A model generated the notes under the pieces. It was given only the letters and a program-made list of their open reading frames with translations, made no database searches and was not told the origin of the DNA. Source: Anaeromyxobacter terrae (GTDB taxonomy: Bacteria; Myxococcota; Myxococcia; Myxococcales; Anaeromyxobacteraceae). Taken from it: 64,000 nt of DNA. Position numbers and translations under genes: made by a program. Position 1 is the first letter of the stretch. Each line of letters begins with the position of its first letter. Positions 1 through 64,000 of the stretch are shown one piece after another. The stretch lies in contig NZ_JALCYY010000008.1 in assembly GCF_022690685.1 (NCBI RefSeq), positions 62,001-126,000 of the forward strand, given 5' to 3'.

Positions 1-365
1 TCGTCGCCCGGATCGAGGAACAGCTTCGCGAGGAGATCGAGCCCCTGCTGCGAGCCCTGCGTGACGAGGACCCCGTCGTCGCCGAACGCGCTCGCGGGGA
101 ACGGCACCCGCCCGAGGATGCGCGCGCGCAGCCCCGCGTGCCCCTCGGTCTCCGAGTACTGGAGCGCCGCCGGCCCGCGCGGCGACGCGAGCAGCTCCCG
201 CGCGAGCGAGGCGAGGGCCTCGGTCGGGAAGAGCTCGGGCGCCGGCAGACCCCCGGCGAACGAGATGACGTCGGGGCGGGCGACGACGCGCAGGATCTCC
301 CGGATGGCGGAGCTCTTGAGCGACGCGACGCGCGCGGAGAACGGGTACCCGGGGGCGTCCGGCAT
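1..365 (-). CDS. PLP-dependent aminotransferase, class I/II (MocR/LysN-like), N-terminal part only
   Basis: This is the 5' end of a gene that runs off the left edge, with 121 codons visible from the ATG at 363-365. The protein begins MPDAPGYPFSARVASLKSSA and continues through ISFAGGLPAPELFPTEAL, LQYSETEGHAGLR and VTQGSQQGLDLLAKL. This is the N-terminal layout of fold-type I aminotransferases of the 2-aminoadipate/MocR-like group: a start such as SSAIREIL, the substrate-loop motif SFAGGLP, and the helix GSQQGLDL that packs on the cofactor phosphate. The catalytic lysine lies outside the window. These enzymes move an amino group between an amino acid and 2-oxoglutarate; the exact substrate cannot be read from this part. 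It lies on the same strand as the following rRNA/tRNA methyltransferase-like gene but 52 bp away. Confidence 0.8.
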   Translation of the reverse strand, partial: MPDAPGYPFSARVASLKSSAIREILRVVARPDVISFAGGLPAPELFPTEALASLARELLASPRGPAALQYSETEGHAGLRARILGRVPFPASAFGDDGVLVTQGSQQGLDLLAKLFLDPGD

Positions 366-417
366 CCCCCGAGTCTAGGCCATCCGGCCCGCGATCGCGC
401 GCCTGGCGTCCGCTCGC

Positions 418-1140
418 TCAGCGCCGGTGCGCTGCGCGCCGCGCCTCGGCCCGCTCGGCCTTGGCGATCCGGGCGCGCTGCTTCACGGCGATCACGTAGA
501 ACCGCTCGCGCAGCGCCGCCGCCTCGAGCTCGGAGAGATCGCCGTGGCGGCCGCGCTCCGCCTCGCGCCGCTCGACCGCCTTCGCGAGCGAGATGGCCGC
601 CGCGACCGAGACGTTGAGCGACTGCACGAACCCGCGCATCGGGATGGCGTACGAGGCGTCGGCGAGGGCGAGCGCGTCGTCCGACACGCCGCGGTGCTCG
701 TTGCCGAAGACGAGCGCGACCTTGCCCGCGAACGGCAGCGCGTCGAGCGAGCGCGTCCCCTCGCCGAGGTGGGTGACGTAGATCGAGAAGCCCTCCTCCT
801 TGAGGTGCGCGAGGCACTCGCGGGTGGAGGTCCAGCGCCGGACGTCGAGCCACTTGTCGGCGTTCTGGCTGATCTTCTTGTTGCGGTCGTAGGGCTTCAT
901 CGGCCCCTCGATCGCGTGCAGCTCCTGGATCCCGAACGCCTCGCAGGTGCGGAGGACGGCGTTCACGTTCTGCGGATCGCAGAACGCCTCCATCACCACC
1001 GTGAGGGTCCGGGTGCGGCTCGCCACCACCGCGTCGATGCGGGCGCGTCGCTCCGGGACGAGGAAGCCCGGCCCGCCGGGCTCCGTCGCCTCCGTGGCCT
1101 CCGGCGCCCGCTCGGCGCCGGCGTCGCCCCGCCGGCTCAC
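418..1140 (-). CDS. TrmH/SpoU-family RNA 2'-O-methyltransferase
   Basis: A SPOUT-class methyltransferase of 240 residues that uses S-adenosylmethionine to methylate a ribose 2'-OH in tRNA or rRNA. Motif 1 is seen in DPQNVNAVLRTCEAFG (Asn and Arg of the SpoU family). The knotted C-terminal motifs are VALVFGNEHRGVSDDAL and IPMRGFVQSLNVSVAAAI. These are close to TrmH (tRNA Gm18), where the same order occurs, and the length and Lys/Arg-rich C-terminus also fit TrmH. I choose the GTG at 1138-1140 as start because it overlaps the obgE stop as GTGA, which indicates translational coupling; the frame stays open further upstream but there it runs inside obgE. It is probably the last gene of the rplU-rpmA-obgE operon. 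The target nucleotide is not proved. Confidence 0.85.
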   Translation of the reverse strand: MSRRGDAGAERAPEATEATEPGGPGFLVPERRARIDAVVASRTRTLTVVMEAFCDPQNVNAVLRTCEAFGIQELHAIEGPMKPYDRNKKISQNADKWLDVRRWTSTRECLAHLKEEGFSIYVTHLGEGTRSLDALPFAGKVALVFGNEHRGVSDDALALADASYAIPMRGFVQSLNVSVAAAISLAKAVERREAERGRHGDLSELEAAALRERFYVIAVKQRARIAKAERAEARRAAHRR

Positions 1141-2204
1141 TTCTCGGCCCTCGGCTTCCCGAGCCGGCGCCCGCGCCCGCCCCGCCGCGGCCTCGCCTCC
1201 TCGAAGAGCGCGCGGCCCACGGCGTCGAGCAGCTCCGGCAGCCCCTCGCCCGTGACCGCCGACACGAGGTGCACGTCGATCGGCTGCTTTCGGCGCGCGA
1301 ACGCCTTCTTGAGCTTCTCCCCGGCGGCGCGCGCCTCGGGGATGTCGATCTTCGTCACCGCCAGGATCTGCGGCTTCTCCGCGAGCGCCGGCGAGTAGGC
1401 TTCGAGCTCGCGGTTGATCGCGTCGTGGTCCGCCTTGGGCGAGCGGCCCTCCTCCGGGTTCGCGCCCTCGACGAGGTGCACGAGCACGCGGCAGCGCTCC
1501 ACGTGGCGGAGGAACTGGTGGCCGAGCCCGGCGCCCTCGTGCGCCCCCTCGATGAGGCCGGGGATGTCGGCGACGACGAAGCTCTTCTCCCCGCGCCAGG
1601 AGACGACGCCGAGGTTCGGGACGAGCGTCGTGAACGGGTAGTCCGCGATCTTCGGCCGGGCGCGGGAGATGCGGCTGATGAGGGTCGACTTGCCGGCGTT
1701 CGGGTAGCCGACGATGCCCACGTCGGCGAGGAGCTTCAGCTCGAGGACGAGCTCGCGCTCCTCGCCCGGCGTGCCATCCTGGGCGTAGCGCGGCGCCTGG
1801 TTCGTGGACGACGCGAAGTTCATGTTGCCGAGGCCGCCGCGCCCGCCCTTGGCGATCACGATCCGCTCGCCCTCGGCGCCGAGATCCGCGACGAGCTCCC
1901 CGGTGCCGGCGTCCTTCACGACCGTGCCCGGCGGCACGCGCAGGACGAGCGGCTCGCCGTCGCGGCCGTTCATGTCCGAGCCCTGGCCGTGCTCGCCGCT
2001 CCGCGCGCGGTGCTCGCGGACGTAGCGGTAGTCGAGCAGCGTCGAGAGCTGCGGATCGACGACCAGCACCACGTCGCCGCCGTTCCCGCCGTCGCCCCCG
2101 GCCGGCCCGCCGCGCGGGATGAACTTCTCCCGCCGCCACGCGACGGCGCCGTTGCCGCCGTCGCCGGCCTTCACGTGGATGCGGACCTCGTCGACGAACT
2201 TCAT
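1137..2204 (-). CDS. obgE: GTPase ObgE/CgtA
   Basis: The Obg GTPase (355 residues) works in late 50S ribosome assembly and stress signalling in the cytoplasm. Residues 1-158 form the glycine-rich Obg fold, starting [19 protein letters not shown]. The G domain follows: G1 GYPNAGKST near residue 166, switch I with YPFTTL, G3 [16 protein letters not shown] near 213, and G4 TKID near 283. The C-terminus is a short Arg/Gly-rich tail ([18 protein letters not shown]), so the OCT/TGS C-terminal domain found in some Obg proteins is absent. The gene is downstream of rplU and rpmA, the classical arrangement that links ribosomal proteins L21 and L27 to this ribosome-assembly GTPase, and its stop overlaps the start of the trmH-like gene. 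Confidence 0.97.
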
Positions 2205-2228
2205 GCGGAGCCTTTTACAAACGCGAAC

Positions 2229-2253
2229 GCCGCGGACCTGGCTGGCCCGCGGC
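2229..2253 (-). other. Inverted repeat between rpmA and obgE
   Basis: A perfect 7-bp inverted repeat, GCCGCGG and CCGCGGC, with an 11-nt loop, lies between the rpmA stop and the obgE start. On the minus strand it is followed by a T-containing stretch (GTTCGCGTTTGT). It could weaken transcription into obgE (partial terminator) or process the mRNA. The T-run is poor, so I do not call it a terminator. Confidence 0.3.
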
Positions 2254-2306
2254 GCCGTGATGAGTGGAAGCCGCTCGTCCGCCAGGGCGGACCGGACGGC
2301 GGAGCG

Positions 2307-2564
2307 CTACGCCCCCGGGACGATGGAGACGAAGCGCCGATCGCCGCGGGCGCGGCTGTACTTCACGGTGCCGTCCACGAGCGCGAAGAGCGTGAAGTCC
2401 TTGCCCATCCCGACGTTCGGGCCGGGGTGGACGAGGGTGCCGACCTGGCGGACGAGGATGTTCCCCGCCACGACCTTCTCGGACCCGTAGACCTTGATGC
2501 CGCGGTGCTGGCCGGGAGAGTCACGGCCGTTGCGCGAGGAGCCCTGTCCCTTTTTGTGAGCCAT
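2307..2564 (-). CDS. rpmA: 50S ribosomal protein L27
   Basis: Ribosomal protein bL27 (85 residues) sits in the large subunit with its N-terminal tail reaching the peptidyl-transferase centre. The sequence [20 protein letters not shown] and the later [21 protein letters not shown] are diagnostic of the family, and the length is normal. The N-terminus starts directly with AHKKG, so the cleaved extension seen in Firmicutes is missing, as in other proteobacteria. It lies 47 bp downstream of rplU and 102 bp upstream of obgE on the same strand. Confidence 0.98.
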
Positions 2565-2611
2565 TTTCTACTCCACCTGAACCCGGAACCGGGTCGTCGG
2601 GGGCGCGAGCG

Positions 2612-2917
2612 TTACGCGCGCACCGTCGTGATGAGGACCTCGGTGTACGGCTGCCGGTGGCCCCGCTTCTTCGTCCAGCCTTCCTTCTTCTTGCGGAAGT
2701 GGACGACCTTCTTGTGCTTGTCCTGGGCGACGATCTCGCCCTCGACCGAGGCGGACGCGACGACCGGCGCGCCGATCTTGGCCTCGCCCTCTCCGCCGAC
2801 GAGCAGCACCTCGAAGCTGATCTTGCCGCCGACGTCGCCCGCGAGCTTCTCGACCTTGAGCCGATCGCCCTGCGCGACGCGGTACTGCTTCCCGCCGGTC
2901 CGAATCACCGCGTACAT
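2612..2917 (-). CDS. rplU: 50S ribosomal protein L21
   Basis: Ribosomal protein bL21 (101 residues), a 23S rRNA-binding protein of the large subunit. It begins [20 protein letters not shown] and ends with the family signature [20 protein letters not shown] choose the ATG at 2915-2917 because it gives the canonical N-terminus and is preceded by GAGGAGAAGG as ribosome-binding site; the frame is open for 28 more codons but nothing conserved is coded there. First gene of the rplU-rpmA-obgE-trmH-like operon, with a promoter at 2999-3028 and a leader of about 75 nt. Confidence 0.97.
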
Positions 2918-2929
2918 CGCCTTCTCCTC

Positions 2930-2947
2930 GAAATCTGGGAGGATTTC
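2930..2947 (-). promoter_or_regulatory. Hairpin in the rplU leader next to the ribosome-binding site
   Basis: GAAATC and GATTTC form a perfect 6-bp stem with a 6-nt loop, ending a few bases before the GAGGAGAAGG ribosome-binding site of rplU. Leaders of L21 operons in other bacteria are known to carry regulatory structures. Feedback control here is an inference only. Confidence 0.4.
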
Positions 2948-2998
2948 ACCAGCGCGCGGCCGCGAAACGGCGCGCCTCCGGGCCTCCGGAAGGGCGGT

Positions 2999-3028
2999 CA
3001 TATACGATCAGGCCGCCAGGGCTGTCAA
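2999..3028 (-). promoter_or_regulatory. Sigma70-type promoter of the rplU-rpmA-obgE operon
   Basis: On the minus strand there is a perfect -35 box TTGACA (3028-3023), an 18-bp spacer and TATATG (3004-2999) as -10 box; a 17-bp spacer gives GTATAT. The expected start point is near 2992, about 75 nt before the rplU ATG. It is one of the few AT-rich spots in this region. Confidence 0.7.
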
Positions 3029-3115
3029 GGAATCCCGGGGCTTGGAAAGGTGGGATCGCCTGCCTCCCCGCCCCACATTGCGCCGGGCGTCCGATCACCC
3101 GATCCTGCCGGCCTT

Positions 3116-3613
3116 ATGCGAAAGCTCACGCTCGCTCTCGCCGGGGCGCTCCTCCTGCCGGCGATCGCCGAGGCCCAGCTCCGCGCCTCGGCGGGTATCA
3201 GCTTCGATCTGCCGGTGGTGCTCCCGCAGCTCGTCGTCATCCAGCCCGGCGTGCAGGTCGTGCCAGACTGCGATCACGAGGTCTTCTACACCAACGGCTA
3301 CTACTGGGCCCGCGAGGACGACGTCTGGTACCGCTCGCGCTCGCACCGCGGCGGGTGGGTGATGGCGCCCGTCCGCACCGTGCCGGTCGCCCTCGTGAGG
3401 GTCCCGCCCGGCCACTACAAGCACTGGAAGCCGGAGAAGCACGGCGGGCCGGGCCCGGGCCGCGCCTACTATGGCGGCCGCCCGCAGCCCGCGCCCGCGT
3501 ACTACCGCGGCGGCGAGCGCGACTACGATCGCCACGATCACGATCGCGGCGACTGGGACGACGATCACGGCCGCGGCGGCCACGGCAACGGGAAGCACAA
3601 GGGCAAGCACTAG
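3116..3613 (+). CDS. Secreted protein with His/Asp-rich tail, function unknown
   Basis: A 165-residue exported protein of unknown function. It begins with a clear signal peptide (MRKLTLALAGALLLPAIAEA, likely cleaved after AEA). The middle part has an aromatic repeat-like segment, EVFYTNGYYWAREDDVWYRS, like the short YYW/W-type repeats of small periplasmic YXWXXXXW-type proteins. After about residue 100 it is low complexity: Gly/Pro/Tyr-rich, then a run of His, Asp, Arg and Lys (YDRHDHDRGDWDDDHGRGGH) ending GKHKGKH. The tail could bind metal ions or polyanions, but that is inference from composition. No good ribosome-binding site is seen before the ATG. It stands alone, divergent from rplU. 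Confidence 0.75.
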   Translation: MRKLTLALAGALLLPAIAEAQLRASAGISFDLPVVLPQLVVIQPGVQVVPDCDHEVFYTNGYYWAREDDVWYRSRSHRGGWVMAPVRTVPVALVRVPPGHYKHWKPEKHGGPGPGRAYYGGRPQPAPAYYRGGERDYDRHDHDRGDWDDDHGRGGHGNGKHKGKH

Positions 3614-3662
3614 CCATCTCCATCGCGCTGCCCCGAGGGCCACGTTCGCTTAATCGAGCGGC

Positions 3663-4544
3663 GTGGCCCTTCGTGCGCGCGCCGTCCCCGGGAACGTGCC
3701 CGGCGATCTCTTCGTCGACGATCGCTGCATCTCCTGCGACACCTGCCGCCGCCTCGCGCCCGCGACGTTCGGCGGCGGCGAGGACGAGCGCGCCTTCGTC
3801 GCGGCGCAGCCCGCCGACGGCGAGGCGCGCCGGCGGGCGCTCCTCGCGCTCGTCTCCTGCCCGGTCGCCGCCATCGGCTCCGCCTCGGGCGCGGGCGTAC
3901 GCGAGGCCTCCCGCGCGTTCCCCGTCGCGCTCGCGCCGGAGGCGCGCGACGTCCTCGACTGCGGCTACGCGGCGGAGTCCTCGTTCGGCGCGGCGTCCTG
4001 GCTCCTCCTGCGACCGGCCGGCAACGTCCTCGTCGACTCCCCGCGCTTCGCGGCGCCGCTCGCCGAGCGGGTGCGCGCGCTCGGCGGGGCGCGCCTCATG
4101 TTCCTCAGCCACCGCGACGACGTCGCCGATCACGCCCGCTGGGCGGAGGCGCTCGGCTGCGCCCGCGTGCTCCACGCGCGCGACGTGACCGCCGCGACCC
4201 GCGGCGTGGAGCTCCGCCTCGAGGGCGACGACCCCGTCCGGCTCGCGGACGACCTCCTCGCGATCCCGGTGCCCGGCCACACGCCGGGCTCGGCGGCGCT
4301 CCTCTTCCGCGAGACGTACCTCTTCACGGGCGATCACCTGTGGGGCGACGCCGAGGGCCGGCTCGGCGCGTCGCGGGCGGTGTGCTGGTGGGACTGGGGC
4401 GAGCAGATCCGCTCGATGGAGCGCCTCGCGGCCCATCGCTTCGAGTGGGTGATCCCCGGCCACGGCCGACCCTGGCGCGCGCCGACCGTCGAGGCGGCGC
4501 AAGCGGCGGTGCGCGCGCTCGCGGCGGAGATGCGGGAGCGCTGA
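3663..4544 (+). CDS. Ferredoxin-like domain fused to a metallo-beta-lactamase-fold hydrolase
   Basis: A 293-residue two-domain protein from a GTG start. Residues 17-75 form a single-cluster ferredoxin domain, DDRCISCDTCRRLAPATF with a fourth Cys in SCPVAAI, enough for one [4Fe-4S] or [3Fe-4S] cluster. Residues 100-270 are a metallo-beta-lactamase fold. The usual HxHxDH metal motif appears as SHRDDVADH, with the later ligands in VPGHTPGS, FTGDHLWG and VIPGHGRPW. This variant motif together with an N-terminal ferredoxin is known from uncharacterised plastid/bacterial proteins. A redox-linked hydrolase or persulfide/thioester-type chemistry is possible, but the substrate is unknown. It converges with the DUF1232 gene, 8 bp away. 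Confidence 0.85.
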   Translation: MALRARAVPGNVPGDLFVDDRCISCDTCRRLAPATFGGGEDERAFVAAQPADGEARRRALLALVSCPVAAIGSASGAGVREASRAFPVALAPEARDVLDCGYAAESSFGAASWLLLRPAGNVLVDSPRFAAPLAERVRALGGARLMFLSHRDDVADHARWAEALGCARVLHARDVTAATRGVELRLEGDDPVRLADDLLAIPVPGHTPGSAALLFRETYLFTGDHLWGDAEGRLGASRAVCWWDWGEQIRSMERLAAHRFEWVIPGHGRPWRAPTVEAAQAAVRALAAEMRER

Positions 4545-4552
4545 AGCCGGCG

Positions 4553-5017
4553 CTAGAGTCCGAAATGGGCCGGCGACAGCCCCTTCCACGCACAGTACTC
4601 GCGCAGCTCGCGCTTCACGAGGCCCCAGGTCAGCGCGAGCAGCACCGCGTCGTCCGCGAGGCCCACCGGGAAGAGGAAGTCCGGTACGAGGTCGATGGGC
4701 GAGAGCACGTACGCGACCGCGGCGGCGAGCGCGGCGACGGACTTCCACGGCACCTTGCGGTACGTGCCGTTCGCGTAGTCGCGGAGCACCATCCAGAGGA
4801 GCCTCAGCTTCGCGCGGAACGCGCCGGGCGCGCGGCGCGCGTACCACGGCGGGCGCCGAAGGAAGCGGCGCGCGGCGGAGGCGCGCCCGGGGAGGCTCTC
4901 GGGGGTGATGTCCTTCGCCTCGCGGGCGAGCTCGCTCGCGGCGGCCTCGCGGCAGGAGAGGCAGTCCGCGTTCGAGCCGAGCAGGCGCGCGCAGGCGGGG
5001 CAGGTGCGGGTGGCCAT
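4553..5017 (-). CDS. DUF1232 (YkvA-type) membrane protein with N-terminal zinc ribbon
   Basis: A protein of 154 residues. Residues 5-22 form a small zinc ribbon (CPACARLLGSNADCLSC). The second half has the DUF1232 signature, VAYVLSPIDLVPDFLFPVG, followed by a hydrophobic segment DDAVLLALTWGLV; this family is membrane-associated and of unknown function. The region between is basic (ARRFLRRPPWYARR) and could lie on the cytoplasmic face. The ATG at 5015-5017 gives a complete zinc ribbon. It lies 71 bp downstream of the KirBac-like gene on the same strand, so it may be the last gene of that long operon. Confidence 0.85.
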   Translation of the reverse strand: MATRTCPACARLLGSNADCLSCREAAASELAREAKDITPESLPGRASAARRFLRRPPWYARRAPGAFRAKLRLLWMVLRDYANGTYRKVPWKSVAALAAAVAYVLSPIDLVPDFLFPVGLADDAVLLALTWGLVKRELREYCAWKGLSPAHFGL

Positions 5018-5088
5018 CGTCTCTTCAATCTAACGCCGCGCCGCGGCGTCCGCGTACCCCCGCGCGTGGACTCCCGCCGCGACGCGCT

Positions 5089-5991
5089 TCAGCGCACCGC
5101 GCTCCGGCGCGGGGTGCGCTCGTCGGGAGGCTCGATCGCCACCACCTCGTGGAAGCGGCGGTAATCGACGGCGTGATCTCCGCCGGGGAGCACCTTCACG
5201 ATGTCGCGGAAGCGCACGTCCCAGCGGAGCTCCTCGGGGAGGTAGGTGCGGCGCGCGTGGATGACGCGGGAGAGCCCCTCGTCGAAGCCGGAGAGGGTCA
5301 CGACGAGCTCGGCGTCCTCCGCCGCGAGGGACGACTCGGTCTCGCCGAAGAGGGGGCTCTCGCGGGTGACCGGGTGCACCGCCGTCCAGGCGTGGGAGAA
5401 GAGCGCCGAGCCGCCGCGCGCGAGCGGGAGGTCATGGGCGCGGCGCACCACCTCGCCGTCCTCGCCGCGCTCGTTGCGCACGAGCATGACGGACACCTTC
5501 GCGTCGAGGATGTGGCTCGTCCGCTCGTTCGCCATGCGGAAGAGGAGTGCGCGGCCGCCCGCGTGCGGGCCGATGACCGCGACGCGGCTGAAGATGACGC
5601 GCGCGGGGATGCGCGAGTACTTGGCGAGCAGGATCCCGGCGCCGATGACCGCGAGCAGCCAGCGCACGAAGGTCTCGACCGCGGAGACCGCCCCGCCGGC
5701 GAGCCAGCGGCCGGAGAGCGGCGGCGCCGGCGCCGGCGGCGCGTCGGCGGCGGCGAGGAGCGCGGGGATGACTGACGCACCCGGCGGCCACTCCGCCGCG
5801 AGGGCGAGGTGCGCGAGGCCGAAGAGCGCCTGGGTGCCGAAGAAGACCAGCGCGTAGATCGTGACGAGGCGGGTCCAGCTGCCCGTCACGAGCCGATGGT
5901 AGAGGTCGGCCAGCGGGCGCCGGCGGAGCCCGATGACCTTCACGCCGCGGCGGGCGTGCCCGAACACCCGGGTCGAGCCGATGTCGGCCAT
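5089..5991 (-). CDS. KirBac-type inward-rectifier potassium channel homologue lacking the selectivity filter
   Basis: A 300-residue homologue of bacterial inward-rectifier channels. Seen: a slide-helix-like N-terminus, TM1 about residues 40-65 (LVTIYALVFFGTQALFGLAH), TM2 about 99-124, then the cytoplasmic immunoglobulin-like domain. Its KirBac hallmarks are AKYSRIPARVIFSRVAVI, HDLPLARGG, ESPLFGETESSL, VIHARRTYLPEELRW and HAVDYRRFHEV. Odd: the pore helix and the TVGYG filter that should lie between TM1 and TM2 are absent. Instead there is an Ala/Pro-rich linker (residues 75-95, ADAPPAPAPPLSGRW). No TVGYG coding sequence is found in the other frames of this stretch, so a simple frameshift does not explain it. 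It is therefore probably not a potassium channel and may act as a membrane sensor or regulatory subunit. It is 52 bp downstream of mtnA in the gat operon run. Confidence 0.85.
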   Translation of the reverse strand: MADIGSTRVFGHARRGVKVIGLRRRPLADLYHRLVTGSWTRLVTIYALVFFGTQALFGLAHLALAAEWPPGASVIPALLAAADAPPAPAPPLSGRWLAGGAVSAVETFVRWLLAVIGAGILLAKYSRIPARVIFSRVAVIGPHAGGRALLFRMANERTSHILDAKVSVMLVRNERGEDGEVVRRAHDLPLARGGSALFSHAWTAVHPVTRESPLFGETESSLAAEDAELVVTLSGFDEGLSRVIHARRTYLPEELRWDVRFRDIVKVLPGGDHAVDYRRFHEVVAIEPPDERTPRRSAVR

Positions 5992-6043
5992 GCGGCGCGG
6001 ATGTTAGACGGAGGGTGTCGGGCGCGGGAAGGCGCCGGTTTGC

Positions 6044-7057
6044 CTACCTCGCGGCGAGGGCCGCGAGGCCGGGCCCGAACGGACGCCGCACGACGCCACG
6101 CTCGGTGATGAGGGCGGTGACGAGCGCCTCGGGCGTGACGTCGAAGGCCGGGTAGCGGGCCGGCACGCCCACCGGCGCGATGCGCTGGCCGGCGAGCATC
6201 AGCACCTCCTCGTCGCCGCGCTCCTCGATCGGGATCGCCGCGCCATCCGCCGTCTGCAGGTCGACCGTGCTCCACGGCGCCGCCACGTAGAACGGCAGGT
6301 GGTGGTAGGCGGCGAGCACGGCGAGCGCGTAGGTGCCGATCTTGTTCGCGACGTCGCCGTTCGCGGCGATGCGATCGGCGCCGACCACGACGCAGGCGAT
6401 CTCCCCGCGCGCCATGAGCCAGCCGGCCATGCCGTCGGTGAGGAGCGTCACCGGGATCCCGTCGCGCTTCAGCTCCCAGGCGGTGAGCCGGGCGCCCTGC
6501 AGGAACGGGCGCGTCTCGTCGGCGAACACGGAGATGGCGTTCCCCGCCTCCACCGCCGCCCGGACGACGCCGAGCGCGGTGCCGTAGCCGGCCGTCGCGA
6601 GCGCGCCGGCGTTGCAGTGGGTGAGGACGCTCGCGCGCGGCGGGAGGAGCGGCGCGCCGAGCGCGCCGATGCGCCGGCAGGCGGCCTCGTCCTCGTCGCG
6701 GATGGCGTGCGCCTCCCTGAGGATCGCCGCCGCACCCAGCCCGAGCCGGCGCGACATCCGCCGCACCGCCCAGGCGAGGTTCACCGCGGTCGGCCGCGCG
6801 TGCACGAGCGTCTCGGCCACCTCGCGGAGCCGCGGCGCCTCGGCCCCGCGGCGCGCCTCGACGGCGAGCCCGTAGGCGGCGGCGACGCCGATCGCCGGCG
6901 CCCCGCGCACGGTGAGGTTCTTGATCGCCTGCACGACCTCCTCGGCGGAGGCGAGCTCGAGCCAGACCTCGTCGGCCGGCAGGCGCCGCTGGTCGAGGAC
7001 GCGGACGACGTCGCGCGCCTCGTCGTAGAGCACCGGCCTGAGCGGCTCCGCGTTCAT
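6044..7057 (-). CDS. mtnA: S-methyl-5-thioribose-1-phosphate isomerase
   Basis: MtnA (337 residues) converts methylthioribose 1-phosphate to methylthioribulose 1-phosphate in the methionine salvage pathway, in the cytoplasm. It is an eIF2B-like isomerase. Seen motifs are [19 protein letters not shown] near residue 47, [11 protein letters not shown] with the catalytic Cys near 152, [17 protein letters not shown], and [20 protein letters not shown] with the catalytic Asp. The length is normal. The ATG at 7055-7057 follows GGGGAGGGAGAG and overlaps the stop of the 70-residue membrane protein (ATGA), so the two are translationally coupled. No other methionine-salvage gene is in the window. Confidence 0.95.
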
Positions 7058-7266
7058 CGACTCTCCCTCCCCAGTCCCGCGAAGAGCCGCAGGGCGAAGT
7101 AGACGGCCGCGAGCGCGGCCACCGCCGCGGCCGGGAGGCGCCGCTCGCTCGCGAGCACCCCCGCGACCACGGCGCAGCTCACGAGCGCGATCCACAGGAA
7201 CACCTTCGTCGGACCCGCCGCGCCCGCTCCGGCCGGACCGGCGCCCCATCCCGCCCACCTCGCCAT
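7054..7266 (-). CDS. Small membrane protein, function unknown
   Basis: A 70-residue protein that I do not recognise. After a Gly/Ala/Pro-rich start of about 20 residues there are two hydrophobic segments, [18 protein letters not shown] (about 22-39) and [20 protein letters not shown] (about 46-65), joined by a short basic turn (SERRLP), so it is likely a helical hairpin in the inner membrane. Its stop overlaps the mtnA start (ATGA), and it follows gatB by 57 bp on the same strand, which supports it as a real gene of this run. Confidence 0.65.
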
Positions 7267-7323
7267 CGCTCGCTCCGATCCGCCACGCGCCCGGGGACCG
7301 CCCGTTCGGACCCGCGCGGGACT

Positions 7324-8775
7324 CTACTCGCCCAGCTTCCTCTTGAGGAGGGCGTTCACGACGGCCGGGTTGCCCTTGCCCCGCATCTCCTTCATCACCT
7401 GCCCGACGAAGAAGCCGAGGAGCTTCTTGTTCCCGCCGCGGTAGCGCTCCACCTCCGTCGCGCTGGCGGCGATCACGCGGTCCACCGCCGCCTCGATGGC
7501 GCCCTCGTCCGACACCTGCGCGAGCCCCTTCGCCCGCACCACCTCGGCCGGCGCGGCGCCCGTGCGGAAGACCTCCTCGATCACCTGCTTCGCGCCGGGG
7601 CCGCCGATGGTCTGCGCGTCCTGGAGCCGCAGGATCTCCGCGAGCTGGGCGGGCGTGATGCGCCAGGCGGCGGGCTCCTGCGCGAGCTCGTTCGCGAGCC
7701 GCGCGAGGTCGCCGTTGAGCCAGTTCGCGGCGCGCTTCGCGGCCTCCGGCGTGCTGCCGTACGCGGCGAGTGTCGCGTCGAAGAACTCGGAGATCGCCTT
7801 GTCGGCGACGAGCAGCTCCGCGTCGTAGGGGGAGAGGCCGAGCTCGCGCTGGTAGCGCGCCGAGCGCGCCCGCGGCAGCTCGGGCAGCGCGCGCCGCACC
7901 CGCTGGACGAGCGCGTCGTCGACCCTCACCGGCGGGAGATCCGGCTCGGGGAAGTAGCGGTAGTCGTGCGCCTCCTCCTTGGAGCGCATCGAGCGCGTCT
8001 CGCCGCGGTCGGGATCGAACAGCCGCGTCTCCTGCACGACCTTGCCGCCCGCCTCGATGAGCTCGACCTGGCGGCGGACCTCGTAGTCGATCGCCTGCCG
8101 CAGGAAGCGGAACGAGTTCATGTTCTTGAGCTCGCAGCGGGTGCCGAGCTCGACCGCGCCCTTCGGCATGACCGACACGTTCGCGTCGCAGCGGAACGAG
8201 CCCTCCTGCAGGTTCCCGTCGTTCACGCCGAGCGCCATGAGGATCGCGCGCAGGGTCTTGAGGTAGGCGATGGCCTCGTCGGTCGAGCGGAGGTCCGGCT
8301 CGGAGACGATCTCGAGGAGCGGCACCCCGGCGCGGTTGAGGTCGACCCCCGAGCCGGCGGCGGTGACGTCGTGCACGTTCTTGCCGGCGTCCTCCTCCAT
8401 GTGGATCCGCGTGAGCCGGATGGTGCGCGTCGCGCCGTCGACCGGGATCTCGACGCCGCCGCCCACGCAGATGGGCAGCTCGTACTGCGAGATCTGGTAG
8501 CCCTTCGGCAGGTCCGGGTAGAAGTAGTTCTTCCGCGCGAACACGCTCTTCGCGCGGATCTCGCAGCCGAGCGCGAGCCCGGCGCGGACCGCCAGCTCGA
8601 CCACCTCCGCGTTGAGCGCGGGCAGCGCGCCGGGCAGGCCGAGGCACACCGGGCAGACCTGCGTGTTGGGCGCCGCGCCGAACGCGGTCGAGCAGGCGCA
8701 GAAGATCTTGCTCCGGGTGAGGAGCTGGGCGTGGACCTCGAGCCCGAGGACCACCTGGAAGTCCGAGACCGGCAT
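7324..8775 (-). CDS. gatB: Aspartyl/glutamyl-tRNA(Asn/Gln) amidotransferase subunit B
   Basis: GatB (483 residues) is the kinase/transamidase subunit of GatCAB. It binds misacylated Glu-tRNA(Gln) or Asp-tRNA(Asn), activates the side chain with ATP, and uses ammonia from GatA. Seen: [16 protein letters not shown] near the N-terminus, the family signature [32 protein letters not shown], the catalytic-site region [17 protein letters not shown], and the C-terminal YqeY-like tRNA-binding tail with [17 protein letters not shown] and [13 protein letters not shown]. Length is normal. It directly abuts the unknown 147-residue membrane protein gene, which separates it from gatA. Confidence 0.97.
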
Positions 8776-9219
8776 CTACTGCGCCCCCCGGCGTGCCCCG
8801 AGCGCGACGCCGCCGGCACCGGTCGGCGCGAGCCGGTCCCAGCGTCGATCGCTCGGGTAGAGGAACGCGAGCGCCGCCAGGTCGAGGACGAGCACCACGA
8901 CGAGGCGCGGATCGCGGGTGACGAGATAGGCGACGAGCGGGCAGAGCGCCGCCGCCTCGCAGAGCGCCCAGGCGACGAGGAACCGCGTGAGCGTGACCGC
9001 GTCGCGGCCGCCGCGGCGGAGCGCCTCGAGGCGCGGCGGGAGGACGCGCGAGAGCGCGACGTTGAACGCCGAGGCGGCCACGGCGAGCCAGAGGAGCAGC
9101 GCGTCGTGCCCGCCGGGGTTGGCCCCGCGCGCGCGGGTCACCGCCACGCCCAGGAAGGCGAGCGGCAGGACGAGCAGGGCGGCCCACAGGAGCGTCGCGA
9201 TCCGGCGCGTCACGATCAC
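8776..9219 (-). CDS. Unknown four-helix membrane protein inserted between gatA and gatB
   Basis: A 147-residue protein that I do not recognise. Four hydrophobic segments are visible: about residues 8-27 ([18 protein letters not shown]), 40-60 ([17 protein letters not shown]), 80-100 ([20 protein letters not shown]) and 106-122 ([16 protein letters not shown]). The GTG start at 9217-9219 overlaps the gatA stop as GTGA, and the stop abuts the gatB ATG, so it is tightly coupled to the amidotransferase genes. A GTG two codons further in would also work. The C-terminus is a soluble tail of about 25 residues. Confidence 0.75.
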
Positions 9220-10691
9220 ACCTCCGGCGCCGGCAGGGGTCCCGCCTCGCGCTCGAGCGCGCGCGCCGCCCGGACCAGCGTCGCCTCGTCGAACGGGCGG
9301 CCCACGAGCTGGAGCCCCACCGGCATCCCGCTCTCGCGCTCGAGCCCGCACGGCACCGACAGGCCGGGCAGGGCGGCGAGGTTCGCGGTGATGGTGAACA
9401 CGTCCGCCAGGTACATCTGCAGCGGATCGGCGGTCTTCTCGCCGAGGCGGAACGCGACCGAGGGCGCGACCGGGCCGGCGACCACGTCGCAGGCGCGGAA
9501 CGCCTCGTCGAAGTCGCGCCGGACGAGGGTGCGGACCTTCTGCGCCCGCAGGTAGTAGGCGTCGTAGTAGCCGGCGCTGAGCGCGTAGGTGCCGAGCATG
9601 ATGCGCCGCTTCGGCTCCGCGCCGAACCCGCGCTCGCGCGTCTCGGCGTACATCTCCTTGAGGCCTCCTCCCTCACCGGCGCGCAGCCCGAAGCGCACGC
9701 CGTCGTAGCGGGCGAGGTTCGAGGAGGCCTCGGCGGGCGCGATGAGGTAGTAGGCGGCGATGCCGTAGCGCGAGTGCGGCAAGGAGACGTCGACGAGCGT
9801 CGCGCCGAGCCGCTCGTAGGTCGCGAGCGCCTCGCGCACCGCGCGCTCCACCCCGGGCGCGAGCCCGCCCGAGAGCCACTCGCGCGGCACGCCGATGCGC
9901 AGCCCGCGCGCGCCGCCCTCGAGGCCGGCGAGGTAGTCGTCCACCGGGCGCGTCGACGAGGTCAGGTCGCGCGGATCGTGGCCGGCGATGGCCTGGAGGA
10001 GGAGCGCCGTGTCGCGCACGGTGCGGCCGAGCGGGCCGACCTGATCGAGCGAGGAGGCGAAGGCGATGACGCCGTAGCGCGAGACGCGGCCGTAGGTGGG
10101 CTTCAGGCCCACGACTCCGCAGAACGCGGCCGGGAGCCGGATCGAGCCGCCGGTGTCGGTGCCGAGCGTTCCGTGCACCTGGCGGGCGGCGACCGCCGCG
10201 GCGCTGCCGCCCGAGCTGCCGCCGGGCGTGCGAGCGAGGTCGTACGGATTGTGACACGGGCCGAAGGCGCTGTTCTCGTTCGACGAGCCCATCGCGAACT
10301 CGTCCATGTTGAGCTTGCCGACGACGACCGCGCCGGCGCGCTCGAGCCGCTCCACGACGGTCGCGTCGTAGGGCGGGACGAAGCCCTCGAGGATCCGCGA
10401 CGCGCAGGTCGTCTCGACGCCCTTCGTGAGGAAGATGTCCTTGAGGGCGATGGGGACGCCGTCGAGGGGCGACAGCCGCGCCCCCTTCGCCGCGCGCTCG
10501 TCGGCGGCCTCGGCGGCGGCGCGGGCCCGCTCGGGCGTCGTGCGGAGGAACGCGCCGATGCGGCCGTCGGTCGCCCCGATGCGGGCGAGCGCGGCGGCGA
10601 CGAGCTCCCGCGAGGAGGCGCCCCTCGCCGCGAGGAGCTCGCCCGCCTCGGCGAGCGAGAGGGTGTTCAGCTCCGGCGCGGGCGCGCTCAC
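9216..10691 (-). CDS. gatA: Aspartyl/glutamyl-tRNA(Asn/Gln) amidotransferase subunit A
   Basis: GatA (491 residues) is the glutaminase subunit of GatCAB. It is an amidase-signature enzyme that releases ammonia from glutamine for GatB. The Ser-cisSer-Lys triad is visible: Lys in [12 protein letters not shown] (near residue 83), the cis-Ser region in [18 protein letters not shown] (near 157) and the nucleophile Ser in [16 protein letters not shown] (near 181). [17 protein letters not shown] is also family-specific. Length is typical. ATG overlaps the gatC stop and its own stop overlaps the next gene, so gatC-gatA-membrane protein-gatB are read together. Confidence 0.97.
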
Positions 10692-10975
10692 TCGAGGATC
10701 CTCGGCACGACGAAGAACGTCTCCTCGCGGGCGGGCGCGTTCGCGAGCGCCTCCTCCGGCGACAGGCCCGGGCGGACCTCGTCGGGGCGGAGGGGCACCC
10801 CCTCCGCGAGCGCGTGCGTCATGGGCTCCACGCCCGACACGTCGAGCTCGGAGAGCTGCGCGACATGGTCGAGGATGGCCGAGAGCTGACCTGCGAAGGT
10901 CTGCTCCTCTTCCGGCGAAAGCCGGAGCCGCGCCAGCGCCGCGATGCGCCGGACCTCGTCGAGCGTGAGGGCCAT
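10688..10975 (-). CDS. gatC: Aspartyl/glutamyl-tRNA(Asn/Gln) amidotransferase subunit C
   Basis: GatC (95 residues) is the small subunit that wraps around GatA and GatB and stabilises the amidotransferase. The sequence starts [20 protein letters not shown] and includes [20 protein letters not shown] and [19 protein letters not shown], all typical of the family. Its stop overlaps the gatA ATG by the ATGA pattern. It lies 7 bp downstream of the small zinc-finger gene. Confidence 0.95.
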
Positions 10976-10982
10976 GTCGCGC

Positions 10983-11329
10983 CTAGACCGGCTTCTTCGT
11001 CTCGGGCTTGAACCAGTTCAGGATCGAGGCCATGACGCCCTTCGACTCGGGCTTCTCGAGGTGGGAGAGCTCGCCCTCGTCGAGGAAGACGCCGTTGCAG
11101 GAGAAGCACACGTCGACGTCCACGCCGCGCAGCCGCACCTCGTGCATCTGCATCCCGCACTTGGGGCAGCGCATCCAGTGCAGCTCCTTCAGCCGCTGAA
11201 GCTCGGCCGCCTCGGTCTGCTTCTTCACCTGGAGGGCGAGCCTGCGCTTCTTCTCCGCGTCCTCGCGGACGAAGTACTCGTCTTCGGTGGTGGACGGCTT
11301 CCCAGGGGTTCCGCGATCGGGCATGTCGG

Positions 11330-11333
<4 letters not shown>
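10983..11333 (-). CDS. Small zinc-finger protein (TFIIB-type zinc ribbon)
   Basis: A 116-residue protein with a charged, probably helical N-terminus (AEKKRRLALQVKKQTEAAEL). A zinc ribbon follows at about residues 56-90: WMRCPKCGMQMHEVRLRG, then VDVCFSCNGVFLDEGEL, a CxxC-x18-CxxC arrangement as in the zf-TFIIB-type family of small bacterial proteins of unknown role. The C-terminus (VMASILNWFKP) is amphipathic. The ATG at 11331-11333 overlaps the stop of the upstream TPR protein (ATGA); a second ATG three codons later is possible. It sits in the gat operon run. Confidence 0.8.
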
Positions 11334-12715
<1,382 letters not shown>

Positions 12716-12745
12716 GGCGCTCCGGAAAAGTCGCGAGTTTCGCGG

Positions 12746-12775
12746 ATTTTACGCGAGGTTTCGGCGTCTGCCGAA
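12746..12775 (-). promoter_or_regulatory. Probable promoter of the TPR/gat run
   Basis: On the minus strand TAAAAT (12751-12746) is a good -10 box, 30 bp before the ATG of the TPR protein; TTCGGC at 12775-12770 is a weak -35 box with an 18-bp spacer. This is an AT-rich spot in a GC-rich region. Confidence 0.45.
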
Positions 12776-12778
12776 AAA

Positions 12779-12806
12779 TTGACCCCCCGGGTCCCCCCGA
12801 TATCCT
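12779..12806 (+). promoter_or_regulatory. Probable promoter of ftsK
   Basis: TTGACC (12779-12784), a 16-bp spacer and TATCCT (12801-12806) form a sigma70-like promoter. The transcript would start near 12813, about 85 nt before ftsK. It lies back to back with the promoter of the divergent TPR gene. Confidence 0.5.
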
Positions 12807-12897
12807 CCGCTGGACGGGACCTCGTCCGTTCGAGGCGGGCCCGGGTGCGCCCGCGCGGCAGCACCGCGGCGCGGGCGTTTCACGGAGCGAGGGGCAG

Positions 12898-15669
12898 GTG
12901 GTCGCGCGCATGGGCAAGGCCAGGTCCAACCGTCGTCTTCCCGAGAAGGAGCGCCCGAAGAAGGGCGACAAGAAGGCCGAGCCTCGGGGCGGAGCGCAGA
13001 AGGCGCCGCGCACCGGCATGGCCCGCGACGTCGGCGCGGTGGTGCTCCTCGCGCTCGCCGCGACGAGCGGCCTCGCCCTCGCGACCTACTCGTCGCTCGA
13101 CGGCGCGCTCATCGCGCGCGGCATGGCCCCCTCGAACCTCGTCGGCCCGGTCGGGCACCGGCTCGCGGCGGGCGTCTACGGCATCCTCGGGTTCTCTGCG
13201 CTCGTGCTGCCCATCGCGCTCGGCGCGGCGGCCTGGCGGCTCTTCCGCGGCGCGCCGCCGCGGCTCTCCATCGTCTCCGCGATCGCCTACGCGATCCTCA
13301 CGCTCTGCGTGGCGACGCTCGGCCACCTCGCGCTCGGCGGCCACTCCCTCGCGCCGTTCCCGGCGGGCGGCGCGCTGGGCCGCTCGCTCAGCGCGAGCGC
13401 CGAGGGGCTCCTCTCGACCTGGGGCAGCGCCATCGTCGTCACCGCCGCCGGCATCGTCGCCCTCATCGTCGCGGCCGACGTGAAGCCGCAGACGATCGGC
13501 GGCTTCATCGCCGGCGCCGCGCGCGGGCTCTTCGGGTTCGCGTCGGACCGGGTGGCGGCGGCGGTGGAGGAGCACCGGATCGCCGTCGCCGAGCTGCGCG
13601 CGGAGGAGGCCGCCGACCGGAAGCGGGAGGCGCTCGCGGACGCCGCGTCCATCGAGGCGGACGACGACGAGTCGCGCGAGGAGGCGCGCGCCATCGCGAA
13701 CGCGCTCGCGATCGAGCACGCGCGCCGCACCGGGTTCGAGGATCCTGCCTGGGTGGGCGGCCTCGCCGCCCCGGCTCCCGAGGAGGAGCCGGAGCCGGCC
13801 GAGCCGCCGGCGCGGAAGCGCCGCAAGGCGCGCGAGGAGCAGGAGCCGGCCGCGGCGAAGACCGCGGTGGTGGAGCTGCCAGCGGCCGAGGCCGCCGCGC
13901 CCGAGCCGCTGCCCGAGCCGCCCACGCCCCCCGCCCGCCCCGAGATCATCGTCTCGCAGGCGATGCTCGAGCGCGGGAAGAAGAAGGAGAAGAAGAAGGA
14001 GGTCCCCGCGTTCGCGTTCACGAAGGCGGGCGACGTCTTCAAGCTCCCCTCGGCCGAGATCCTCGACGCGCACGAGGAGAAGGCGAAGGCCGTCGACGAG
14101 CAGGCCCTCACGCGGACCGCCGGCGTCATCGTCGCGACGCTCGAGCAGCACGGCGTCGACGGCGTCATCAAGCACATCCGGCCCGGCCCGGTCGTGACGC
14201 TCTACGAGTTCTCCCCGGTGGCGGGCGTGAAGCTCGCCCGCATCGAGAACCTCGACAAGGAGCTCACGATGGCGCTCAGCGCCACGCGGATCCGCATCAT
14301 CGCGCCGATCCCGGGCAAGGGCGTCGTCGGCATCGAGGTCCCGAACCGCGATCGCGCCACCGTCTACCTGCGCGACATCCTCGAGTCGGAGTCGTTCGCC
14401 ACGGCGGGCGGGTTCATGCCGCTCGGCCTCGGCAAGAACATCGAGGGCATCCCGTACTGCGTCGATCTGCAGAGGATGCCCCACCTCCTCATCGCGGGCA
14501 CCACCGGCTCCGGCAAGTCGGTCGGCCTCAACACCATGATCTGCTCGCTCCTCTACCGGCAGACGCCGGCCGAGGTGCGGATGATCATGGTGGACCCGAA
14601 GATGACGGAGCTGTCGCTCTACGAGGACATCCCGCACCTGCTCCTCCCGGTCGTCACCGATCCGCAGAAGGCCGCCCGCGCGCTGCAGTGGGCGGTGGAC
14701 GAGATGGAGCGCCGCACGCAGGTCCTCGCCGACACGGGCTCGAAGGACCTCAAGAGCTACAACGGCAAGGTCGAGAAGCTCCGCGCCGAGAGCCGCACCT
14801 TCGAGGAGAAGGACGCGCCGCCGCCGCGGAAGCTCGTGGTGGTCGACGAGGTCGCGGGCGAGACCGAGGAGGAGGCCGCCGCGCGCGCCGCCGCGGAGAC
14901 CGCTCCGGAGCCGGTGACGGCGAGCCCCGAGTTCGAGGATCCCACCGCGCCCCCGCCGGCGGACCCGGTGGCGGCCCGCGACGAGAGGAAGCTTCCGCAG
15001 AAGCTGCCGTACATCGTGGTCGTCATCGACGAGCTCGCCGACCTCATGATGACCGCGCCGCGCGAGGTGGAGATCTCGCTCGCCCGCCTCGCGCAGAAGG
15101 CGCGCGCGACCGGCATCCACCTCATCGTGGCGACGCAGCGGCCGTCGACCGACGTCATCACCGGGATGATCAAGAACAACTTCCCGGCCCGCATCTCCTT
15201 CCGCCTGGCCTCGCGCCACGACTCGCAGACCATCATCAACGGCCCGGGCGCGGAGACCCTGCTCGGCGACGGCGACATGCTCGTCATGACCGCGACCCAG
15301 CCGGTCACGCGCGTGCAGGGCGCGTTCGTCTCCGAGGAGGAGCTGCAGCGCGTCGTCGAGTTCCTCAAGGAGCAGGGTAAGCCGGTCTACGACGACTCGA
15401 TCCTCAAGGCGCGCGACTCGGGCGGCGACGGCCGCTACGACTCCGACGACGACGACCCGGTCTACGACCAGGCGCTCGACCTCGTCTCGCGCATGGAGGA
15501 GGTCTCCGTCTCGAAGCTCCAGCGCGAGATGCGGCTCGGCTACAACAAGGCCGCGAAGATCATCGAGCGCATGGAGCGCGAGGGCGTGGTCGGCCCGGCG
15601 AACGGCGTGAAGCCGCGCCAGGTGCTCATCCGGCCGGTGGGCGAGGTCTCGCCGATCCCGAACGTGTAG
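12898..15669 (+). CDS. ftsK: DNA translocase FtsK/SpoIIIE
   Basis: FtsK (923 residues) pumps chromosomal DNA through the closing septum and aligns dif sites for XerCD. Four N-terminal membrane helices lie at about residues 42-62, 83-110, 120-145 and 175-200. A charged Glu/Pro/Lys linker (about 245-365) follows. The motor then has the alpha domain (FKLPSAEILD), Walker A GTTGSGKSVGLN near 533 and Walker B VVVIDELADLMM near 707, plus the GADMLV-like GDGDMLVMTATQP. The C-terminal gamma winged helix (YDQALDLVSRMEEVSVSKLQREMRLGYNKA) reads KOPS-type sequences. Between Walker A and Walker B an acidic/Pro-rich stretch (about 625-700) is longer than in E. coli FtsK. GTG at 12898 is chosen because GAGCGAGGGG precedes it; ATG at 12910 is the alternative. 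Confidence 0.95.
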   Translation: MVARMGKARSNRRLPEKERPKKGDKKAEPRGGAQKAPRTGMARDVGAVVLLALAATSGLALATYSSLDGALIARGMAPSNLVGPVGHRLAAGVYGILGFSALVLPIALGAAAWRLFRGAPPRLSIVSAIAYAILTLCVATLGHLALGGHSLAPFPAGGALGRSLSASAEGLLSTWGSAIVVTAAGIVALIVAADVKPQTIGGFIAGAARGLFGFASDRVAAAVEEHRIAVAELRAEEAADRKREALADAASIEADDDESREEARAIANALAIEHARRTGFEDPAWVGGLAAPAPEEEPEPAEPPARKRRKAREEQEPAAAKTAVVELPAAEAAAPEPLPEPPTPPARPEIIVSQAMLERGKKKEKKKEVPAFAFTKAGDVFKLPSAEILDAHEEKAKAVDEQALTRTAGVIVATLEQHGVDGVIKHIRPGPVVTLYEFSPVAGVKLARIENLDKELTMALSATRIRIIAPIPGKGVVGIEVPNRDRATVYLRDILESESFATAGGFMPLGLGKNIEGIPYCVDLQRMPHLLIAGTTGSGKSVGLNTMICSLLYRQTPAEVRMIMVDPKMTELSLYEDIPHLLLPVVTDPQKAARALQWAVDEMERRTQVLADTGSKDLKSYNGKVEKLRAESRTFEEKDAPPPRKLVVVDEVAGETEEEAAARAAAETAPEPVTASPEFEDPTAPPPADPVAARDERKLPQKLPYIVVVIDELADLMMTAPREVEISLARLAQKARATGIHLIVATQRPSTDVITGMIKNNFPARISFRLASRHDSQTIINGPGAETLLGDGDMLVMTATQPVTRVQGAFVSEEELQRVVEFLKEQGKPVYDDSILKARDSGGDGRYDSDDDDPVYDQALDLVSRMEEVSVSKLQREMRLGYNKAAKIIERMEREGVVGPANGVKPRQVLIRPVGEVSPIPNV

Positions 15670-15678
15670 CGCGGCGCG

Positions 15679-15698
15679 CGCGGGCGAGGGAGCCCGCG
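15679..15698. terminator. Possible bidirectional terminator between ftsK and plsY
   Basis: CGCGGGC and GCCCGCG form a 7-bp stem with loop GAGGGA just after the ftsK stop, between two convergent genes. There is no T-run on either side, so it would be an atypical terminator or only an RNA-stabilising hairpin. Confidence 0.35.
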
Positions 15699-15708
15699 GC
15701 GTTCACGC

Positions 15709-16320
15709 TCACACCTTCATCCGCTTCTCCTCGCCGCGCACGAGCCGCCCGATGTTCTCGCGGTGGCGCAGCACGATGAGCGCCGCGAGGGCGATGCCCG
15801 CCCAGCTCACCGGGCTCGCCGGGCCGTTCAGCGCGAAGGTCACGATCGCGCAGACGGCGGTGCCGGCGAGCGAACCCACCGAGGAGATGCGCGTCGTCGC
15901 GTAGGCGAGGAGGTACGTGAGGACCCCGCCGAGCGCGGCCCACGGCGCGAGCACGACGAAGATGCCGAGCCCGGTCGCGACGCCCTTGCCGCCCTTGAAG
16001 CCGAGCCACACCGGGAAGAGGTGGCCGACGAAGGCGGCGAGCGCGACCAGCACCGTGAAGAGCTCCGCCCGCGGCGTCCCGGCGAGGAGCGCCCGCGCGA
16101 CGAGGATCGGCACGATGGCCTTCGCCGCGTCGAGGAGCAGGACGACGACGCCCATCTTCTTGCCGCCGGCGCGCGCCACGTTCGTCGCGCCGATGTTCCC
16201 GGAGCCCACCGTCCGCACGTCCACGCCGAGCACGAGCCGGCCGAGGAGAACTCCGAACGGGATCGAGCCCGCGAGGTAGCCGGCGACGACGAGCAGGACG
16301 CCGAGCGCGCTGTCGCTCAC
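15709..16320 (-). CDS. plsY: Acyl-phosphate glycerol-3-phosphate acyltransferase
   Basis: PlsY (203 residues) moves the acyl group from acyl-phosphate to glycerol 3-phosphate, the first step of phospholipid synthesis in the inner membrane. Family motifs are visible: GYLAGSIPFGVLLGR at the N-terminus, VRTVGSGNIGATNVARAGGK (glycerol-phosphate site) and GHLFPVWLGFKGGKGVATG (the phosphate-binding loop), with a total of about seven hydrophobic segments. The C-terminus has LIVLRHRENIGRLVRGEE. The GTG at 16318-16320 overlaps the stop of the DUF2752 gene (GTGA) and gives the canonical short N-terminus. Confidence 0.95.
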   Translation of the reverse strand: MSDSALGVLLVVAGYLAGSIPFGVLLGRLVLGVDVRTVGSGNIGATNVARAGGKKMGVVVLLLDAAKAIVPILVARALLAGTPRAELFTVLVALAAFVGHLFPVWLGFKGGKGVATGLGIFVVLAPWAALGGVLTYLLAYATTRISSVGSLAGTAVCAIVTFALNGPASPVSWAGIALAALIVLRHRENIGRLVRGEEKRMKV

Positions 16321-16727
16321 GAGCCGATCTCCCGGACGACGAGGTACGCCCAGTTGGCGAGGAGCGCCACCACCCCGAGCGCCACGGCGCCGCGGGCGAG
16401 CCGCTCGGAGGGCACCGGCAGCGGGGCCCCCAGCGCGGCGCGCGACAGGTCGAGCGCGGCGAAGAGCCAGGCGGCGGCGGCGAGCGCCGCGCCGAGCGGG
16501 CTCGCCGAGATGGCGCGGCCGAGCTCGCCGTGCGCGAGGTGGACGAAGGCGTGCGTCATCCCGCAGGTGGCGCACGGAATGCCCGCGAGCCCGCGCAGCG
16601 GGCAGACGAACGGCAGGGACAGGAGCGGCAGGAAGCGCGCCGCGAGGAACGACAGCGCGCCGATCACGGCGAACACCTCGGCGTGGCCGAAGCGCGCCGT
16701 CCGCCGCCAGCCCACCGCCGCCGTCAC
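16317..16727 (-). CDS. DUF2752 membrane protein
   Basis: A 136-residue membrane protein from a GTG that overlaps the stop of the upstream Yip1-like gene (GTGA). The signature CPLRGLAGIPCATCGMTHAF (a CPxxxxxGxPCxxCGxTxA pattern) identifies the DUF2752 family. Three hydrophobic segments surround it: about 17-37, 70-90 and 108-128. The conserved Cys residues suggest metal binding or a disulfide, but the role is unknown. Translational coupling on both sides links it to the zinc-ribbon Yip1 protein and PlsY. Confidence 0.85.
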   Translation of the reverse strand: MTAAVGWRRTARFGHAEVFAVIGALSFLAARFLPLLSLPFVCPLRGLAGIPCATCGMTHAFVHLAHGELGRAISASPLGAALAAAAWLFAALDLSRAALGAPLPVPSERLARGAVALGVVALLANWAYLVVREIGS

Positions 16728-17914
16728 AGGCTCACCGGGCCGTGGCCGCGCCCGCCTTGCAGCATGCCGCCGAAGCCGAGACCGATCGCGGCGCAGCACG
16801 AGCAGACGAGGACGAGCAGGAGGGGCGAGAGCACGGCGAGCGTGGACTTGCCCGGCCCGCAGCGCTGGGTCTCGCCGAGGCCGATGATCATCGCCACGAC
16901 GGACCACACGAGCGCGAGGAACCCGCCGCAGCCGGGCACGATGAGCAGCACGTTGAGGCCGGCGGCGTAGCCGACCGCGGTGAGCGTCGCGCCGAAGCCC
17001 CGCGGTGCCCCGCGGACGAGCAGCAGGATGCCGTGGACGATGGCCGCCCAGAGGTAGACGCCCACGAGCGCCGCGAGCGGCGCGAGCACGACCTGCGCGA
17101 TCGCGGACGAGCCGGACAGGCTCTCGACGTACATGCGGAGGTAGCGCGCCTGCTCCTCGGGCATGTTCTCCGCCACCGACTCGACGATCTCGGCCACGCG
17201 GCTGCCGGTCGCCAGGTTGTAGAGCCCCTGGAACAGCGTACCGACCGTGTAGGCGATCACGGCGAAGAGCACCGCGCTCCCCGGCTGGTCGACGCGCACG
17301 CGCCGGAAGAACGCGCCCGGCTGCGTGGCGACGAGCTTCAGGGTCTCGAGGAATGACGAGAAGAGGCCGCGCTGCTTCCGCTCGGCGAACGGCGCGGGCG
17401 CCTCCGGTCCTTGCGGTCCGGGCGGCCCAGCCGGCGGCGGGCCCCAGCCTCCGCCGGGCGGCGGCCCCCAGCCGCCGGGGGGCGGGCCCCAGCCTCCGGG
17501 CGGCGGGCCCCAGCCCCCGGGAGGCGGCCCGTAGCCGCCCGACGGCGGGCCTGGCGGGGGCGGCAGCTCAGGACCTCTGCCCGCGGCCTGCTCGGGCGGC
17601 GTGGGCGGTGCGCCCCACACCGGCTGCTTCGAGGTGCGCGCCCAGCCCGGCTCGGGCGCAGGTGCCTCGGGGGAGGTCGGGGACGGAGGGGGCTCCTGCG
17701 GCGCCTCCGGGCCTGGCGCCGCGGCACCCTGCGCCTCGCCCGCGGCGGGGCGGGCCTCGGGCTGCGCCGGTGCGACGGGCCCCGGCCCAGGGGCCGCGGG
17801 GGGCGGCGCGTTCGGATCGGCGAGGAGCAGCTCCGCGCCGCAGTGCGGACAGCTCTGGCGGCCGAAGCGGTCGGTCTGGAACGTGCCCTGGCACCGGGCG
17901 CAGCGAGCGATCAT
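16724..17914 (-). CDS. Zinc-ribbon, Pro-rich, Yip1-domain membrane protein
   Basis: A 396-residue protein in three parts. Residues 1-30 are an N-terminal zinc ribbon (CARCQGTFQTDRFGRQSCPHCG). Residues 33-170 are a Pro/Ala/Gly linker with the imperfect repeat GGWGPPP four times in a row. Residues about 175-390 are a Yip1-type integral membrane domain with some five helices, for example VLFAVIAYTVGTLFQGLYNL, VVLAPLAALVGVYLWAAIVHGILLLV and TLAVLSPLLLVLVCSCCAAIGLGF. Yip1-domain proteins shape membranes in eukaryotes; bacterial members have no known role. It may bind nucleic acid or act as a redox/metal sensor through the ribbon, which is inference. It starts 68 bp after nuoK. Confidence 0.85.
   Translation of the reverse strand: MIARCARCQGTFQTDRFGRQSCPHCGAELLLADPNAPPPAAPGPGPVAPAQPEARPAAGEAQGAAAPGPEAPQEPPPSPTSPEAPAPEPGWARTSKQPVWGAPPTPPEQAAGRGPELPPPPGPPSGGYGPPPGGWGPPPGGWGPPPGGWGPPPGGGWGPPPAGPPGPQGPEAPAPFAERKQRGLFSSFLETLKLVATQPGAFFRRVRVDQPGSAVLFAVIAYTVGTLFQGLYNLATGSRVAEIVESVAENMPEEQARYLRMYVESLSGSSAIAQVVLAPLAALVGVYLWAAIVHGILLLVRGAPRGFGATLTAVGYAAGLNVLLIVPGCGGFLALVWSVVAMIIGLGETQRCGPGKSTLAVLSPLLLVLVCSCCAAIGLGFGGMLQGGRGHGPVSL
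17431..17540. repeat. Tandem repeat coding GGWGPPP units
   Basis: Imperfect 21-bp units coding GGWGPPP (one GGYGPPP and one GGGWGPPP variant) in the linker of the Yip1-domain protein. The copies differ mainly at third positions, so they are older than a fresh duplication, but the tract could still vary in length between strains. Confidence 0.8.
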
Positions 17915-17949
17915 GCCGCGAGCTTACCGCGGCGCGCCCCAGGGCGGTG

Positions 17950-17965
17950 AAACTCGGGGACCGAG
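17950..17965 (-). terminator. Short terminator-like hairpin after nuoK
   Basis: On the minus strand CTCGG, loop TCC, CCGAG is followed by TTT, 18 bp downstream of the nuoK stop. The stem is only 5 bp and the T-run only three, so this is a weak call. Confidence 0.35.
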
Positions 17966-17982
17966 CCCGCCCCGGGCCAGGA

Positions 17983-18285
17983 TCACTCGTGCAGCGCGCG
18001 GACCTCGTCCACGTTCACGCTGCCGCGGGTGCGGTAGATGGCGATGACCACCGCCAGGCCGACCGCCGCCTCGGCCGCCGCCACCGCGATGACGAAGAAG
18101 GCGATGGCGTGCCCGCCGATGTTCCCCGACTGCCGCGCGAACGCGAGGAACGTGAGGTTCGCCGCGTTGAGCATGAGCTCGACGCTCATCATGACGATGA
18201 GCGCGTTGCGCTTCAGGAGGACGCCGGAGAGGCCGATGGTGAAGAGGAGCGCGGCGAGCCAGAGGTACCAGGTGACGGGGACCAT
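17983..18285 (-). CDS. nuoK: NADH-quinone oxidoreductase subunit K
   Basis: NuoK (100 residues) is a small proton-pumping membrane subunit of respiratory complex I. Three helices are seen, with the family motifs [20 protein letters not shown] (helix II, with the conserved Glu) and [20 protein letters not shown] (helix III with the second Glu). Length is exactly normal. It follows nuoJ with a 3-bp gap. Only nuoE, nuoF, nuoJ and nuoK are present here. Confidence 0.95.
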
Positions 18286-18288
18286 GGC

Positions 18289-18801
18289 TCAGATCCTCTC
18301 CTTCGCGACGACGACCGCGCCCACGATGGCGACGAGGAGGAGCAGGCTCGTCACCTCGAAGGGCAGCAGGAAGTCGGTGTAGAGCACCTGCCCGACCGCC
18401 TTCACCGTGCCGAAGCGCTCCGGCTGGGCGAGGGTCGCCATGGCGGCGTCGGGCACCCGGTAGATGGCGGAGGCGAGCACGGCGAGGAGCGAGACCGCGC
18501 CCATGACGCCCACGTACTGCATCGCCTTGCGGCGCTCGGGCTGCGGGTGCTCGTCGCCGAGCGACAGGAGCATGATGACGAACAGGAAGAGCACCATCAC
18601 CGCGCCCGCGTAGACCAGGATCTGCATGAACGCGATGAGGTGCGCGGCGAGGAGGACGTAGATCCCGGCCATGAAGAAGAAGGCGGCGACGAGGTTCATC
18701 GCCGCGTAGACCGGGCTCCGCGCGACCACCACGCCGAGCGCGGTGACGACGAGGGGGACGGCGAAGATCCAGAAGCAGACGAGCTCGGCCGTGATTTGCA
18801 T
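18289..18801 (-). CDS. nuoJ: NADH-quinone oxidoreductase subunit J
   Basis: NuoJ (170 residues) is a membrane subunit of complex I with five helices. Seen: CFWIFAVPLVVTALGVVVAR, the family-specific SPVYAAMNLVAAFFFMAGIYVLLAAHLIAF and VYAGAVMVLFLFVIMLLSLG, which carries the pi-bulge helix TM3 sequence YAGAVMVLFLFV. Two C-terminal helices follow. It starts 3 bp after the nuoF stop and is followed by nuoK 3 bp later. Confidence 0.95.
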   Translation of the reverse strand: MQITAELVCFWIFAVPLVVTALGVVVARSPVYAAMNLVAAFFFMAGIYVLLAAHLIAFMQILVYAGAVMVLFLFVIMLLSLGDEHPQPERRKAMQYVGVMGAVSLLAVLASAIYRVPDAAMATLAQPERFGTVKAVGQVLYTDFLLPFEVTSLLLLVAIVGAVVVAKERI

Positions 18802-18804
18802 CGC

Positions 18805-20130
18805 CTAGTACCTCACCCCGCCCACCACCGCCGGGCGAGAGGACTGATCGAGACCCCAGCCGTGGTCGCCGTACGGGCAGCGCCGCTCCTCGACGTGTCG
18901 CAGGAACTCGTCGCGGAACTTCTTCACGAACGACTGCACCGGCATCGACGCGGCGTCACCGAGCGCGCAGATGGTCTGCCCGCCGATGTTGCCCGCCACC
19001 TGCTCGAGCTTGGCGACGTCCTCGGCGGTCGCGTGGCCGTGCTCGATCTTCTCGACGATCCCCTCCATCCACGAGGTGCCCTCGCGGCAGGGGGTGCACT
19101 GCCCGCAGCTCTCCTCCGCGTAGAACTTGGAGATGCGGGCGAGCGCGCGGACCATGCAGGTCGAGTCGTCGAACACGATGACGCCGCCGGAGCCGGACAT
19201 CGAGCCGGCCGCCTTCACCGCGTCGAACTCGAGCGAGATGTCGATCTCGTCGCCGCGCAGCACCGGCGAGGAGGAGCCGCCGGGGATGACGGCCTTGATC
19301 TTCCGGCCGCCGACGACCCCGCCGCAGTCCTCCATGATGAGCTTCTTCAGGTTGTAGGCGACCGGCTTCTCGTAGACGCCCGGCCGGTTCACGTGGCCGG
19401 AGACGCCGAAGAGCCGGGTGCCGCCCGACTTGCCCACCCCGAGCGCGGCGAACGCGTCGCCGCCGTTCGCGACGATCCAGGGGACGTTCGCGATGGTCTC
19501 GACGTTGTTGATGATGGTGGGCTTGCCCCACAGGCCGACGATCGCGGGGAACGGGGGCTTGAGGCGCGGGTAGCCCTTCTTGCCCTCGAGCGACTCGAGC
19601 AGCGCCGACTCCTCGCCGCAGATGTACGCGCCCGCGCCGCGGTGCACGACCACCTCGAGGTCGAAGTCCTTCTTGCCGAGGAGCCGCGGGCCGAGGATCC
19701 CGGCCGCGCGCGCCTCGTCGATGGCCTCCTCGAGGATGCGCGCCTGCTTCGCGAACTCGCCGCGGATGTAGACGTAGGCGGCGTGGATGTCGAGCGCGTA
19801 GCAGGTGATGGCGATCCCCTCGATCAGCATGTGGGGATCGTGCTCGATGATGTAGCGGTCCTTGAACGTGCCCGGCTCGGACTCGTCCGCGTTCACCGTG
19901 AGGTAACGGGGACGGACGTCCTTCGGGAGGAACGTCCACTTGAGCCCGGTCGCGAAGCCGGCGCCGCCGCGGCCGCGGAGGTTCGACTTCTTCACCTCGT
20001 CGACGACGGCGGCCGGCTCCATGCCGAGCGCCTTGTCGAGCGCGGCGTAGCCGCCGTCGGCCCGGTAGGTGCGCAGCGCGGCGGAGTCGGGCTTCCCCCA
20101 GCGCTTCGTCAGGATGAGCGTGTCGCTCAC
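18805..20130 (-). CDS. nuoF: NADH-quinone oxidoreductase subunit F (NADH-binding)
   Basis: NuoF (441 residues) binds NADH and FMN and passes electrons to its N3 [4Fe-4S] cluster at the tip of complex I. Seen: the NADH/FMN glycine motif NLRGRGGAGFATGLKW near residue 50, NADESEPGTFKDR, the FMN loop GAGAYICGEESALLESLEG, and the cluster motif ESCGQCTPCREGTSW plus a later Cys in GGQTICALGD. Length fits. GTG at 20128-20130 overlaps the nuoE stop (GTGA), so the two matrix-arm subunits are made together. Confidence 0.97.
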   Translation of the reverse strand: MSDTLILTKRWGKPDSAALRTYRADGGYAALDKALGMEPAAVVDEVKKSNLRGRGGAGFATGLKWTFLPKDVRPRYLTVNADESEPGTFKDRYIIEHDPHMLIEGIAITCYALDIHAAYVYIRGEFAKQARILEEAIDEARAAGILGPRLLGKKDFDLEVVVHRGAGAYICGEESALLESLEGKKGYPRLKPPFPAIVGLWGKPTIINNVETIANVPWIVANGGDAFAALGVGKSGGTRLFGVSGHVNRPGVYEKPVAYNLKKLIMEDCGGVVGGRKIKAVIPGGSSSPVLRGDEIDISLEFDAVKAAGSMSGSGGVIVFDDSTCMVRALARISKFYAEESCGQCTPCREGTSWMEGIVEKIEHGHATAEDVAKLEQVAGNIGGQTICALGDAASMPVQSFVKKFRDEFLRHVEERRCPYGDHGWGLDQSSRPAVVGGVRY

Positions 20131-20642
20131 TCGAGCCTCCCGAGGATCTCCTCGACCTTCTTCGGGTCGAGCCGCTCGTGCATCTCCTCGTCCACGAGCA
20201 TCGCCGGGGCGGTGCCGCACGCCCCGAGGCACTCGACCTCGCGCAGCGTGAAGCGACCGTCGGGCGAGGTGCCGCCGTTCGCGACCCCGAGCTTGTGCTT
20301 GAGGTACTCGAACAGCCGGTCGCCGCCGGTGAGGCAGCACGATACGTTCGTGCACACCTCCACGAGGTGACGGCCGATCGGCGCGGTGTGGAACATCACG
20401 TAGAACGTGGCCACCTCCTCCGCGCGCGCAGGCGAGGTGCCGAGCCTGTCGGCGGCGAGCCGCTGCACGGCGGGGGAGACGTAGCCGAAGACTTCCTGGC
20501 CGAGACGGAGGGCCGGCAGCATCGCCGCGGCCTTTCGATCGGGCGGGTAGCGACGAAGGACCTCCGCGAGCTCACGGTCGAAGTGCTCGACCTTTTCCCG
20601 CGGCAGTTCTTCGGCCGTCCCGACGAGTGGTGGATTCGTCAT
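20127..20642 (-). CDS. nuoE: NADH-quinone oxidoreductase subunit E
   Basis: NuoE (171 residues) is the thioredoxin-fold [2Fe-2S] subunit (cluster N1a) that works next to NuoF. Four cluster Cys residues are visible in VCTNVSCCLTGG and VECLGACGTAPAMLVD. A helical bundle of about 70 residues precedes the fold (YPPDRKAAAMLPALRLGQEV). I choose the ATG at 20640-20642; the frame is open further but without conserved sequence. The promoter at 20678-20706 faces away from the PilZ/receiver gene. nuoG, nuoH, nuoI and nuoL-N are not neighbours. Confidence 0.95.
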   Translation of the reverse strand: MTNPPLVGTAEELPREKVEHFDRELAEVLRRYPPDRKAAAMLPALRLGQEVFGYVSPAVQRLAADRLGTSPARAEEVATFYVMFHTAPIGRHLVEVCTNVSCCLTGGDRLFEYLKHKLGVANGGTSPDGRFTLREVECLGACGTAPAMLVDEEMHERLDPKKVEEILGRLE

Positions 20643-20677
20643 AGAGGTCCGATGAAGGCAGGGCGAAAGCGCGGGCG

Positions 20678-20706
20678 AGGCTAGTGAGCACATGTAAGAT
20701 TGTCAA
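20678..20706 (-). promoter_or_regulatory. Probable promoter of nuoEFJK
   Basis: On the minus strand a perfect -35 box TTGACA (20706-20701), a 17-bp spacer and TAGCCT (20683-20678). The -35 box overlaps the -35 box of the divergent PilZ/receiver promoter on the other strand. Confidence 0.6.
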
Positions 20707-20727
20707 GGAGATCCGCCGCTGTATACT
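20700..20727 (+). promoter_or_regulatory. Promoter of the PilZ/receiver gene
   Basis: TTGTCA (20700-20705), 16-bp spacer and TATACT (20722-20727), a strong match to sigma70-type promoters. The expected transcript start is 5-6 nt before the ATG at 20740, so the mRNA would be almost leaderless, and no Shine-Dalgarno is present. Confidence 0.65.
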
Positions 20728-20739
20728 CGACCGCTCCGG

Positions 20740-21483
20740 ATGGAAATCGGTCGTGAAAAGCGTCGCGATCCCCGCGTCCCGCTCGTGCTCCGCGTGGATT
20801 ACCCAGGCATGCAGCAGGCCGTCCGCGACGTCACGGAGAACGTCTCGGCCGGCGGTCTCTTCATACGCACGGATCGCGATCTCCGCGAGGGAGATCGCGT
20901 CCCGCTCCAGGTGAGCTTCCCCGGGCTGCTCGAGCCGGTGGAGGTCGAGGTGGAGGTCGTGCGCCGGCGCGCCGCAGGCGGCGACCAGCCGCGAGGCGTC
21001 GCGGTGAAGATCCCCATCGACCGCGTCGACGACCGGCACAAGCTCGCCCGCATCGCCGAGACCGCCCGCGCCGGGAGCGGCAAGGCGAAGCGCACCTACC
21101 GCGTGCTGGTGGTGGAGGACAACGCGCGCGTCGTCGAGATGTACCAGTACGCCCTCCGGAAGCTCCGCTCGGAGGGCGACGGCGTGGACGTCGCGGTCGA
21201 GTACGCACCGAACGGCCACGAGGCGCTCGCCAGGCTCGTCGAGCCGCCGCGCATCGACCTCGTCATGGCCGACCTCTACATGCCGGTCATGGACGGCTTC
21301 GCCCTCGTCGAGCGGATGCGGGCCGACCCCGCGCTCGCCCCCACGCCCATCGTCGTCATCAGCGCCGGAGGGCCGGACGCGCGCGACCGCGCCGCCGAGC
21401 TCGGCATCGACGTATACCTCCAGAAGCCGGTCCAGTTCGCGGACATCATCGCGACGGTCCGGACGCTGCTGCGGATACGATAG
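20740..21483 (+). CDS. PilZ domain / response-regulator receiver protein
   Basis: A 247-residue protein. The N-terminal PilZ domain (about 5-105) has the c-di-GMP motifs RRDPR at residues 8-12 and NVSAGG at 34-39, so it probably binds c-di-GMP. A receiver domain (about 119-245) follows, with acidic residues in VVEDN, the phospho-acceptor Asp178 in LVMADLYMPVMDG and the conserved Lys229 in YLQKP. PilZ is the only other domain, so it would join a histidine-kinase signal to c-di-GMP sensing, a build common in myxobacteria and tied to motility and polysaccharide control. No cognate kinase lies next to it. It is divergent from nuoE and has an extremely short leader. Confidence 0.9.
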   Translation: MEIGREKRRDPRVPLVLRVDYPGMQQAVRDVTENVSAGGLFIRTDRDLREGDRVPLQVSFPGLLEPVEVEVEVVRRRAAGGDQPRGVAVKIPIDRVDDRHKLARIAETARAGSGKAKRTYRVLVVEDNARVVEMYQYALRKLRSEGDGVDVAVEYAPNGHEALARLVEPPRIDLVMADLYMPVMDGFALVERMRADPALAPTPIVVISAGGPDARDRAAELGIDVYLQKPVQFADIIATVRTLLRIR

Positions 21484-21549
21484 CGGCCGCGGGCGAACCA
21501 GGCCGCGCCTCGCGACACCGAGGGTGATCGCGAGCGCCCGGCCCGTCCC

Positions 21550-21981
21550 TCAGAGCCGCTTGCGCATCACCACGTGCTCGATGCCGGCCTCCTCGAACCG
21601 CTCGCCGGCGCGCGCGTACCCGGCCCGCGCGTAGAACGCCTCGACGTAGCACTGCGCGTGCAGCTCGATCTCGGCGAGCCCCTCGGCGCGCGCCTGCGCC
21701 TCCAGCGCGGCGAGGACCTGCTCGCCCACGCCGAGGCGGCGGTGGCTCCGCTCCACCGCCATGCGCCCGACACGCCCGACGCCGCCCGGCTGCCGGACGA
21801 GCCGGCCGGTGCCGACGCAGCGCCCGCCCTCGAGCGCGACCGCGTGGAAGGCGGCGTCGTCGTGCTCGTCGCGCTCCAGCTCGACCGGCACCCCTTGCTC
21901 CTCGACGAACACGGCGTGGCGCAGCGCGAACGCCTGCGCGCGCAGGGCGGGGGTGTCGGCGGAAACGACGACGACGCTCAT
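21550..21981 (-). CDS. GNAT-family N-acetyltransferase (ElaA/YjcF-like)
   Basis: A 143-residue acetyltransferase that would use acetyl-CoA to acetylate an amine; the substrate is unknown. Seen: ALRHAVFVEEQGVPVELERD near the N-terminus, typical of the ElaA/YjcF group; the motif A-like region VGRMAVERSHRRLGVGEQVL (acetyl-CoA pyrophosphate loop RRxGxG); and the C-terminal AQCYVEAFYARAGYARAGE (motif B). The ATG at 21979-21981 follows a GAGGGAGC ribosome-binding site; upstream codons are not conserved. It converges with the PilZ/receiver gene and stands alone. Confidence 0.85.
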   Translation of the reverse strand: MSVVVVSADTPALRAQAFALRHAVFVEEQGVPVELERDEHDDAAFHAVALEGGRCVGTGRLVRQPGGVGRVGRMAVERSHRRLGVGEQVLAALEAQARAEGLAEIELHAQCYVEAFYARAGYARAGERFEEAGIEHVVMRKRL

Positions 21982-22096
21982 CACTGCTCCCTCGGGCGCG
22001 CGCGGTTCACGACAGGTGACGCGCACCGTCCGGAAACGCGACGCCCGCCGGGCCGCGAGGCCAGGCGGGCGCCGGGGACCTCGATCGCGAGAAGGG

Positions 22097-22384
22097 CTAC
22101 TTCTTGCCCTTCTTGTTGAAGATGTCCTTCAGGCCCTTGGCGGGCGTGATCTTGATGGCGGTGCGGGCCGGGATCTTGATCTGCTCGCCCGTCGCCGGGT
22201 TCCGGCCGATGCGCGCCTTGCGATCGACGAGCTTCACCGCGCCCAGGCCGCCGAGCGGGATCTTCCCCTCGCCCTTCAGCCGCTTCGTCACGACCTCCTC
22301 GACCGCCGTGAACACCTGACGGACCTGGGCCTTCGACAGCTGCGCGCCCTCGGCCACCGCCTGGAAGAACTGAGCCTGCGTCAT
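22097..22384 (-). CDS. HU/IHF-family DNA-binding protein
   Basis: A 95-residue histone-like protein that bends DNA as a dimer. The N-terminal half has MTQAQFFQAVAEGAQLSKAQ, and the beta-arm signature is GRNPATGEQIKIPARTAIKI (GRNPxTGxxxxIxA), followed by the C-terminal helix ending in a Lys-rich tail (FNKKGKK). The first ATG at 22382-22384 is preceded by AGGAGGG at a normal distance. Its promoter is at 22434-22462, and a 14-bp palindrome sits just upstream of the -35 box. HU-alpha, HU-beta or IHF type cannot be settled by eye. Confidence 0.95.
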   Translation of the reverse strand: MTQAQFFQAVAEGAQLSKAQVRQVFTAVEEVVTKRLKGEGKIPLGGLGAVKLVDRKARIGRNPATGEQIKIPARTAIKITPAKGLKDIFNKKGKK

Positions 22385-22433
22385 GTTGGAAAGCCCTCCT
22401 GTCGACCGCCCGCCCAGGGCGGCGAATGGCTCG

Positions 22434-22462
22434 GAGATATCGCTTCCCGATCCCCCCGTCAA
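22434..22462 (-). promoter_or_regulatory. Promoter of the HU-like gene
   Basis: On the minus strand TTGACG (22462-22457), a 17-bp spacer and TATCTC (22439-22434). The transcript would start near 22427, leaving a leader of about 43 nt with the AGGAGGG ribosome-binding site. Confidence 0.65.
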
Positions 22463-22470
22463 CTTCACGC

Positions 22471-22507
22471 CGTCACGATCGGCCTGAAAAACGGGCCGAT
22501 CGTGACG
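22471..22507. promoter_or_regulatory. 14-bp perfect palindrome upstream of the HU promoter
   Basis: CGTCACGATCGGCC and GGCCGATCGTGACG are exact inverted repeats with a 9-nt A-rich loop. The element lies 8 bp upstream of the -35 box of the HU-like gene and 37 bp after the stop of the DUF155 gene. It may be an operator or activator site for the HU gene, or a terminator hairpin for DUF155 transcription. There is no T-run after the stem. Confidence 0.6.
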
Positions 22508-22544
22508 ATCGATCCCGGTCGAGGGAGGGAGCCGCCCCGCACCG

Positions 22545-23681
22545 TCAGCGGAAGGCGGCGGCGATCTCGAAGACGATGAGGAGGATGATGGCGAGCTCGA
22601 GGAGCTCGCTCCGGCTCGTGTCGGCGGCGTCGCCGATGAGGTCGTTCACCTCGGCGAGGAGCCGCTGCTTGCGCAGGACCGTCTCCTGCCAGGCCGGGAG
22701 CCGGAAGCGGCGGACCGCGCTCTGGTAGAGCCGCGCGAGGTAGAAGTCCCCCACGATTTTCACCGCGTTTTCGAGCCTTTCCACCATTTCGGAGAGCTCG
22801 AGCAGGAGCGCGGCGGTGCGGCGCTGCAGGCCGCGGTACCGGCGGGTGAAGATGTTCGCGACCGGGCTGCCCCCCCGCTCGATCTCGTCGTAGATGAGGT
22901 GCAGCTCGCGGTCGAGGAGCGCGTCGTAGTAGCGCAGCTCGAGCAGGTGGGCGGTCGCGAACTCGAGGAGGTCGGGGATGTCCTCCACCCCCGAAGGCTC
23001 CACCACGAGCGCGCTGTTCCAGTGGACCACCGCGAGGTCGTCCTCCAGGTAGGTGTAGTGGTGGGAGAGCACCTCCTGTCGCTCGGCGGTCGAGAGGCGG
23101 ACCGGGCTCGTCTCGCCGAGGAGCAGCTCCGCCACGGGGGCGCTCGCGAGGAGCTCCTGGGCGCGGAGCGGTCCGTCCGCGAAGCGGCGCGCGAAGAAGA
23201 TCTGGTAGCTCTCGAGGCCATCCCAGCGGTGCGGCCGCTCGAGGGCGCCGCCCAGGGCGCGGCAGAGCTCCTCCGCCTCACGCCGCGCCGCCTGGTCGAT
23301 CTCCGGCGTGGGCGAGACGAACAGCTCCTCGGCGAGGACGACGAGGTCCTCGAGCGCCGCGCCGGGCGCGATGGGCAGCTTGTAGAGGATCGAGACGACC
23401 CCGTAGTCGAAGACGTGCGCGCTCGTCTCGGCGGCGCGGGCGCCGCGGAAGCGGAGCGGGACCTCGCGCGCGCCGAGCGCCACCCGCAGCGGCGGGCGCG
23501 GCAGCTCGAGCGCGGTCGCGGACTGCGCGCCGGTGAGGCGCGCGCGCGACTTGGGCGCGGCCATCGCCACCTCGACCGCGCGCTCCGCCGCGGCGAGGTC
23601 GATCGCGTCCGCCACGTCGAAGAGGCGGTACACGTGGACGCTGCCGTCCGCGATGACGAAGCGCTCTGGGTTCGCCGCCAT
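22545..23681 (-). CDS. RMD1/DUF155-family protein
   Basis: A 378-residue protein. The hallmark region of the RMD1/DUF155 (YagE) family is visible: DYGVVSILYKLPIAPGA, VLSHHYTYLEDDLAVVHWNSALVVEP, and a C-terminal helical part (LLLELSEMVERLENAVKIVGDFYLARLY). It ends with a single membrane helix (SELLELAIILLIVFEIAAAF), so it is probably tail-anchored with the main domain in the cytoplasm. Yeast relatives work in mitochondrial biogenesis and meiotic division; bacterial ones have no known role. It stands between purF and the HU gene, 138 bp from purF. Confidence 0.85.
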   Translation of the reverse strand: MAANPERFVIADGSVHVYRLFDVADAIDLAAAERAVEVAMAAPKSRARLTGAQSATALELPRPPLRVALGAREVPLRFRGARAAETSAHVFDYGVVSILYKLPIAPGAALEDLVVLAEELFVSPTPEIDQAARREAEELCRALGGALERPHRWDGLESYQIFFARRFADGPLRAQELLASAPVAELLLGETSPVRLSTAERQEVLSHHYTYLEDDLAVVHWNSALVVEPSGVEDIPDLLEFATAHLLELRYYDALLDRELHLIYDEIERGGSPVANIFTRRYRGLQRRTAALLLELSEMVERLENAVKIVGDFYLARLYQSAVRRFRLPAWQETVLRKQRLLAEVNDLIGDAADTSRSELLELAIILLIVFEIAAAFR

Positions 23682-23819
23682 GCGCGCCCGAGCTTATGCA
23701 CGTCCCGGCCGCGCGGGGCGGCCGAGGCGCGGCGGCACCCCGATGGAGCGCGCTCGCGCGACCGCGCGAAGCATGCCGCGGCGCGGCGCCGGGACGGTCG
23801 GGAGCGGCGAGGTGCGGCG

Positions 23820-25274
23820 CTACGCGCCGACGACGCGCAGCGGCGGCGCGGGGGTGCGCTTCGGGAACGCGACGAGGTACTCGCCCGAGAAGCACGCGTC
23901 GCAGAACGTGGCGCGATCCTCGCCGATGGCGGCGTAGAGGCCGGGCAGGGAGAGGTAGCCGAGCGAGTCCGCGGTGACGTAGGTCGCGATGTCCTCGACC
24001 GAGTGCGTGCTCGCGATGAGCTCCTGCCGCGTGGGCGTGTCGATGCCGTAGTAGCAGGGCCAGGCGGTGGGCGGCGAGCTGATGCGGAGGTGGACCTCCT
24101 TCGCGCCCGCCGCGCGGATCATCTTCACGATCTTGCGGCTCGTCGTGCCGCGCACGACCGAGTCGTCCACCACCACCACGCGCTTGCCGGCGAGCACGCC
24201 GCGGAGCGCGTTCAGCTTGAGCTTCACGCCGAAGTGCCGGATGGACTGCTGCGGCTCGATGAAGGTGCGGCCGACGTAGTGCGAGCGGACGAGCCCCATC
24301 GCGAAGGGGATCCCGGCCTTCTCGGCGAAGCCGATGGCGGCGGGCACGCCGGAGTCCGGCACCGGGATGACGAGGTCCGCCGGCACGGGGTGCTCCTCGG
24401 CGAGCCGCTTGCCGAAGGCGTGGCGCACCTCGTACACCGACTTGCCGAACAGCACCGAGTCCGGCCGCGCGAAGTAGATGTGCTCGAAGACGCAGCGGCC
24501 GAGGCGCGACGGCGGCTGGGCGGGGAAGAGCCGCTCGCTGCGGAGCCCCGCGCCGTCGATGATGAGGAGCTCGCCCGGCTCCACCTCACGGACGTACTCC
24601 GCCTCGATGAGGTCGAGCGCGGTCGTCTCGCTCGCGACGACCCAGCTCCCCTTGAGCTTGCCGAGCACGAGCGGGCGGAAGCCCATCGGATCGCGCGCGG
24701 CGATGAGCGCCTTGGGCGAGAGGAAAAGCATCGAGTACGCGCCCGTCACGCGCCAGAGGGCCTCGCGCACCGCGCCGACGAGCTGCTCGACCGAGCCGGG
24801 CGCGCCCGGCGCGCGCGCGCGGGCGAGGAGGTGGACGATCACCTCGGTGTCGGTGGAGGCCTGGAAGATCGAGCCGTCGCGCTCGAGGTCGGCGCGCAGT
24901 GACTCGGCGTTCACGAGGTTGCCGTTGTGCGCGACCGCGACCGCGCCGCCCTGGTACTGCACGGCGAGCGGCTGCGCGTTCTTCACGTGCGAGCCGCCGG
25001 CGGTCGAGTAGCGGACGTGGCCGATGGCGGCGCCGCCCTTGAGGCGCGCGATCGTCTCGGCAGTGAAGACGTCCGCGACGAGCCCCATGTCGCGGTGGAC
25101 GTGCAGGGTCTCGCCGTCGGTGGCGACGATCCCGGCGGACTCCTGGCCGCGGTGCTGCAGCGCGTGCAGCCCCAGGTAGGCGTAGTTCGCCGCCTCCTCG
25201 GACTGGCCGAGCGCCCAGATCCCGAAGACCCCGCACTCGTCCTTCATCTTGTCGTAGACGGCGTCGTACCCCAT
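23820..25274 (-). CDS. purF: Amidophosphoribosyltransferase
   Basis: PurF (484 residues) makes phosphoribosylamine from PRPP and glutamine, the first committed step of purine synthesis. The N-terminal nucleophile glutaminase starts after a 13-residue propeptide (mature Cys in DECGVFGIW). Seen: [19 protein letters not shown], and AHNGNLVN. The PRPP transferase domain has [32 protein letters not shown] and the PRPP loop [19 protein letters not shown]-terminal Cys residues ([10 protein letters not shown]) fit the [4Fe-4S]-type PurF of Bacillus. I choose the ATG at 25272-25274 to match the short propeptide. It has no Shine-Dalgarno, and a TATACT box lies 10 nt upstream. Confidence 0.96.
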
Positions 25275-25284
25275 GAGGCGCCGG

Positions 25285-25292
25285 AGTATAAC
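25285..25292. promoter_or_regulatory. Overlapping divergent -10 boxes of purF and the ceramidase-like gene
   Basis: Minus strand TATACT (25290-25285) and plus strand TATAAC (25287-25292) overlap. The first ends 10 nt before the purF ATG, the second 9 nt before the TTG of the ceramidase-like gene, so both mRNAs would be leaderless. No convincing -35 box is seen on either side. Confidence 0.45.
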
Positions 25293-25301
25293 GATGCACG
25301 C

Positions 25302-26675
25302 TTGAAAAAGCTGCCCGCCACCCGCGCATTGCGCGGCGCCGCGATCGCGCTCGCCATCCCCGTGATCGTGCTGGCGATCGCGTCGCTCCCGTGGCGCCCG
25401 GAGCGGCCCGAGGAGCCGGCGCGCATCGCGCTCGCCCCCTGCGGAGCGGGCGCTCTCTCGGCGGGCGTGGGAGAGGCCGCCTTCACCCTTCCGAACGAGG
25501 CGCCCATCGCCGGCTTCGCGCGCCTGCGCTGGACGAGCGAGGGGATCCGCGATCCGGTGGGCGCCCGCGCGCTCGTGCTCGGCGCGCCCGGCTGCCGGAT
25601 CGCGCTCGTGTCGGCGGAGCTGCTCGTCGTCCCCGAGGAGCTCGTGGCGGCCGTGCGCGCCCGCGTCGAGGACCTCGCGCTCGACGGCCTCGTCCTCGCC
25701 GCGACGCACACGCACGCCGGGCCGGGCGGCTACTGGGACAACCTGCTCGGCGAGCGGATCGGCGCGGCGCCCTACGAGCCCCGCATGCGCGAGGCGGTCG
25801 TCGCCGGGATCGCGGCGGCGATCCGGCGCGCCGCGGGCGCGGTCGCCCCGGTCGAGCTCGAGCTCGCGCGAGGCCGGGCCGACGCGCTCGTGCGGAACCG
25901 CGGCGGCGGGGCGAAGGACGCGCGGCTCCTCGCCGTGCGGCTCGCGCGGCGCGGCGGCGCGCCGCTCGCGGAGCTCGCGGTGCTCGCCGCCCATCCCACC
26001 ACGCTCGGCAAGCGGAACCGGCTCATCTCCGGCGACTGGCCGGGCCGCTTCCTCCACGCGGACGCGCCCGCCGCGGGCGTGCGGCTCTTCTTCCAGGGCG
26101 CGCTCGGCGATCAGTCGGTCGCGCTGCCCGAAGGCGGCCCGGTGACGCCGGAGCGCTACGCGGACGCGTTCTCACGCACGGTCGATGCTCTCCGCTTCCA
26201 GCGCGTCGCCGCCCCCGCGCTCGGCTTCGCGGCGGGCGAGGTGGTCCTCCCCGCGCCCGCGCCCGGCGCGCTGCCCGCGCTGTTGCGCGCCGCGGCGGGG
26301 AACCTCGCCTACGGCGCGGTCCCCGCACGCGCGCCGCTCGCCGCGCTGCGGCTCGGGCCGGCGGTGCTCGCGTTCGTGCCCGGAGAGCCGGTGGCCGAGG
26401 TCGGCGAGGCGTGGCGCGACGAGGCGGGTCCAGGCACCGAGATCGTCTCGCTCGCCGGCGGCTACGTGGGCTACGTGGACACGCCCGAGCAGATCGAGGC
26501 GCGGCGCGGCGAGACGGTGCGCACGTACTACGGTCCGGACCTCGCGGCACGGCTCGGCCACGGGATCGAGGCGGCGGTCGCCGCCGTCCGCGCCGATCCG
26601 GCCGCGCGGGGCGAGGCTCCGCTGCCGCGCGACACGGGCGCCGAGGCAGCCGCCCGCGCCGCGGGCGGGCGGTGA
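25302..26675 (+). CDS. Neutral/alkaline ceramidase-like protein with N-terminal anchor
   Basis: A 457-residue protein. It begins with an uncleaved or cleaved signal segment ([28 protein letters not shown], residues 4-31), so it works in the periplasm or on the surface. The body resembles the neutral/alkaline ceramidase family: it has [14 protein letters not shown] (as in the zinc motif THTHSGPGG), [25 protein letters not shown] and the late [14 protein letters not shown]. The His pair in THTH would bind zinc. A substrate other than ceramide is possible, as the second half is short. TTG at 25302 is used because there is no better start and the signal segment follows directly. It is divergent from purF and its stop abuts the convergent thioesterase gene. 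Confidence 0.75.
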
Positions 26676-27134
26676 CTACCTCCGCGAGGAGCCGAGCGCG
26701 GGGAGCACCTCGAAGGCCGGGTCCTTCGGCACGTGCCGCATCGCCTCGGCGAGCGCCTCGGGCGCGGGGACGAGCTTGCGGGTGTGGAGGTCCATCCAGC
26801 CGCCCGAGACGACGATGCGGGCGGCCTGCTTGCCGTTCGGCTTCCAGAGGTCGTGGCGGATCTTCCACCTCGCGCCCTCGGGCGAGAGGCCGAGCTGGAC
26901 GAAGTCCACCGTGACCGTCTCGCCGGCGCGGATCTCGCGCAGGTAGTCGATCTCCTCGCGGAGCAGCACCGGGCCGAGGTGGAGGTCTCCGAAGTGCTCG
27001 TAGCTGAAGCCGTTCGCGGTCAGGTACGCCATGCGCGTCTCGATGGCGTACTCGCTGTACATCGTGTTCCGCACGTGGCCGTTCATGTCGCAGTCGCCCC
27101 AGCGGACGGTGAAGGTCTGGATGTATCGGTCCAT
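26676..27134 (-). CDS. Acyl-CoA thioesterase, hotdog fold (4HBT type)
   Basis: A 152-residue thioesterase of the 4-hydroxybenzoyl-CoA type that would release free acids from acyl-CoA; the chain length is unknown. The active-site segment FTVRWGDCDMNGHVRNTMY contains the catalytic Asp of the WxDxDxxGH motif, and later EEIDYLREIRAGETVTV and WKIRHDLWK match the hotdog sheet. The stop abuts the ceramidase-like gene end to end in convergent orientation, with no spacer. Confidence 0.88.
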   Translation of the reverse strand: MDRYIQTFTVRWGDCDMNGHVRNTMYSEYAIETRMAYLTANGFSYEHFGDLHLGPVLLREEIDYLREIRAGETVTVDFVQLGLSPEGARWKIRHDLWKPNGKQAARIVVSGGWMDLHTRKLVPAPEALAEAMRHVPKDPAFEVLPALGSSRR

Positions 27135-27219
27135 GGTGGGATCCTCCGGGCGCGGCGCTGCCGCGGCGGCGTTCTAGCGCGAACGCGGCCGGGCTGCGCG
27201 CGCCAGGAGGGGACGCGCG

Positions 27220-28926
27220 TCAGAAGCTGAACGCGACGAGCGCCGGCTCCGGGGTCCGATCCCAGGACATCCAGCCGAGCACGCCGGCGGCGGCTGCGAG
27301 CGCGGCTCCGAAGCCGGCGGACACGTAGGCGTTCCTCCGCGCCGCATCCGCGTCGCGCTGGAGGGCGTAGTAGCGCGCCGGATCGGCCCCGGGCTTGAAC
27401 CTCGAGGTCTCGCCGTCGATCATCCCGTCCGCGTCCCTCGATTTGCTCGAGGCGGACAGGCCCTGCTGGAGGGCGAGCGCCGCGAGGAGCACTGCGGCGG
27501 CGCCGGAGCCGATGGCGGTCGGGCGCATCCAGGCTCCCGGTGCGCTGTGCGACCGGTCACCGAGGACGGTGAGTGCTGGCTGCTTCGAGGCGGCCGGCGG
27601 AGCGAAGGCGAGTGCCGCGCCGGCGGTGGACGGCGTCTCGCGCGGAGCGGGCGTCGCGGAGGCGGCCGGGGTTGCTGGGACGGCGGGCGACTTGCCGCTC
27701 TCGAGCGCAGCCGGCGCTCGGGCAGGGGAAGCCGCCACGGCTGCGGCCTGCGCGGTGGAAGGCTGGCGCGAGGCGTCCTTCGGCTGCTGCGGAGCCGGCT
27801 GCGCCGCCGCGGCGGGCGGAGTCTGCGCAGGAGCCGCCGCGACGATGAGCGGCGCGGGCGGCACGCGAGGGACGTCGGGCGTGCGGTCCTTCACGTCGCG
27901 CGAGGACTGGCCGGTGAGCAGGAACGACGCCAGCGCGCCGAGGTTCACGGCGGGGACGCTGCCCGCCACCATCCGGACGCTCCCCTCGCGCAGGAGCGCG
28001 CCGCGGCGCACGTCGTAGATGGAGCCGAGCAGGAACTGGGCGCCGCCCTCCACGGCGCGGCTCGCGACCACCAGCCTGTCCACCCCGAGCCACGCGCCCG
28101 CCCGGATGATGCCGTAGGCGCGCTGCTCCGGCGCGAGCGCGAGCCCGGGCCCGGCGTTGGCGCGGAGCGACTCGGCGAGCGCGAAGTCGAGCACCACGGT
28201 GCGGTCCTCGGCCTCGAGATCGACGGTGAAGCTCGGGACCCGAAGCCCCTCCGCCGCCCCGCCGATCCGGTACGTCCCGGCGGGCAGCGTGACCGCGACC
28301 GGGGCCGGGCCCATGTTGCGGCCGTTCACGTAGACGACGCCGGGCCTCCCCTCGGCGAGCACGGTCAGCTTGCGCTTCGGCAGCGCGCGGACCTTCGCCT
28401 TCACCTCCTCGAACCTGCGCCGGTAGCCCGGCGAGTACTGGTCGGGCTCCGGCTGGAGCGCCGGCTCCGTGCGCGCGAGCTTCGTGAGCGCGGCCTGCGC
28501 GTCGCGCTCCCTCCCGATGGTCGCTGCGGCGTGCGCGAGCCGGAGCAGCGCCCGCGTCCACTGTGCGTAGGCGTCGTCGCTCTCCGGGATGCTCTCCAGG
28601 TCCTCCACGATCGCGCTGAGCGTCCGCACCGAGCTCTCGAACTCGCCGTTCTGGTACACCGCGAGCGCCCCGCCGTAGGCCCGATCGAGCTCCGACAGCG
28701 TCGCGTTCGACGCCTGCCCGAGGAGCCGCGCGCGCATCGTCGGCACGTCCTCCACGCCGCCGATGCGATCCCGGCACGCCGCGCGGAGCTGGTGCGCGAG
28801 CTCCGCGAGATCGGCATCCGGGCCGGCCGGCGGATACGCGACGGCGATGACGCCGAGCCGCTCGGAGGCGCTCGCGCCGAGCGCGAGCAGCGCGCCCGCG
28901 AGGGCGAGAACGCCGCGGGCGCTCAC
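27220..28926 (-). CDS. Exported PEGA-domain protein with Pro-rich linker and two C-terminal membrane helices
   Basis: A 568-residue protein beginning with a signal peptide (MSARGVLALAGALLALGASA). Residues 30-190 are helical and repeat-like (LGQASNATLSELDRAYGGAL, ALLRLAHAAATIGRERDAQA). A PEGA-type domain at about 195-250 reads GRPGVVYVNGRNMGPAPVAV and LPAGTYRIGG. After a middle beta-rich part (AYGIIRAGAWLGVDRLVVA) comes an Ala/Pro linker of about 110 residues. The C-terminus has two membrane helices (about 480-497 and 540-557) around DPARYYALQRDADAARR. It is a likely envelope protein of unknown job, with PEGA meaning cell-surface binding by family knowledge. It overlaps the propeller lipoprotein stop (ATGA). 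Confidence 0.75.
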   Translation of the reverse strand: MSARGVLALAGALLALGASASERLGVIAVAYPPAGPDADLAELAHQLRAACRDRIGGVEDVPTMRARLLGQASNATLSELDRAYGGALAVYQNGEFESSVRTLSAIVEDLESIPESDDAYAQWTRALLRLAHAAATIGRERDAQAALTKLARTEPALQPEPDQYSPGYRRRFEEVKAKVRALPKRKLTVLAEGRPGVVYVNGRNMGPAPVAVTLPAGTYRIGGAAEGLRVPSFTVDLEAEDRTVVLDFALAESLRANAGPGLALAPEQRAYGIIRAGAWLGVDRLVVASRAVEGGAQFLLGSIYDVRRGALLREGSVRMVAGSVPAVNLGALASFLLTGQSSRDVKDRTPDVPRVPPAPLIVAAAPAQTPPAAAAQPAPQQPKDASRQPSTAQAAAVAASPARAPAALESGKSPAVPATPAASATPAPRETPSTAGAALAFAPPAASKQPALTVLGDRSHSAPGAWMRPTAIGSGAAAVLLAALALQQGLSASSKSRDADGMIDGETSRFKPGADPARYYALQRDADAARRNAYVSAGFGAALAAAAGVLGWMSWDRTPEPALVAFSF

Positions 28927-30482
28927 GGCTGCGTCCCCGCGTTGTTGGTGTTGCGGGGATCGTGGAACGCCTTGGGCCAGGGCGCGGCGGTGTCGAGCTG
29001 GCCATCGACGATCACCGCGTACAGCTTGCCGTCCGCGCCCGCGACGTAGGCGGTGCTCATCACCGCCCCCGCGGGCTGACCGGGGGTAGTGTAGATGTTT
29101 GCCGGCTGGAGGGCCGCGCCCGCAGCGGAGAGCTTCACCGACCAGGCGATGCTGCCGTCGGATTCACGCACCGCGTAGAGCCGACCGGTCGAGGTGGGGA
29201 CGATGAGTTGGGTGGAGGGGCCGCTCACGACCATCGGAGCCGCCGGAACACCATTGAGTTGTCCGCTGTCGGACCAGGGAGCCGTACCGGATGCAGCGGT
29301 GCGCCGTACTCTGCCGGTGAGATCACCAATCACTACGGAGCCATCTCTCAGGATTACAATCCCAGAGGCGCTTGAGCCGACCGTCGTCATCTTGGCGGTT
29401 GAGCCGTCTGGCCGCGTGCGGTGCACCGAGCCATCTAGGGCGACGCTCCAAACCCCGTTGTCGGCATCCACGGCCGGGGGCGCAACAACACCATCCCCGA
29501 CGACGGGATAGGGTCGGCTCCAGTTTGGCCGCAAAGCACCTGCGGTCGTGGGTGTGAAGCTTTCGAATACCGATGTCGAAGGGGAGAGAATCTCGCCGGT
29601 GGATGCGACCACAGGAGACGCCATTACGGGCGCATCGGTCGTCGTCGCGTTGCACGAACCGGCTGCCGTTGCCGTTACTATGATCGACGCCTGCGATCCG
29701 GCGGCAGCTCGCGACTCGTTGACCAAGAGCGCGGGGGTGCTCGCGATACGTTCGCCGGTTGCACATCCTGTACCGACCTGAGACCCATCAGGCGTTACCG
29801 GGTAGAGCGTTCCGTCGACGCTGCCGATCCATATGGCATCTTTACCAATCGTGGGCGCGGCGACGATTTGCGCTCCCGTTACGGGAATGGGATCGCGCGC
29901 CGGGTCCCCCTGCGAGGCGATGAAGTGCAGTTCGCCCGCCGTATTCGCGACAAGGATCATTCCGCTGTCGGTGACCGCTGCGGAAGTTAATGCTTGGCCG
30001 GATCCAAGGCTTCGCTCCCACCTCAACCTCGTCACCTCCACCGCCGCCGCCGCTCCGCCGCCCTCGTTGCGCGCGCCGTCCCGGGCGACGACGCTCGCGA
30101 CGACGGGCCGCGCGTACGCCTCGAACGGCCACTCCCGGAGCGGGAGCTCCGCGAGCCAGCGCCCTCCGGAGAGCGTCATCGCGACCTTGCGCGCGCCCGC
30201 GTCGAGGTCGAGCGCCACCTCGACGCCCGCGACCTGCTCGTCTTCCGCGACCGTGGCCTCGACGCGCAGCACGCCGTCGCGCAGGCACGGGGTGGTCGAG
30301 CACGACGCGGAGACCGACGACACCACGGGCGCCACTGCATCCGGCCAGCACACGTTGCCGTCGGCGGTGCGCGCGCAGTACTGGCCGGCCGGACACTCGA
30401 CGCTCGTGGCGCACGCGGCGCGGTCCTCGACCGAGCTGCACGCGAGGGCCAGGGCCGCTGCGGAGATGACGACGTGCCTCAT
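28923..30482 (-). CDS. Lipoprotein with Cys-rich motif and PQQ-type beta-propeller
   Basis: A 519-residue lipoprotein: a short signal ends in ALALACSS with the lipid-bearing Cys. It is followed by a small Cys-rich piece (AACATSVECPAGQYCART and VCWPDA). Residues 60-155 look like an Ig-type domain; from about 160 to 510 there are propeller blades of PQQ type, for example IWIGSVDGTLYPVTPDGS, GVWSVALDGSVHRTRPDGS, SVVIGDLTGRVRRTA and LIVPTSTGRLYAVRESDGSI. It probably binds a partner at the outer membrane. Odd: the propeller part (about 29230-30000) has much lower G+C than the rest. The ATG at 30480-30482 is 11 bp after the upstream gene. Confidence 0.8.
   Translation of the reverse strand: MRHVVISAAALALACSSVEDRAACATSVECPAGQYCARTADGNVCWPDAVAPVVSSVSASCSTTPCLRDGVLRVEATVAEDEQVAGVEVALDLDAGARKVAMTLSGGRWLAELPLREWPFEAYARPVVASVVARDGARNEGGGAAAAVEVTRLRWERSLGSGQALTSAAVTDSGMILVANTAGELHFIASQGDPARDPIPVTGAQIVAAPTIGKDAIWIGSVDGTLYPVTPDGSQVGTGCATGERIASTPALLVNESRAAAGSQASIIVTATAAGSCNATTTDAPVMASPVVASTGEILSPSTSVFESFTPTTAGALRPNWSRPYPVVGDGVVAPPAVDADNGVWSVALDGSVHRTRPDGSTAKMTTVGSSASGIVILRDGSVVIGDLTGRVRRTAASGTAPWSDSGQLNGVPAAPMVVSGPSTQLIVPTSTGRLYAVRESDGSIAWSVKLSAAGAALQPANIYTTPGQPAGAVMSTAYVAGADGKLYAVIVDGQLDTAAPWPKAFHDPRNTNNAGTQP
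29230..30000. other. Low-GC segment inside the propeller lipoprotein gene
   Basis: Counted lines inside this stretch have 55-63% G+C (for example about 57% at 29341-29400 and 55% at 29521-29580), while the flanks of the same gene and the surrounding genes are above 70%. The reading frame stays open. This suggests import or domain exchange of the propeller coding region. Confidence 0.75.
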
Positions 30483-30493
30483 GGGATGTCTCC

Positions 30494-31147
30494 TCAGAAG
30501 ACGAAGCGCCAGGTGAGCCCGGCGGCGATCGCGGCGCCCCCCGCTGCGAAAGAGATGCCGCTCCACCGGCGGCGGTCTTCCCAGGTCTGGCGCGAGCGCG
30601 TGTACGAGGCGGGGTCCGTGGCGGCGTTCGCCCCGTCCGCGGCGGAGCGCGCGGAGAGGGCGAGGAGGGTCCCGGCGGCGACCGCGGCGACGCCGGCGCC
30701 GACCGTCGTCCAGGCGGCGACGCGGGCCGGGCTCGGGCCCGGCGGAGGCGGCAGCGCCCGGACCAGCTCGCGCAGCGCCGCGCGCAGCGGCTTCACGGCG
30801 TCCGCGCCCGGCGCCACCTCGAGCGTGCGGCGCGCGCGCTCCGTCTCGTTCGCCGCGTCCGCGAGCACGAGCACGAAGCGGCTTCCCTCGAGTCGCCCCT
30901 CGGCGCCGGCGGCGACCGCGTAGGCGAGCCCCGCCCGCCGCGCGGCCCGTGCGCCCTCGGCCACGTCCTCGCAGGTGACGCCGTAGTCGAGGAACTTCCC
31001 TCCGGCCTTGCGGGCCGCCTCGGCGAGCGCGTCCCCGCGCGCCAGCACCGGGTCCCCGGCGACGCGGGGTCGGCACAAGAGGAGCCGGTCCTGACTCGCG
31101 CCGGCGACGAGCGCGAGCGTCAGCGTGAGCGCTCCGGACAGAGCCAT
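30494..31147 (-). CDS. Exported protein with C-terminal two-helix module, function unknown
   Basis: A 217-residue protein with a signal peptide (MALSGALTLTLALVAGA, with no lipid Cys). Residues 20-140 form a soluble domain (GDALAEAARKAGGKFLDYGV, AYAVAAGAEGRLEGSRFVLV) that I do not recognise. The C-terminus has two membrane helices (about 152-170 and 196-214) flanking DPASYTRSRQTWEDRRRWSG. That layout is shared with the PEGA protein of the same operon. The ATG at 31145-31147 is chosen because it gives the signal peptide directly; the open frame continues upstream without one. First gene of the three-gene envelope operon, 11 bp before the propeller lipoprotein. Confidence 0.7.
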   Translation of the reverse strand: MALSGALTLTLALVAGASQDRLLLCRPRVAGDPVLARGDALAEAARKAGGKFLDYGVTCEDVAEGARAARRAGLAYAVAAGAEGRLEGSRFVLVLADAANETERARRTLEVAPGADAVKPLRAALRELVRALPPPPGPSPARVAAWTTVGAGVAAVAAGTLLALSARSAADGANAATDPASYTRSRQTWEDRRRWSGISFAAGGAAIAAGLTWRFVF

Positions 31148-31441
31148 GTCGGGCGGTGCCTCCAGGGGCGAGTGAGACGGACCGTGGATTTTCGAGCAGC
31201 CGCGCCGGGACTGCAAGTGACGTGCGCCGACCGTGAGGAGCGGCGGGTCGGCGCGTGGGCGCTCCTGTGTCCCGGTGTCGGACCCGATCGGCCGCGCCGC
31301 GGACCCTCCCCGCGCCGCGGCAAGCGCAGGACACGCCCGCGAGCGCTGGAACGATCGTCGCATTGGCGCCCGGCGATTGAAACCACCCGCAGCGAACCTT
31401 TACTCTTCGTCGCTACCGCCGACGCTCTCCGGAGAACAGAG
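31148..31441. other. Divergent intergenic region between two envelope gene sets
   Basis: 294 bp between a minus operon of three envelope genes and the plus-strand DPDGDP lipoprotein gene. I see one plus-strand promoter candidate near its right end and no gene. It should hold control sites for both sides. Confidence 0.5.
31377..31404 (+). promoter_or_regulatory. Possible promoter of the DPDGDP lipoprotein gene
   Basis: TTGAAA (31377-31382), 16-bp spacer and TTTACT (31399-31404), in a locally AT-richer stretch, about 40 bp before the ATG at 31442. Confidence 0.4.
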
Positions 31442-33268
31442 ATGCCGACCCATCGCCCAGCGCGCCCCGTGCTCCGCGCCACGCTTCCGCTCGCGCTCGC
31501 GGCCGCGCTCGCCTGCTCGCAGGGCGGGCCACGCCCGATCGCCTGCGACACGGCCGAGTCGTGTCCGCCCGCCTCTCGCTGCCTCGCCCGTGCGTGCGTC
31601 GCCGACGCGGCGCCGCTCGCGGGCATCTCCCCGCTGAGCGTCGTCGAGGCCAACGCCGTCGTCACGCTCGACGGATCGCGCAGCTCCGACCCGGACGCGC
31701 CGGACGACGCGATCGTCGCCTACGCGTGGACGGTCCGGGCGGTGGACGCACCCTGCGAGCCTCCCCTCGTCGCAGGGACTGCCGCCACGGCGGCGGTGCG
31801 GTTCGCCTGCCCGGGCCGCTACGAGGTGTCGCTCGTCGTGAGCGACGAGCTCTCCGTCGAGAGCGACCCCGCGAGCGTGCTCGTGGACGTCGCGCCACGC
31901 TCCGGCGCGCCGCTCGTGACGGCCGGCGCGGACGTGGTGGCGGAGCATCGCTGCGAGGGGGAACCGCTCACGTGCCGGCCGCTCACCGAGCTCGGGGGGG
32001 CGGTCGCGCTCTCCGCGACCTCGGCGGTCGCGGGCGCGAGCTTCCGCTGGACGGTCGAGCCGCCCGCGGGGCGCGCGGTCGACGCCACCCGGCGCGTCCT
32101 CTTCGAGCCGGGGCCGGACGTCGCCACGCCGACCGTGCGGGTCGAGACGGACGGCGCCGCGATCTCGGGGGACTGGGTCTTCCGGGTGGAGGCACGGGAC
32201 GGCGCGGGCGTGATCGGCACGGCCGCGACGCGCGTCAGCGTCGGGAATGCGCCGCCGGTGGTGACGGAGACGATCCCCGTCTTCCAGCACGCGTTCGACG
32301 CCGCCTCGTCCCGGTTCTCGGCGCACGGCGCGATCGGCGTCGTCCTCTCGGATCCCGACGGCGACCCGCTCGAGGGCCAGACCGTCTCGGGGCATCACGT
32401 CGGCGACGGCTCGGCGTCGTTCGACGTCCAGGATCTCGGCGATCGCGCGGCGTTCAGCATCGAGCTCCCCTACTCCGAGCCGGGCGACGCGGCCTTCCTC
32501 ATCGGCGGCGAGGGGCTCGAGCGGACCATCACCTTCTCGGTGCGCGACGTGAATGGGGCGGCAGCGAGCGAGACCTGGCCGGTCGTCATCGGGAACCGGC
32601 CCCCGGAGATCGTCGCCCGGATCTCCTCCTGGGACACCGACCACGTCTACGACGCAGTCGCGGGCGCCTACCGCGCCTCGGCGGGGCTCGCCACCTGGCG
32701 GGACCCCGATGGCGATCCGATGGTCCAGGGGGATCCCACGGGCGACGCGGCCTGCCCCGACTACGTCCTGAACGCAGACGGTCGCGTCTTGATCGCGTGC
32801 AGCCTCCCGTCCGCGGTGGCGCCGGTGGCGGCGAACTTCGTCGGCCCGCACGACATCCAGCAGCGCGTGGCGGACCCGTTCTCGCTCTCCCCGGCCGCGA
32901 CGCTCTCCCGGCTCGTGATCGGCAACCGGCCTCCCGTCGTCACTGCGCAGGCCGTCACCATGAGCACGAGTTGCGTCGAGACGCTCGTGTGCTGCGACCC
33001 GGAGTGCCTCCAGGGCGAGTACGCCATCTCCGCCGTCTCTGGAACGGCGACGAACCTCGTCGCCGATCCCGACGGCGACCCGCTGCAGGTGACGCTCAGC
33101 TCCGGAGCGGCGAGCGTGTGCCTTCCGGATCGGTGCAGCTTCTCGATCGGCTGGTCCGCTGACCGCTCGTGCTCCGCGGAGACGACCCGCTCGTACACGG
33201 TGACCGCCAGCGACGGGGTGGCGACCTCGACCGGCTCGTTCCTGGCTACGCGGACGTGCGCGCTCTGA
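31442..33268 (+). CDS. Large lipoprotein with Ig/PKD-like repeats and DPDGDP motifs
   Basis: A 608-residue lipoprotein: the signal LPLALAAALACSQ ends at the lipid Cys, followed by a Cys-rich piece (ACDTAESCPPASRCLARACVAD) like that of the propeller lipoprotein on the other side of the divergent region. The rest is beta-sandwich repeat sequence. Early PKD-like sequence (VVEANAVVTLDGSRSSDPDAPDD) is followed by three repeats each holding DPDGDP, in VLSDPDGDPLEG, TWRDPDGDPMVQG and VADPDGDPLQVTL, which look like calcium-binding loops between strands. Three blocks end VIGNRPPxV. It is likely a cell-surface adhesin or structural protein. Its 3' end overlaps the end of the convergent PilZ/receiver gene by 23 bp. 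Confidence 0.8.
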   Translation: MPTHRPARPVLRATLPLALAAALACSQGGPRPIACDTAESCPPASRCLARACVADAAPLAGISPLSVVEANAVVTLDGSRSSDPDAPDDAIVAYAWTVRAVDAPCEPPLVAGTAATAAVRFACPGRYEVSLVVSDELSVESDPASVLVDVAPRSGAPLVTAGADVVAEHRCEGEPLTCRPLTELGGAVALSATSAVAGASFRWTVEPPAGRAVDATRRVLFEPGPDVATPTVRVETDGAAISGDWVFRVEARDGAGVIGTAATRVSVGNAPPVVTETIPVFQHAFDAASSRFSAHGAIGVVLSDPDGDPLEGQTVSGHHVGDGSASFDVQDLGDRAAFSIELPYSEPGDAAFLIGGEGLERTITFSVRDVNGAAASETWPVVIGNRPPEIVARISSWDTDHVYDAVAGAYRASAGLATWRDPDGDPMVQGDPTGDAACPDYVLNADGRVLIACSLPSAVAPVAANFVGPHDIQQRVADPFSLSPAATLSRLVIGNRPPVVTAQAVTMSTSCVETLVCCDPECLQGEYAISAVSGTATNLVADPDGDPLQVTLSSGAASVCLPDRCSFSIGWSADRSCSAETTRSYTVTASDGVATSTGSFLATRTCAL

Positions 33269-34724
33269 CCCGCTTCCGCTCCACCGCCCCGTCCGCCGCC
33301 TCCGCCACCCGCTCCGCCCCGAGCGCCTTCTCGAGAACCTCGTCCGCGCCCGCGGCGAGGAGCCGGGGGGCGAGCTCGGGGTCCGAGCGGCCGGTCACCA
33401 CCACCACCGCGAGCTCGGTCTCGCCGCCCGCCTCGCGGATGGTTCGCACGAAGACCTCGCCGTCCATGCCGGGCATGCAGACGTCGGTGAGGAGGAGGTC
33501 GAGGGTGAGGAGCTCGTCGGCGAGGGCGCGGAGACCCGACGCGCCGTCGGCGGCGGTCACCACCTCGAAGCCGCGCGCCGCGAGCGCGTCGCCGAGCATG
33601 TCGCGGTGGAGCGCGTCGTCGTCCACGACGAGCGCGCGGCGCGGCCTCGCGGTGAGCTGGACGATGGCCGCGTAGAGGCGCGCCTCCTCCGCGGGCTCGA
33701 GCTGGAAGCGCACGCCCATGCCCTCGTCGTTCACGTAGGCGACGGTGGCGCGGGTGTGGAGGTCGCCGCCGTCGGGGAGCCGGATCGCGAGCGCGACGGG
33801 CGCGCCGACCGCCGCCGGGCTCGCGGTCCGCACGAACGCGCCGCCCTGGGAGAGGTTCTCGACGAAGTCCCGCTCGAGGTCGGCGCCGGTCTCGTAGGCG
33901 AGCGTGGCGCAGGCGATGGCGGACGCCGCCTCGGCTGGGCGGAGCGCGATCCGGCCGAGCACCTTCACCGGCGCGTGGACCTCGAGGCGCGGGGCGGAGC
34001 GCGTGATCTCCCAGGGCGACGGCGCGGGCGGGGCGACGTGCGCGGCGAGCGCGGCGGCGAGCGCGGGCGGCTCGGGCTCGACCGCGAGCGTGTAGCCGGC
34101 GGGCGCCCCGGAGGTGGACGCCGCCGGCGGGCGAACGGCGGCGACGCGCGCGCGGCCCTCCACCTGCCGCGCGACGCCCGGCACGCGCACTGCCAGCACG
34201 AGCTCGTCGCCGTCGGGCGGGGCCATCGGCGAGGGGACGAAGAGCGCGGCAGCGGCGGGGTCGTAGCTCGCCCCAGCGGCGGACGCACCGGCGAGGTCGA
34301 GCGCGAGCGCCGGCCGCTCGCCGGGGCTCCGCCGGCGGAGGGCGGGCGCGCCCGCGTCCGTGAAGAACGCGGCGGTCGCGAGGTAGAGCTCGGCGCCGGC
34401 GACGTCGGCGAGCCGGGGCTCGCAGGCGGCGAGCGCCTTCCGGAGCTCCTCGAGATCGGCCGGCGGGATGCGGCCGATGTCGCTCGCTCGACCGCCGGCG
34501 CGCGCGGCCCAGAACGCGAGCCGCTCGCTCGCGCCCGCGGGCGCCGCGGCCGGCGAGAAGCGCAGGAGCGCGAGCAGCCGGCGCGAGGAGGGGTCGATCC
34601 CGAGATCGCAGCCGTCCAGCGCCGCTCCGAGGAGCTGCGGCAGGGCGAGCACGAAGCGTTCGGCGGCGAGGAGCCGCTCGCCGCTGGCGCGCTCGAAGAT
34701 GCAGAGGTGGTCGGCGGTGCTCAT
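33246..34724 (-). CDS. PilZ-like / PilZ / receiver protein
   Basis: A 492-residue protein. The N-terminus (1-125) is Ala-rich and helical and is not recognised. Two PilZ-like beta-barrel parts follow: 130-225, a degenerate one (LALDLAGASAAGASYDPAA), and 240-350. The second has RSAPR (RxxxR) and ENLSQGG (NxSxxG), which fit c-di-GMP binding. A receiver domain at 362-480 holds VVDDD, the phospho-acceptor Asp414 in LLLTDVCMPGMDG and Lys466 in LEKAL. This is a myxobacterial double PilZ/receiver design that could read both a kinase signal and c-di-GMP. The frame is open far upstream, but the ATG at 34722-34724 leaves a normal gap to purL. It converges with the DPDGDP lipoprotein gene. Confidence 0.8.
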   Translation of the reverse strand: MSTADHLCIFERASGERLLAAERFVLALPQLLGAALDGCDLGIDPSSRRLLALLRFSPAAAPAGASERLAFWAARAGGRASDIGRIPPADLEELRKALAACEPRLADVAGAELYLATAAFFTDAGAPALRRRSPGERPALALDLAGASAAGASYDPAAAALFVPSPMAPPDGDELVLAVRVPGVARQVEGRARVAAVRPPAASTSGAPAGYTLAVEPEPPALAAALAAHVAPPAPSPWEITRSAPRLEVHAPVKVLGRIALRPAEAASAIACATLAYETGADLERDFVENLSQGGAFVRTASPAAVGAPVALAIRLPDGGDLHTRATVAYVNDEGMGVRFQLEPAEEARLYAAIVQLTARPRRALVVDDDALHRDMLGDALAARGFEVVTAADGASGLRALADELLTLDLLLTDVCMPGMDGEVFVRTIREAGGETELAVVVVTGRSDPELAPRLLAAGADEVLEKALGAERVAEAADGAVERKRVRARTSA

Positions 34725-34861
34725 CCGTGCGGGGTCGAGGCGTGGCGCTTCTGCAACCCGGGCGCCGGGTCGAGACGCCCGTGATCCAGGCGTCCTGCCG
34801 CGGGTCATCGCCGCGCGGGGTCGCAGCATACCCGACCCCGCGACCCGGAGTGCAAGGGGCG

Positions 34862-37165
<2,304 letters not shown>

Positions 37166-37250
37166 GAGGCGGCGGATTCTAGACGGCGCTCCTCGATTCG
37201 GAAACCGTCAACGAGCGAAGCGAGCCCGGCGGGGCGCCCCCGCGACCGCG

Positions 37251-37308
37251 GCGAAGCCGCCCGCGGTGGCGCACGGGACCCGGCGAGCGGGGGCGCAGCC
37301 CCCGTCAG
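37251..37308. repeat. GC-rich interspersed repeat, copy A
   Basis: The unit starts with GCGAAGCCGCCCGCGG, runs through ACCCGGCGAGC and ends GGGGGCGCAGCCCCC then GTCAG. About 40 bp match the copy at 46926-46989 with two or three differences. The GCGAAGC part forms a stable mini-hairpin and the end forms a GGGGGC/GCCCCC hairpin. It lies between purL and the DUF2807 gene. Confidence 0.75.
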
Positions 37309-37389
37309 GCCGTCGGCTCGCGTGCGCTCGCCCGGACGGCGGCCGGCCGGACGTCGTGAGCGGGGCGCGGGCGAGATCCGCGCCGCGGC

Positions 37390-38145
37390 TCAGGGAGGGG
37401 TGGAGAGGCAGCTCACGGTGGCGTCGGCCGTGGCGGTCACCTCGCAGGCGCCGGCGCCGACGTTCTCGAGCTGGGCCGCGCCGCTCAGCGTCCCGGTCAC
37501 GCGCTGGTCCACGCGCAGCTCGGCCCGCGCGCTGGCGCTGAGGTCGACCGACGCGTCGGTGACGCGGTACTCGCGCGCGTCGAGGTGCGCACCGCCTCGC
37601 TGGCCCCCGGCGAGCCGGACCGAGAGCTCGGCGCCGCCCGTCCCTCCGAGCCGCACGTCCGCGCCGTCGTCGGCGTCCACGGCGAAGGCGTCGGCCGCGG
37701 CACCGCTCGCCGTCACGTAGCAGCCGTCGGTGGCGGCGAGGAAGCGGAGCACCGGCACGGAGACGACCACGCGGATCGGGTGGGTGGAGTCGAAGGACGA
37801 GAGCGTGGAGCGGACCTCCAGCACCTGGCCGTGGAGCGGGTCCGCCTTCACGGCCGTCGAGATGTGCTGCAGCAGGTTCTCGTCGCCGCTCACCGTCACG
37901 TGCTGGGCGGACGCGCCGGCCGTCAGCTGCGCCTGGATCCCGTCCTCGACGCGGAGCCCCTCGAACGCGCCGACCTGGCGCGTCTCCTCGCGCAGGACCC
38001 CGTTCCCTTTCACGTACGGGTCGCAGGCGAGCACCAGGCCGGCGAGGAGCGCGGACAGGAGGGCGGCCGCGCGGCAGGCGGGCGAGCGGCGAGCGGGTGT
38101 CGCGAGGTGGCGACGGTGCCGCGCCGCCGCTGCACGCCCCGGCAC
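37390..38145 (-). CDS. DUF2807 (putative auto-transporter adhesin head, GIN-type) lipoprotein
   Basis: A 251-residue lipoprotein. The lipobox is LLAGLVLACDP (Cys near residue 42), so the chain is likely anchored in the outer membrane. After it, NGVLREETRQVGAFEGLRVE matches the start of DUF2807-type head domains, and parallel beta-helix-like repeats follow (LEVRSTLSSFD, AFAVDADDGADVRLGGTGG, VDLSASARAELRVDQRV). GTG at 38143-38145 gives the signal with about 27 residues before the hydrophobic core; other starts upstream (GTG at 38208-38210 and further) remain possible. A ligand is not known. Confidence 0.75.
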   Translation of the reverse strand: MPGRAAAARHRRHLATPARRSPACRAAALLSALLAGLVLACDPYVKGNGVLREETRQVGAFEGLRVEDGIQAQLTAGASAQHVTVSGDENLLQHISTAVKADPLHGQVLEVRSTLSSFDSTHPIRVVVSVPVLRFLAATDGCYVTASGAAADAFAVDADDGADVRLGGTGGAELSVRLAGGQRGGAHLDAREYRVTDASVDLSASARAELRVDQRVTGTLSGAAQLENVGAGACEVTATADATVSCLSTPP

Positions 38146-38462
38146 GGCGCTCGGAGCACGGGCGTAGGAGGTGGGCTGCGGGATCCCGAGGAGATGCGCG
38201 CCTGCGTTCACGATCGACGCTCCCCGGCGGCTCCCATCGCGCGGGAGCGTGCCGTCTCCGAGGATAGCTGCAACTCGCTCGCCGGAGAATTCCTCCTCCG
38301 CCCGTCCCCGCGAGAAACCGCTCCAGCGCGGGGCGCACGTCGCCATGCGAGGTGGGAGCGCGTGCGCAAGGACCGTCGTGCGGCGCAGGACGCGCGTCGA
38401 GCCGGCCGGCCGGCGCAGCGGGCGCAAGGGATGCGCCCGCCACGCCACGGCGGGGACGCGGC
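38146..38462. other. 317-bp stretch without a clear gene
   Basis: Between the start chosen for the DUF2807 lipoprotein and the end of the metallo-beta-lactamase-fold gene. I see no conserved protein and no RNA gene. It is GC-rich with a few CGCGCGC and GCCGGC motifs. Part of it may code the true start of the lipoprotein if a start further upstream is used. Confidence 0.5.
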
Positions 38463-39554
38463 TCAGCGGGGCGCAGCGGGCTCGCGCACGGCGAGCGAGC
38501 GCGCCACGCGAAGCGTCTCGCCCACCGCGAGCACACGCACCCGCTCCGGCGAGAGGTCACGCCGCACGCGCTCCGCCTCGACGCGCCGCGGCGGCTCGTC
38601 GAGCGGCTCGTCGGCGAGCTTGAACGTGCCCCAGTGCATCGGGACGAAGGTGCGGGCGCCGAGGTCCGCGAACGCGCGGAGCGCCTGCTCGGGGTCCATG
38701 TGCTGCCGGAGCATGAACCAGCCGGGCTCGTAGGCGCCGATGGGGAGGAGGGCCGCGTCGATGGATGGGAAGCGGTCGCCGATCTCCCGGAACCCGGCGA
38801 AGTAGGCGCTGTCGCCCGAGTGGTAGACGGTGGCGTTCGAGCCCTCGACGACGAAGCCGCCCCAGAGCGTCGCGTTGGTGTCGAGCGGGCCGCGCCGGCT
38901 CCAGTGGTGGGCGGGCACGAACGTGACCCGGACGGAGCCGACCTGCGTCGAGCGCCACCAGCCGAGCTCGGTGGCGGCGAGGCCCCGCGCGCCGAACCAG
39001 CGTGCGAGCCCGAGGCCCGCGACGACCGGCGCCCCGACCGCGCGCAGCGTGGGGAGATCGAGGTGGTCGTAGTGATTGTGCGTGACGAGCTGCGCGTCGA
39101 TGGGCGGAAGCCCGTCGAGCGGCACGCCGGGCGGGACGTTCCGGGCGATGCCGCCGAAGATCGCCGGCTGGAGCACCGGATCGACGAGGAGCGACACGCC
39201 GTCGACCTGGACGAGGAAGCTCGCGTGACCGAGCCAGGTGAGCCGTGCGGGCTCGCCCTCCGCGGGCGGCCGGGAGAGGCTCGCGACGTCGGCCACGACG
39301 GTCGGGACGGCGGCCCGGTCCGGAGCGCGCCTCCGCCTGCCGGTGAGCCGGTCCCAGACCGCCCAGCGCAGGACCGTCGCGAGCCCGGCGGGATGCGAGC
39401 CGTCGAGGTTCACGAACCTACCGTCTCGATCGTGCGGCTGTCCGAACGCGGTCATGGGCATGGCGAGGGCGCGCGACGGGAGGGTGGCCGCTCCGGAGCG
39501 CTGCGCGTCGGTTAACGGCGGCGACGGCGGCGCGCCAGCGCGGACCGTGGTCAC
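38463..39554 (-). CDS. Metallo-beta-lactamase-fold hydrolase, NAPE-PLD/UlaG-like
   Basis: A 363-residue hydrolase from GTG (overlaps the upstream stop as GTGA). The zinc motif is THNHYDHLD (HxHxDH); further ligands are in FVPAHHWSRRG, VYHSGDSAYFAGF and FVPMHWGTFKLADEP. This order (AHHW, HSGD, MHWGTF) is that of the family around human N-acylphosphatidylethanolamine phospholipase D and bacterial UlaG-like enzymes. The N-terminal RWAVWDRLTGRR segment also fits. The substrate could be a lipid or a phosphoester. It shares an operon with the RNase H-like gene just upstream. Confidence 0.85.
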   Translation of the reverse strand: MTTVRAGAPPSPPLTDAQRSGAATLPSRALAMPMTAFGQPHDRDGRFVNLDGSHPAGLATVLRWAVWDRLTGRRRRAPDRAAVPTVVADVASLSRPPAEGEPARLTWLGHASFLVQVDGVSLLVDPVLQPAIFGGIARNVPPGVPLDGLPPIDAQLVTHNHYDHLDLPTLRAVGAPVVAGLGLARWFGARGLAATELGWWRSTQVGSVRVTFVPAHHWSRRGPLDTNATLWGGFVVEGSNATVYHSGDSAYFAGFREIGDRFPSIDAALLPIGAYEPGWFMLRQHMDPEQALRAFADLGARTFVPMHWGTFKLADEPLDEPPRRVEAERVRRDLSPERVRVLAVGETLRVARSLAVREPAAPR

Positions 39555-40351
39555 AAGGCGAGCAGGAGCTTCGTCATGTCGTAGCGGTGATCGCCGCGCT
39601 CGCAGACCGGCACCGGCGAGGCGGGGAGCCGCAGTCGCTCGATCATCCGGTTGTAGCCCAGGTCCATGAGCGTCCGGAGGTTCACGGCGTCGTGCAGGTT
39701 GTACTCGACGAAGGTGCGGAGCGCGGTCGCGTCGCCGCGGAGGTGGAGGCGCCAGAGCCGGATCGCGTCGCGCCCGTCGACGCCGTCGAGGTTCGCGGCC
39801 CGACCGACGCCGGTCTCCTTCTCGAGGAGCTTCAGGCCGCCCTTGTGACCGAGCCGCGCCCAGAGGTGACGGAGGTCCACGTGCGCGCGCGGCGGGCGCC
39901 AGCCGGGGAAGGCGCTCCGCAGGATGGGCACGTCGAAGGAGAGGCCATTGAAGGTAACGAGGAGCTTCCAGTCCGCCGTCGCGTCCGGGAACGCGTCGAG
40001 ATCGCGGCCGGCGAGGAAGACGCGCGGGCCGCGGCGATCGAGGATCCCGACGGCGGTGACCGCCTCGCCGTCCGTCTCGATGTCGAGGAACGCCGCGTCG
40101 GCGGCGAACGAGGCGTAGAGCCGCCAGCGCTCGTTGCGCGGGAGCATCGCGGCGAGGGTCTCCGCGTCGCCGCGCTCGAGCGCGGCGCGCGCGACGGCGA
40201 GGGCGTCGCGCAGGCGCGCGTCGGTGCGGGCGGAGAGCGCGACTGCGGGCGGCGCGGGGAAGTCGTCCCAGGTGCGCACGCCTTTCGCCCAGAGCTTCGA
40301 CTCGAGCCAGGGGCCGACGCCGGGCGCGAGGCGGAAGGTGCTGCGGATCAA
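39551..40351 (-). CDS. RNase H-like exonuclease domain protein (YprB-type)
   Basis: A 266-residue protein with a 3'-5' exonuclease fold. The N-terminus reads IRSTFRLAPGVGPWLESKLW. The fold has the acidic residues of the family: FLDIETDG (DxE near residue 91), FNGLSFDVPILRS with the Asp near residue 140, and YNLHDAVNLRTLMDLGYN near residue 235 (last Asp). This is the RNase_H_2/YprB-type family, which trims nucleic acids, and the C-terminus has a Cys/His pair CERGDHRYD. TTG at 40349-40351 is the only start near a ribosome-binding site-like GGACGG; no ATG or GTG is near. Its stop overlaps the start of the hydrolase gene downstream. Confidence 0.8.
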   Translation of the reverse strand: MIRSTFRLAPGVGPWLESKLWAKGVRTWDDFPAPPAVALSARTDARLRDALAVARAALERGDAETLAAMLPRNERWRLYASFAADAAFLDIETDGEAVTAVGILDRRGPRVFLAGRDLDAFPDATADWKLLVTFNGLSFDVPILRSAFPGWRPPRAHVDLRHLWARLGHKGGLKLLEKETGVGRAANLDGVDGRDAIRLWRLHLRGDATALRTFVEYNLHDAVNLRTLMDLGYNRMIERLRLPASPVPVCERGDHRYDMTKLLLAL

Positions 40352-40437
40352 GCGGGTCCGTCCGAGAAGTTCGAGTGAGCCGGCGCCCCGCGCGCGGCGG
40401 GAACGAAGCGGTGGGGAGCTTACGCGCGGAGGCGAGG

Positions 40438-41964
40438 TCAGTGCAAAGCGACCGCCGCGGGGAGGATCACGCGGAAGGTGCTGCCCTGGCCGAGCTGGCT
40501 CGACACGTCGACGCGGCCGCCATGGGCCTGCACGAGGAGGCGGGTGATGTAGAGCCCGAGCCCGAGCCCCTCCGGCTGGCGAGCGCCGCGCGCGCGGAAG
40601 AAGCGCTCGAAGACGTGCGGCATGTCCTCCGGCGCGATCCCGACACCGCGGTCCGTCACCACGAGCGCGACCCCTTCCGGATTCGCCGCCACCTCCAGCG
40701 TGACGTCTCCCTGCGGCGGCGAGTACTTGAGCGCGTTCGTGAGGAGGTTCACGACGATGCGCTCGACCCGCTCCGGATCGGCGAGGGCGCGCGGGACGTC
40801 CGGGTGGACGACGAGCTTCACCCGATCCGTGTCGAGGGCGCCGCGGAAGCGCTCGAGGAGCTCCGGCACGAGCTCGCCGAGGTCCACGGGCTCGAGGGAG
40901 AGGCGCAGCTGCCGGTCCTCGAGCAGGGTCGCCTCGACGAGGTCCTGGATCATCGCGCTCATCCGCTCGCAGCTCTTCAGGATCACGTTCGTCCGCGCCT
41001 CGACCCGCGCGGCGTCGTCCGGGTGACGCCGGAGCAGATGGGCCTGGTTGTAGACCGCGTTCAGCGGCGTCCGCAGGTCGTGCGAGATCATCCGCACGAG
41101 GTCGTCGCGCGCCTGCTCCATCTCGTGCAGCGCGGTCTCGTCGGAGAAGGTGAGCACCGCGCCGACGATGGCGCCGTCTGCGCCGCGCACGGGGGCGGCG
41201 CTCGCGAGGACCCAGAGCGACCGGCCCTGGTACTCGACGCGAACGTGCGCGCTCGAGACCGTCTCGCCTCGCAGCGCGCGCGCGATGGGCGTCTCCTCGA
41301 GGCGCATGAGACTGCCGTCGGGCAGGAAGACGCGCATCGCCTCGAACCGCTCCGCGAGCGACGAGACGGCCTCCTCGGGCGCGTAGCCGAGCATCCGCTT
41401 CGCGGTCTCGTTCATGCGGAGGATCTCGCCGCCGCGGCCGTAGAGGACGAGGCCGTCGGCGATCGCGTCCACGGCCGCGTCGAGCTCGGCGGCGCGCCGG
41501 AGCGCGGCGTCCGCCGCGGCCTCGGCGGCGCGCCGGGCCTCCCACGTGTCGGAGGTCTCCCAGGCCGCGAGGAGGAGGGCGAGCCCCCGGCGCCACGGGA
41601 CGCGCTTCACCTGGACGGAGAAGCGCCGGGACCGCCCCGCGGCCGGCACGATGTAGTCGTCGACGCTGAGACCGGCGCCGGTCGCGAGGACGTTGGTGAG
41701 CGCCGGCACGACGACGGGATCGCCGGTGGGCCAGACGTCTGCGAAGCGCTGGCCGACGGGATCGACGTCGGGGCGGGTGAGCGCGCGGCACGCGGCGTTC
41801 ACGTGATCGACGACGAGCTCGGGCCCGACGAGGAGCACGAGCGCGACCGGCGAGGCGTCGAACACCGCGTCGAGCATCGCGACGCTGATCCCGTTGGTGC
41901 CGCGAAGGACATCCCCGGGCGCCGGCACGAGCCGACGCTCCGAGTTCTCGCCCGTTGTACCCAT
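40438..41964 (-). CDS. PAS-PAS sensor histidine kinase, soluble
   Basis: A 508-residue kinase with no membrane helix, so probably a cytoplasmic sensor. Residues about 28-140 form one PAS domain (MLDAVFDASPVALVLLV), about 155-285 a second (LDAAVDAIADGLVLYGRGGE). HisKA follows with His295 in RMISHDLRTPLNAVYN. The HATPase_c domain has N-box VVNLLTNALKYSPP, G1 VTDRGVGIAPED, F-box HVFERFFRAR and G2 GLGLGLYITRLLVQ. No receiver is attached and no regulator adjoins it. The ATG at 41962-41964 is used; the frame is open upstream into low-complexity sequence. It is 86 bp after the RNase-like start. Confidence 0.9.
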   Translation of the reverse strand: MGTTGENSERRLVPAPGDVLRGTNGISVAMLDAVFDASPVALVLLVGPELVVDHVNAACRALTRPDVDPVGQRFADVWPTGDPVVVPALTNVLATGAGLSVDDYIVPAAGRSRRFSVQVKRVPWRRGLALLLAAWETSDTWEARRAAEAAADAALRRAAELDAAVDAIADGLVLYGRGGEILRMNETAKRMLGYAPEEAVSSLAERFEAMRVFLPDGSLMRLEETPIARALRGETVSSAHVRVEYQGRSLWVLASAAPVRGADGAIVGAVLTFSDETALHEMEQARDDLVRMISHDLRTPLNAVYNQAHLLRRHPDDAARVEARTNVILKSCERMSAMIQDLVEATLLEDRQLRLSLEPVDLGELVPELLERFRGALDTDRVKLVVHPDVPRALADPERVERIVVNLLTNALKYSPPQGDVTLEVAANPEGVALVVTDRGVGIAPEDMPHVFERFFRARGARQPEGLGLGLYITRLLVQAHGGRVDVSSQLGQGSTFRVILPAAVALH

Positions 41965-42071
41965 CGTGCCTTGGCCCCCGCCGAAACCGAACCTATGGCG
42001 GCGGGTCGAGGTTGACGCGGCCCCCTGCGGAGTGCGGCGGAGCGCGCATTTGCGGCAAATCGTGCACGCGT

Positions 42072-43949
42072 TCACGGCAATTCGTGCGCCCGCTCCCAGG
42101 CGCTGCGCCACGCGCCGCTCGCCTCTGCGTGCGACAGGAACCGTGCGTAGAACGGGTGCCGCGCCACGGTCGCGCCGTCACCGACCACGACCAGCTTCAC
42201 GCGCGCGCGGGTGAGCGCCACGTTCATGCGGCGCACGTCCGCGAGAAAGCCGACCTCGCCGGTCTCGTTCGCCCGCACGAGGGAGACCACGACCGCGTCC
42301 TTCTCGCGGCCCTGGAAGCCGTCGACCGTGTCCACCTCGAGCCCGCGATCGAGGTGGACCGCGAGGAGCTGACGGAGGCGCTGCACCTGGGCATCGTACG
42401 GCGAGATCACCGCCACCTCGGAGGGATCGAGCCCCTGCGCGAGGAGCGCCTCCACCTCGGCGGCGACGAGCGCCGCCTCGCCCGCGTTCTGCTTCGAGTC
42501 GGAGCCTTCAGGCGTCTCCTCCTCGAAGCCGCGCCCGGAGGTGTCCACCACCTCGAGCGGCGCGCCGTCGATGGCGCGCTCGGCGACGGCAGGGTGCGCG
42601 CGCAGCGCCCCGCCGTAGAGGGCCTCGGACGGGAACGCCATGATGCGCGCGTTCATCCGGTGCTGCTCGGCGAGCGTGACCTTGATCGCGTCGCCGTGCA
42701 GCGCGACGAGCCGCTCGAACAGCGAGACGCCGAGCCCGCCCGCCTGGGCCGCCGCCGAGAGCACCGTCGGCGGGAGCTGGAGGTGATCGCCGGCGAGGAC
42801 CGCCCGCTCGGCCCGGAGCAACGCGAGGTACAGGGCGGGTTCCACCGCCTGTGTGGCCTCGTCCGCGACGGCGAGCGGGAACCTCCGGCGGGCCAGCGCC
42901 GGGGCGTCGAGCCCGGTCAAGGTCGCGAGCACCACGTCGGCGCGATCGAGCACCTCGGCCTCGGCTCGCGCCTCGAGCGAGCGCGCCTCCGCGAAGAGCG
43001 CGCGCGCGTCGCGCTCCCTCTCGCGCGAGGCGCTGTAGCGGCCGGGACCGCGCTGCTGGCGCCGCTTCGCCGCCGAGCGCCTGAGCGCGATCGCCTCCTC
43101 CACGAGCCCCCTCGCGATGCGCGCGGCCTCGTGGGCCTCCGCCTGCGCCTCCAGCGTGTGGGCGAGCACGGCCGGGAGCACCCGCGCCGGATGTCCGACC
43201 CTCACGCAGGCGAGGCCGGCGGCCGCGAGCCGCTCGACGAGGTTGTCGACCGCGAGGTTGGAGGGCGCGGTGGCGAGTACCTTCTCGCCGCGAGCCACGG
43301 CGCGCCGGATCACCTCCACGAGCACGGTCGTCTTCCCGGTCCCGGGCGGACCGTGGACGAGGGCCAGATCGACCGCGCGGTCGGCGAGGTCGAGCGCCGA
43401 CGCCTGCTCCGCGTTGAGCGGGCCGGGCAGGACCGGTCCGCGCGCGGCGCGCTCGAACCGTGGGGGCGTCCCGGAGAGCACGCCGTGCCAGCGCCGCCCG
43501 GCCGGATCGTCCCGCAGGCGCGCGAGGCCGCCGGCGAGCCGCTCCCAGGTGACCGGCGAGGGCTCGAGCTCCAGCACCACTCGGCCGTCCGTCGCCCAGT
43601 CGGGCGGCGGCTCGTCGAACGCCACGGCGAGCGACGCGCGCGTCCGCCGCGCCACCACGCCGCGCGGCGCGTCGGTCCGCTCCTCCCGGCGTAGGGTGAC
43701 CGAGACCAGGCTGCCGACGCCCACCCGCGCGCCGCCGAGCGGGCGCCCCCCGGGGCGCGCGTAGGTGACGAGCGCTCGCCCGGCGAGCGCCGCCTCCTCG
43801 ATGGCCTCCACGTCCGCGAGGGCGAGCCCGCGCGCCTCCCGCTCCGCGAGGGCGAGCCGGCGGCGGGCGTCGTCGAGGCGAGCGCGCTCCTCCTCGCGCT
43901 CGGCCGCGAGGAGGGAGGACAGGTGGTCGAGGTGGTGCACGAGATCCAA
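42072..43949 (-). CDS. Superfamily 1 DNA/RNA helicase, UPF1/SMUBP-2 (IGHMBP2) type
   Basis: A 625-residue helicase. Motifs are in order: Q-type region AEQASALDLA, motif I VHGPPGTGKTTVL near residue 207, motif Ia LATAPSNLAVDNLVERL, motif II ADEATQAVEPAL near 360, motif III LAGDHLQLPPTV, motif IV/V VAVISPYDAQVQRLR and VDTVDGFQGREKDAVVVS, and motif VI NVALTRARVKLV. The N-terminal part (residues 60-150) is a beta-barrel with VGVGSLVSVTLRREER, as in this family. These enzymes unwind DNA or RNA 5'-3'. TTG at 43947-43949 follows GGAGAG at a short distance; GTG at 43938-43940 is the alternative. Divergent from the ArsC-like gene. Confidence 0.92.
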   Translation of the reverse strand: MDLVHHLDHLSSLLAAEREEERARLDDARRRLALAEREARGLALADVEAIEEAALAGRALVTYARPGGRPLGGARVGVGSLVSVTLRREERTDAPRGVVARRTRASLAVAFDEPPPDWATDGRVVLELEPSPVTWERLAGGLARLRDDPAGRRWHGVLSGTPPRFERAARGPVLPGPLNAEQASALDLADRAVDLALVHGPPGTGKTTVLVEVIRRAVARGEKVLATAPSNLAVDNLVERLAAAGLACVRVGHPARVLPAVLAHTLEAQAEAHEAARIARGLVEEAIALRRSAAKRRQQRGPGRYSASRERERDARALFAEARSLEARAEAEVLDRADVVLATLTGLDAPALARRRFPLAVADEATQAVEPALYLALLRAERAVLAGDHLQLPPTVLSAAAQAGGLGVSLFERLVALHGDAIKVTLAEQHRMNARIMAFPSEALYGGALRAHPAVAERAIDGAPLEVVDTSGRGFEEETPEGSDSKQNAGEAALVAAEVEALLAQGLDPSEVAVISPYDAQVQRLRQLLAVHLDRGLEVDTVDGFQGREKDAVVVSLVRANETGEVGFLADVRRMNVALTRARVKLVVVGDGATVARHPFYARFLSHAEASGAWRSAWERAHELP

Positions 43950-43957
43950 GGCTCTCC

Positions 43958-43963
43958 TATTAT
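43958..43963 (+). promoter_or_regulatory. -10 box of the ArsC-like gene
   Basis: TATTAT lies 8 nt before the ATG at 43972 with no Shine-Dalgarno between, so the transcript would be nearly leaderless. A -35 box is not clear (GTGCAC at 17 bp). Confidence 0.4.
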
Positions 43964-43971
43964 CCGCCGCG

Positions 43972-44343
43972 ATGCCCGCCGACTGCGTCCTCTGGTTCGA
44001 CCCGCGCTGCTCGGCGAGCCGCCGGGTCCTGGAGCTCCTCCGCGCGCGGGGCGTCGAGCCCGAGCTCCGCCGCTTCCTCGAGGAGCCGCCGACGGTCGCG
44101 GAGCTCGGCGCGCTGCTCGCGCTGCTCGGCGCACCGCCGCACGCGCTCGCGCGCGCGGACGCCGACGAGTACCAGGCCCTCCGCCTGTCGGAGCGAACGC
44201 CGGCGGAGGAGCTCCTCCGCGCCCTCTCCCAGCACCCGCGCATCCTCGACCGCCCGATCGTGATCTCCGGCGGACGGGCGCTGGTGGCCCGGCCGCCGGA
44301 GCGGATCGGGGAGCTCTTCCCCCCGGACTCCCGCGGGGGGTGA
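43972..44343 (+). CDS. ArsC/Spx-family glutaredoxin-like reductase
   Basis: A 123-residue protein of the ArsC/YffB thioredoxin-fold family. It has WFDPRCSASRRVLELLRARG, with the single active Cys and the arsenate-loop CSxSR. The middle segment FLEEPPTVAELGALLALLG and the late HPRILDRPIVISGGRALVAR carry the conserved Arg-Pro cis-peptide site. It would reduce arsenate or another oxyanion with glutathione/glutaredoxin, or serve as a YffB-like protein. No arsR, arsB or acr3 gene is near, so a role in arsenic resistance is uncertain. It is divergent from the helicase gene. Confidence 0.85.
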   Translation: MPADCVLWFDPRCSASRRVLELLRARGVEPELRRFLEEPPTVAELGALLALLGAPPHALARADADEYQALRLSERTPAEELLRALSQHPRILDRPIVISGGRALVARPPERIGELFPPDSRGG

Positions 44344-44490
44344 ACCGGCAGCGAGGCTCAGCGCACCCGGGTCCTCCTACACCTCTGTCAATGTCGCACG
44401 GCTGTGCGTGAAGTCTTCGGAAGTCGTTGAGCATTTCGTCGGCGCACCTCGGCTCCGAAGCGCACCGGTTCATGCATCCCAGCCGGGTCG

Positions 44491-46911
44491 GTGACCGACC
44501 CGCTCCCCTCCAACGTCCGGATTCTCCCCGTCGCGCGCGCGCCGGACCTGTTCACGGGCAGCCCGGCCACGCTGTTCGACGCGCTGTCCGCGGCCTCGCC
44601 GGACGGCTTCCTCATCACTGCCGCCGATGGGCGCCTGCTCGCGGCGAACGAGCGGCTCTTCGAGCTGTGGGGGATCCCCGCCACCGAGCGCGCCGAGGTC
44701 CGCGAGCTCGGGAACACGGCGGCGGCCCGCCAGGCGCTGCTCCATGCCTTGAAGGGCCGCGCGTCCGGCGAGCTCGAGTGCTCGAGCCTTCGCGATCCCG
44801 CCGCGGCCCACGTCGACGAGATCGTGCTCCGCGACGGCCGCGTCCTCGAGCGGCACGTCGCGCCGACGCTCGGTCACGACGGCGTCCCGGCGGGCCGGGT
44901 GGTGGTCTTCCACGACATCACCCGCCGCAAGCGCGACGAGAACGAGCTGCGCGCGGGCGTCCGGCACGAGGCGGCGCTCGCGACCTTCGGTGAGCTCGCC
45001 ATGAACGCCGAGAGCGTCGCGCCGCTCCTGCACGCGGTCTGCGCGACGACGGCGGGGCTCCTCGCGCTCGACGCGGCCGCGGTGATCGAGGCGGGACCGG
45101 CCGGCGCGACGATCCTCTCCGCGGCGCGGCTCGCCGGCGACCTCCGGCACGCGAGGCTGCCTCCGGCAGATCCGCCGGGCGGGCCGGGCGGCCACCTCGC
45201 CCCGCTCGGCTTCGCCGCGGCGCTGGAGGTGGCGCTTCCGGGCCGCGACGGGCCGGTGCGCTTGCTCGGGGCGTACGCGCGGGGCCCGCGGGCGTTCTCG
45301 CTCGACGACGAGCGCTTCCTCACCGCCGCGGCGAGCGTCCTCGCCTCGGCGCTCGCCCGGTCCGACGCGGAGCAGGAGCTCATCGCGCGCGAGCGCCAGC
45401 TCCGCGCCGTCTTCGACGGCGCGCGCGACCCGATGCTCATCGTCGACGACGGCGCGGCGATCGTGGACGCGAACGCCGCCACCTGCGCCCTGCTCGGCGC
45501 GACGCGCGCTGGGCTCGCGGGACGGCCGCTCGACGAGGTCGCGGCGCTCGCGACGGACGGGGCGGGTGCCGGCGGCTGGCGCGCGCTCCTCGCGAAGGGC
45601 GGCGACCGCGGAGAGGCGGAGCTCGAGGGCGGCGGGCGCCGGCGCCAGGTCGAGGTCACCGTCACGACGGGCATCCTCCCCGGGCGCGCCCTCGTCGCGC
45701 TGCGCGACGTCACCGAGACGCGACTCCTCCACGCGCGGCTCGCGCTTGCGGATCGCCTCGCCTCGGTGGGGACGCTCGCCGCCGGCGTCGCGCACGAGCT
45801 CAACAACCCGCTCGCCTACGTGAGCGCGAACCTGGCGTTCCTCTCCGACCGGCTCGAGCGCGTCGAGCGCCTCCTCACCGGCGCGCCGCCCGCCCCGTCC
45901 GACGCGGACCTCGCGCATCAGCTCGGGGACGCGGTGCGCGAGGCGCGCGACGGCGCGCAGCGCATGCGCGTGATCGTCCGCGACCTGCGCACCTTCTCGC
46001 GCGGCGAGGACGACCGCTCCGGGCCGGTGGACCTCGCGCCGGTGATCGCGTCCTGCATCAACATGGCGCGCCCGGAGATCCGGCGGCGGGCGCGGCTCAC
46101 CCTCGACCTCGCGCCCGTGCCACCGGTCCACGGCAACGCCGCCCGGCTCGGGCAGGTGTTCCTGAACCTGCTCGTCAACGCGGCGCAGGCGATCGCGGAG
46201 GGCGCGCCCGAGCGGAACGAGATCCGCGTCGTCACCCGGGCGCTGCCCGATGGCCGCGTGGCGGCGGAGGTGCGCGACACGGGCTGCGGGATCGCGGCGG
46301 AGAACCTCCAGCGCGTCTTCGACCCGTTCTTCACGACGAAGCCGCCGGGCGTCGGCACCGGCCTCGGCCTCTCCATCTGCCACGGGATCGTGACCCGGCT
46401 CGGCGGCGCGCTCGAGGTCGAGAGCACGCCCGGCGCAGGCGCGTCCTTCCGCGTCGTCCTGCCCTGCGCGCGCGCGGCGGCGGGGGCGTCCGGCGCGGCG
46501 ACGACGGCGCGGGCGGCCCGTCCCCGGGCGCAGATCCTGGTCGTGGACGACGAGCCGCTCGTCGCGACGGTGCTCCAGCGCACGCTGCAGGCCGACCACG
46601 ACGTGGTCGTCGCCGGGAGGGCGCGCGAGGCGCTCGAGCGGCTCGGGCGCGGCGAGCGCTTCGACGCCATCCTCTGCGACCTCCTCATGCCGGAGATGAG
46701 CGGGATGGACCTGCACCGCGCGCTCGTCGCGGCGCACGATCCGCACGCGGGGCGCATGCTCTTCCTCACCGGCGGCGCGTTCACGACGTCCGCCCGCGTC
46801 TTCCTCGACGGGTCCGGCGTCGACTGCCTCGAGAAGCCGTTCGAGCTCGAGACGCTCCGCGCGGCGCTCGCGCGCCTCCTCGAAGGTGCGGGCGCGGCGG
46901 CCGCCCGCTGA
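44491..46911 (+). CDS. Hybrid histidine kinase: PAS-GAF-PAS-kinase-receiver
   Basis: An 806-residue soluble hybrid kinase from a GTG start. PAS 1 about 30-145 (ALSAASPDGFLITAADGRLL), GAF about 155-295, PAS 2 about 302-410 (VFDGARDPMLIVDDGAAIVD). HisKA has His435 in AAGVAHELNNPLAYVS. HATPase_c has the N-box LNLLVNAAQAIAEG, G1 VRDTGCGI, F-box VFDPFFTTKPP and G2 TGLGLSICHGI. The C-terminal receiver (about 680-800) has VVDDE and Asp730 in AILCDLLMPEMSG, with Lys in CLEKPF. Phosphate would move from His to Asp inside the protein or to another Hpt protein. No partner gene is adjacent. The end is followed by a repeat hairpin, then the convergent PAP2 gene. Confidence 0.92.
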   Translation: MTDPLPSNVRILPVARAPDLFTGSPATLFDALSAASPDGFLITAADGRLLAANERLFELWGIPATERAEVRELGNTAAARQALLHALKGRASGELECSSLRDPAAAHVDEIVLRDGRVLERHVAPTLGHDGVPAGRVVVFHDITRRKRDENELRAGVRHEAALATFGELAMNAESVAPLLHAVCATTAGLLALDAAAVIEAGPAGATILSAARLAGDLRHARLPPADPPGGPGGHLAPLGFAAALEVALPGRDGPVRLLGAYARGPRAFSLDDERFLTAAASVLASALARSDAEQELIARERQLRAVFDGARDPMLIVDDGAAIVDANAATCALLGATRAGLAGRPLDEVAALATDGAGAGGWRALLAKGGDRGEAELEGGGRRRQVEVTVTTGILPGRALVALRDVTETRLLHARLALADRLASVGTLAAGVAHELNNPLAYVSANLAFLSDRLERVERLLTGAPPAPSDADLAHQLGDAVREARDGAQRMRVIVRDLRTFSRGEDDRSGPVDLAPVIASCINMARPEIRRRARLTLDLAPVPPVHGNAARLGQVFLNLLVNAAQAIAEGAPERNEIRVVTRALPDGRVAAEVRDTGCGIAAENLQRVFDPFFTTKPPGVGTGLGLSICHGIVTRLGGALEVESTPGAGASFRVVLPCARAAAGASGAATTARAARPRAQILVVDDEPLVATVLQRTLQADHDVVVAGRAREALERLGRGERFDAILCDLLMPEMSGMDLHRALVAAHDPHAGRMLFLTGGAFTTSARVFLDGSGVDCLEKPFELETLRAALARLLEGAGAAAAR

Positions 46912-46925
46912 GCGCGCACGGGCGA

Positions 46926-46989
46926 GCGAAGCCGCCCGCGGTGGCGCGCGAGACCCGGCGAGCAGGGGCGGGGGCGCGGCCCCGGTCAG
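46926..46989. repeat. GC-rich interspersed repeat, copy B
   Basis: Same unit as 37251-37308: starts GCGAAGCCGCCCGCGG, then GACCCGGCGAGC and ends GGTCAG, with an extra GGGGGC block. It lies between two convergent genes and could form a strong hairpin that ends transcription from both sides. Confidence 0.75.
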
Positions 46990-46990
46990 A

Positions 46991-47818
46991 TCAGAACACC
47001 ACCCGCACGCCGAGGGGCAGCGGCACGAGCGCGACGCGCTGGGGGGCGCCGGCCTCCGACTCGCGCTCGCGCGGGTGGAGGAGCCGCGGGGCGGCGACCC
47101 CGATCGCGGTTCCGACGGCGGCGCCCGTGAGGACGTCGGAGAGGTAGTGCTTGTCGGCGGCGACCCGGAAGTACGCGACGCTCGTCGCGAGCGCCATCCC
47201 GACGCCCCACACCCACGGTGCGCTCCGGTAGCCGCGCAGGCTCGAGACCGTCCCCGCCGCGGCAGCGAACGAGAACGCGAGCGACGAGTGGCCTGAGTAG
47301 AAGGAGAGCTGGTCGTCCGGGTCGGGCTTGTGGACGGGCTCGGGGTAGTTCCCGTAGCGCACGAACGGCCGTTCGCGCCCCACCGACAGCTTCACGATCT
47401 GGTTCACGTCCGCGGCGAGCGCCACCGCCTCCACGACGAAGAGCGCGTCGAGGAGCGCGTCGCGCCGGGAGTCCGCGACGAGCGCGAACTGCGCGAGCGC
47501 CGCCGCCGGCACCACCCCGAACGCGAGCACGTCCGAGGCGGTGCGGGCCTGCTGGCCGTACCCCCACACGAGGAGCTTCCGCGCCTCACGATCGAACGCG
47601 GGCGGATCGCACCAGCGGCAGGTGGTGGGCGCGAGCTGAGACTTCGCGAGCTCCGTCCCGAACCAGATGACGCTCGCCCCGGCGGTGAGCGGGACGTCGA
47701 GGGCGAGATCGTAATGGAGTGCGTGCGGAGCGGCGTGGGCGGGGAGCGGCGCGGCGACGGCGGCGGCGAGCGCGAGGGCGGCGGCGAGCGCGAGGGCGGC
47801 GGCGCGGGCGGCGAGCAT
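46991..47818 (-). CDS. PAP2-superfamily phosphatase
   Basis: A 275-residue phosphatase, probably in the envelope, with a signal-like start (MLAARAAALALAAALALAAA). The three PAP2 signature motifs are visible: KLSVGRERPFVRY (KxxxxxxRP), FYSGHSSLAFSFAA (PSGH-like SGH with catalytic His) and RVAADKHYLSDVLTGAAVG (SRxxxxxHxxxD). Several hydrophobic helices surround them. Such enzymes remove phosphate from lipid phosphates such as undecaprenyl pyrophosphate or phosphatidic acid; which one is not known. It converges with the hybrid kinase gene. Confidence 0.88.
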   Translation of the reverse strand: MLAARAAALALAAALALAAAVAAPLPAHAAPHALHYDLALDVPLTAGASVIWFGTELAKSQLAPTTCRWCDPPAFDREARKLLVWGYGQQARTASDVLAFGVVPAAALAQFALVADSRRDALLDALFVVEAVALAADVNQIVKLSVGRERPFVRYGNYPEPVHKPDPDDQLSFYSGHSSLAFSFAAAAGTVSSLRGYRSAPWVWGVGMALATSVAYFRVAADKHYLSDVLTGAAVGTAIGVAAPRLLHPRERESEAGAPQRVALVPLPLGVRVVF

Positions 47819-47847
47819 GCGCGCAAGCTATCATCCCCCGGATCCCC

Positions 47848-48165
47848 ATGCCGCTTCCGCCCCATGGCGGCGGACCGCCCGGCGATCCGCCCTCCCCCGA
47901 TCCGGTGCCGCTCCCCATCGACGGGACGCTCGATCTGCACGCGTTCCGGCCCTCCGAGATCGGCGAGCTCGTCCCCGAGTGGATCGAGGCGTGCCGTGCA
48001 GCCGGGATCCTCGAGCTACGCATCGTTCACGGAAAGGGCACCGGCGCGCTTCGCCGCACCGTGGAGGGGATCCTCTCGAGGCATCCGGCGGTCGCCGCGT
48101 TCCGCGCGGCCGATGAGGGCGCGGGCGGCTGGGGTGCGACGCTCGTGTCGCTCAGGAGCGGGTGA
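47848..48165 (+). CDS. Stand-alone Smr domain protein
   Basis: A 105-residue protein with a Smr endonuclease-like domain: LDLHAFRPSEIGELVPEWIE (LDLHG-like start) and the HGKG loop in LRIVHGKGTGALRRTVEGIL. The first 25 residues are Pro-rich (MPLPPHGGGPPGDPPSPDPV). Smr domains nick DNA or RNA; the small stand-alone type has also been linked to ribosome rescue and mismatch repair. Its 3' end overlaps the AlaX gene end by 14 bp (convergent), and it is divergent from the PAP2 gene with about 30 bp between the starts. Confidence 0.88.
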   Translation: MPLPPHGGGPPGDPPSPDPVPLPIDGTLDLHAFRPSEIGELVPEWIEACRAAGILELRIVHGKGTGALRRTVEGILSRHPAVAAFRAADEGAGGWGATLVSLRSG

Positions 48166-49360
48166 GCGCGGCCTCGGCCTCGGCCAGCGCCGCCTCGAGG
48201 CGGGAGGCGTCCGGGCCGCTCCCCTGCGCGAGATCGGGGGCGCCGCCGCCCTTTCCGGAGAGCGCCACCGCCGCGGCCCGGACGAGCTCCCCGAGGTGCG
48301 GACCTTCGCCCCTGGGCCGCGCGAAGGCGAGGTGGGCGCGCCCATCCTCGACGGCGCCGACGAGCGCCACCCGACCGCGCGCGGCGAGCGCAGCGGCGAC
48401 GGCCTTCACGAACGCGGCGGCGCCCGGCGCGGGCGGGACGACCACGGCCCGCACCGCCCCGCCGCCCTGCCCGGCGAGCCGCTCCGCCTCGACCGCGGCG
48501 AGCGCGAGAAGGAGCCGCTCCACCTCCTTGCGCCGCGCCGCCCCGTCCTCCGCCGCGCGCGCGGCCACGGCCGGAAGCTCCGCCGGGGCGCAGCGGAGCG
48601 CGCGCGCCGCCTCGCCGAGCCGGCTCCGCGCCTGCGCGAGCGCGGCGACGACGCGCCCGCCGCAGACGAACTCGACGCGCGATCCTGCTCCCCACTTCTG
48701 CGCGCCGAGCACGGCGATCGCGCCGACCTCTCCCGTGCGGCGCGGGTGCGTCCCGCCGCACGGCGAGGCGTCCACCACGCCCACTCCGGCGGCGCCGGGA
48801 TCGGAGACGACGACGACCCGCGCGCCCTTGGTCGGCGCCTTGCGCAGCGGCAGCGCCGCGAGCTCCTCCGCCGAGAGCTCCCGCGCCACGACCGGCAGGT
48901 CGCGGAAGACGAGGTCGTTCGCGGCCGCCTCGACCGCGCGCAGCGCGTCGTCGCCGAGCGTGGCGGCGGGAGCGTCGAGGTCGATCGTGCAGGTGATCTC
49001 GCCGAGGTGGAAGGAGAGCGTGCGCGCGCTCCGCGTCGCCTCGAAGGCGGCCGAGAGGAGGTGCTGGCCGTGGTGCTGCTGCACGTGGTCCCGCCGGCGC
49101 GCCCCGTCGACCCGGCAGGCGACCTGGCCCGCGGGCGCCGGCCCGTCGAGGACGTGGAGGATCTCGCCGCCGTCGTCCTGCACGTCCACCACGGGCACGC
49201 CGGCGATGGTGCCATGGTCGGCGGGCTGGCCGCCGCCCTCGGGGTAGAAGGCCGTCCGGTCGAGGAGGACCGCGGTGCGTCCGGACAGCTCGCGAGCCGC
49301 GGTGACGGTCGCCTCGAACTCCAGGAGGCCGCTGTCGGAGAGATAGAGCCGGTGGGTCAC
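48152..49360 (-). CDS. AlaX-type alanyl-tRNA editing hydrolase, long form
   Basis: A 402-residue protein similar to the C-terminal part of AlaRS. It has FYPEGGGQPADHGTI, the zinc HxxxH motif in VQQHHGQHLLSAAFEA and CGGTHPRRTGEVG (the second zinc CxxxH site), then a DHHA1-like tail (residues 260-395, GPHLGELVRAAAVALSGKGGG). It removes Ser or Gly wrongly attached to tRNA(Ala). The DHHA1 tail makes it the long (AlaX-L) form. The start is GTG at 49358-49360. It is the nearest gene to the hairpin-rich region upstream of the HPF-like gene. Confidence 0.92.
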   Translation of the reverse strand: MTHRLYLSDSGLLEFEATVTAARELSGRTAVLLDRTAFYPEGGGQPADHGTIAGVPVVDVQDDGGEILHVLDGPAPAGQVACRVDGARRRDHVQQHHGQHLLSAAFEATRSARTLSFHLGEITCTIDLDAPAATLGDDALRAVEAAANDLVFRDLPVVARELSAEELAALPLRKAPTKGARVVVVSDPGAAGVGVVDASPCGGTHPRRTGEVGAIAVLGAQKWGAGSRVEFVCGGRVVAALAQARSRLGEAARALRCAPAELPAVAARAAEDGAARRKEVERLLLALAAVEAERLAGQGGGAVRAVVVPPAPGAAAFVKAVAAALAARGRVALVGAVEDGRAHLAFARPRGEGPHLGELVRAAAVALSGKGGGAPDLAQGSGPDASRLEAALAEAEAALTRS

Positions 49361-49417
49361 GGCCGGAGTCTAACCTGCGGCCCGTCCTCGGGGCGGGGGC
49401 GCACACCGTGGGAGGGC

Positions 49418-49494
49418 CCCGCGCGAAGCGCGGGAGGGGCGAAGCCCCTCCGGCGGGGAACGGTCGCGAACCCGCGAAGCGGGCGCGACCGTTC
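49418..49494. repeat. Tandem hairpins with GAA loops
   Basis: Three perfect hairpins in a row. CCCGCGC-GAA-GCGCGGG is at 49418-49434. GGAGGGGC-GAA-GCCCCTCC is at 49433-49451. The third, 49458-49494, is a larger stem of 11 bp outside (GAACGGTCGCG/CGCGACCGTTC) and CCCGC-GAA-GCGGG inside. The loops all have the GCGAAGC core also seen in the repeats at 37251 and 46926. A GGGGGCGCAGCCCCC hairpin follows at 49546-49560. They fill the gap between the AlaX and the HPF-like gene. Confidence 0.85.
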
Positions 49495-49594
49495 ACGGGC
49501 CCCGCCGAGCAGGGGTGGGGCCCCGACGACGGCGGCCACGGGGCGGGGGCGCAGCCCCCGGTGTGATCAATCAATCAATGGCCATCGTATCGGC

Positions 49595-49999
49595 ATGAAG
49601 CTCTCCATCCACGCGAACCACCTCTCGCTCCCGAAGGACGTCACGACCTTCATCGCCAAGCACGTCACGCGCCCGCTCGCGCGCGTGTACGACGACCAGG
49701 CCGCGGAGCTCTCCGTGCACTTCGACGACTCCCGACCGAAGAAGGGCGGCGTGGACCAGGCCTGCCGCCTCTCCTTCCGGATGCCGGGCGCGCGCACGAT
49801 CCACGTCGAGAGCGTGCAGGAGGATCTCTACAAGGCGCTCCTCGACGCCTCCGAGCGGCTGAAGCGCCACGTGAGGAAGCAGGTCGACCGCATGCGCGCG
49901 ACGTCCCGGAAGCCGATGCACCGGCCGCTCGGGCGCACCTGGCGCGAGCGCTCCACGCGCCAGGGGGTCACGCCCGACGGCGATCCAGCTGCGCTGTGA
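49595..49999 (+). CDS. HPF/RaiA-type ribosome-associated protein, short form
   Basis: A 134-residue protein of the sigma54-modulation/HPF family, which binds the 30S subunit and helps form idle 70S or 100S ribosomes. The N-terminal domain (1-100) shows MKLSIHANHLSLPKDVTTFI, AELSVHFDDSRPKKGGVDQ and IHVESVQEDLYKALLDASERLKRHVRKQ, the beta-alpha-beta order of RaiA/HPF. The C-terminal 30 residues are basic and Arg-rich (PLGRTWRERSTRQG), shorter than the dimerising domain of the long form. The ATG at 49595 overlaps a six-codon reading frame (49578-49598) as ATGA. It converges with the large receiver-kinase operon. Confidence 0.85.
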   Translation: MKLSIHANHLSLPKDVTTFIAKHVTRPLARVYDDQAAELSVHFDDSRPKKGGVDQACRLSFRMPGARTIHVESVQEDLYKALLDASERLKRHVRKQVDRMRATSRKPMHRPLGRTWRERSTRQGVTPDGDPAAL

Positions 50000-50017
50000 G
50001 GCACGCCTCCGCTCGCT

Positions 50018-51952
50018 CTACGCGCTGGCCTTCGCCGGCCCCAGCAAGCGGCGGACGTGGCCGAGGAGCGCCTCGCTCGTGAATGGCTTCTGGATGAGCT
50101 CCACGTCGCCGTCGCGGAGGCGGTCCTCGACCAGCACGTCCTCGGTGTGGCCGGTCATGAAGAGCACCTTCATGCCCGGCTGCTCTCCCTGGAGCGCGTC
50201 GGCGAGCTCCGCCCCGGTCATGCGCGGCATCACGAGATCGGCGAGGAGGAGATCCACGCGCGCGCCCCGGGCACGGGCCGCCTCGAGCGCCTCGGCCCCG
50301 TTGCGGCCCGCGACCACGTGATAGCCGCTCCCGGCGAGGACCCGCCCGAGCAGCACGCGCAGCGCGTCCTCGTCCTCGGCGAGCACGACGGTCTCCCCGA
50401 GACCGCGCGGCGCGGCCGCCGCCACCGGAACGTGCGCGCGCCCGGCGTGCTCCGCGCTGACCGGCAGGAACACCGTGAACGTGGCGCCCTGGCTCGGCCG
50501 CGACTCGACGCGGATCGCGCCGCCGGCCTGGCGCACGATGCCGTAGACGGTGGCGAGCCCGAGGCCGGTGCCGGTCTCCTTGGTGGTGAAGAACGGATCG
50601 AAGATCCGCGAGCGGACCTCGTCGTTCATGCCGCAGCCGCCGTCCTTCACGGAGAGCGTGACGTAGCGGCCGGCGGGGATGGGGAGGTCGCGCGGCGCCT
50701 CCGCGAGCTCCACGTTCGCGGTCTCGAGGGCGAGCGGGCCGCCGTCGGGCATGGCGTCGCGCGCGTTCACGGCGAGGTTCAGGAGCACCTGGGCGAGCTG
50801 GTCCGCGTCGGCGAGCACCGGCCAGGGAGCGTCCTGGAGGCGCGTGGTGAGCTCGATCCGCTCGCCGATGGCGCGCGAGAGGAGCTTGCCGAGGTCCTGC
50901 ACGACCTTGTTGAGGGAGAGGACCTCCGGGCGGAGCAGCTTCTTGCGGGACAGCGTGAGGAGCTGCCGGGTCACGCCCGCCGCGCGGTGCGCCGCCTCTA
51001 CGATGCCCTCCGCGCTCTCGCGCGAGCGCTGGTCGCCCCGCGGGAGATCTCGCATGAGCAGCTCGGAGTAGCCGAGGATCACGGCGAGCACGTTCGAGAA
51101 GTCGTGCGCGACGCCCCCCGCGAGCCGCCCGACCGCCTCCATCTTCTGCGCCTGGCGCAGGTTCTGCTCGAGCGCGCGCCGCTCCTCCTCCGCCCGCTCC
51201 CGCTCGGAGACGTCGCGGATCGAGAGCACCCGCAGCGCGCGGTCCTGGAGCGGCAGCTCGCCCGCGGTGAGCTCGACCGGGAGCTCCACGCCGTCGGCCC
51301 GGCGGTGACGCGCCGGGGCCGAGCGCGCGCCGGGCGCGGGCAGCGCCGCCGCGTCGCGCTCCGCGCCCTCCGCGCCCGCCGCGAGCAGCTCCGAGTAGCG
51401 GCGCGCGCGCAGCGCGTCGCGCGTCTCGCCGTAGAGCCGCTCCGCGGCGGGGTTCGCGTCGTCGATCTGGCCGCTCGCGCTGTCGACGAGGAGGATCGCG
51501 TCGGAGGAGGTCTCGAACACGCCGCGGTGGAGCGCCTCGCTCTGGACGAGCCGCACCACGAGGTCGCGCTGCTCGCGCCGCATCCGGCCCTTGTCGATCG
51601 CGTTCTGGACCTTGAGGTTCAGCGCGTCGTAGTCGGAGACCGGCTTCGTCACGTAGTCGAACGCGCCGATCTGGACCGCCGCGATGGCGGAGTCGATCGA
51701 GGCGTAGCCGGTGACGAGGATGACCTCGGCGTCGGGCTTCTCGGCCTTGAGCCCGCGGGCGACGTCGAGCCCCGAGCCGTCGCCCAGGTTCTTGTCGATG
51801 ATGGCGACGTCGATGTCGCGCGCCTCGTGGGCGATGGCGAGCGCCTCGCGGACGGAGCCGGCGAGCAGGAGCCGCCGCCCGTCCCCCTCGAGGAAGCGGC
51901 GGAAGACGTCGAGGATCACCGGCTCGTCATCGACGATCAGGATCGTCGCCAT
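50018..51952 (-). CDS. REC-PAS-histidine kinase-REC hybrid
   Basis: A 644-residue protein with a receiver at both ends. REC 1 (3-118) has VDDE, Asp53 in VAIIDKNLGDGSG and Lys103 in YVTKPV. A PAS domain lies at about 140-250 (FETSSDAILLVDSASGQIDD). HisKA has His283 in GGVAHDFSNVLAVILG. HATPase_c has the N-box LLNLAVNARDAMPDG, KDGGCGMNDEV, the F-box IFDPFFTTKETGTGLGL and G2. REC 2 (about 515-635) has LAEDED, Asp in DLLLADLVMPRMTG and LIQKPF. The build is that of cytoplasmic phosphorelay hubs. The ATG at 51950-51952 overlaps the end of the Ig-like envelope gene by 26 bp, so both are read from one mRNA. Last gene of the five-gene operon. Confidence 0.92.
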   Translation of the reverse strand: MATILIVDDEPVILDVFRRFLEGDGRRLLLAGSVREALAIAHEARDIDVAIIDKNLGDGSGLDVARGLKAEKPDAEVILVTGYASIDSAIAAVQIGAFDYVTKPVSDYDALNLKVQNAIDKGRMRREQRDLVVRLVQSEALHRGVFETSSDAILLVDSASGQIDDANPAAERLYGETRDALRARRYSELLAAGAEGAERDAAALPAPGARSAPARHRRADGVELPVELTAGELPLQDRALRVLSIRDVSERERAEEERRALEQNLRQAQKMEAVGRLAGGVAHDFSNVLAVILGYSELLMRDLPRGDQRSRESAEGIVEAAHRAAGVTRQLLTLSRKKLLRPEVLSLNKVVQDLGKLLSRAIGERIELTTRLQDAPWPVLADADQLAQVLLNLAVNARDAMPDGGPLALETANVELAEAPRDLPIPAGRYVTLSVKDGGCGMNDEVRSRIFDPFFTTKETGTGLGLATVYGIVRQAGGAIRVESRPSQGATFTVFLPVSAEHAGRAHVPVAAAAPRGLGETVVLAEDEDALRVLLGRVLAGSGYHVVAGRNGAEALEAARARGARVDLLLADLVMPRMTGAELADALQGEQPGMKVLFMTGHTEDVLVEDRLRDGDVELIQKPFTSEALLGHVRRLLGPAKASA

Positions 51953-53879
51953 GCGACCTCTCCCGGCCGAGCCGGACCCCCAGGGAGAGCGCGAACGCCG
52001 GCAGGGCGCCGCGCCCTGCCGCGAGCACGCTCGCCTCCACGAACGGCACCCCGCCCCGTTGCGGCCAGCCCGCACCCACCGAGAGCCTCCCGGCCGGCGC
52101 CGCCCCGCCATCGCCCGGGCGCGACGACTCGAGGACGAGCCCCGCGCTGCCCGTGACCCAGGCCGCGAGCCCCCCGAGCTCGCGCCGCGCGCTCACGCCG
52201 GCGAGGAGCCCGCCGACGTTCGAGGCGATCGGATCCTGGCCGTCTCCCGTCGCGCGCCGGCGGCTCAGGCCCATCCACTCCGCCTCGACGCGCCAGGACA
52301 GCATCAGCCCGGCCGGCGCGAGCGCGGTGTCGCGCTCGAGCGCAAGGCCGGCCCGCGGTCCGAGCGCGTCTCCGCGCCCCGCCGCGACGCCGGCGGCGAG
52401 GATGAGCCCGTCCCGGCCGCGCGGCGGGACGAGCACGACGCTCCCGCGCGAGCGCACGCCCCCCGCCGTGAGCGCGAGCGCGTCCTCGCTCCGCGCCTCC
52501 ACCGCGGGCGGCAGGTAGCGCACGCGGTAGACGCCCTCGCCCTCCGGCGCGACCTCGAGGACCTTGCCCCGCGCGGCCGTGACGGCGGGCGCCGTGGCGA
52601 CCGGGTTCCCGTATCGGTCCTGCACGGTCACCCGGAGCGTCGCCTCGCGGAGGCCGTCCGCGACGACGACGCGCTCGTCGAGCCGCGCCACCGCGGGCGG
52701 GCCGGGCAGGAGCGGGAGGGCGCGCGAGCCGGAGAGCCCCTCCGCCTCGGCCCGGGCGGTGACGAGCACCTCGCGCCGGCTCCCGAACTTCTGCGGCACG
52801 ACGAGGCGCGCCTCGTGGACGCCGGGGGCGCGCTCGACCGGGCGGGACAGGGTTCCGCCCACGGCCCCGAGCGCGACCGCGCCGCCCTGGGTGGCGTTCC
52901 CCGCCGCGTCCACCACGCGCGCGGTGACGACCACCTCCGCCGAGTCCCCGCCGGCCACGAAGGCCTCGCGGTCGAAGGCGAGCGCCACCGCCGCCGGCCG
53001 GCCGGGCGACGCGCCCACCCGGACGATCGCCCTCGACGCGGGCGCCCCCGCGAGCCGCACCGCGAGCCGCTCCTCGCCCGCCGGACCGGGCGGCAGGGTC
53101 CAGAGCACCTCGTACGCGCCCGCCTCGCGCGGCGACACCGACACCGAGCCGCGCGACGGCTCGACCACCGGCACGTCACCGCGCCGCGCGGCGCCGTGGG
53201 GCGCGACGACGTACGCGACGACGCGCACCTGCTCCTGCCGGTCCGCCTGCACCGTCGCGCGATGCGCGACCGCGTGGACGAGCGGCGTCTCGGGGACGTG
53301 CAGGTCGATCGGCCTGAAGCCGTGATGCGCCTCGCGCACGCCGGGCGGCACGATCACCGGGATGACGGCGAGCCCGTCCTCACCGGCGACCTCGGGGCCG
53401 AAGGTGCGGTCGCCGATGCGCAGGGAGATGGTCTGGCCGGGGCTCGCGCGGACGCGCGCATCGCCCTGGCCGAGGAGGGGGAGCGCGATCCAGCCGTCGA
53501 GCGGGCCGGCGGCGCCGCGGGCGGTCGCGGCGATGATCGCGACCTGCGGGAAGCGCTCCGCGGGCGGACGGTAGCGCGCGGCGAACCCGCCGTTCGGGAG
53601 CCGGCGAACCCCGTCCACGCGCCCGGCGCTCGCGCTGACCGAGAGCTCCTCCACCTCCGGCGGCGCCCAGATCCGGAGCTCGGCGGAGCCGTCGCGCCCG
53701 AGCAGGAGGCGGCTCGGCTCGGCGCTGAACCGGAGCGCCCCGCCGCCCGCCGGGGTGCCTCCCTCCGCGACGCGAACGGCCCGCGCCGCGTGCGCGGGGG
53801 CAGCCGTCGCGAGCAGCACGCCCGCGACCACACAGAGGAGGGCGCGCAGCCCCGGCTCAGCGCGTCGCGGGAGGGCCAT
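51927..53879 (-). CDS. Envelope protein with Big-1/Ig-like repeats and C-terminal beta-rich part
   Basis: A 650-residue exported protein. The signal peptide is GLRALLCVVAGVLLATAAPAHAA at about 11-33. Then come beta-sandwich repeats: about 60-330 (not clearly recognised), and two intimin/invasin Big-1-like repeats at about 330-420 (AEVVVTARVVDAAGNATQGG) and 420-510 (ATLRVTVQDRYGNPVATAPA). The C-terminal 140 residues look like an outer-membrane-barrel-type region with alternating short strands (GLALERDTALAPAGLMLSWR, FALSLGVRLG). An adhesin or surface-exposed sensor is likely. The ATG at 53877-53879 is chosen for the signal. It overlaps both its neighbours and lies in an operon with three kinases. 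Confidence 0.8.
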   Translation of the reverse strand: MALPRRAEPGLRALLCVVAGVLLATAAPAHAARAVRVAEGGTPAGGGALRFSAEPSRLLLGRDGSAELRIWAPPEVEELSVSASAGRVDGVRRLPNGGFAARYRPPAERFPQVAIIAATARGAAGPLDGWIALPLLGQGDARVRASPGQTISLRIGDRTFGPEVAGEDGLAVIPVIVPPGVREAHHGFRPIDLHVPETPLVHAVAHRATVQADRQEQVRVVAYVVAPHGAARRGDVPVVEPSRGSVSVSPREAGAYEVLWTLPPGPAGEERLAVRLAGAPASRAIVRVGASPGRPAAVALAFDREAFVAGGDSAEVVVTARVVDAAGNATQGGAVALGAVGGTLSRPVERAPGVHEARLVVPQKFGSRREVLVTARAEAEGLSGSRALPLLPGPPAVARLDERVVVADGLREATLRVTVQDRYGNPVATAPAVTAARGKVLEVAPEGEGVYRVRYLPPAVEARSEDALALTAGGVRSRGSVVLVPPRGRDGLILAAGVAAGRGDALGPRAGLALERDTALAPAGLMLSWRVEAEWMGLSRRRATGDGQDPIASNVGGLLAGVSARRELGGLAAWVTGSAGLVLESSRPGDGGAAPAGRLSVGAGWPQRGGVPFVEASVLAAGRGALPAFALSLGVRLGRERSHGDDPDRR

Positions 53880-54261
53880 TCCAGTCGATCTCGACCGACT
53901 CGATCCCTTCCTCGGGTGGGCAGCGCGCCGCCTTCTCGGCCCGCGCGCCCTTGCGGCCGCGCTTCTCGGTCGCGGCGGGCTCGCGGCTCGTCCGGCAGCC
54001 GCGTTCCGCCTCGGCGCGGCGCGAGGCCACCTTCGCGAGCACGCCCGCGGTGACCTCCTCGGGCGCGCCCTCCGGCGCATGCCAGCGCGGCGGCGGCTCC
54101 TCCACGGGCGGCCCGCTCGGCGCGGGGGCCTTCGTCGCAGCCGGCGTCTCGGCCACGGCCGTCGCGGGCTCCACCGTCTCGGTGAGCCGCGCGACGCCCA
54201 CGACCATGCCGGCGAGGGTCGCGCCGGCGGCGAAGCCCGCCATCACCTTGAAGCCGCTCAT
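53857..54261 (-). CDS. Small membrane-anchored protein of the kinase operon, function unknown
   Basis: A 134-residue protein that I do not recognise. One hydrophobic helix at about residues 6-24 (VMAGFAAGATLAGMVVGVA) anchors it. Then there is a Pro/Ala/Glu-rich stretch (TAVAETPAATKAPAPSGPP), an Arg/Lys-rich part (TEKRGRKGARAEKAARCP) and a C-terminal EIDWNGPPATR end. Two Cys (RGCRTS and ARCPPEE) could form a disulfide outside. The ATG at 54259-54261 overlaps the stop of the upstream kinase (ATGA), and the stop lies 22 bp into the next gene, so it is clearly part of the operon. Confidence 0.7.
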   Translation of the reverse strand: MSGFKVMAGFAAGATLAGMVVGVARLTETVEPATAVAETPAATKAPAPSGPPVEEPPPRWHAPEGAPEEVTAGVLAKVASRRAEAERGCRTSREPAATEKRGRKGARAEKAARCPPEEGIESVEIDWNGPPATR

Positions 54262-54989
54262 CGCGCACCTCCGGCGCCGGGGGCGGGGACCCGCACGCAG
54301 AACTCGGTCACGGCCCAGGGCAAGCGGGCGGGATCCTCCTCCGGCACGAGGTACACCTGTCCGCCGTCCTGCGCCATCAGGCGGCGCGCGATGTGGAGGC
54401 CGAGCCCCGTTCCCTTGCCCGGAGCCTTCGTCGTGAAGCGGGCCTCGAACATGCGCGCGCGCGCGTCGGACGAGACGCCCACGCCCTCGTCCGAGACGCG
54501 GACCTCGACCGCGTGCGGGCCGTGCTCGAGGACGCGCACCTCGAGGCGCGCGCCGGGGGCGTCCTCGATCGCGTCGAGGGCGTTCGCGAGGAGGTTCGTC
54601 GCGGCGTGGACGAGGGCGGCGGGGCGGCCGAACCCCTCGAGCCTGCCGGGGCCGAGGCCGAGCGTGAAGCGCTGCCCGAGCGGCCGCACCCGGTGGGCGA
54701 GGAGCTCCACAGAGCGGCCCACCACCGGGCCGACCGCGAACGGCGCGGGCGGGGACGCCTCCGGCCGCAGGAGCTCCTCGTACCCGCTCACGATCTCGGC
54801 GATGCGCGCGAGCTGGCCCCGCAGCATCCGCCACTCCTCGACGGCGTCGAGCGCTCTCCCCAGGCTCCGCTCGAGCAGCGTCGCGGCGGCGTCGGCGCCC
54901 ATGAGCGGCTGCTTGAGCTCGTGCAGGAGCCCGGGCGCGAAGAGCTCCGCGTCGAGGCCCGCCAGCACGTCGTCCGTCCTGCGCGGCAT
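54258..54989 (-). CDS. Short soluble histidine kinase (HisKA-HATPase)
   Basis: A 243-residue kinase with only the two core domains: an N-terminal helix with LLHELKQPLM (His23, the phosphorylation site) followed by HATPase_c. N-box HAATNLLANALDAIEDA, G1 VSDEGVGVSSDA, F-box MFEARFTTKAPGKG and G2 GTGLGLHIARRLM are all present. There is no sensor domain, so it may be switched by partner proteins, such as the larger kinase 8 bp upstream or the small anchored protein just downstream. The ATG is at 54987-54989. Confidence 0.88.
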   Translation of the reverse strand: MPRRTDDVLAGLDAELFAPGLLHELKQPLMGADAAATLLERSLGRALDAVEEWRMLRGQLARIAEIVSGYEELLRPEASPPAPFAVGPVVGRSVELLAHRVRPLGQRFTLGLGPGRLEGFGRPAALVHAATNLLANALDAIEDAPGARLEVRVLEHGPHAVEVRVSDEGVGVSSDARARMFEARFTTKAPGKGTGLGLHIARRLMAQDGGQVYLVPEEDPARLPWAVTEFCVRVPAPGAGGAR

Positions 54990-54997
54990 CGGTCTCC

Positions 54998-56872
54998 CTA
55001 CGCCAGGTGAGCCGCCGTGGCGGCCGGGAGGAGGACGGTGACGGCGGCGCCGGCCCCCTCCTCGCTCTCGACGAGGATCTTCCCTCGATGCGCCTCGACG
55101 ATGCTGTGCGACACCGATAACCCGAGACCGACACGGCCCGCCTGGTCCTTCGTGGTGAAGAAGGGATCGAAGATCCGCTCGCGGAGGCCGGAGGGGATGC
55201 CCTTGCCCGTGTCCGCGACGCGCAGCCGGAGGGCGTCCCCGTCGATGGAGCCGAGCGAGACCTCGAGCGTGCCGCCCCGGGGCATGGCGTTGATCGCGTT
55301 CTCGACGAGGTGAGCGACCACCTGCTGGAGCTGGACGACGTCGCCCTGCGCGTCGGGGAGCGGCTCCTCGAAGCGGGCGCACACCGCGATGCCGGCCGCG
55401 CGCAGGCGATCCTCGTAGAGGTCGAGCGCGGCCCGGACCGGCCGCACGAGCGAGAACCGCTGGCCCAGCGCGGAGCGCTCCTGGTCGGCGAAGCTGCGCA
55501 GGTCCTCGATGACGCGCGCGACGCGCGCCGCCTGCTCCTGGGCGTTCGCGATGAGCTCGCCCTGCGGACTGGCCGGGCCGAGCTGCTTCCTCACGATGGC
55601 GAGGTACCCGGTGATGGCGGTCATCGGGTTGTTGAGCTCGTGGGCGATGCCCGCGCCGAGGGAGCCGAGCGCGGCGAGCCGGCGCGTGCGCAGGATCTGG
55701 TCCTGCGCGGCCTTGAGCTCGGCGGTGCGCTCCTCCACCCGCGCCTGCAGCTCGCGGTTCCAGCCGCGGATCTCCTCGTCGCGGCGCCGGATCTCGGCGG
55801 TCATCCGCCCGAAGGCGCGCCCGAGCTCGGCGATCTCGTCGCGGCCGCGGGCCTCGACCGGCGTGCCGTAGTCGCCCGCCGCGATCGCCGCCGCGGCGGA
55901 GGAGAGCCGCTGCACCGGACGGCTGACGCGCCGCGCGAGGAGCGAGCCGACCGAGAGCGCGAGCAGGATCGCGAGGCCCGCGATGGTGACGGTGTAGGCG
56001 CCGAGGTTCTCCGTCGCGGCGAAGGCGACGTTCATCGGCTGCGCCACGACCGCGCCCCAGCCGTACGTCTTCACCGGCGCGAAGGCGGCGAGCCAGCGCC
56101 GGCCGTCGGCGCGATGGACGAGCCGCGAGAGGGCGCCGGTCCTCGCGAACCCGACCTCGGGCAGCGCCTTCTCCTCTCCCGCGATGCGCCCGTCCGGCTC
56201 GCCGTGCGCGAGGAGCTCCCCGCGCCCGTCCACGAGGTAGGCGACGCCCGCGCCCTTGCGCGTGAGCTCGGCCACGCGGGTCGCGACGTCGGTGAGGACG
56301 ATCTCGGCAGCGAGGGTTCGATTCGGCTCGAGCCGCACCGCGACGGCGAGGCGCGGGACCCCGTCCGCCCCGCGGTACGGCTTCGAGAGCTCGAGCCGCC
56401 CGACCTCCGCGGGCGGGGCGGGCAGCCGCCGGGCGAACGAGTCGAGCGCGTCGTCGGTCACCTGGACGCGGCCGGCGAGGCGCGGGTCCTCGGGCCGCAC
56501 GGCGTCGGCGGGGGAGCGCGGGACCGCGACGAAGATGGGCCCGGCGACGGGCGCCTTGTCGTCGTCGACGATGGCGAGGATCGAGAGGAACGGCAGCTGC
56601 CGGTATTGCAGGCCGAGGATGTTGCGGAGCTCGGAGTGGGAGTAGACGTCGAGCGGCAGCACCGCGCTCGTGGAGAGCCGCAGGTTCTCGAGCGCTCCCG
56701 AGACGAACCGCTCGCTGAAGAGGGCCAGATCCTCGGCCGACTGCTCCTGCATGCGCCCGACGGTCCGCTGCAGCTCGTCCCGGCTCACCTTGTACGAGGC
56801 GATGCCGAGCAGGGCGACCGGGAGGACGCCCACGGCGAGGAGCAGGAGGCCGATCTTGGCGGCGAAACGCAT
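54998..56872 (-). CDS. Membrane sensor histidine kinase with dCache-like outside domain
   Basis: A 624-residue kinase. TM1 about 5-23, a periplasmic sensor domain about 30-285 of dCache type (GRVQVTDDALDSFARRLPAP, GAGVAYLVDGRGELLAHGEPDG), TM2 about 291-313, HAMP 314-366 (RPVQRLSSAAAAIAAGDYG), a coiled coil to about 398, HisKA with His411 in GAGIAHELNNPMTAITG and HATPase_c with VENAINAMPRGG, VADTGKGIPSGL, IFDPFFTTKDQ and GLGLSVSHSI. dCache domains bind small ligands from outside. The ATG at 56870-56872 follows a 319-bp divergent region to the phosphate operon. First gene of the five-gene operon; the short kinase starts 8 bp after its stop. Confidence 0.9.
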   Translation of the reverse strand: MRFAAKIGLLLLAVGVLPVALLGIASYKVSRDELQRTVGRMQEQSAEDLALFSERFVSGALENLRLSTSAVLPLDVYSHSELRNILGLQYRQLPFLSILAIVDDDKAPVAGPIFVAVPRSPADAVRPEDPRLAGRVQVTDDALDSFARRLPAPPAEVGRLELSKPYRGADGVPRLAVAVRLEPNRTLAAEIVLTDVATRVAELTRKGAGVAYLVDGRGELLAHGEPDGRIAGEEKALPEVGFARTGALSRLVHRADGRRWLAAFAPVKTYGWGAVVAQPMNVAFAATENLGAYTVTIAGLAILLALSVGSLLARRVSRPVQRLSSAAAAIAAGDYGTPVEARGRDEIAELGRAFGRMTAEIRRRDEEIRGWNRELQARVEERTAELKAAQDQILRTRRLAALGSLGAGIAHELNNPMTAITGYLAIVRKQLGPASPQGELIANAQEQAARVARVIEDLRSFADQERSALGQRFSLVRPVRAALDLYEDRLRAAGIAVCARFEEPLPDAQGDVVQLQQVVAHLVENAINAMPRGGTLEVSLGSIDGDALRLRVADTGKGIPSGLRERIFDPFFTTKDQAGRVGLGLSVSHSIVEAHRGKILVESEEGAGAAVTVLLPAATAAHLA

Positions 56873-57191
56873 GTACGGTGAGAGGCCTCCGGGTGAGCAC
56901 GCGCGCACCCGGGTCGGGAAACGCGAGGCGGACCGATCCTGTTCCGCCGATGTGCCCGCCCGGGAGCGGCAATATGGAAGGGCACCGTGCGAGCGAGCAA
57001 GCCTCAGGGTGGTGGAGCGCCCTACATGCTGCCATCCATCTACGGGAAAGCACTGAGTTTCCCGGATCAGTACGACCCCTTTCGGGGGATGATCTTTTGA
57101 GCGCAAAAGGCTCGCGGGGGCGCGGCTCCGTTGGACTGCCGTCCCAGGTCGGGTATGGTTCGCGCGCCTTGACGCACCCCGGAGCCCTTCC
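56873..57191. other. Divergent region between the kinase operon and the phosphate genes
   Basis: 319 bp with no gene. It holds three short inverted repeats near the phosphate side (57043-57109) and AT-richer spots. I see no clear -35/-10 pair on either strand. Confidence 0.5.
57043..57109 (+). promoter_or_regulatory. Three inverted repeats upstream of DUF47-PiT
   Basis: CGGGAAA/TTTCCCG at 57043-57064 with an 8-nt loop, CCCC-TTTC-GGGG at about 57076-57087 followed by GGATGATCTTTT (terminator-like), and CTTTTG/CAAAAG at 57094-57109. All lie 80-150 bp before the DUF47 start. They may be operators or a transcript leader that folds. Confidence 0.45.
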
Positions 57192-57827
57192 ATGACCCTG
57201 CTCGAGAAGCTCATGCCGAAGTCGGACGACTTCTTCTCCGACTTCGAGGCTCAGGCCGCCACCGTCGTCGAGGGCGCGAAGCTCCTGAAGGCCCTCCTCG
57301 ACGACTTCACCGACGTGCCGGCCAAGGTCCAGGCGATCAAGGACGTCGAGCACCGCGCGGACGACATCACCCACCGCGCCTTCGCCCGGCTTCACACGCA
57401 GTTCATCACGCCCTTCGATCGCGCCGAGATCCACCGGCTCCTGTCGCGCATCGACGACGTGCTCGATCTGGCGGACGCCGCGGCGGAGCGGCTCGGGCTC
57501 TACGACCTCGACCAGGTGCTCCCCGACGCGCGCGACCTCGCCGCCGTGCTCGTCGCGCAGTCGGAGAAGATGCGCGAGGCGGTGGCGGGCCTGCGGGACA
57601 TGAAGAAGAACCCCGGCAGGATCCTCGAGGCGTGCAAGGAGATGAACGTCCTCGAGAACCAGGCCGACACGCTCACGCGCCGCACCATGGCGAAGCTCTT
57701 CAAGCGCGGCAACGACCCGCTCACGGTCCTCAAGTGGAAGGAGATCATCGATCTCATCGAGACCGCGACGGACCGGGCCGAGGACGTCGCGAACGTGATC
57801 GAGGGCGTCGTCCTCGAGCACGCCTAG
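57192..57827 (+). CDS. DUF47 family PhoU-like phosphate-transport regulator
   Basis: A 211-residue all-helical protein of the DUF47 (PhoU-like) family. Characteristic stretches are DFTDVPAKVQAIKDVEHRAD, THRAFARLHTQFITPFDRAE and LSRIDDVLDLADAAAERLG, with metal-binding-type acidic/His residues (EHRADDITH). Members bind PiT-type phosphate transporters and control their use. It lies 30 bp upstream of the PiT gene on the same strand, a standard pair. The ATG at 57192 is preceded by CGGAGCC as a possible ribosome-binding site. Confidence 0.93.
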   Translation: MTLLEKLMPKSDDFFSDFEAQAATVVEGAKLLKALLDDFTDVPAKVQAIKDVEHRADDITHRAFARLHTQFITPFDRAEIHRLLSRIDDVLDLADAAAERLGLYDLDQVLPDARDLAAVLVAQSEKMREAVAGLRDMKKNPGRILEACKEMNVLENQADTLTRRTMAKLFKRGNDPLTVLKWKEIIDLIETATDRAEDVANVIEGVVLEHA

Positions 57828-57857
57828 CGCAGAACGCCTCCCGATCAGCCCTCCTCC

Positions 57858-58919
57858 ATGCTCCTCCCCATCGTCGTCGGGCTCATCCTCGTCGCCCTCG
57901 CGTTCGACTTCCTCAACGGCTTCCACGACGCGGCGAACTCGATCGCGACCGTCGTCTCGACGCGCGTGCTCTCGCCGCTGTGGGCGGTGGCATGGGCCGC
58001 GTTCTTCAACTTCATCTCCGCCGCGCCCGTGCTGTGGGGCGTGGAGCTGAAGGTCGCCGCCACGATGGGCAAGGGCATCGTGCAGTTCGACCTGCTGCGC
58101 GCGCACGGCACGCCGCTCGTCCTCACCGTGATCTTCTCCGCGCTGATGGGCGCCATCGTCTGGAACCTCCTCACCTGGTGGTGGGGGCTCCCGTCCTCCT
58201 CCTCCCACGCGCTGGCGGGCGGCATGATCGGCGCCGCCCTTCCGCCGCTCGGCTTCTCCGGCCTCATCGGCTCGGGCATCGCCAAGATCGCCGCGTTCAT
58301 CGTGCTGTCGCCGCTCATCGGCATGGTGCTCGGCTCGACGATGATGGTCCTCACCGCCTGGGTGGTGCGGAGGAAGACGCCCGCGCGCGTCGACGCCCTG
58401 TTCCGGCGGCTGCAGCTCGTGTCGGCCGGAATCTTCAGCTACAGCCACGGCACGAACGACGCCCAGAAGGTCATGGGCATCATCTCGGTCATCCTCTACG
58501 GCACGATCTGGGCGGATCGCGTCTCCACCGCGGACGTGGCGGCCAAGTTCCCGGTGCCGTTCTGGGTCGTGCTCTCCTGCCACGGAGCCATCGCGCTCGG
58601 CACGATGTTCGGCGGCTGGCGCATCGTGCGGACGATGGGCCACAACCTGACGAAGCTCCAGCCCATCGGCGGCTTCTGCGCCGAGACGGGCGGCGGCGTC
58701 ACCATCCTCGCGCTCGCCCACTACGGCATCCCGGTCTCGACGACGCACACCATCACCGGCGCGATCGTCGGGGTGGGCTCGACGAAGGGCACGCGGGCGG
58801 TGCGCTGGGGCGTCGCCGGGCGGATCGTGTGGGCCTGGATCCTGACCATCCCGGCCGCGGCGCTCGTGGCGACGATCGTCTTCTTCGTGACCCACGCGAT
58901 CGTCAGGGCGCTGACCTGA
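57858..58919 (+). CDS. pit: PiT-family inorganic phosphate transporter
   Basis: A 353-residue secondary transporter that imports phosphate (metal-phosphate) with protons in the inner membrane. The duplicated family signature is present: FDFLNGFHDAANSIATVVST (near residue 20) and FSYSHGTNDAQKVMGIISV (near 195), plus STTHTITGAIVGVG near 295. About ten hydrophobic segments are visible. It is shorter than E. coli PitA and lacks the long middle loop. Downstream of DUF47 by 30 bp, as usual for low-affinity phosphate systems. Confidence 0.95.
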   Translation: MLLPIVVGLILVALAFDFLNGFHDAANSIATVVSTRVLSPLWAVAWAAFFNFISAAPVLWGVELKVAATMGKGIVQFDLLRAHGTPLVLTVIFSALMGAIVWNLLTWWWGLPSSSSHALAGGMIGAALPPLGFSGLIGSGIAKIAAFIVLSPLIGMVLGSTMMVLTAWVVRRKTPARVDALFRRLQLVSAGIFSYSHGTNDAQKVMGIISVILYGTIWADRVSTADVAAKFPVPFWVVLSCHGAIALGTMFGGWRIVRTMGHNLTKLQPIGGFCAETGGGVTILALAHYGIPVSTTHTITGAIVGVGSTKGTRAVRWGVAGRIVWAWILTIPAAALVATIVFFVTHAIVRALT

Positions 58920-58931
58920 CGGGACGATCCA

Positions 58932-58960
58932 GCGGGGGCTGCGCCCGGCTTCTCGCCGGG
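58932..58960. terminator. Hairpins between pit and rlmN; reverse copy of the GC-rich repeat
   Basis: CCCGGC-TTCTC-GCCGGG (58944-58960) after a GGGGGC tract. The piece GGGGGCTGCGCCC followed by CGCCGGGTC matches the end of the repeat at 37251-37308 read in reverse. It lies between convergent genes and may end transcription from both. Confidence 0.4.
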
Positions 58961-58968
58961 TCCCGGCG

Positions 58969-59997
58969 TCAGGAGCCGCGCGCCCGCGAGGCGAGCATGC
59001 CGCACGCAGCGTGCTCGTCCTGCCCGCCCGAGTAGCGCCGCACGATGGGCTGCCCCGGCAGCGCGCGTCCGAGCGCGTCCCGGAACGCGCTCCACTCCGC
59101 CTCGTCGGGCGGGCGGTAGCGACCGCTCGCGTCGTTCACGGCGATGGGGTTCAGCCGTACGGGGATCCCGGCGAGGAGCTGTCCGAGGGCGGCGGCGTCC
59201 TCCTCGCCCGTGTTCACCCCGGAGATCATGACGTACTCGAGCGTGACCCGGCCGCGCCTCGCGGCGTGCTCGCGGATCGCGTCGACGAGCTCCTCGAGCG
59301 GGAACCCCTGCTCGATCGGCATGAGCGCGCGGCGCTTCCAGGGGATCGCGGCGTTGAGCGAGACGCACAGCCGGAACTTGTGCCCCTCCGCCGTGTAGCG
59401 GCGGATCATGGGCACCACCCCGGCGGTGGAGATGGAGATGCGCCGCGCGTCGATGCGGCCGCCCGCCGGATCGCAGAGCGTGTAGGCCGCGTCGAGCACC
59501 GCGTCGTAGTTGAGGAACGGCTCCCCCTGGCCCATGAAGACGACGCCGGTGACGGGCCGCGCCGCGTCCGCGCGGACGTGGAGGAGCTGCGCGACGATCT
59601 CCCAGGCGCGCAGCGATCGCGTGAGCCCCAGGGTGCCGGTGGCGCAGAAGGCGCAGGCGAGGGCGCAGCCGGCCTGCGAAGAGAGGCAGACCGTGTGGTG
59701 CGTGTCGAAGAGCGGGATGCGCACCGCCTCGACGCGCGCCCCGTCCGGCAGCTCGAAGAGGTAACGGCGGAAGCCGTCCTTCGCGTCGACGGTCGTGACG
59801 CGGCGCAGCTCGCCAGGCGTGGCGAGCGCCTCGACCCGATCGAGCACCTCGCGGCGGACGTTGCGCGCCGCGCGGAGCGGCGCGCCCCGCCCGATCACGG
59901 CGCCGAGGATGCGGCGGGCGTCGTCGAGGGCGATGCCGGTCCGCTTCGCGAGCGCGCGGCTGTCCTGCCCGAGGAGGTGGAGCACGCGGCGCACCAT
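58969..59997 (-). CDS. rlmN: 23S rRNA (adenine(2503)-C(2))-methyltransferase
   Basis: RlmN (342 residues) is a radical-SAM enzyme that methylates A2503 of 23S rRNA and some tRNAs, helping accuracy of translation. The cluster motif is [11 protein letters not shown] (CxxxCxxC near residue 109). [28 protein letters not shown] and [16 protein letters not shown] are typical. The C-terminal HAACGML holds the second active-site Cys that carries the methyl group, and the first part has the family loop with [10 protein letters not shown]. Length is normal. The ATG is at 59995-59997. Confidence 0.95.
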
Positions 59998-60066
59998 AGC
60001 CCAACTCCCACCCGGCGCGAGCCATCGCCCGGGCGAGTGGTCACCCCCTCGGCGGCTCGAGCGCGG

Positions 60067-60651
60067 TCATCGCCGGACGCGGCGGACCCGGCGCCACGCG
60101 CCCGGCGCGCGGCTCACGAAGGCGTTCCCCTCCAGCGCGAAGCGCCACGGCCGCTCCGCCCAGGGGCCGGCGTAGTCGACGTTCACGCGGCGGGCGGCGA
60201 TGATCGGCTCGGCGGGGGGCGGCGCGTCGAGCACGAACAGATCGTCGCCGGTGAGCTCGCGGCCGTTGTCGTGCTCGCGCCGGATGGCGAGCGCGCGGCA
60301 GAGGTTGCCCGGGCCGCGCGTCGAGTGGAGGCAGCCCTCGACCGGCTCGCCCGCGCGGAGCAGCACCGCGGAGGGGAACCCCTCTCCGCCGGTGACCACG
60401 TTCATGCAGTGGCTCGTGCCGTAGATGAGATAGACGTAGGCGACGCCGGGTGGCCCGAACATGATGGCCGCCCGGCGGGTCGGGCCGAAGCGTGCGTGCG
60501 AGGCCCGATCGTCCGGGCCGTGATACGCCTCGGTCTCCACGATGCGCGCGGCGCGGCGCACGCCCCCGTCGCAGTGGACGAGCACCTTTCCGAGCAGGTC
60601 GCGCGCCACCTCGCGCGTGTCGCGGGCGTAGAACTCCCGGGCGAGCTTCAT
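60067..60651 (-). CDS. 3-methyladenine DNA glycosylase (AAG/Mpg type)
   Basis: A 194-residue DNA repair enzyme of the eukaryotic-type alkyladenine glycosylase family, which removes 3-methyladenine and related bases. Motifs: [34 protein letters not shown] (the catalytic Glu and the conserved Tyr/His), [22 protein letters not shown] and [19 protein letters not shown]. Length is right for the small bacterial form. ATG at 60649-60651. It has 69 bp to rlmN, on the same strand. Confidence 0.93.
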
Positions 60652-60762
60652 TCAGGACCGCCGACGGTACCAGCCCGGGGCCGGCCGGCGTCAAGCGCCC
60701 CCCGCGGATACGCAGTTTCCCGGGGACGGTCCGCGCGCCGCGCGTTACGCTCCGTCCTCCCC

Positions 60763-61512
60763 GTGCGGCCCCTCGCGATCATCCTCCTCGTTCTCGCGGC
60801 CGCGCCCCTGAGCGGCCGCGCCGCGAGCGCCGTCGGCGCTCCGGAGGAGCCGCCGCAGCAGCGGTCACCGCAGGCGTCGCCGCAGCAGGAGCCGCCGCCA
60901 CCTCCCGCCGAGCCGCCGCCCGCGAAAGGCGGCGAGACGTACGTCACCGGCGACGACCGCGACTTCGAGCCGGAGGTCCCCGCGCGCTCGCTCGCGCTCG
61001 GGCCCGTCGGCCGCGGCGACCTGCTCGTCTCGCTCGATCTGGGCTGGCTGCGGAGCGGCCTCCGCGCCGACCTCGGCCTCGGGAGCTGGATCGATCTCAC
61101 CCTCCGCGCGGACACGCTCCTCCTCTACGACCGCTTCCGCGGGCAGAGCGGGATCTACGCGGGCGTGCGCGCCTCGCCGACCTCGCAGGGGCTGTTCCGC
61201 GCCAGCGCAGAGCTGTCGGTGGGCCAGGTCTTCGTCCCCGGCGACGCCACCATGGCGAACCTGACGGCGTTCCGCGGCTCGGCGACCGCGGGGCTCGTCC
61301 TCGATCTCGCGACGCTCTACGGACGCGCGGACATCCGCTGGGTCTCGAACCTCAAGCCGGCCGGACCGGGCTGGACCCGGGACGCCGAGCTGGGCGCGGG
61401 CGTCGAGCGCGCCTTCGGGCGCTTCGTGGTGGGCGCGGAGGGATTCGTCTGGGCGCGGCCGGGCCTCTCGGGCCTCGGCCAGTGGAGGGTCCGTGTCGGC
61501 ATGGCGATCTAG
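60763..61512 (+). CDS. Exported Pro/Gln-rich and beta-strand-rich envelope protein
   Basis: A 249-residue protein from GTG with a signal peptide (LAIILLVLAAAPLSGRAASA). Residues 25-65 are Gln/Pro-rich (EEPPQQRSPQASPQQEPPPPP). The rest, about 80-249, has alternating short hydrophobic strands (GDLLVSLDLGWLRSGLRADLGL, RADTLLLYDRFRGQSGIYAGV, FGRFVVGAEGFVWARPGLSG) ending with WRVRVGMAI. It looks like an outer-membrane beta-barrel of about eight strands. Function unknown. It overlaps the next lipoprotein start by 20 bp, so the two are coupled. Confidence 0.7.
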   Translation: MRPLAIILLVLAAAPLSGRAASAVGAPEEPPQQRSPQASPQQEPPPPPAEPPPAKGGETYVTGDDRDFEPEVPARSLALGPVGRGDLLVSLDLGWLRSGLRADLGLGSWIDLTLRADTLLLYDRFRGQSGIYAGVRASPTSQGLFRASAELSVGQVFVPGDATMANLTAFRGSATAGLVLDLATLYGRADIRWVSNLKPAGPGWTRDAELGAGVERAFGRFVVGAEGFVWARPGLSGLGQWRVRVGMAI

Positions 61513-62224
61513 CCTGCTCGCCTCGGTGCTCGCCGCCGCGCTCGCCGCGTGCGGGACGCGCGATGTCGAGACGCATCCGTTCGCGATCCAGGTGACGCCG
61601 GAGCTCCCGCCGGGCTTCGACTCCTACGTGCTCGCCGGCACCGGCCGGATCGTCGCGCCGACGGTGTTCGTGCTGGCGGGGGTGGTGCTCGCGGAGGGTG
61701 CGGCCCCGATCGACGTCGAGGTCCGCTTCCGGGACGACGTGCCCGGCGGCGTGGTGCTCCCGGCGCAGCTCGACGGAGCGCCGGCGACGCTCGTTCTCCT
61801 TCGCAGCGGCGGCGGCATCGGACCGGACGGCGAGCCGCTCCCGTTCCTCGGCCTGCGCCTCGCGACCGGCACCGGCGCGGCGATCGTCGATCAGCTCATC
61901 CTCTTCGAGGGGGCGTACAAGGGCGGCGGGACCGACATCCTTCCGATCACGCAGATCGACCCGAGGCCCGACCTGCCGCTCTTCCGCGTCCGGGAGGACT
62001 GGTCGGAGTTCGAGCCCGCCGAGTGCGGCCCCGTCTACTACGACTTCCTCGAGGTGATCGGAGACGACGAGCTCTTCAGCCTGCGCCGCGAGGGGCGCCG
62101 CGATCTCACGATCGGCGCGGCGGACAGCACGCCCTGGAAGATCTTGCACGTCCTTTCGTGGCATCGGCGGGGCAAATGCCAGGCTCAGGCAGAAGCCTGG
62201 ACGGAGTTCGCCGCCTGGCGCTAA
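61493..62224 (+). CDS. Predicted lipoprotein, function unknown
   Basis: A 243-residue lipoprotein from GTG. The signal ends at LAAALAACGTR with the lipid Cys at residue 20. The rest is mostly beta-type sequence (VFVLAGVVLAEGAAPIDVEV, GVVLPAQLDGAPATLVLLRS, LILFEGAYKGGGTDILPITQ) with a Trp/Lys/His-rich end (WKILHVLSWHRRGKCQAQAE). I do not recognise the family. It overlaps the outer-membrane-like protein gene and ends 11 bp before pyk. Confidence 0.75.
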   Translation: MSAWRSSLLASVLAAALAACGTRDVETHPFAIQVTPELPPGFDSYVLAGTGRIVAPTVFVLAGVVLAEGAAPIDVEVRFRDDVPGGVVLPAQLDGAPATLVLLRSGGGIGPDGEPLPFLGLRLATGTGAAIVDQLILFEGAYKGGGTDILPITQIDPRPDLPLFRVREDWSEFEPAECGPVYYDFLEVIGDDELFSLRREGRRDLTIGAADSTPWKILHVLSWHRRGKCQAQAEAWTEFAAWR

Positions 62225-62235
62225 ACGATGTCCCC

Positions 62236-63699
62236 ATGCGCCGCGCCAAGATCGTCGCCACCCTAGGTCCCGCCTCGTCCGACCCCGACGTCCTCCAGCG
62301 CCTGCTCGGCGCCGGAGTCGACGTCGCGCGGCTCAACTTCTCGCACGGGCAGCACGAGGACCACGCCCAGATGCTCGATCGCATCCGGACGGCCTCGCGG
62401 CACCTCGGCCGCGCGATCGCCGTGCTCCAGGATCTCCAGGGCCCGAAGATCCGCACCGGCCCGCTCGCGGTCGGGCGGGAGGGCGTGCGCCTGGAGCCCG
62501 GGGCGGAGATCGAGATCACGACCGAGGCCGAGGTGAAGGGCGACGCGCACCGCGTCTCCACCACCTATCCCCACCTCGCGGAGGACGTCCGGCCGGGCGA
62601 TCGGCTGCTCGTCGACGACGGGCTCATCGAGCTGCGGGTCCTCGGGACGGACGGCGTGCGCGCCCGCTGCGAGGTGGTCGAGGGCGGCGTGCTGCGCGAG
62701 CACAAGGGCATCAACCTGCCCGGCGTGACGCTGCGCGCCGAGGCGCTCTCGGACAAGGACCGGGCCGACATCGCCTTCGGGCTCGCCCACGGCGTGGACG
62801 CGGTGGCGCTCTCCTTCGTGCGCTCCGCGGACGACGTGCGGGCCTGCCGCGACGAGATGGAGCGCGCCGGCCGCATCGTCCCGGTGATCGCGAAGATCGA
62901 GAAGCCCGAGGCGCTCGACGCCATCGACGCGATCATCGAGGCCGCCGACGGCGTCATGGTCGCCCGCGGCGACCTCGGCGTGGAGATCCTGCCGGAGCGC
63001 GTCCCGCTCCTGCAGAAGGACATCTGCCGCCGCGCCAACACCGCGGGGAAGCCGGTCATCATCGCCACGCAGATGCTCGAGTCGATGATCGAGCACCCCC
63101 GGCCGACGCGCGCGGAGGCGTCCGACGTCGCGAACGCCGTGTGGGACGGCGCCGACGCGGTGATGCTCTCCGCGGAGAGCGCGAGCGGACGCTTCCCCGT
63201 GAACGCCGTGCAGATGATGGACCGCATCGTCCGCGAGGCGGAGACGAGCCCGTCGACCACCGGGGTCTTCGGCGTCCCGCCCGGCCCGGCGCCGTTCAAC
63301 CTCGTCACCGCCGCCGCCGCCTGCGAGGCGGCCGACGCCGCCGCCGCGGTCGCGATCTGCTGCTTCACGCTCTCCGGCACCACCGCGCGGCTCCTCTCGC
63401 ACTTCCGGCCGCGCGTGCCGATCATCGCCTTCTCGCCCGACCAGTCGATCCGCCGGAGGCTCGCGCTCTACTGGGGCGTCGTCCCGCGCATCATGGAGCC
63501 GGTGAAGAGCGCCGACCTCATGGCCGAGCTCGTCTCCGACCGGCTCCTCGAGGAGGGCGTCGTGAGCCCGGGCGATCGGGTCGTCCTCGTCCACGGCTCG
63601 CCGCTCGGCATCCCCGGCGCGACGAACTCCATCCGGCTGCACGAGATCACGCACCCCTCGGACCGCGGCCCGGCGCAGCGCTACCGCGTGCCCGTCTAG
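62236..63699 (+). CDS. pyk: Pyruvate kinase
   Basis: Pyruvate kinase (487 residues) makes ATP and pyruvate from ADP and phosphoenolpyruvate, the last step of glycolysis. Signatures: RRAKIVATLGPASSDPDVL and ARLNFSHG near the start, LQDLQGPKIRTG, the K+/Mg site VPVIAKIEKPEALDAIDAI with the catalytic Lys, MVARGDLGVEI, and LESMIEHPRPTRAEASDVAN. The C-terminal allosteric domain has FTLSGTTARLLSHFRPRVP and GDRVVLVHGSPLGIPGATN. The ATG at 62236 gives the normal N-terminus; it is 11 bp after the lipoprotein. Confidence 0.96.
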   Translation: MRRAKIVATLGPASSDPDVLQRLLGAGVDVARLNFSHGQHEDHAQMLDRIRTASRHLGRAIAVLQDLQGPKIRTGPLAVGREGVRLEPGAEIEITTEAEVKGDAHRVSTTYPHLAEDVRPGDRLLVDDGLIELRVLGTDGVRARCEVVEGGVLREHKGINLPGVTLRAEALSDKDRADIAFGLAHGVDAVALSFVRSADDVRACRDEMERAGRIVPVIAKIEKPEALDAIDAIIEAADGVMVARGDLGVEILPERVPLLQKDICRRANTAGKPVIIATQMLESMIEHPRPTRAEASDVANAVWDGADAVMLSAESASGRFPVNAVQMMDRIVREAETSPSTTGVFGVPPGPAPFNLVTAAAACEAADAAAAVAICCFTLSGTTARLLSHFRPRVPIIAFSPDQSIRRRLALYWGVVPRIMEPVKSADLMAELVSDRLLEEGVVSPGDRVVLVHGSPLGIPGATNSIRLHEITHPSDRGPAQRYRVPV

Positions 63700-63723
63700 A
63701 AGCCCCTGGAGATCCACGACGAC

Positions 63724-64000
63724 ATGGCCCCCCCGACCTCCGCCGCGCCCATCCCCTCCGCCGGAATCCCCGCCCTGCAGCGCGCGCTCGCCGAGGCGAA
63801 GCTCGACGCCTGGCTGCTCTACGACTTCCACGGGCAGAACCCGACCGCGGTGAGCGCGGTCGGTCTCCAGGGGCACATGCTCACCCGGCGCTGGTTCTAC
63901 CTCGTGCCCGCCGCGGGCGAGCCCGTCGCGCTCGTGCACGCCATCGAGCTCGGCTCGTTCCCGCCCGACATCCCGGGGCGGCGCGAGAAGTACGCCTCCT
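63724..64000 (+). CDS. M24-family metallopeptidase (Xaa-Pro aminopeptidase-type), N-terminal part only
   Basis: 92 codons visible from ATG at 63724 up to the window edge. The sequence IPALQRALAEAKLDAWLLYD, then GQNPTAVSAVG and FYLVPAAGEPVALVHAIELG, matches the creatinase-type N-terminal domain of M24 peptidases (Xaa-Pro aminopeptidases). The metal-binding catalytic half lies outside, so activity cannot be judged. It follows pyk by 24 bp on the same strand. Confidence 0.75.
   Translation, partial: MAPPTSAAPIPSAGIPALQRALAEAKLDAWLLYDFHGQNPTAVSAVGLQGHMLTRRWFYLVPAAGEPVALVHAIELGSFPPDIPGRREKYAS

Follow-up and report, generated by a model that had tools for sequence, protein, structure and literature searches.

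The gene at positions 5089-5991 of the window (the whole stretch of 64,000 nucleotides from Anaeromyxobacter terrae that was analysed) encodes a KirBac homologue in which the potassium selectivity filter is replaced by a different segment. By sequence, it is filed as an orthologue of NirBac1.2, a characterised channel from the same genus. By analogy with the characterised members, NirBac1 proteins of this type are very likely KirBac-derived, homotetrameric, lipid-activated, non-selective monovalent cation channels with a swapped P-loop. A Kir type lacking the filter is not new, as the NirBac family was published in 2015. Such proteins are unusual among Kir proteins, but the family had already been described with functional data.

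The gene, its product and its neighbours

The following features are considered.

5089..5991, minus strand: NirBac1 (NirBac1.2-type) gene, 300 aa, KirBac homologue without filter
5683..5793, minus strand: residues 67-103, the segment in place of the P-loop; a short helix-like stretch of Ala and Leu and an Ala/Pro linker, with Arg95 invariant and TxGYG absent
5614..5682, minus strand: TM2, residues 104-126; NirBac-specific Arg110-Trp111, Leu122 at the KirBac gate position
5122..5598, minus strand: cytoplasmic Kir domain IRK_C, residues 132-290 (Pfam)
6044..7087, minus strand (start approximate): mtnA-like gene of the IF-2B family, conserved on the upstream side
4553..5017, minus strand: gene of a DUF1232 membrane protein, conserved on the downstream side (Pfam and genus comparison)

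IRK_C (residues 132-290, E 1e-30) is the sole Pfam match of the window protein. Hydrophobic segments are observed at residues 39-66 (TM1) and 104-126 (TM2), approximately. Among solved structures the best phmmer match is KirBac3.1 (residues 17-284, E 4e-43), and residues 6-291 align to KirBac1.1 (E 2e-35); the structures matched were all Kir or KirBac, with no solved NirBac among them. The alignments to the two KirBac proteins that the sequence-only reading had suggested thus show full-length homology, and the Kir fold it had proposed, with two membrane helices and a cytoplasmic domain, is confirmed.

The KirBac alignment covers TM1, TM2 and the cytoplasmic domain, and the stretch at the pore helix and TVGYG is EWPPGASVIPALLAAADAPPAPAPPLSGRWLAGGAVS. 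The pattern T.G[YF]G was found neither in the window protein, in agreement with the earlier claim that pore helix and filter are missing, nor in the remaining frames of the minus strand that are listed for the linker region, so that a frame error does not rescue the filter, as had also been noted. The P-loop is about three residues shorter than in canonical relatives. Thus the filter is absent as described, but the wording of a deletion is not accurate, since a segment of almost equal length stands in place of the P-loop. The AlphaFold model of the window protein, made with the A. soli orthologue as the sole alignment partner, has a mean pLDDT of 34 and is unusable.

The gene is preceded by gatC, gatA, gatB and mtnA and followed by the DUF1232 gene, all on the minus strand. 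This gat operon setting, pointed out earlier from the window, is kept as gatC-gatA-gatB-mtnA-NirBac-DUF1232 in every Anaeromyxobacter genome with flanks available. NirBac is dispensable, as genome G003 shows: there, a gap of about 300 bases is all that separates mtnA from the DUF1232 gene, and NirBac is absent (L095:8594-10410, G003:C126). On the other side of the DUF1232 gene, on the opposite strand (window 3663-4544, plus), lies a gene that joins a Fer4_13 ferredoxin-like domain to a metallo-beta-lactamase-like domain; it occurs in several Anaeromyxobacter genomes.

Changes in TM2 and at the gate

Several TM2 columns set NirBac1 apart from canonical relatives. Arg110 is invariant in NirBac1, whereas this position is Gly in 19 of the 22 canonical relatives and Ser or Ala in the rest. 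The adjacent Trp111, also invariant, corresponds mostly to Leu. Leu122 replaces a Phe that is present in all 22 canonical relatives; in the phmmer alignment it falls on Tyr132 of KirBac3.1, which is known as a point of constriction (PMC8222812). The Arg-Pro following TM2 is lost or altered. The Gly119 hinge position and Glu106 are retained.

From these column differences, NirBac remodelling is seen to span the pore lining, at least as far as sequence comparison tells, and not the P-loop alone as the 2015 paper put it. Arg110 and the change from Phe to Leu122 would be part of the rebuilt pore. We see an outside chance that the rebuilding goes further still: that P-loop and TM2 residues were changed together in the Anaeromyxobacter ancestor, that the pore is thereby rebuilt as a whole, not a KirBac pore with a new filter, and lipid-gated, with a four-arginine ring, and that its natural permeant or job differs from a simple K+/Na+ leak.

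Assignment to the NirBac family and function

The name NirBac was given to such proteins by Zubcevic et al. 2015, Sci Rep (PMC4607889). NirBac1.1 is YP_467386 of A. dehalogenans 2CP-C and NirBac1.2 is YP_001381495 of Anaeromyxobacter sp. Fw109-5; both genes were confirmed by PCR and sequencing (PMC4607889). After purification both proteins were stable oligomers of tetramer size (about 120 kDa), and in liposomes they acted as non-selective channels for monovalent cations, K+ included, that are activated by POPG (PMC4607889). The uptake of 22Na+ rises more than five-fold from 25% to 50% POPG, and the lipid activation was mapped to the TM/pore domain by a chimera (PMC4607889). Na+, K+, Rb+, Cs+ and Li+ drive 22Na+ uptake by NirBac1.1 similarly; NirBac1.2 prefers Na+, K+ and Rb+ and does not carry Ca2+ (PMC4607889). 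The evidence for conduction is liposome tracer flux only, as PMC5429665 too remarks.

The window protein is filed with NirBac1.2 because it is 92% identical to the NirBac of genome G007 (L003), and G007 is very probably Anaeromyxobacter sp. Fw109-5, which would make L003 NirBac1.2 itself; the link to YP_001381495 runs through this identification. L006, which is 61% identical to the window protein, is very probably NirBac1.1. Orthology of the window gene to the Anaeromyxobacter NirBac1 genes is seen in a single clade (100/100) and the shared neighbourhood.

We infer that the window protein behaves like NirBac1.1 and NirBac1.2. An ancestral KirBac potassium channel would have exchanged its pore helix and TxGYG for a different, Ala-rich segment in the Anaeromyxobacter ancestor. 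By orthology, four window-protein subunits most likely assemble into a Kir-like homotetramer with the cytoplasmic Kir domain, the transmembrane part most likely passes Na+, K+ and Rb+ with little selectivity, and anionic lipid most likely activates the channel.

The sequence-only reading had instead suggested a Kir fold that no longer conducts potassium, perhaps a membrane sensor or an accessory subunit. This is unlikely, because NirBac1.1 and NirBac1.2 conduct and the window's genome contains no other Kir subunit. As a sensor of membrane or lipid, the protein would keep the tetramer, the new P-loop and Arg110 would plug the pore, and the cytoplasmic domain would signal to a partner. The absent filter, the invariant Arg at a near-invariant Gly of TM2, the requirement of NirBac activity for anionic lipid (PMC4607889) and the DUF1232 membrane protein as a constant neighbour are consistent with such a role. 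However, the purified oligomers of both proteins, from the same genus, pass Na+, K+ and Rb+ (PMC4607889), and no signalling partner was identified; we consider the sensor improbable.

Other potassium channel genes in the genus

An accessory subunit, dominant-negative or modulatory, would require a canonical KirBac to act upon. Kir channels are tetrameric and can be heteromeric, and such a pair of genes does exist in one genome: G006 (6.7 Mb), alone in the genus, has in addition to NirBac a canonical KirBac with TIGYG (L048:5223-6049; G006:C1:457222-458049). This second Kir gene is contrary to the published remark that Anaeromyxobacter has no other obvious potassium channel (PMC4607889). However, neither a second IRK_C protein nor an Ion_trans_2 protein was found in the window's genome (99.98% complete), and in this and six further Anaeromyxobacter genomes NirBac is the only IRK_C protein. 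Moreover, purified NirBac oligomerises alone (PMC4607889). The accessory role is thus very improbable and, as the window's genome has no partner gene, largely refuted for it.

Orthologues and selection

The orthologue search covered 60 related genomes, including nine of Anaeromyxobacter (the window's own counted). NirBac orthologues are present in eight of these nine, the remaining species having no gene. The one close relative given by a contig scan, a sequence from A. soli SG29, apparently belongs to the same contig as L002, and so was not counted as a ninth. The seven other orthologues are 59-96% identical to the window protein. All eight are open frames, and none contains a TxGYG filter; hence no orthologue in the genus has the intact TVGYG that would have pointed to a recent deletion here.

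Over the gene, dN/dS within the two close sub-clades is approximately 0.07-0.26, and TM2 has no amino acid changes within either. Evolution is quicker in the P-loop than elsewhere in the protein, with a pairwise omega of 0.0-0.7 (based on few changes) and an identity of 24-52% between sub-clades. The gene is thus maintained under purifying selection; it did not arise by error and is not decaying, and the conserved gene order agrees with this. From its position in the operon, the earlier reading had judged it not obviously a decaying copy. Decay of the gene, or loss of its filter through a mistake in assembly or reading frame, has a practically negligible probability and is ruled out: the Ala/Pro-rich linker does resemble low-complexity filler and the P-loop is fast-evolving, but eight open filter-less orthologues come from independently assembled genomes, dN/dS in total lies far below 1, and two genes of the family were re-sequenced by PCR (PMC4607889).

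Distribution and origin

IRK_C matches occur in 54 of 195 Myxococcota genomes. The sequences behind nearly all of them were read; a weak match of 62 residues in G087 was left out. Every full-length KirBac read from Myxococcota other than Anaeromyxobacter contains T(I/V)GYG. Thus filter-less relatives within the phylum, for which a search had been proposed, do exist as the seven further Anaeromyxobacter proteins, but not among the other full-length Myxococcota KirBac. On this Myxococcota-wide sampling, loss of the filter is a genus trait of Anaeromyxobacter.

The IRK_C pieces in L072 (at a contig edge) and L077 do not reach the pore region. In L077 (G163:C1:298600-300600) an IRK_C tail without the Kir transmembrane part follows, in another frame, a membrane protein that looks like the LtrA type; it looks like a truncated gene, a fusion or an assembly join. 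In L069 (G072:C12) a KirBac gene is frame-shifted between TM2 and the cytoplasmic domain, with TIGYG in the upstream frame.

In a maximum likelihood tree of 46 proteins, the eight filter-less NirBac are split off by one branch (support 100/100). This stem branch is long (1.12 changes per column). In Pfam the eight match IRK_C only; the models of the pore, IRK and Ion_trans_2, match none of them but all ten canonical relatives tested. Judged by the tree, the filter-less clade has one origin, and the P-loop would most simply have been replaced once, in the Anaeromyxobacter ancestor.

Kinship of the P-loops

No homology was found between the P-loops of NirBac1.1 and NirBac1.2 (PMC4607889). In our shuffle test the comparison of 1.2-type with 1.1-type P-loops was likewise not significant (p 0.38), as was that of L005 with L006 (p 0.14). 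However, the P-loops of L001 and L005 are related (p 0.0004), and so are those of L004 and L006 (p 0.0002). The P-loop of L004 is thus akin to the 1.1 type. That of L005 is akin to the window type, yet the protein as a whole is placed with the 1.1 type (92/71). This hints that the two published types may stem from a single segment that diverged, and not from two separate replacements.

Columns A77, L78, A80, A82, L92 and R95, mostly common residues, are shared by all eight P-loops; the sequence-only reading had proposed to look for a conserved residue in the linker. R95 may be inherited, because several canonical relatives have Arg there too. The Ala/Pro-rich character noted for the linker is specific to the window sub-clade; elsewhere in NirBac1 the P-loop is rich in Ala, with fewer prolines.

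Comparison with known systems

The NirBacs show that the P-loop can be swapped with the rest kept, although no other part of the tetrameric cation channel fold is as conserved. The locus adds to this eight orthologues in the genus, two of which (L004 and L005) stand rather far from either published type. It also adds an Anaeromyxobacter species that lacks the gene, and a signature in TM2, beyond the P-loop. This wider set, together with the signature, makes conduction by filter-less Kir proteins and the role of Arg110 easier to test structurally.

Compared with NirBac1.1 and NirBac1.2, the window protein belongs to the same genus and has the same Kir architecture, likewise without TxGYG. Its P-loop differs from that of L003 by six residue changes, ordinary orthologue divergence, and is about 35% identical to that of L007, of the 1.1 type.

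With KirBac3.1 and KirBac1.1, the alignment takes in the slide-helix region, both TM segments and the cytoplasmic Kir domain over their full length, whereas NirBac1 has no pore helix and no TVGYG, has Arg110-Trp111 for Gly-Leu in TM2 and an altered R-P motif after it; at the gate, the aromatic Tyr132 of KirBac3.1 is replaced by Leu122. Thus, of the features of a K+-selective KirBac, two TM segments and IRK_C are present, whereas TxGYG is absent from the window protein and its seven orthologues.

TbIRK of Trypanosoma brucei (PMC5429665) is another Kir homologue that conducts despite lacking the signature sequence. However, it is eukaryotic, K+-selective, has GGYVG and is no orthologue of NirBac1, in which no such Gly-rich motif was found. 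NirBac2.1 of Gemmatimonas aurantiaca (PMC4607889) is homologous to KirBac, and its filter is altered to TTGTD; unlike NirBac1, it keeps the overall P-loop.
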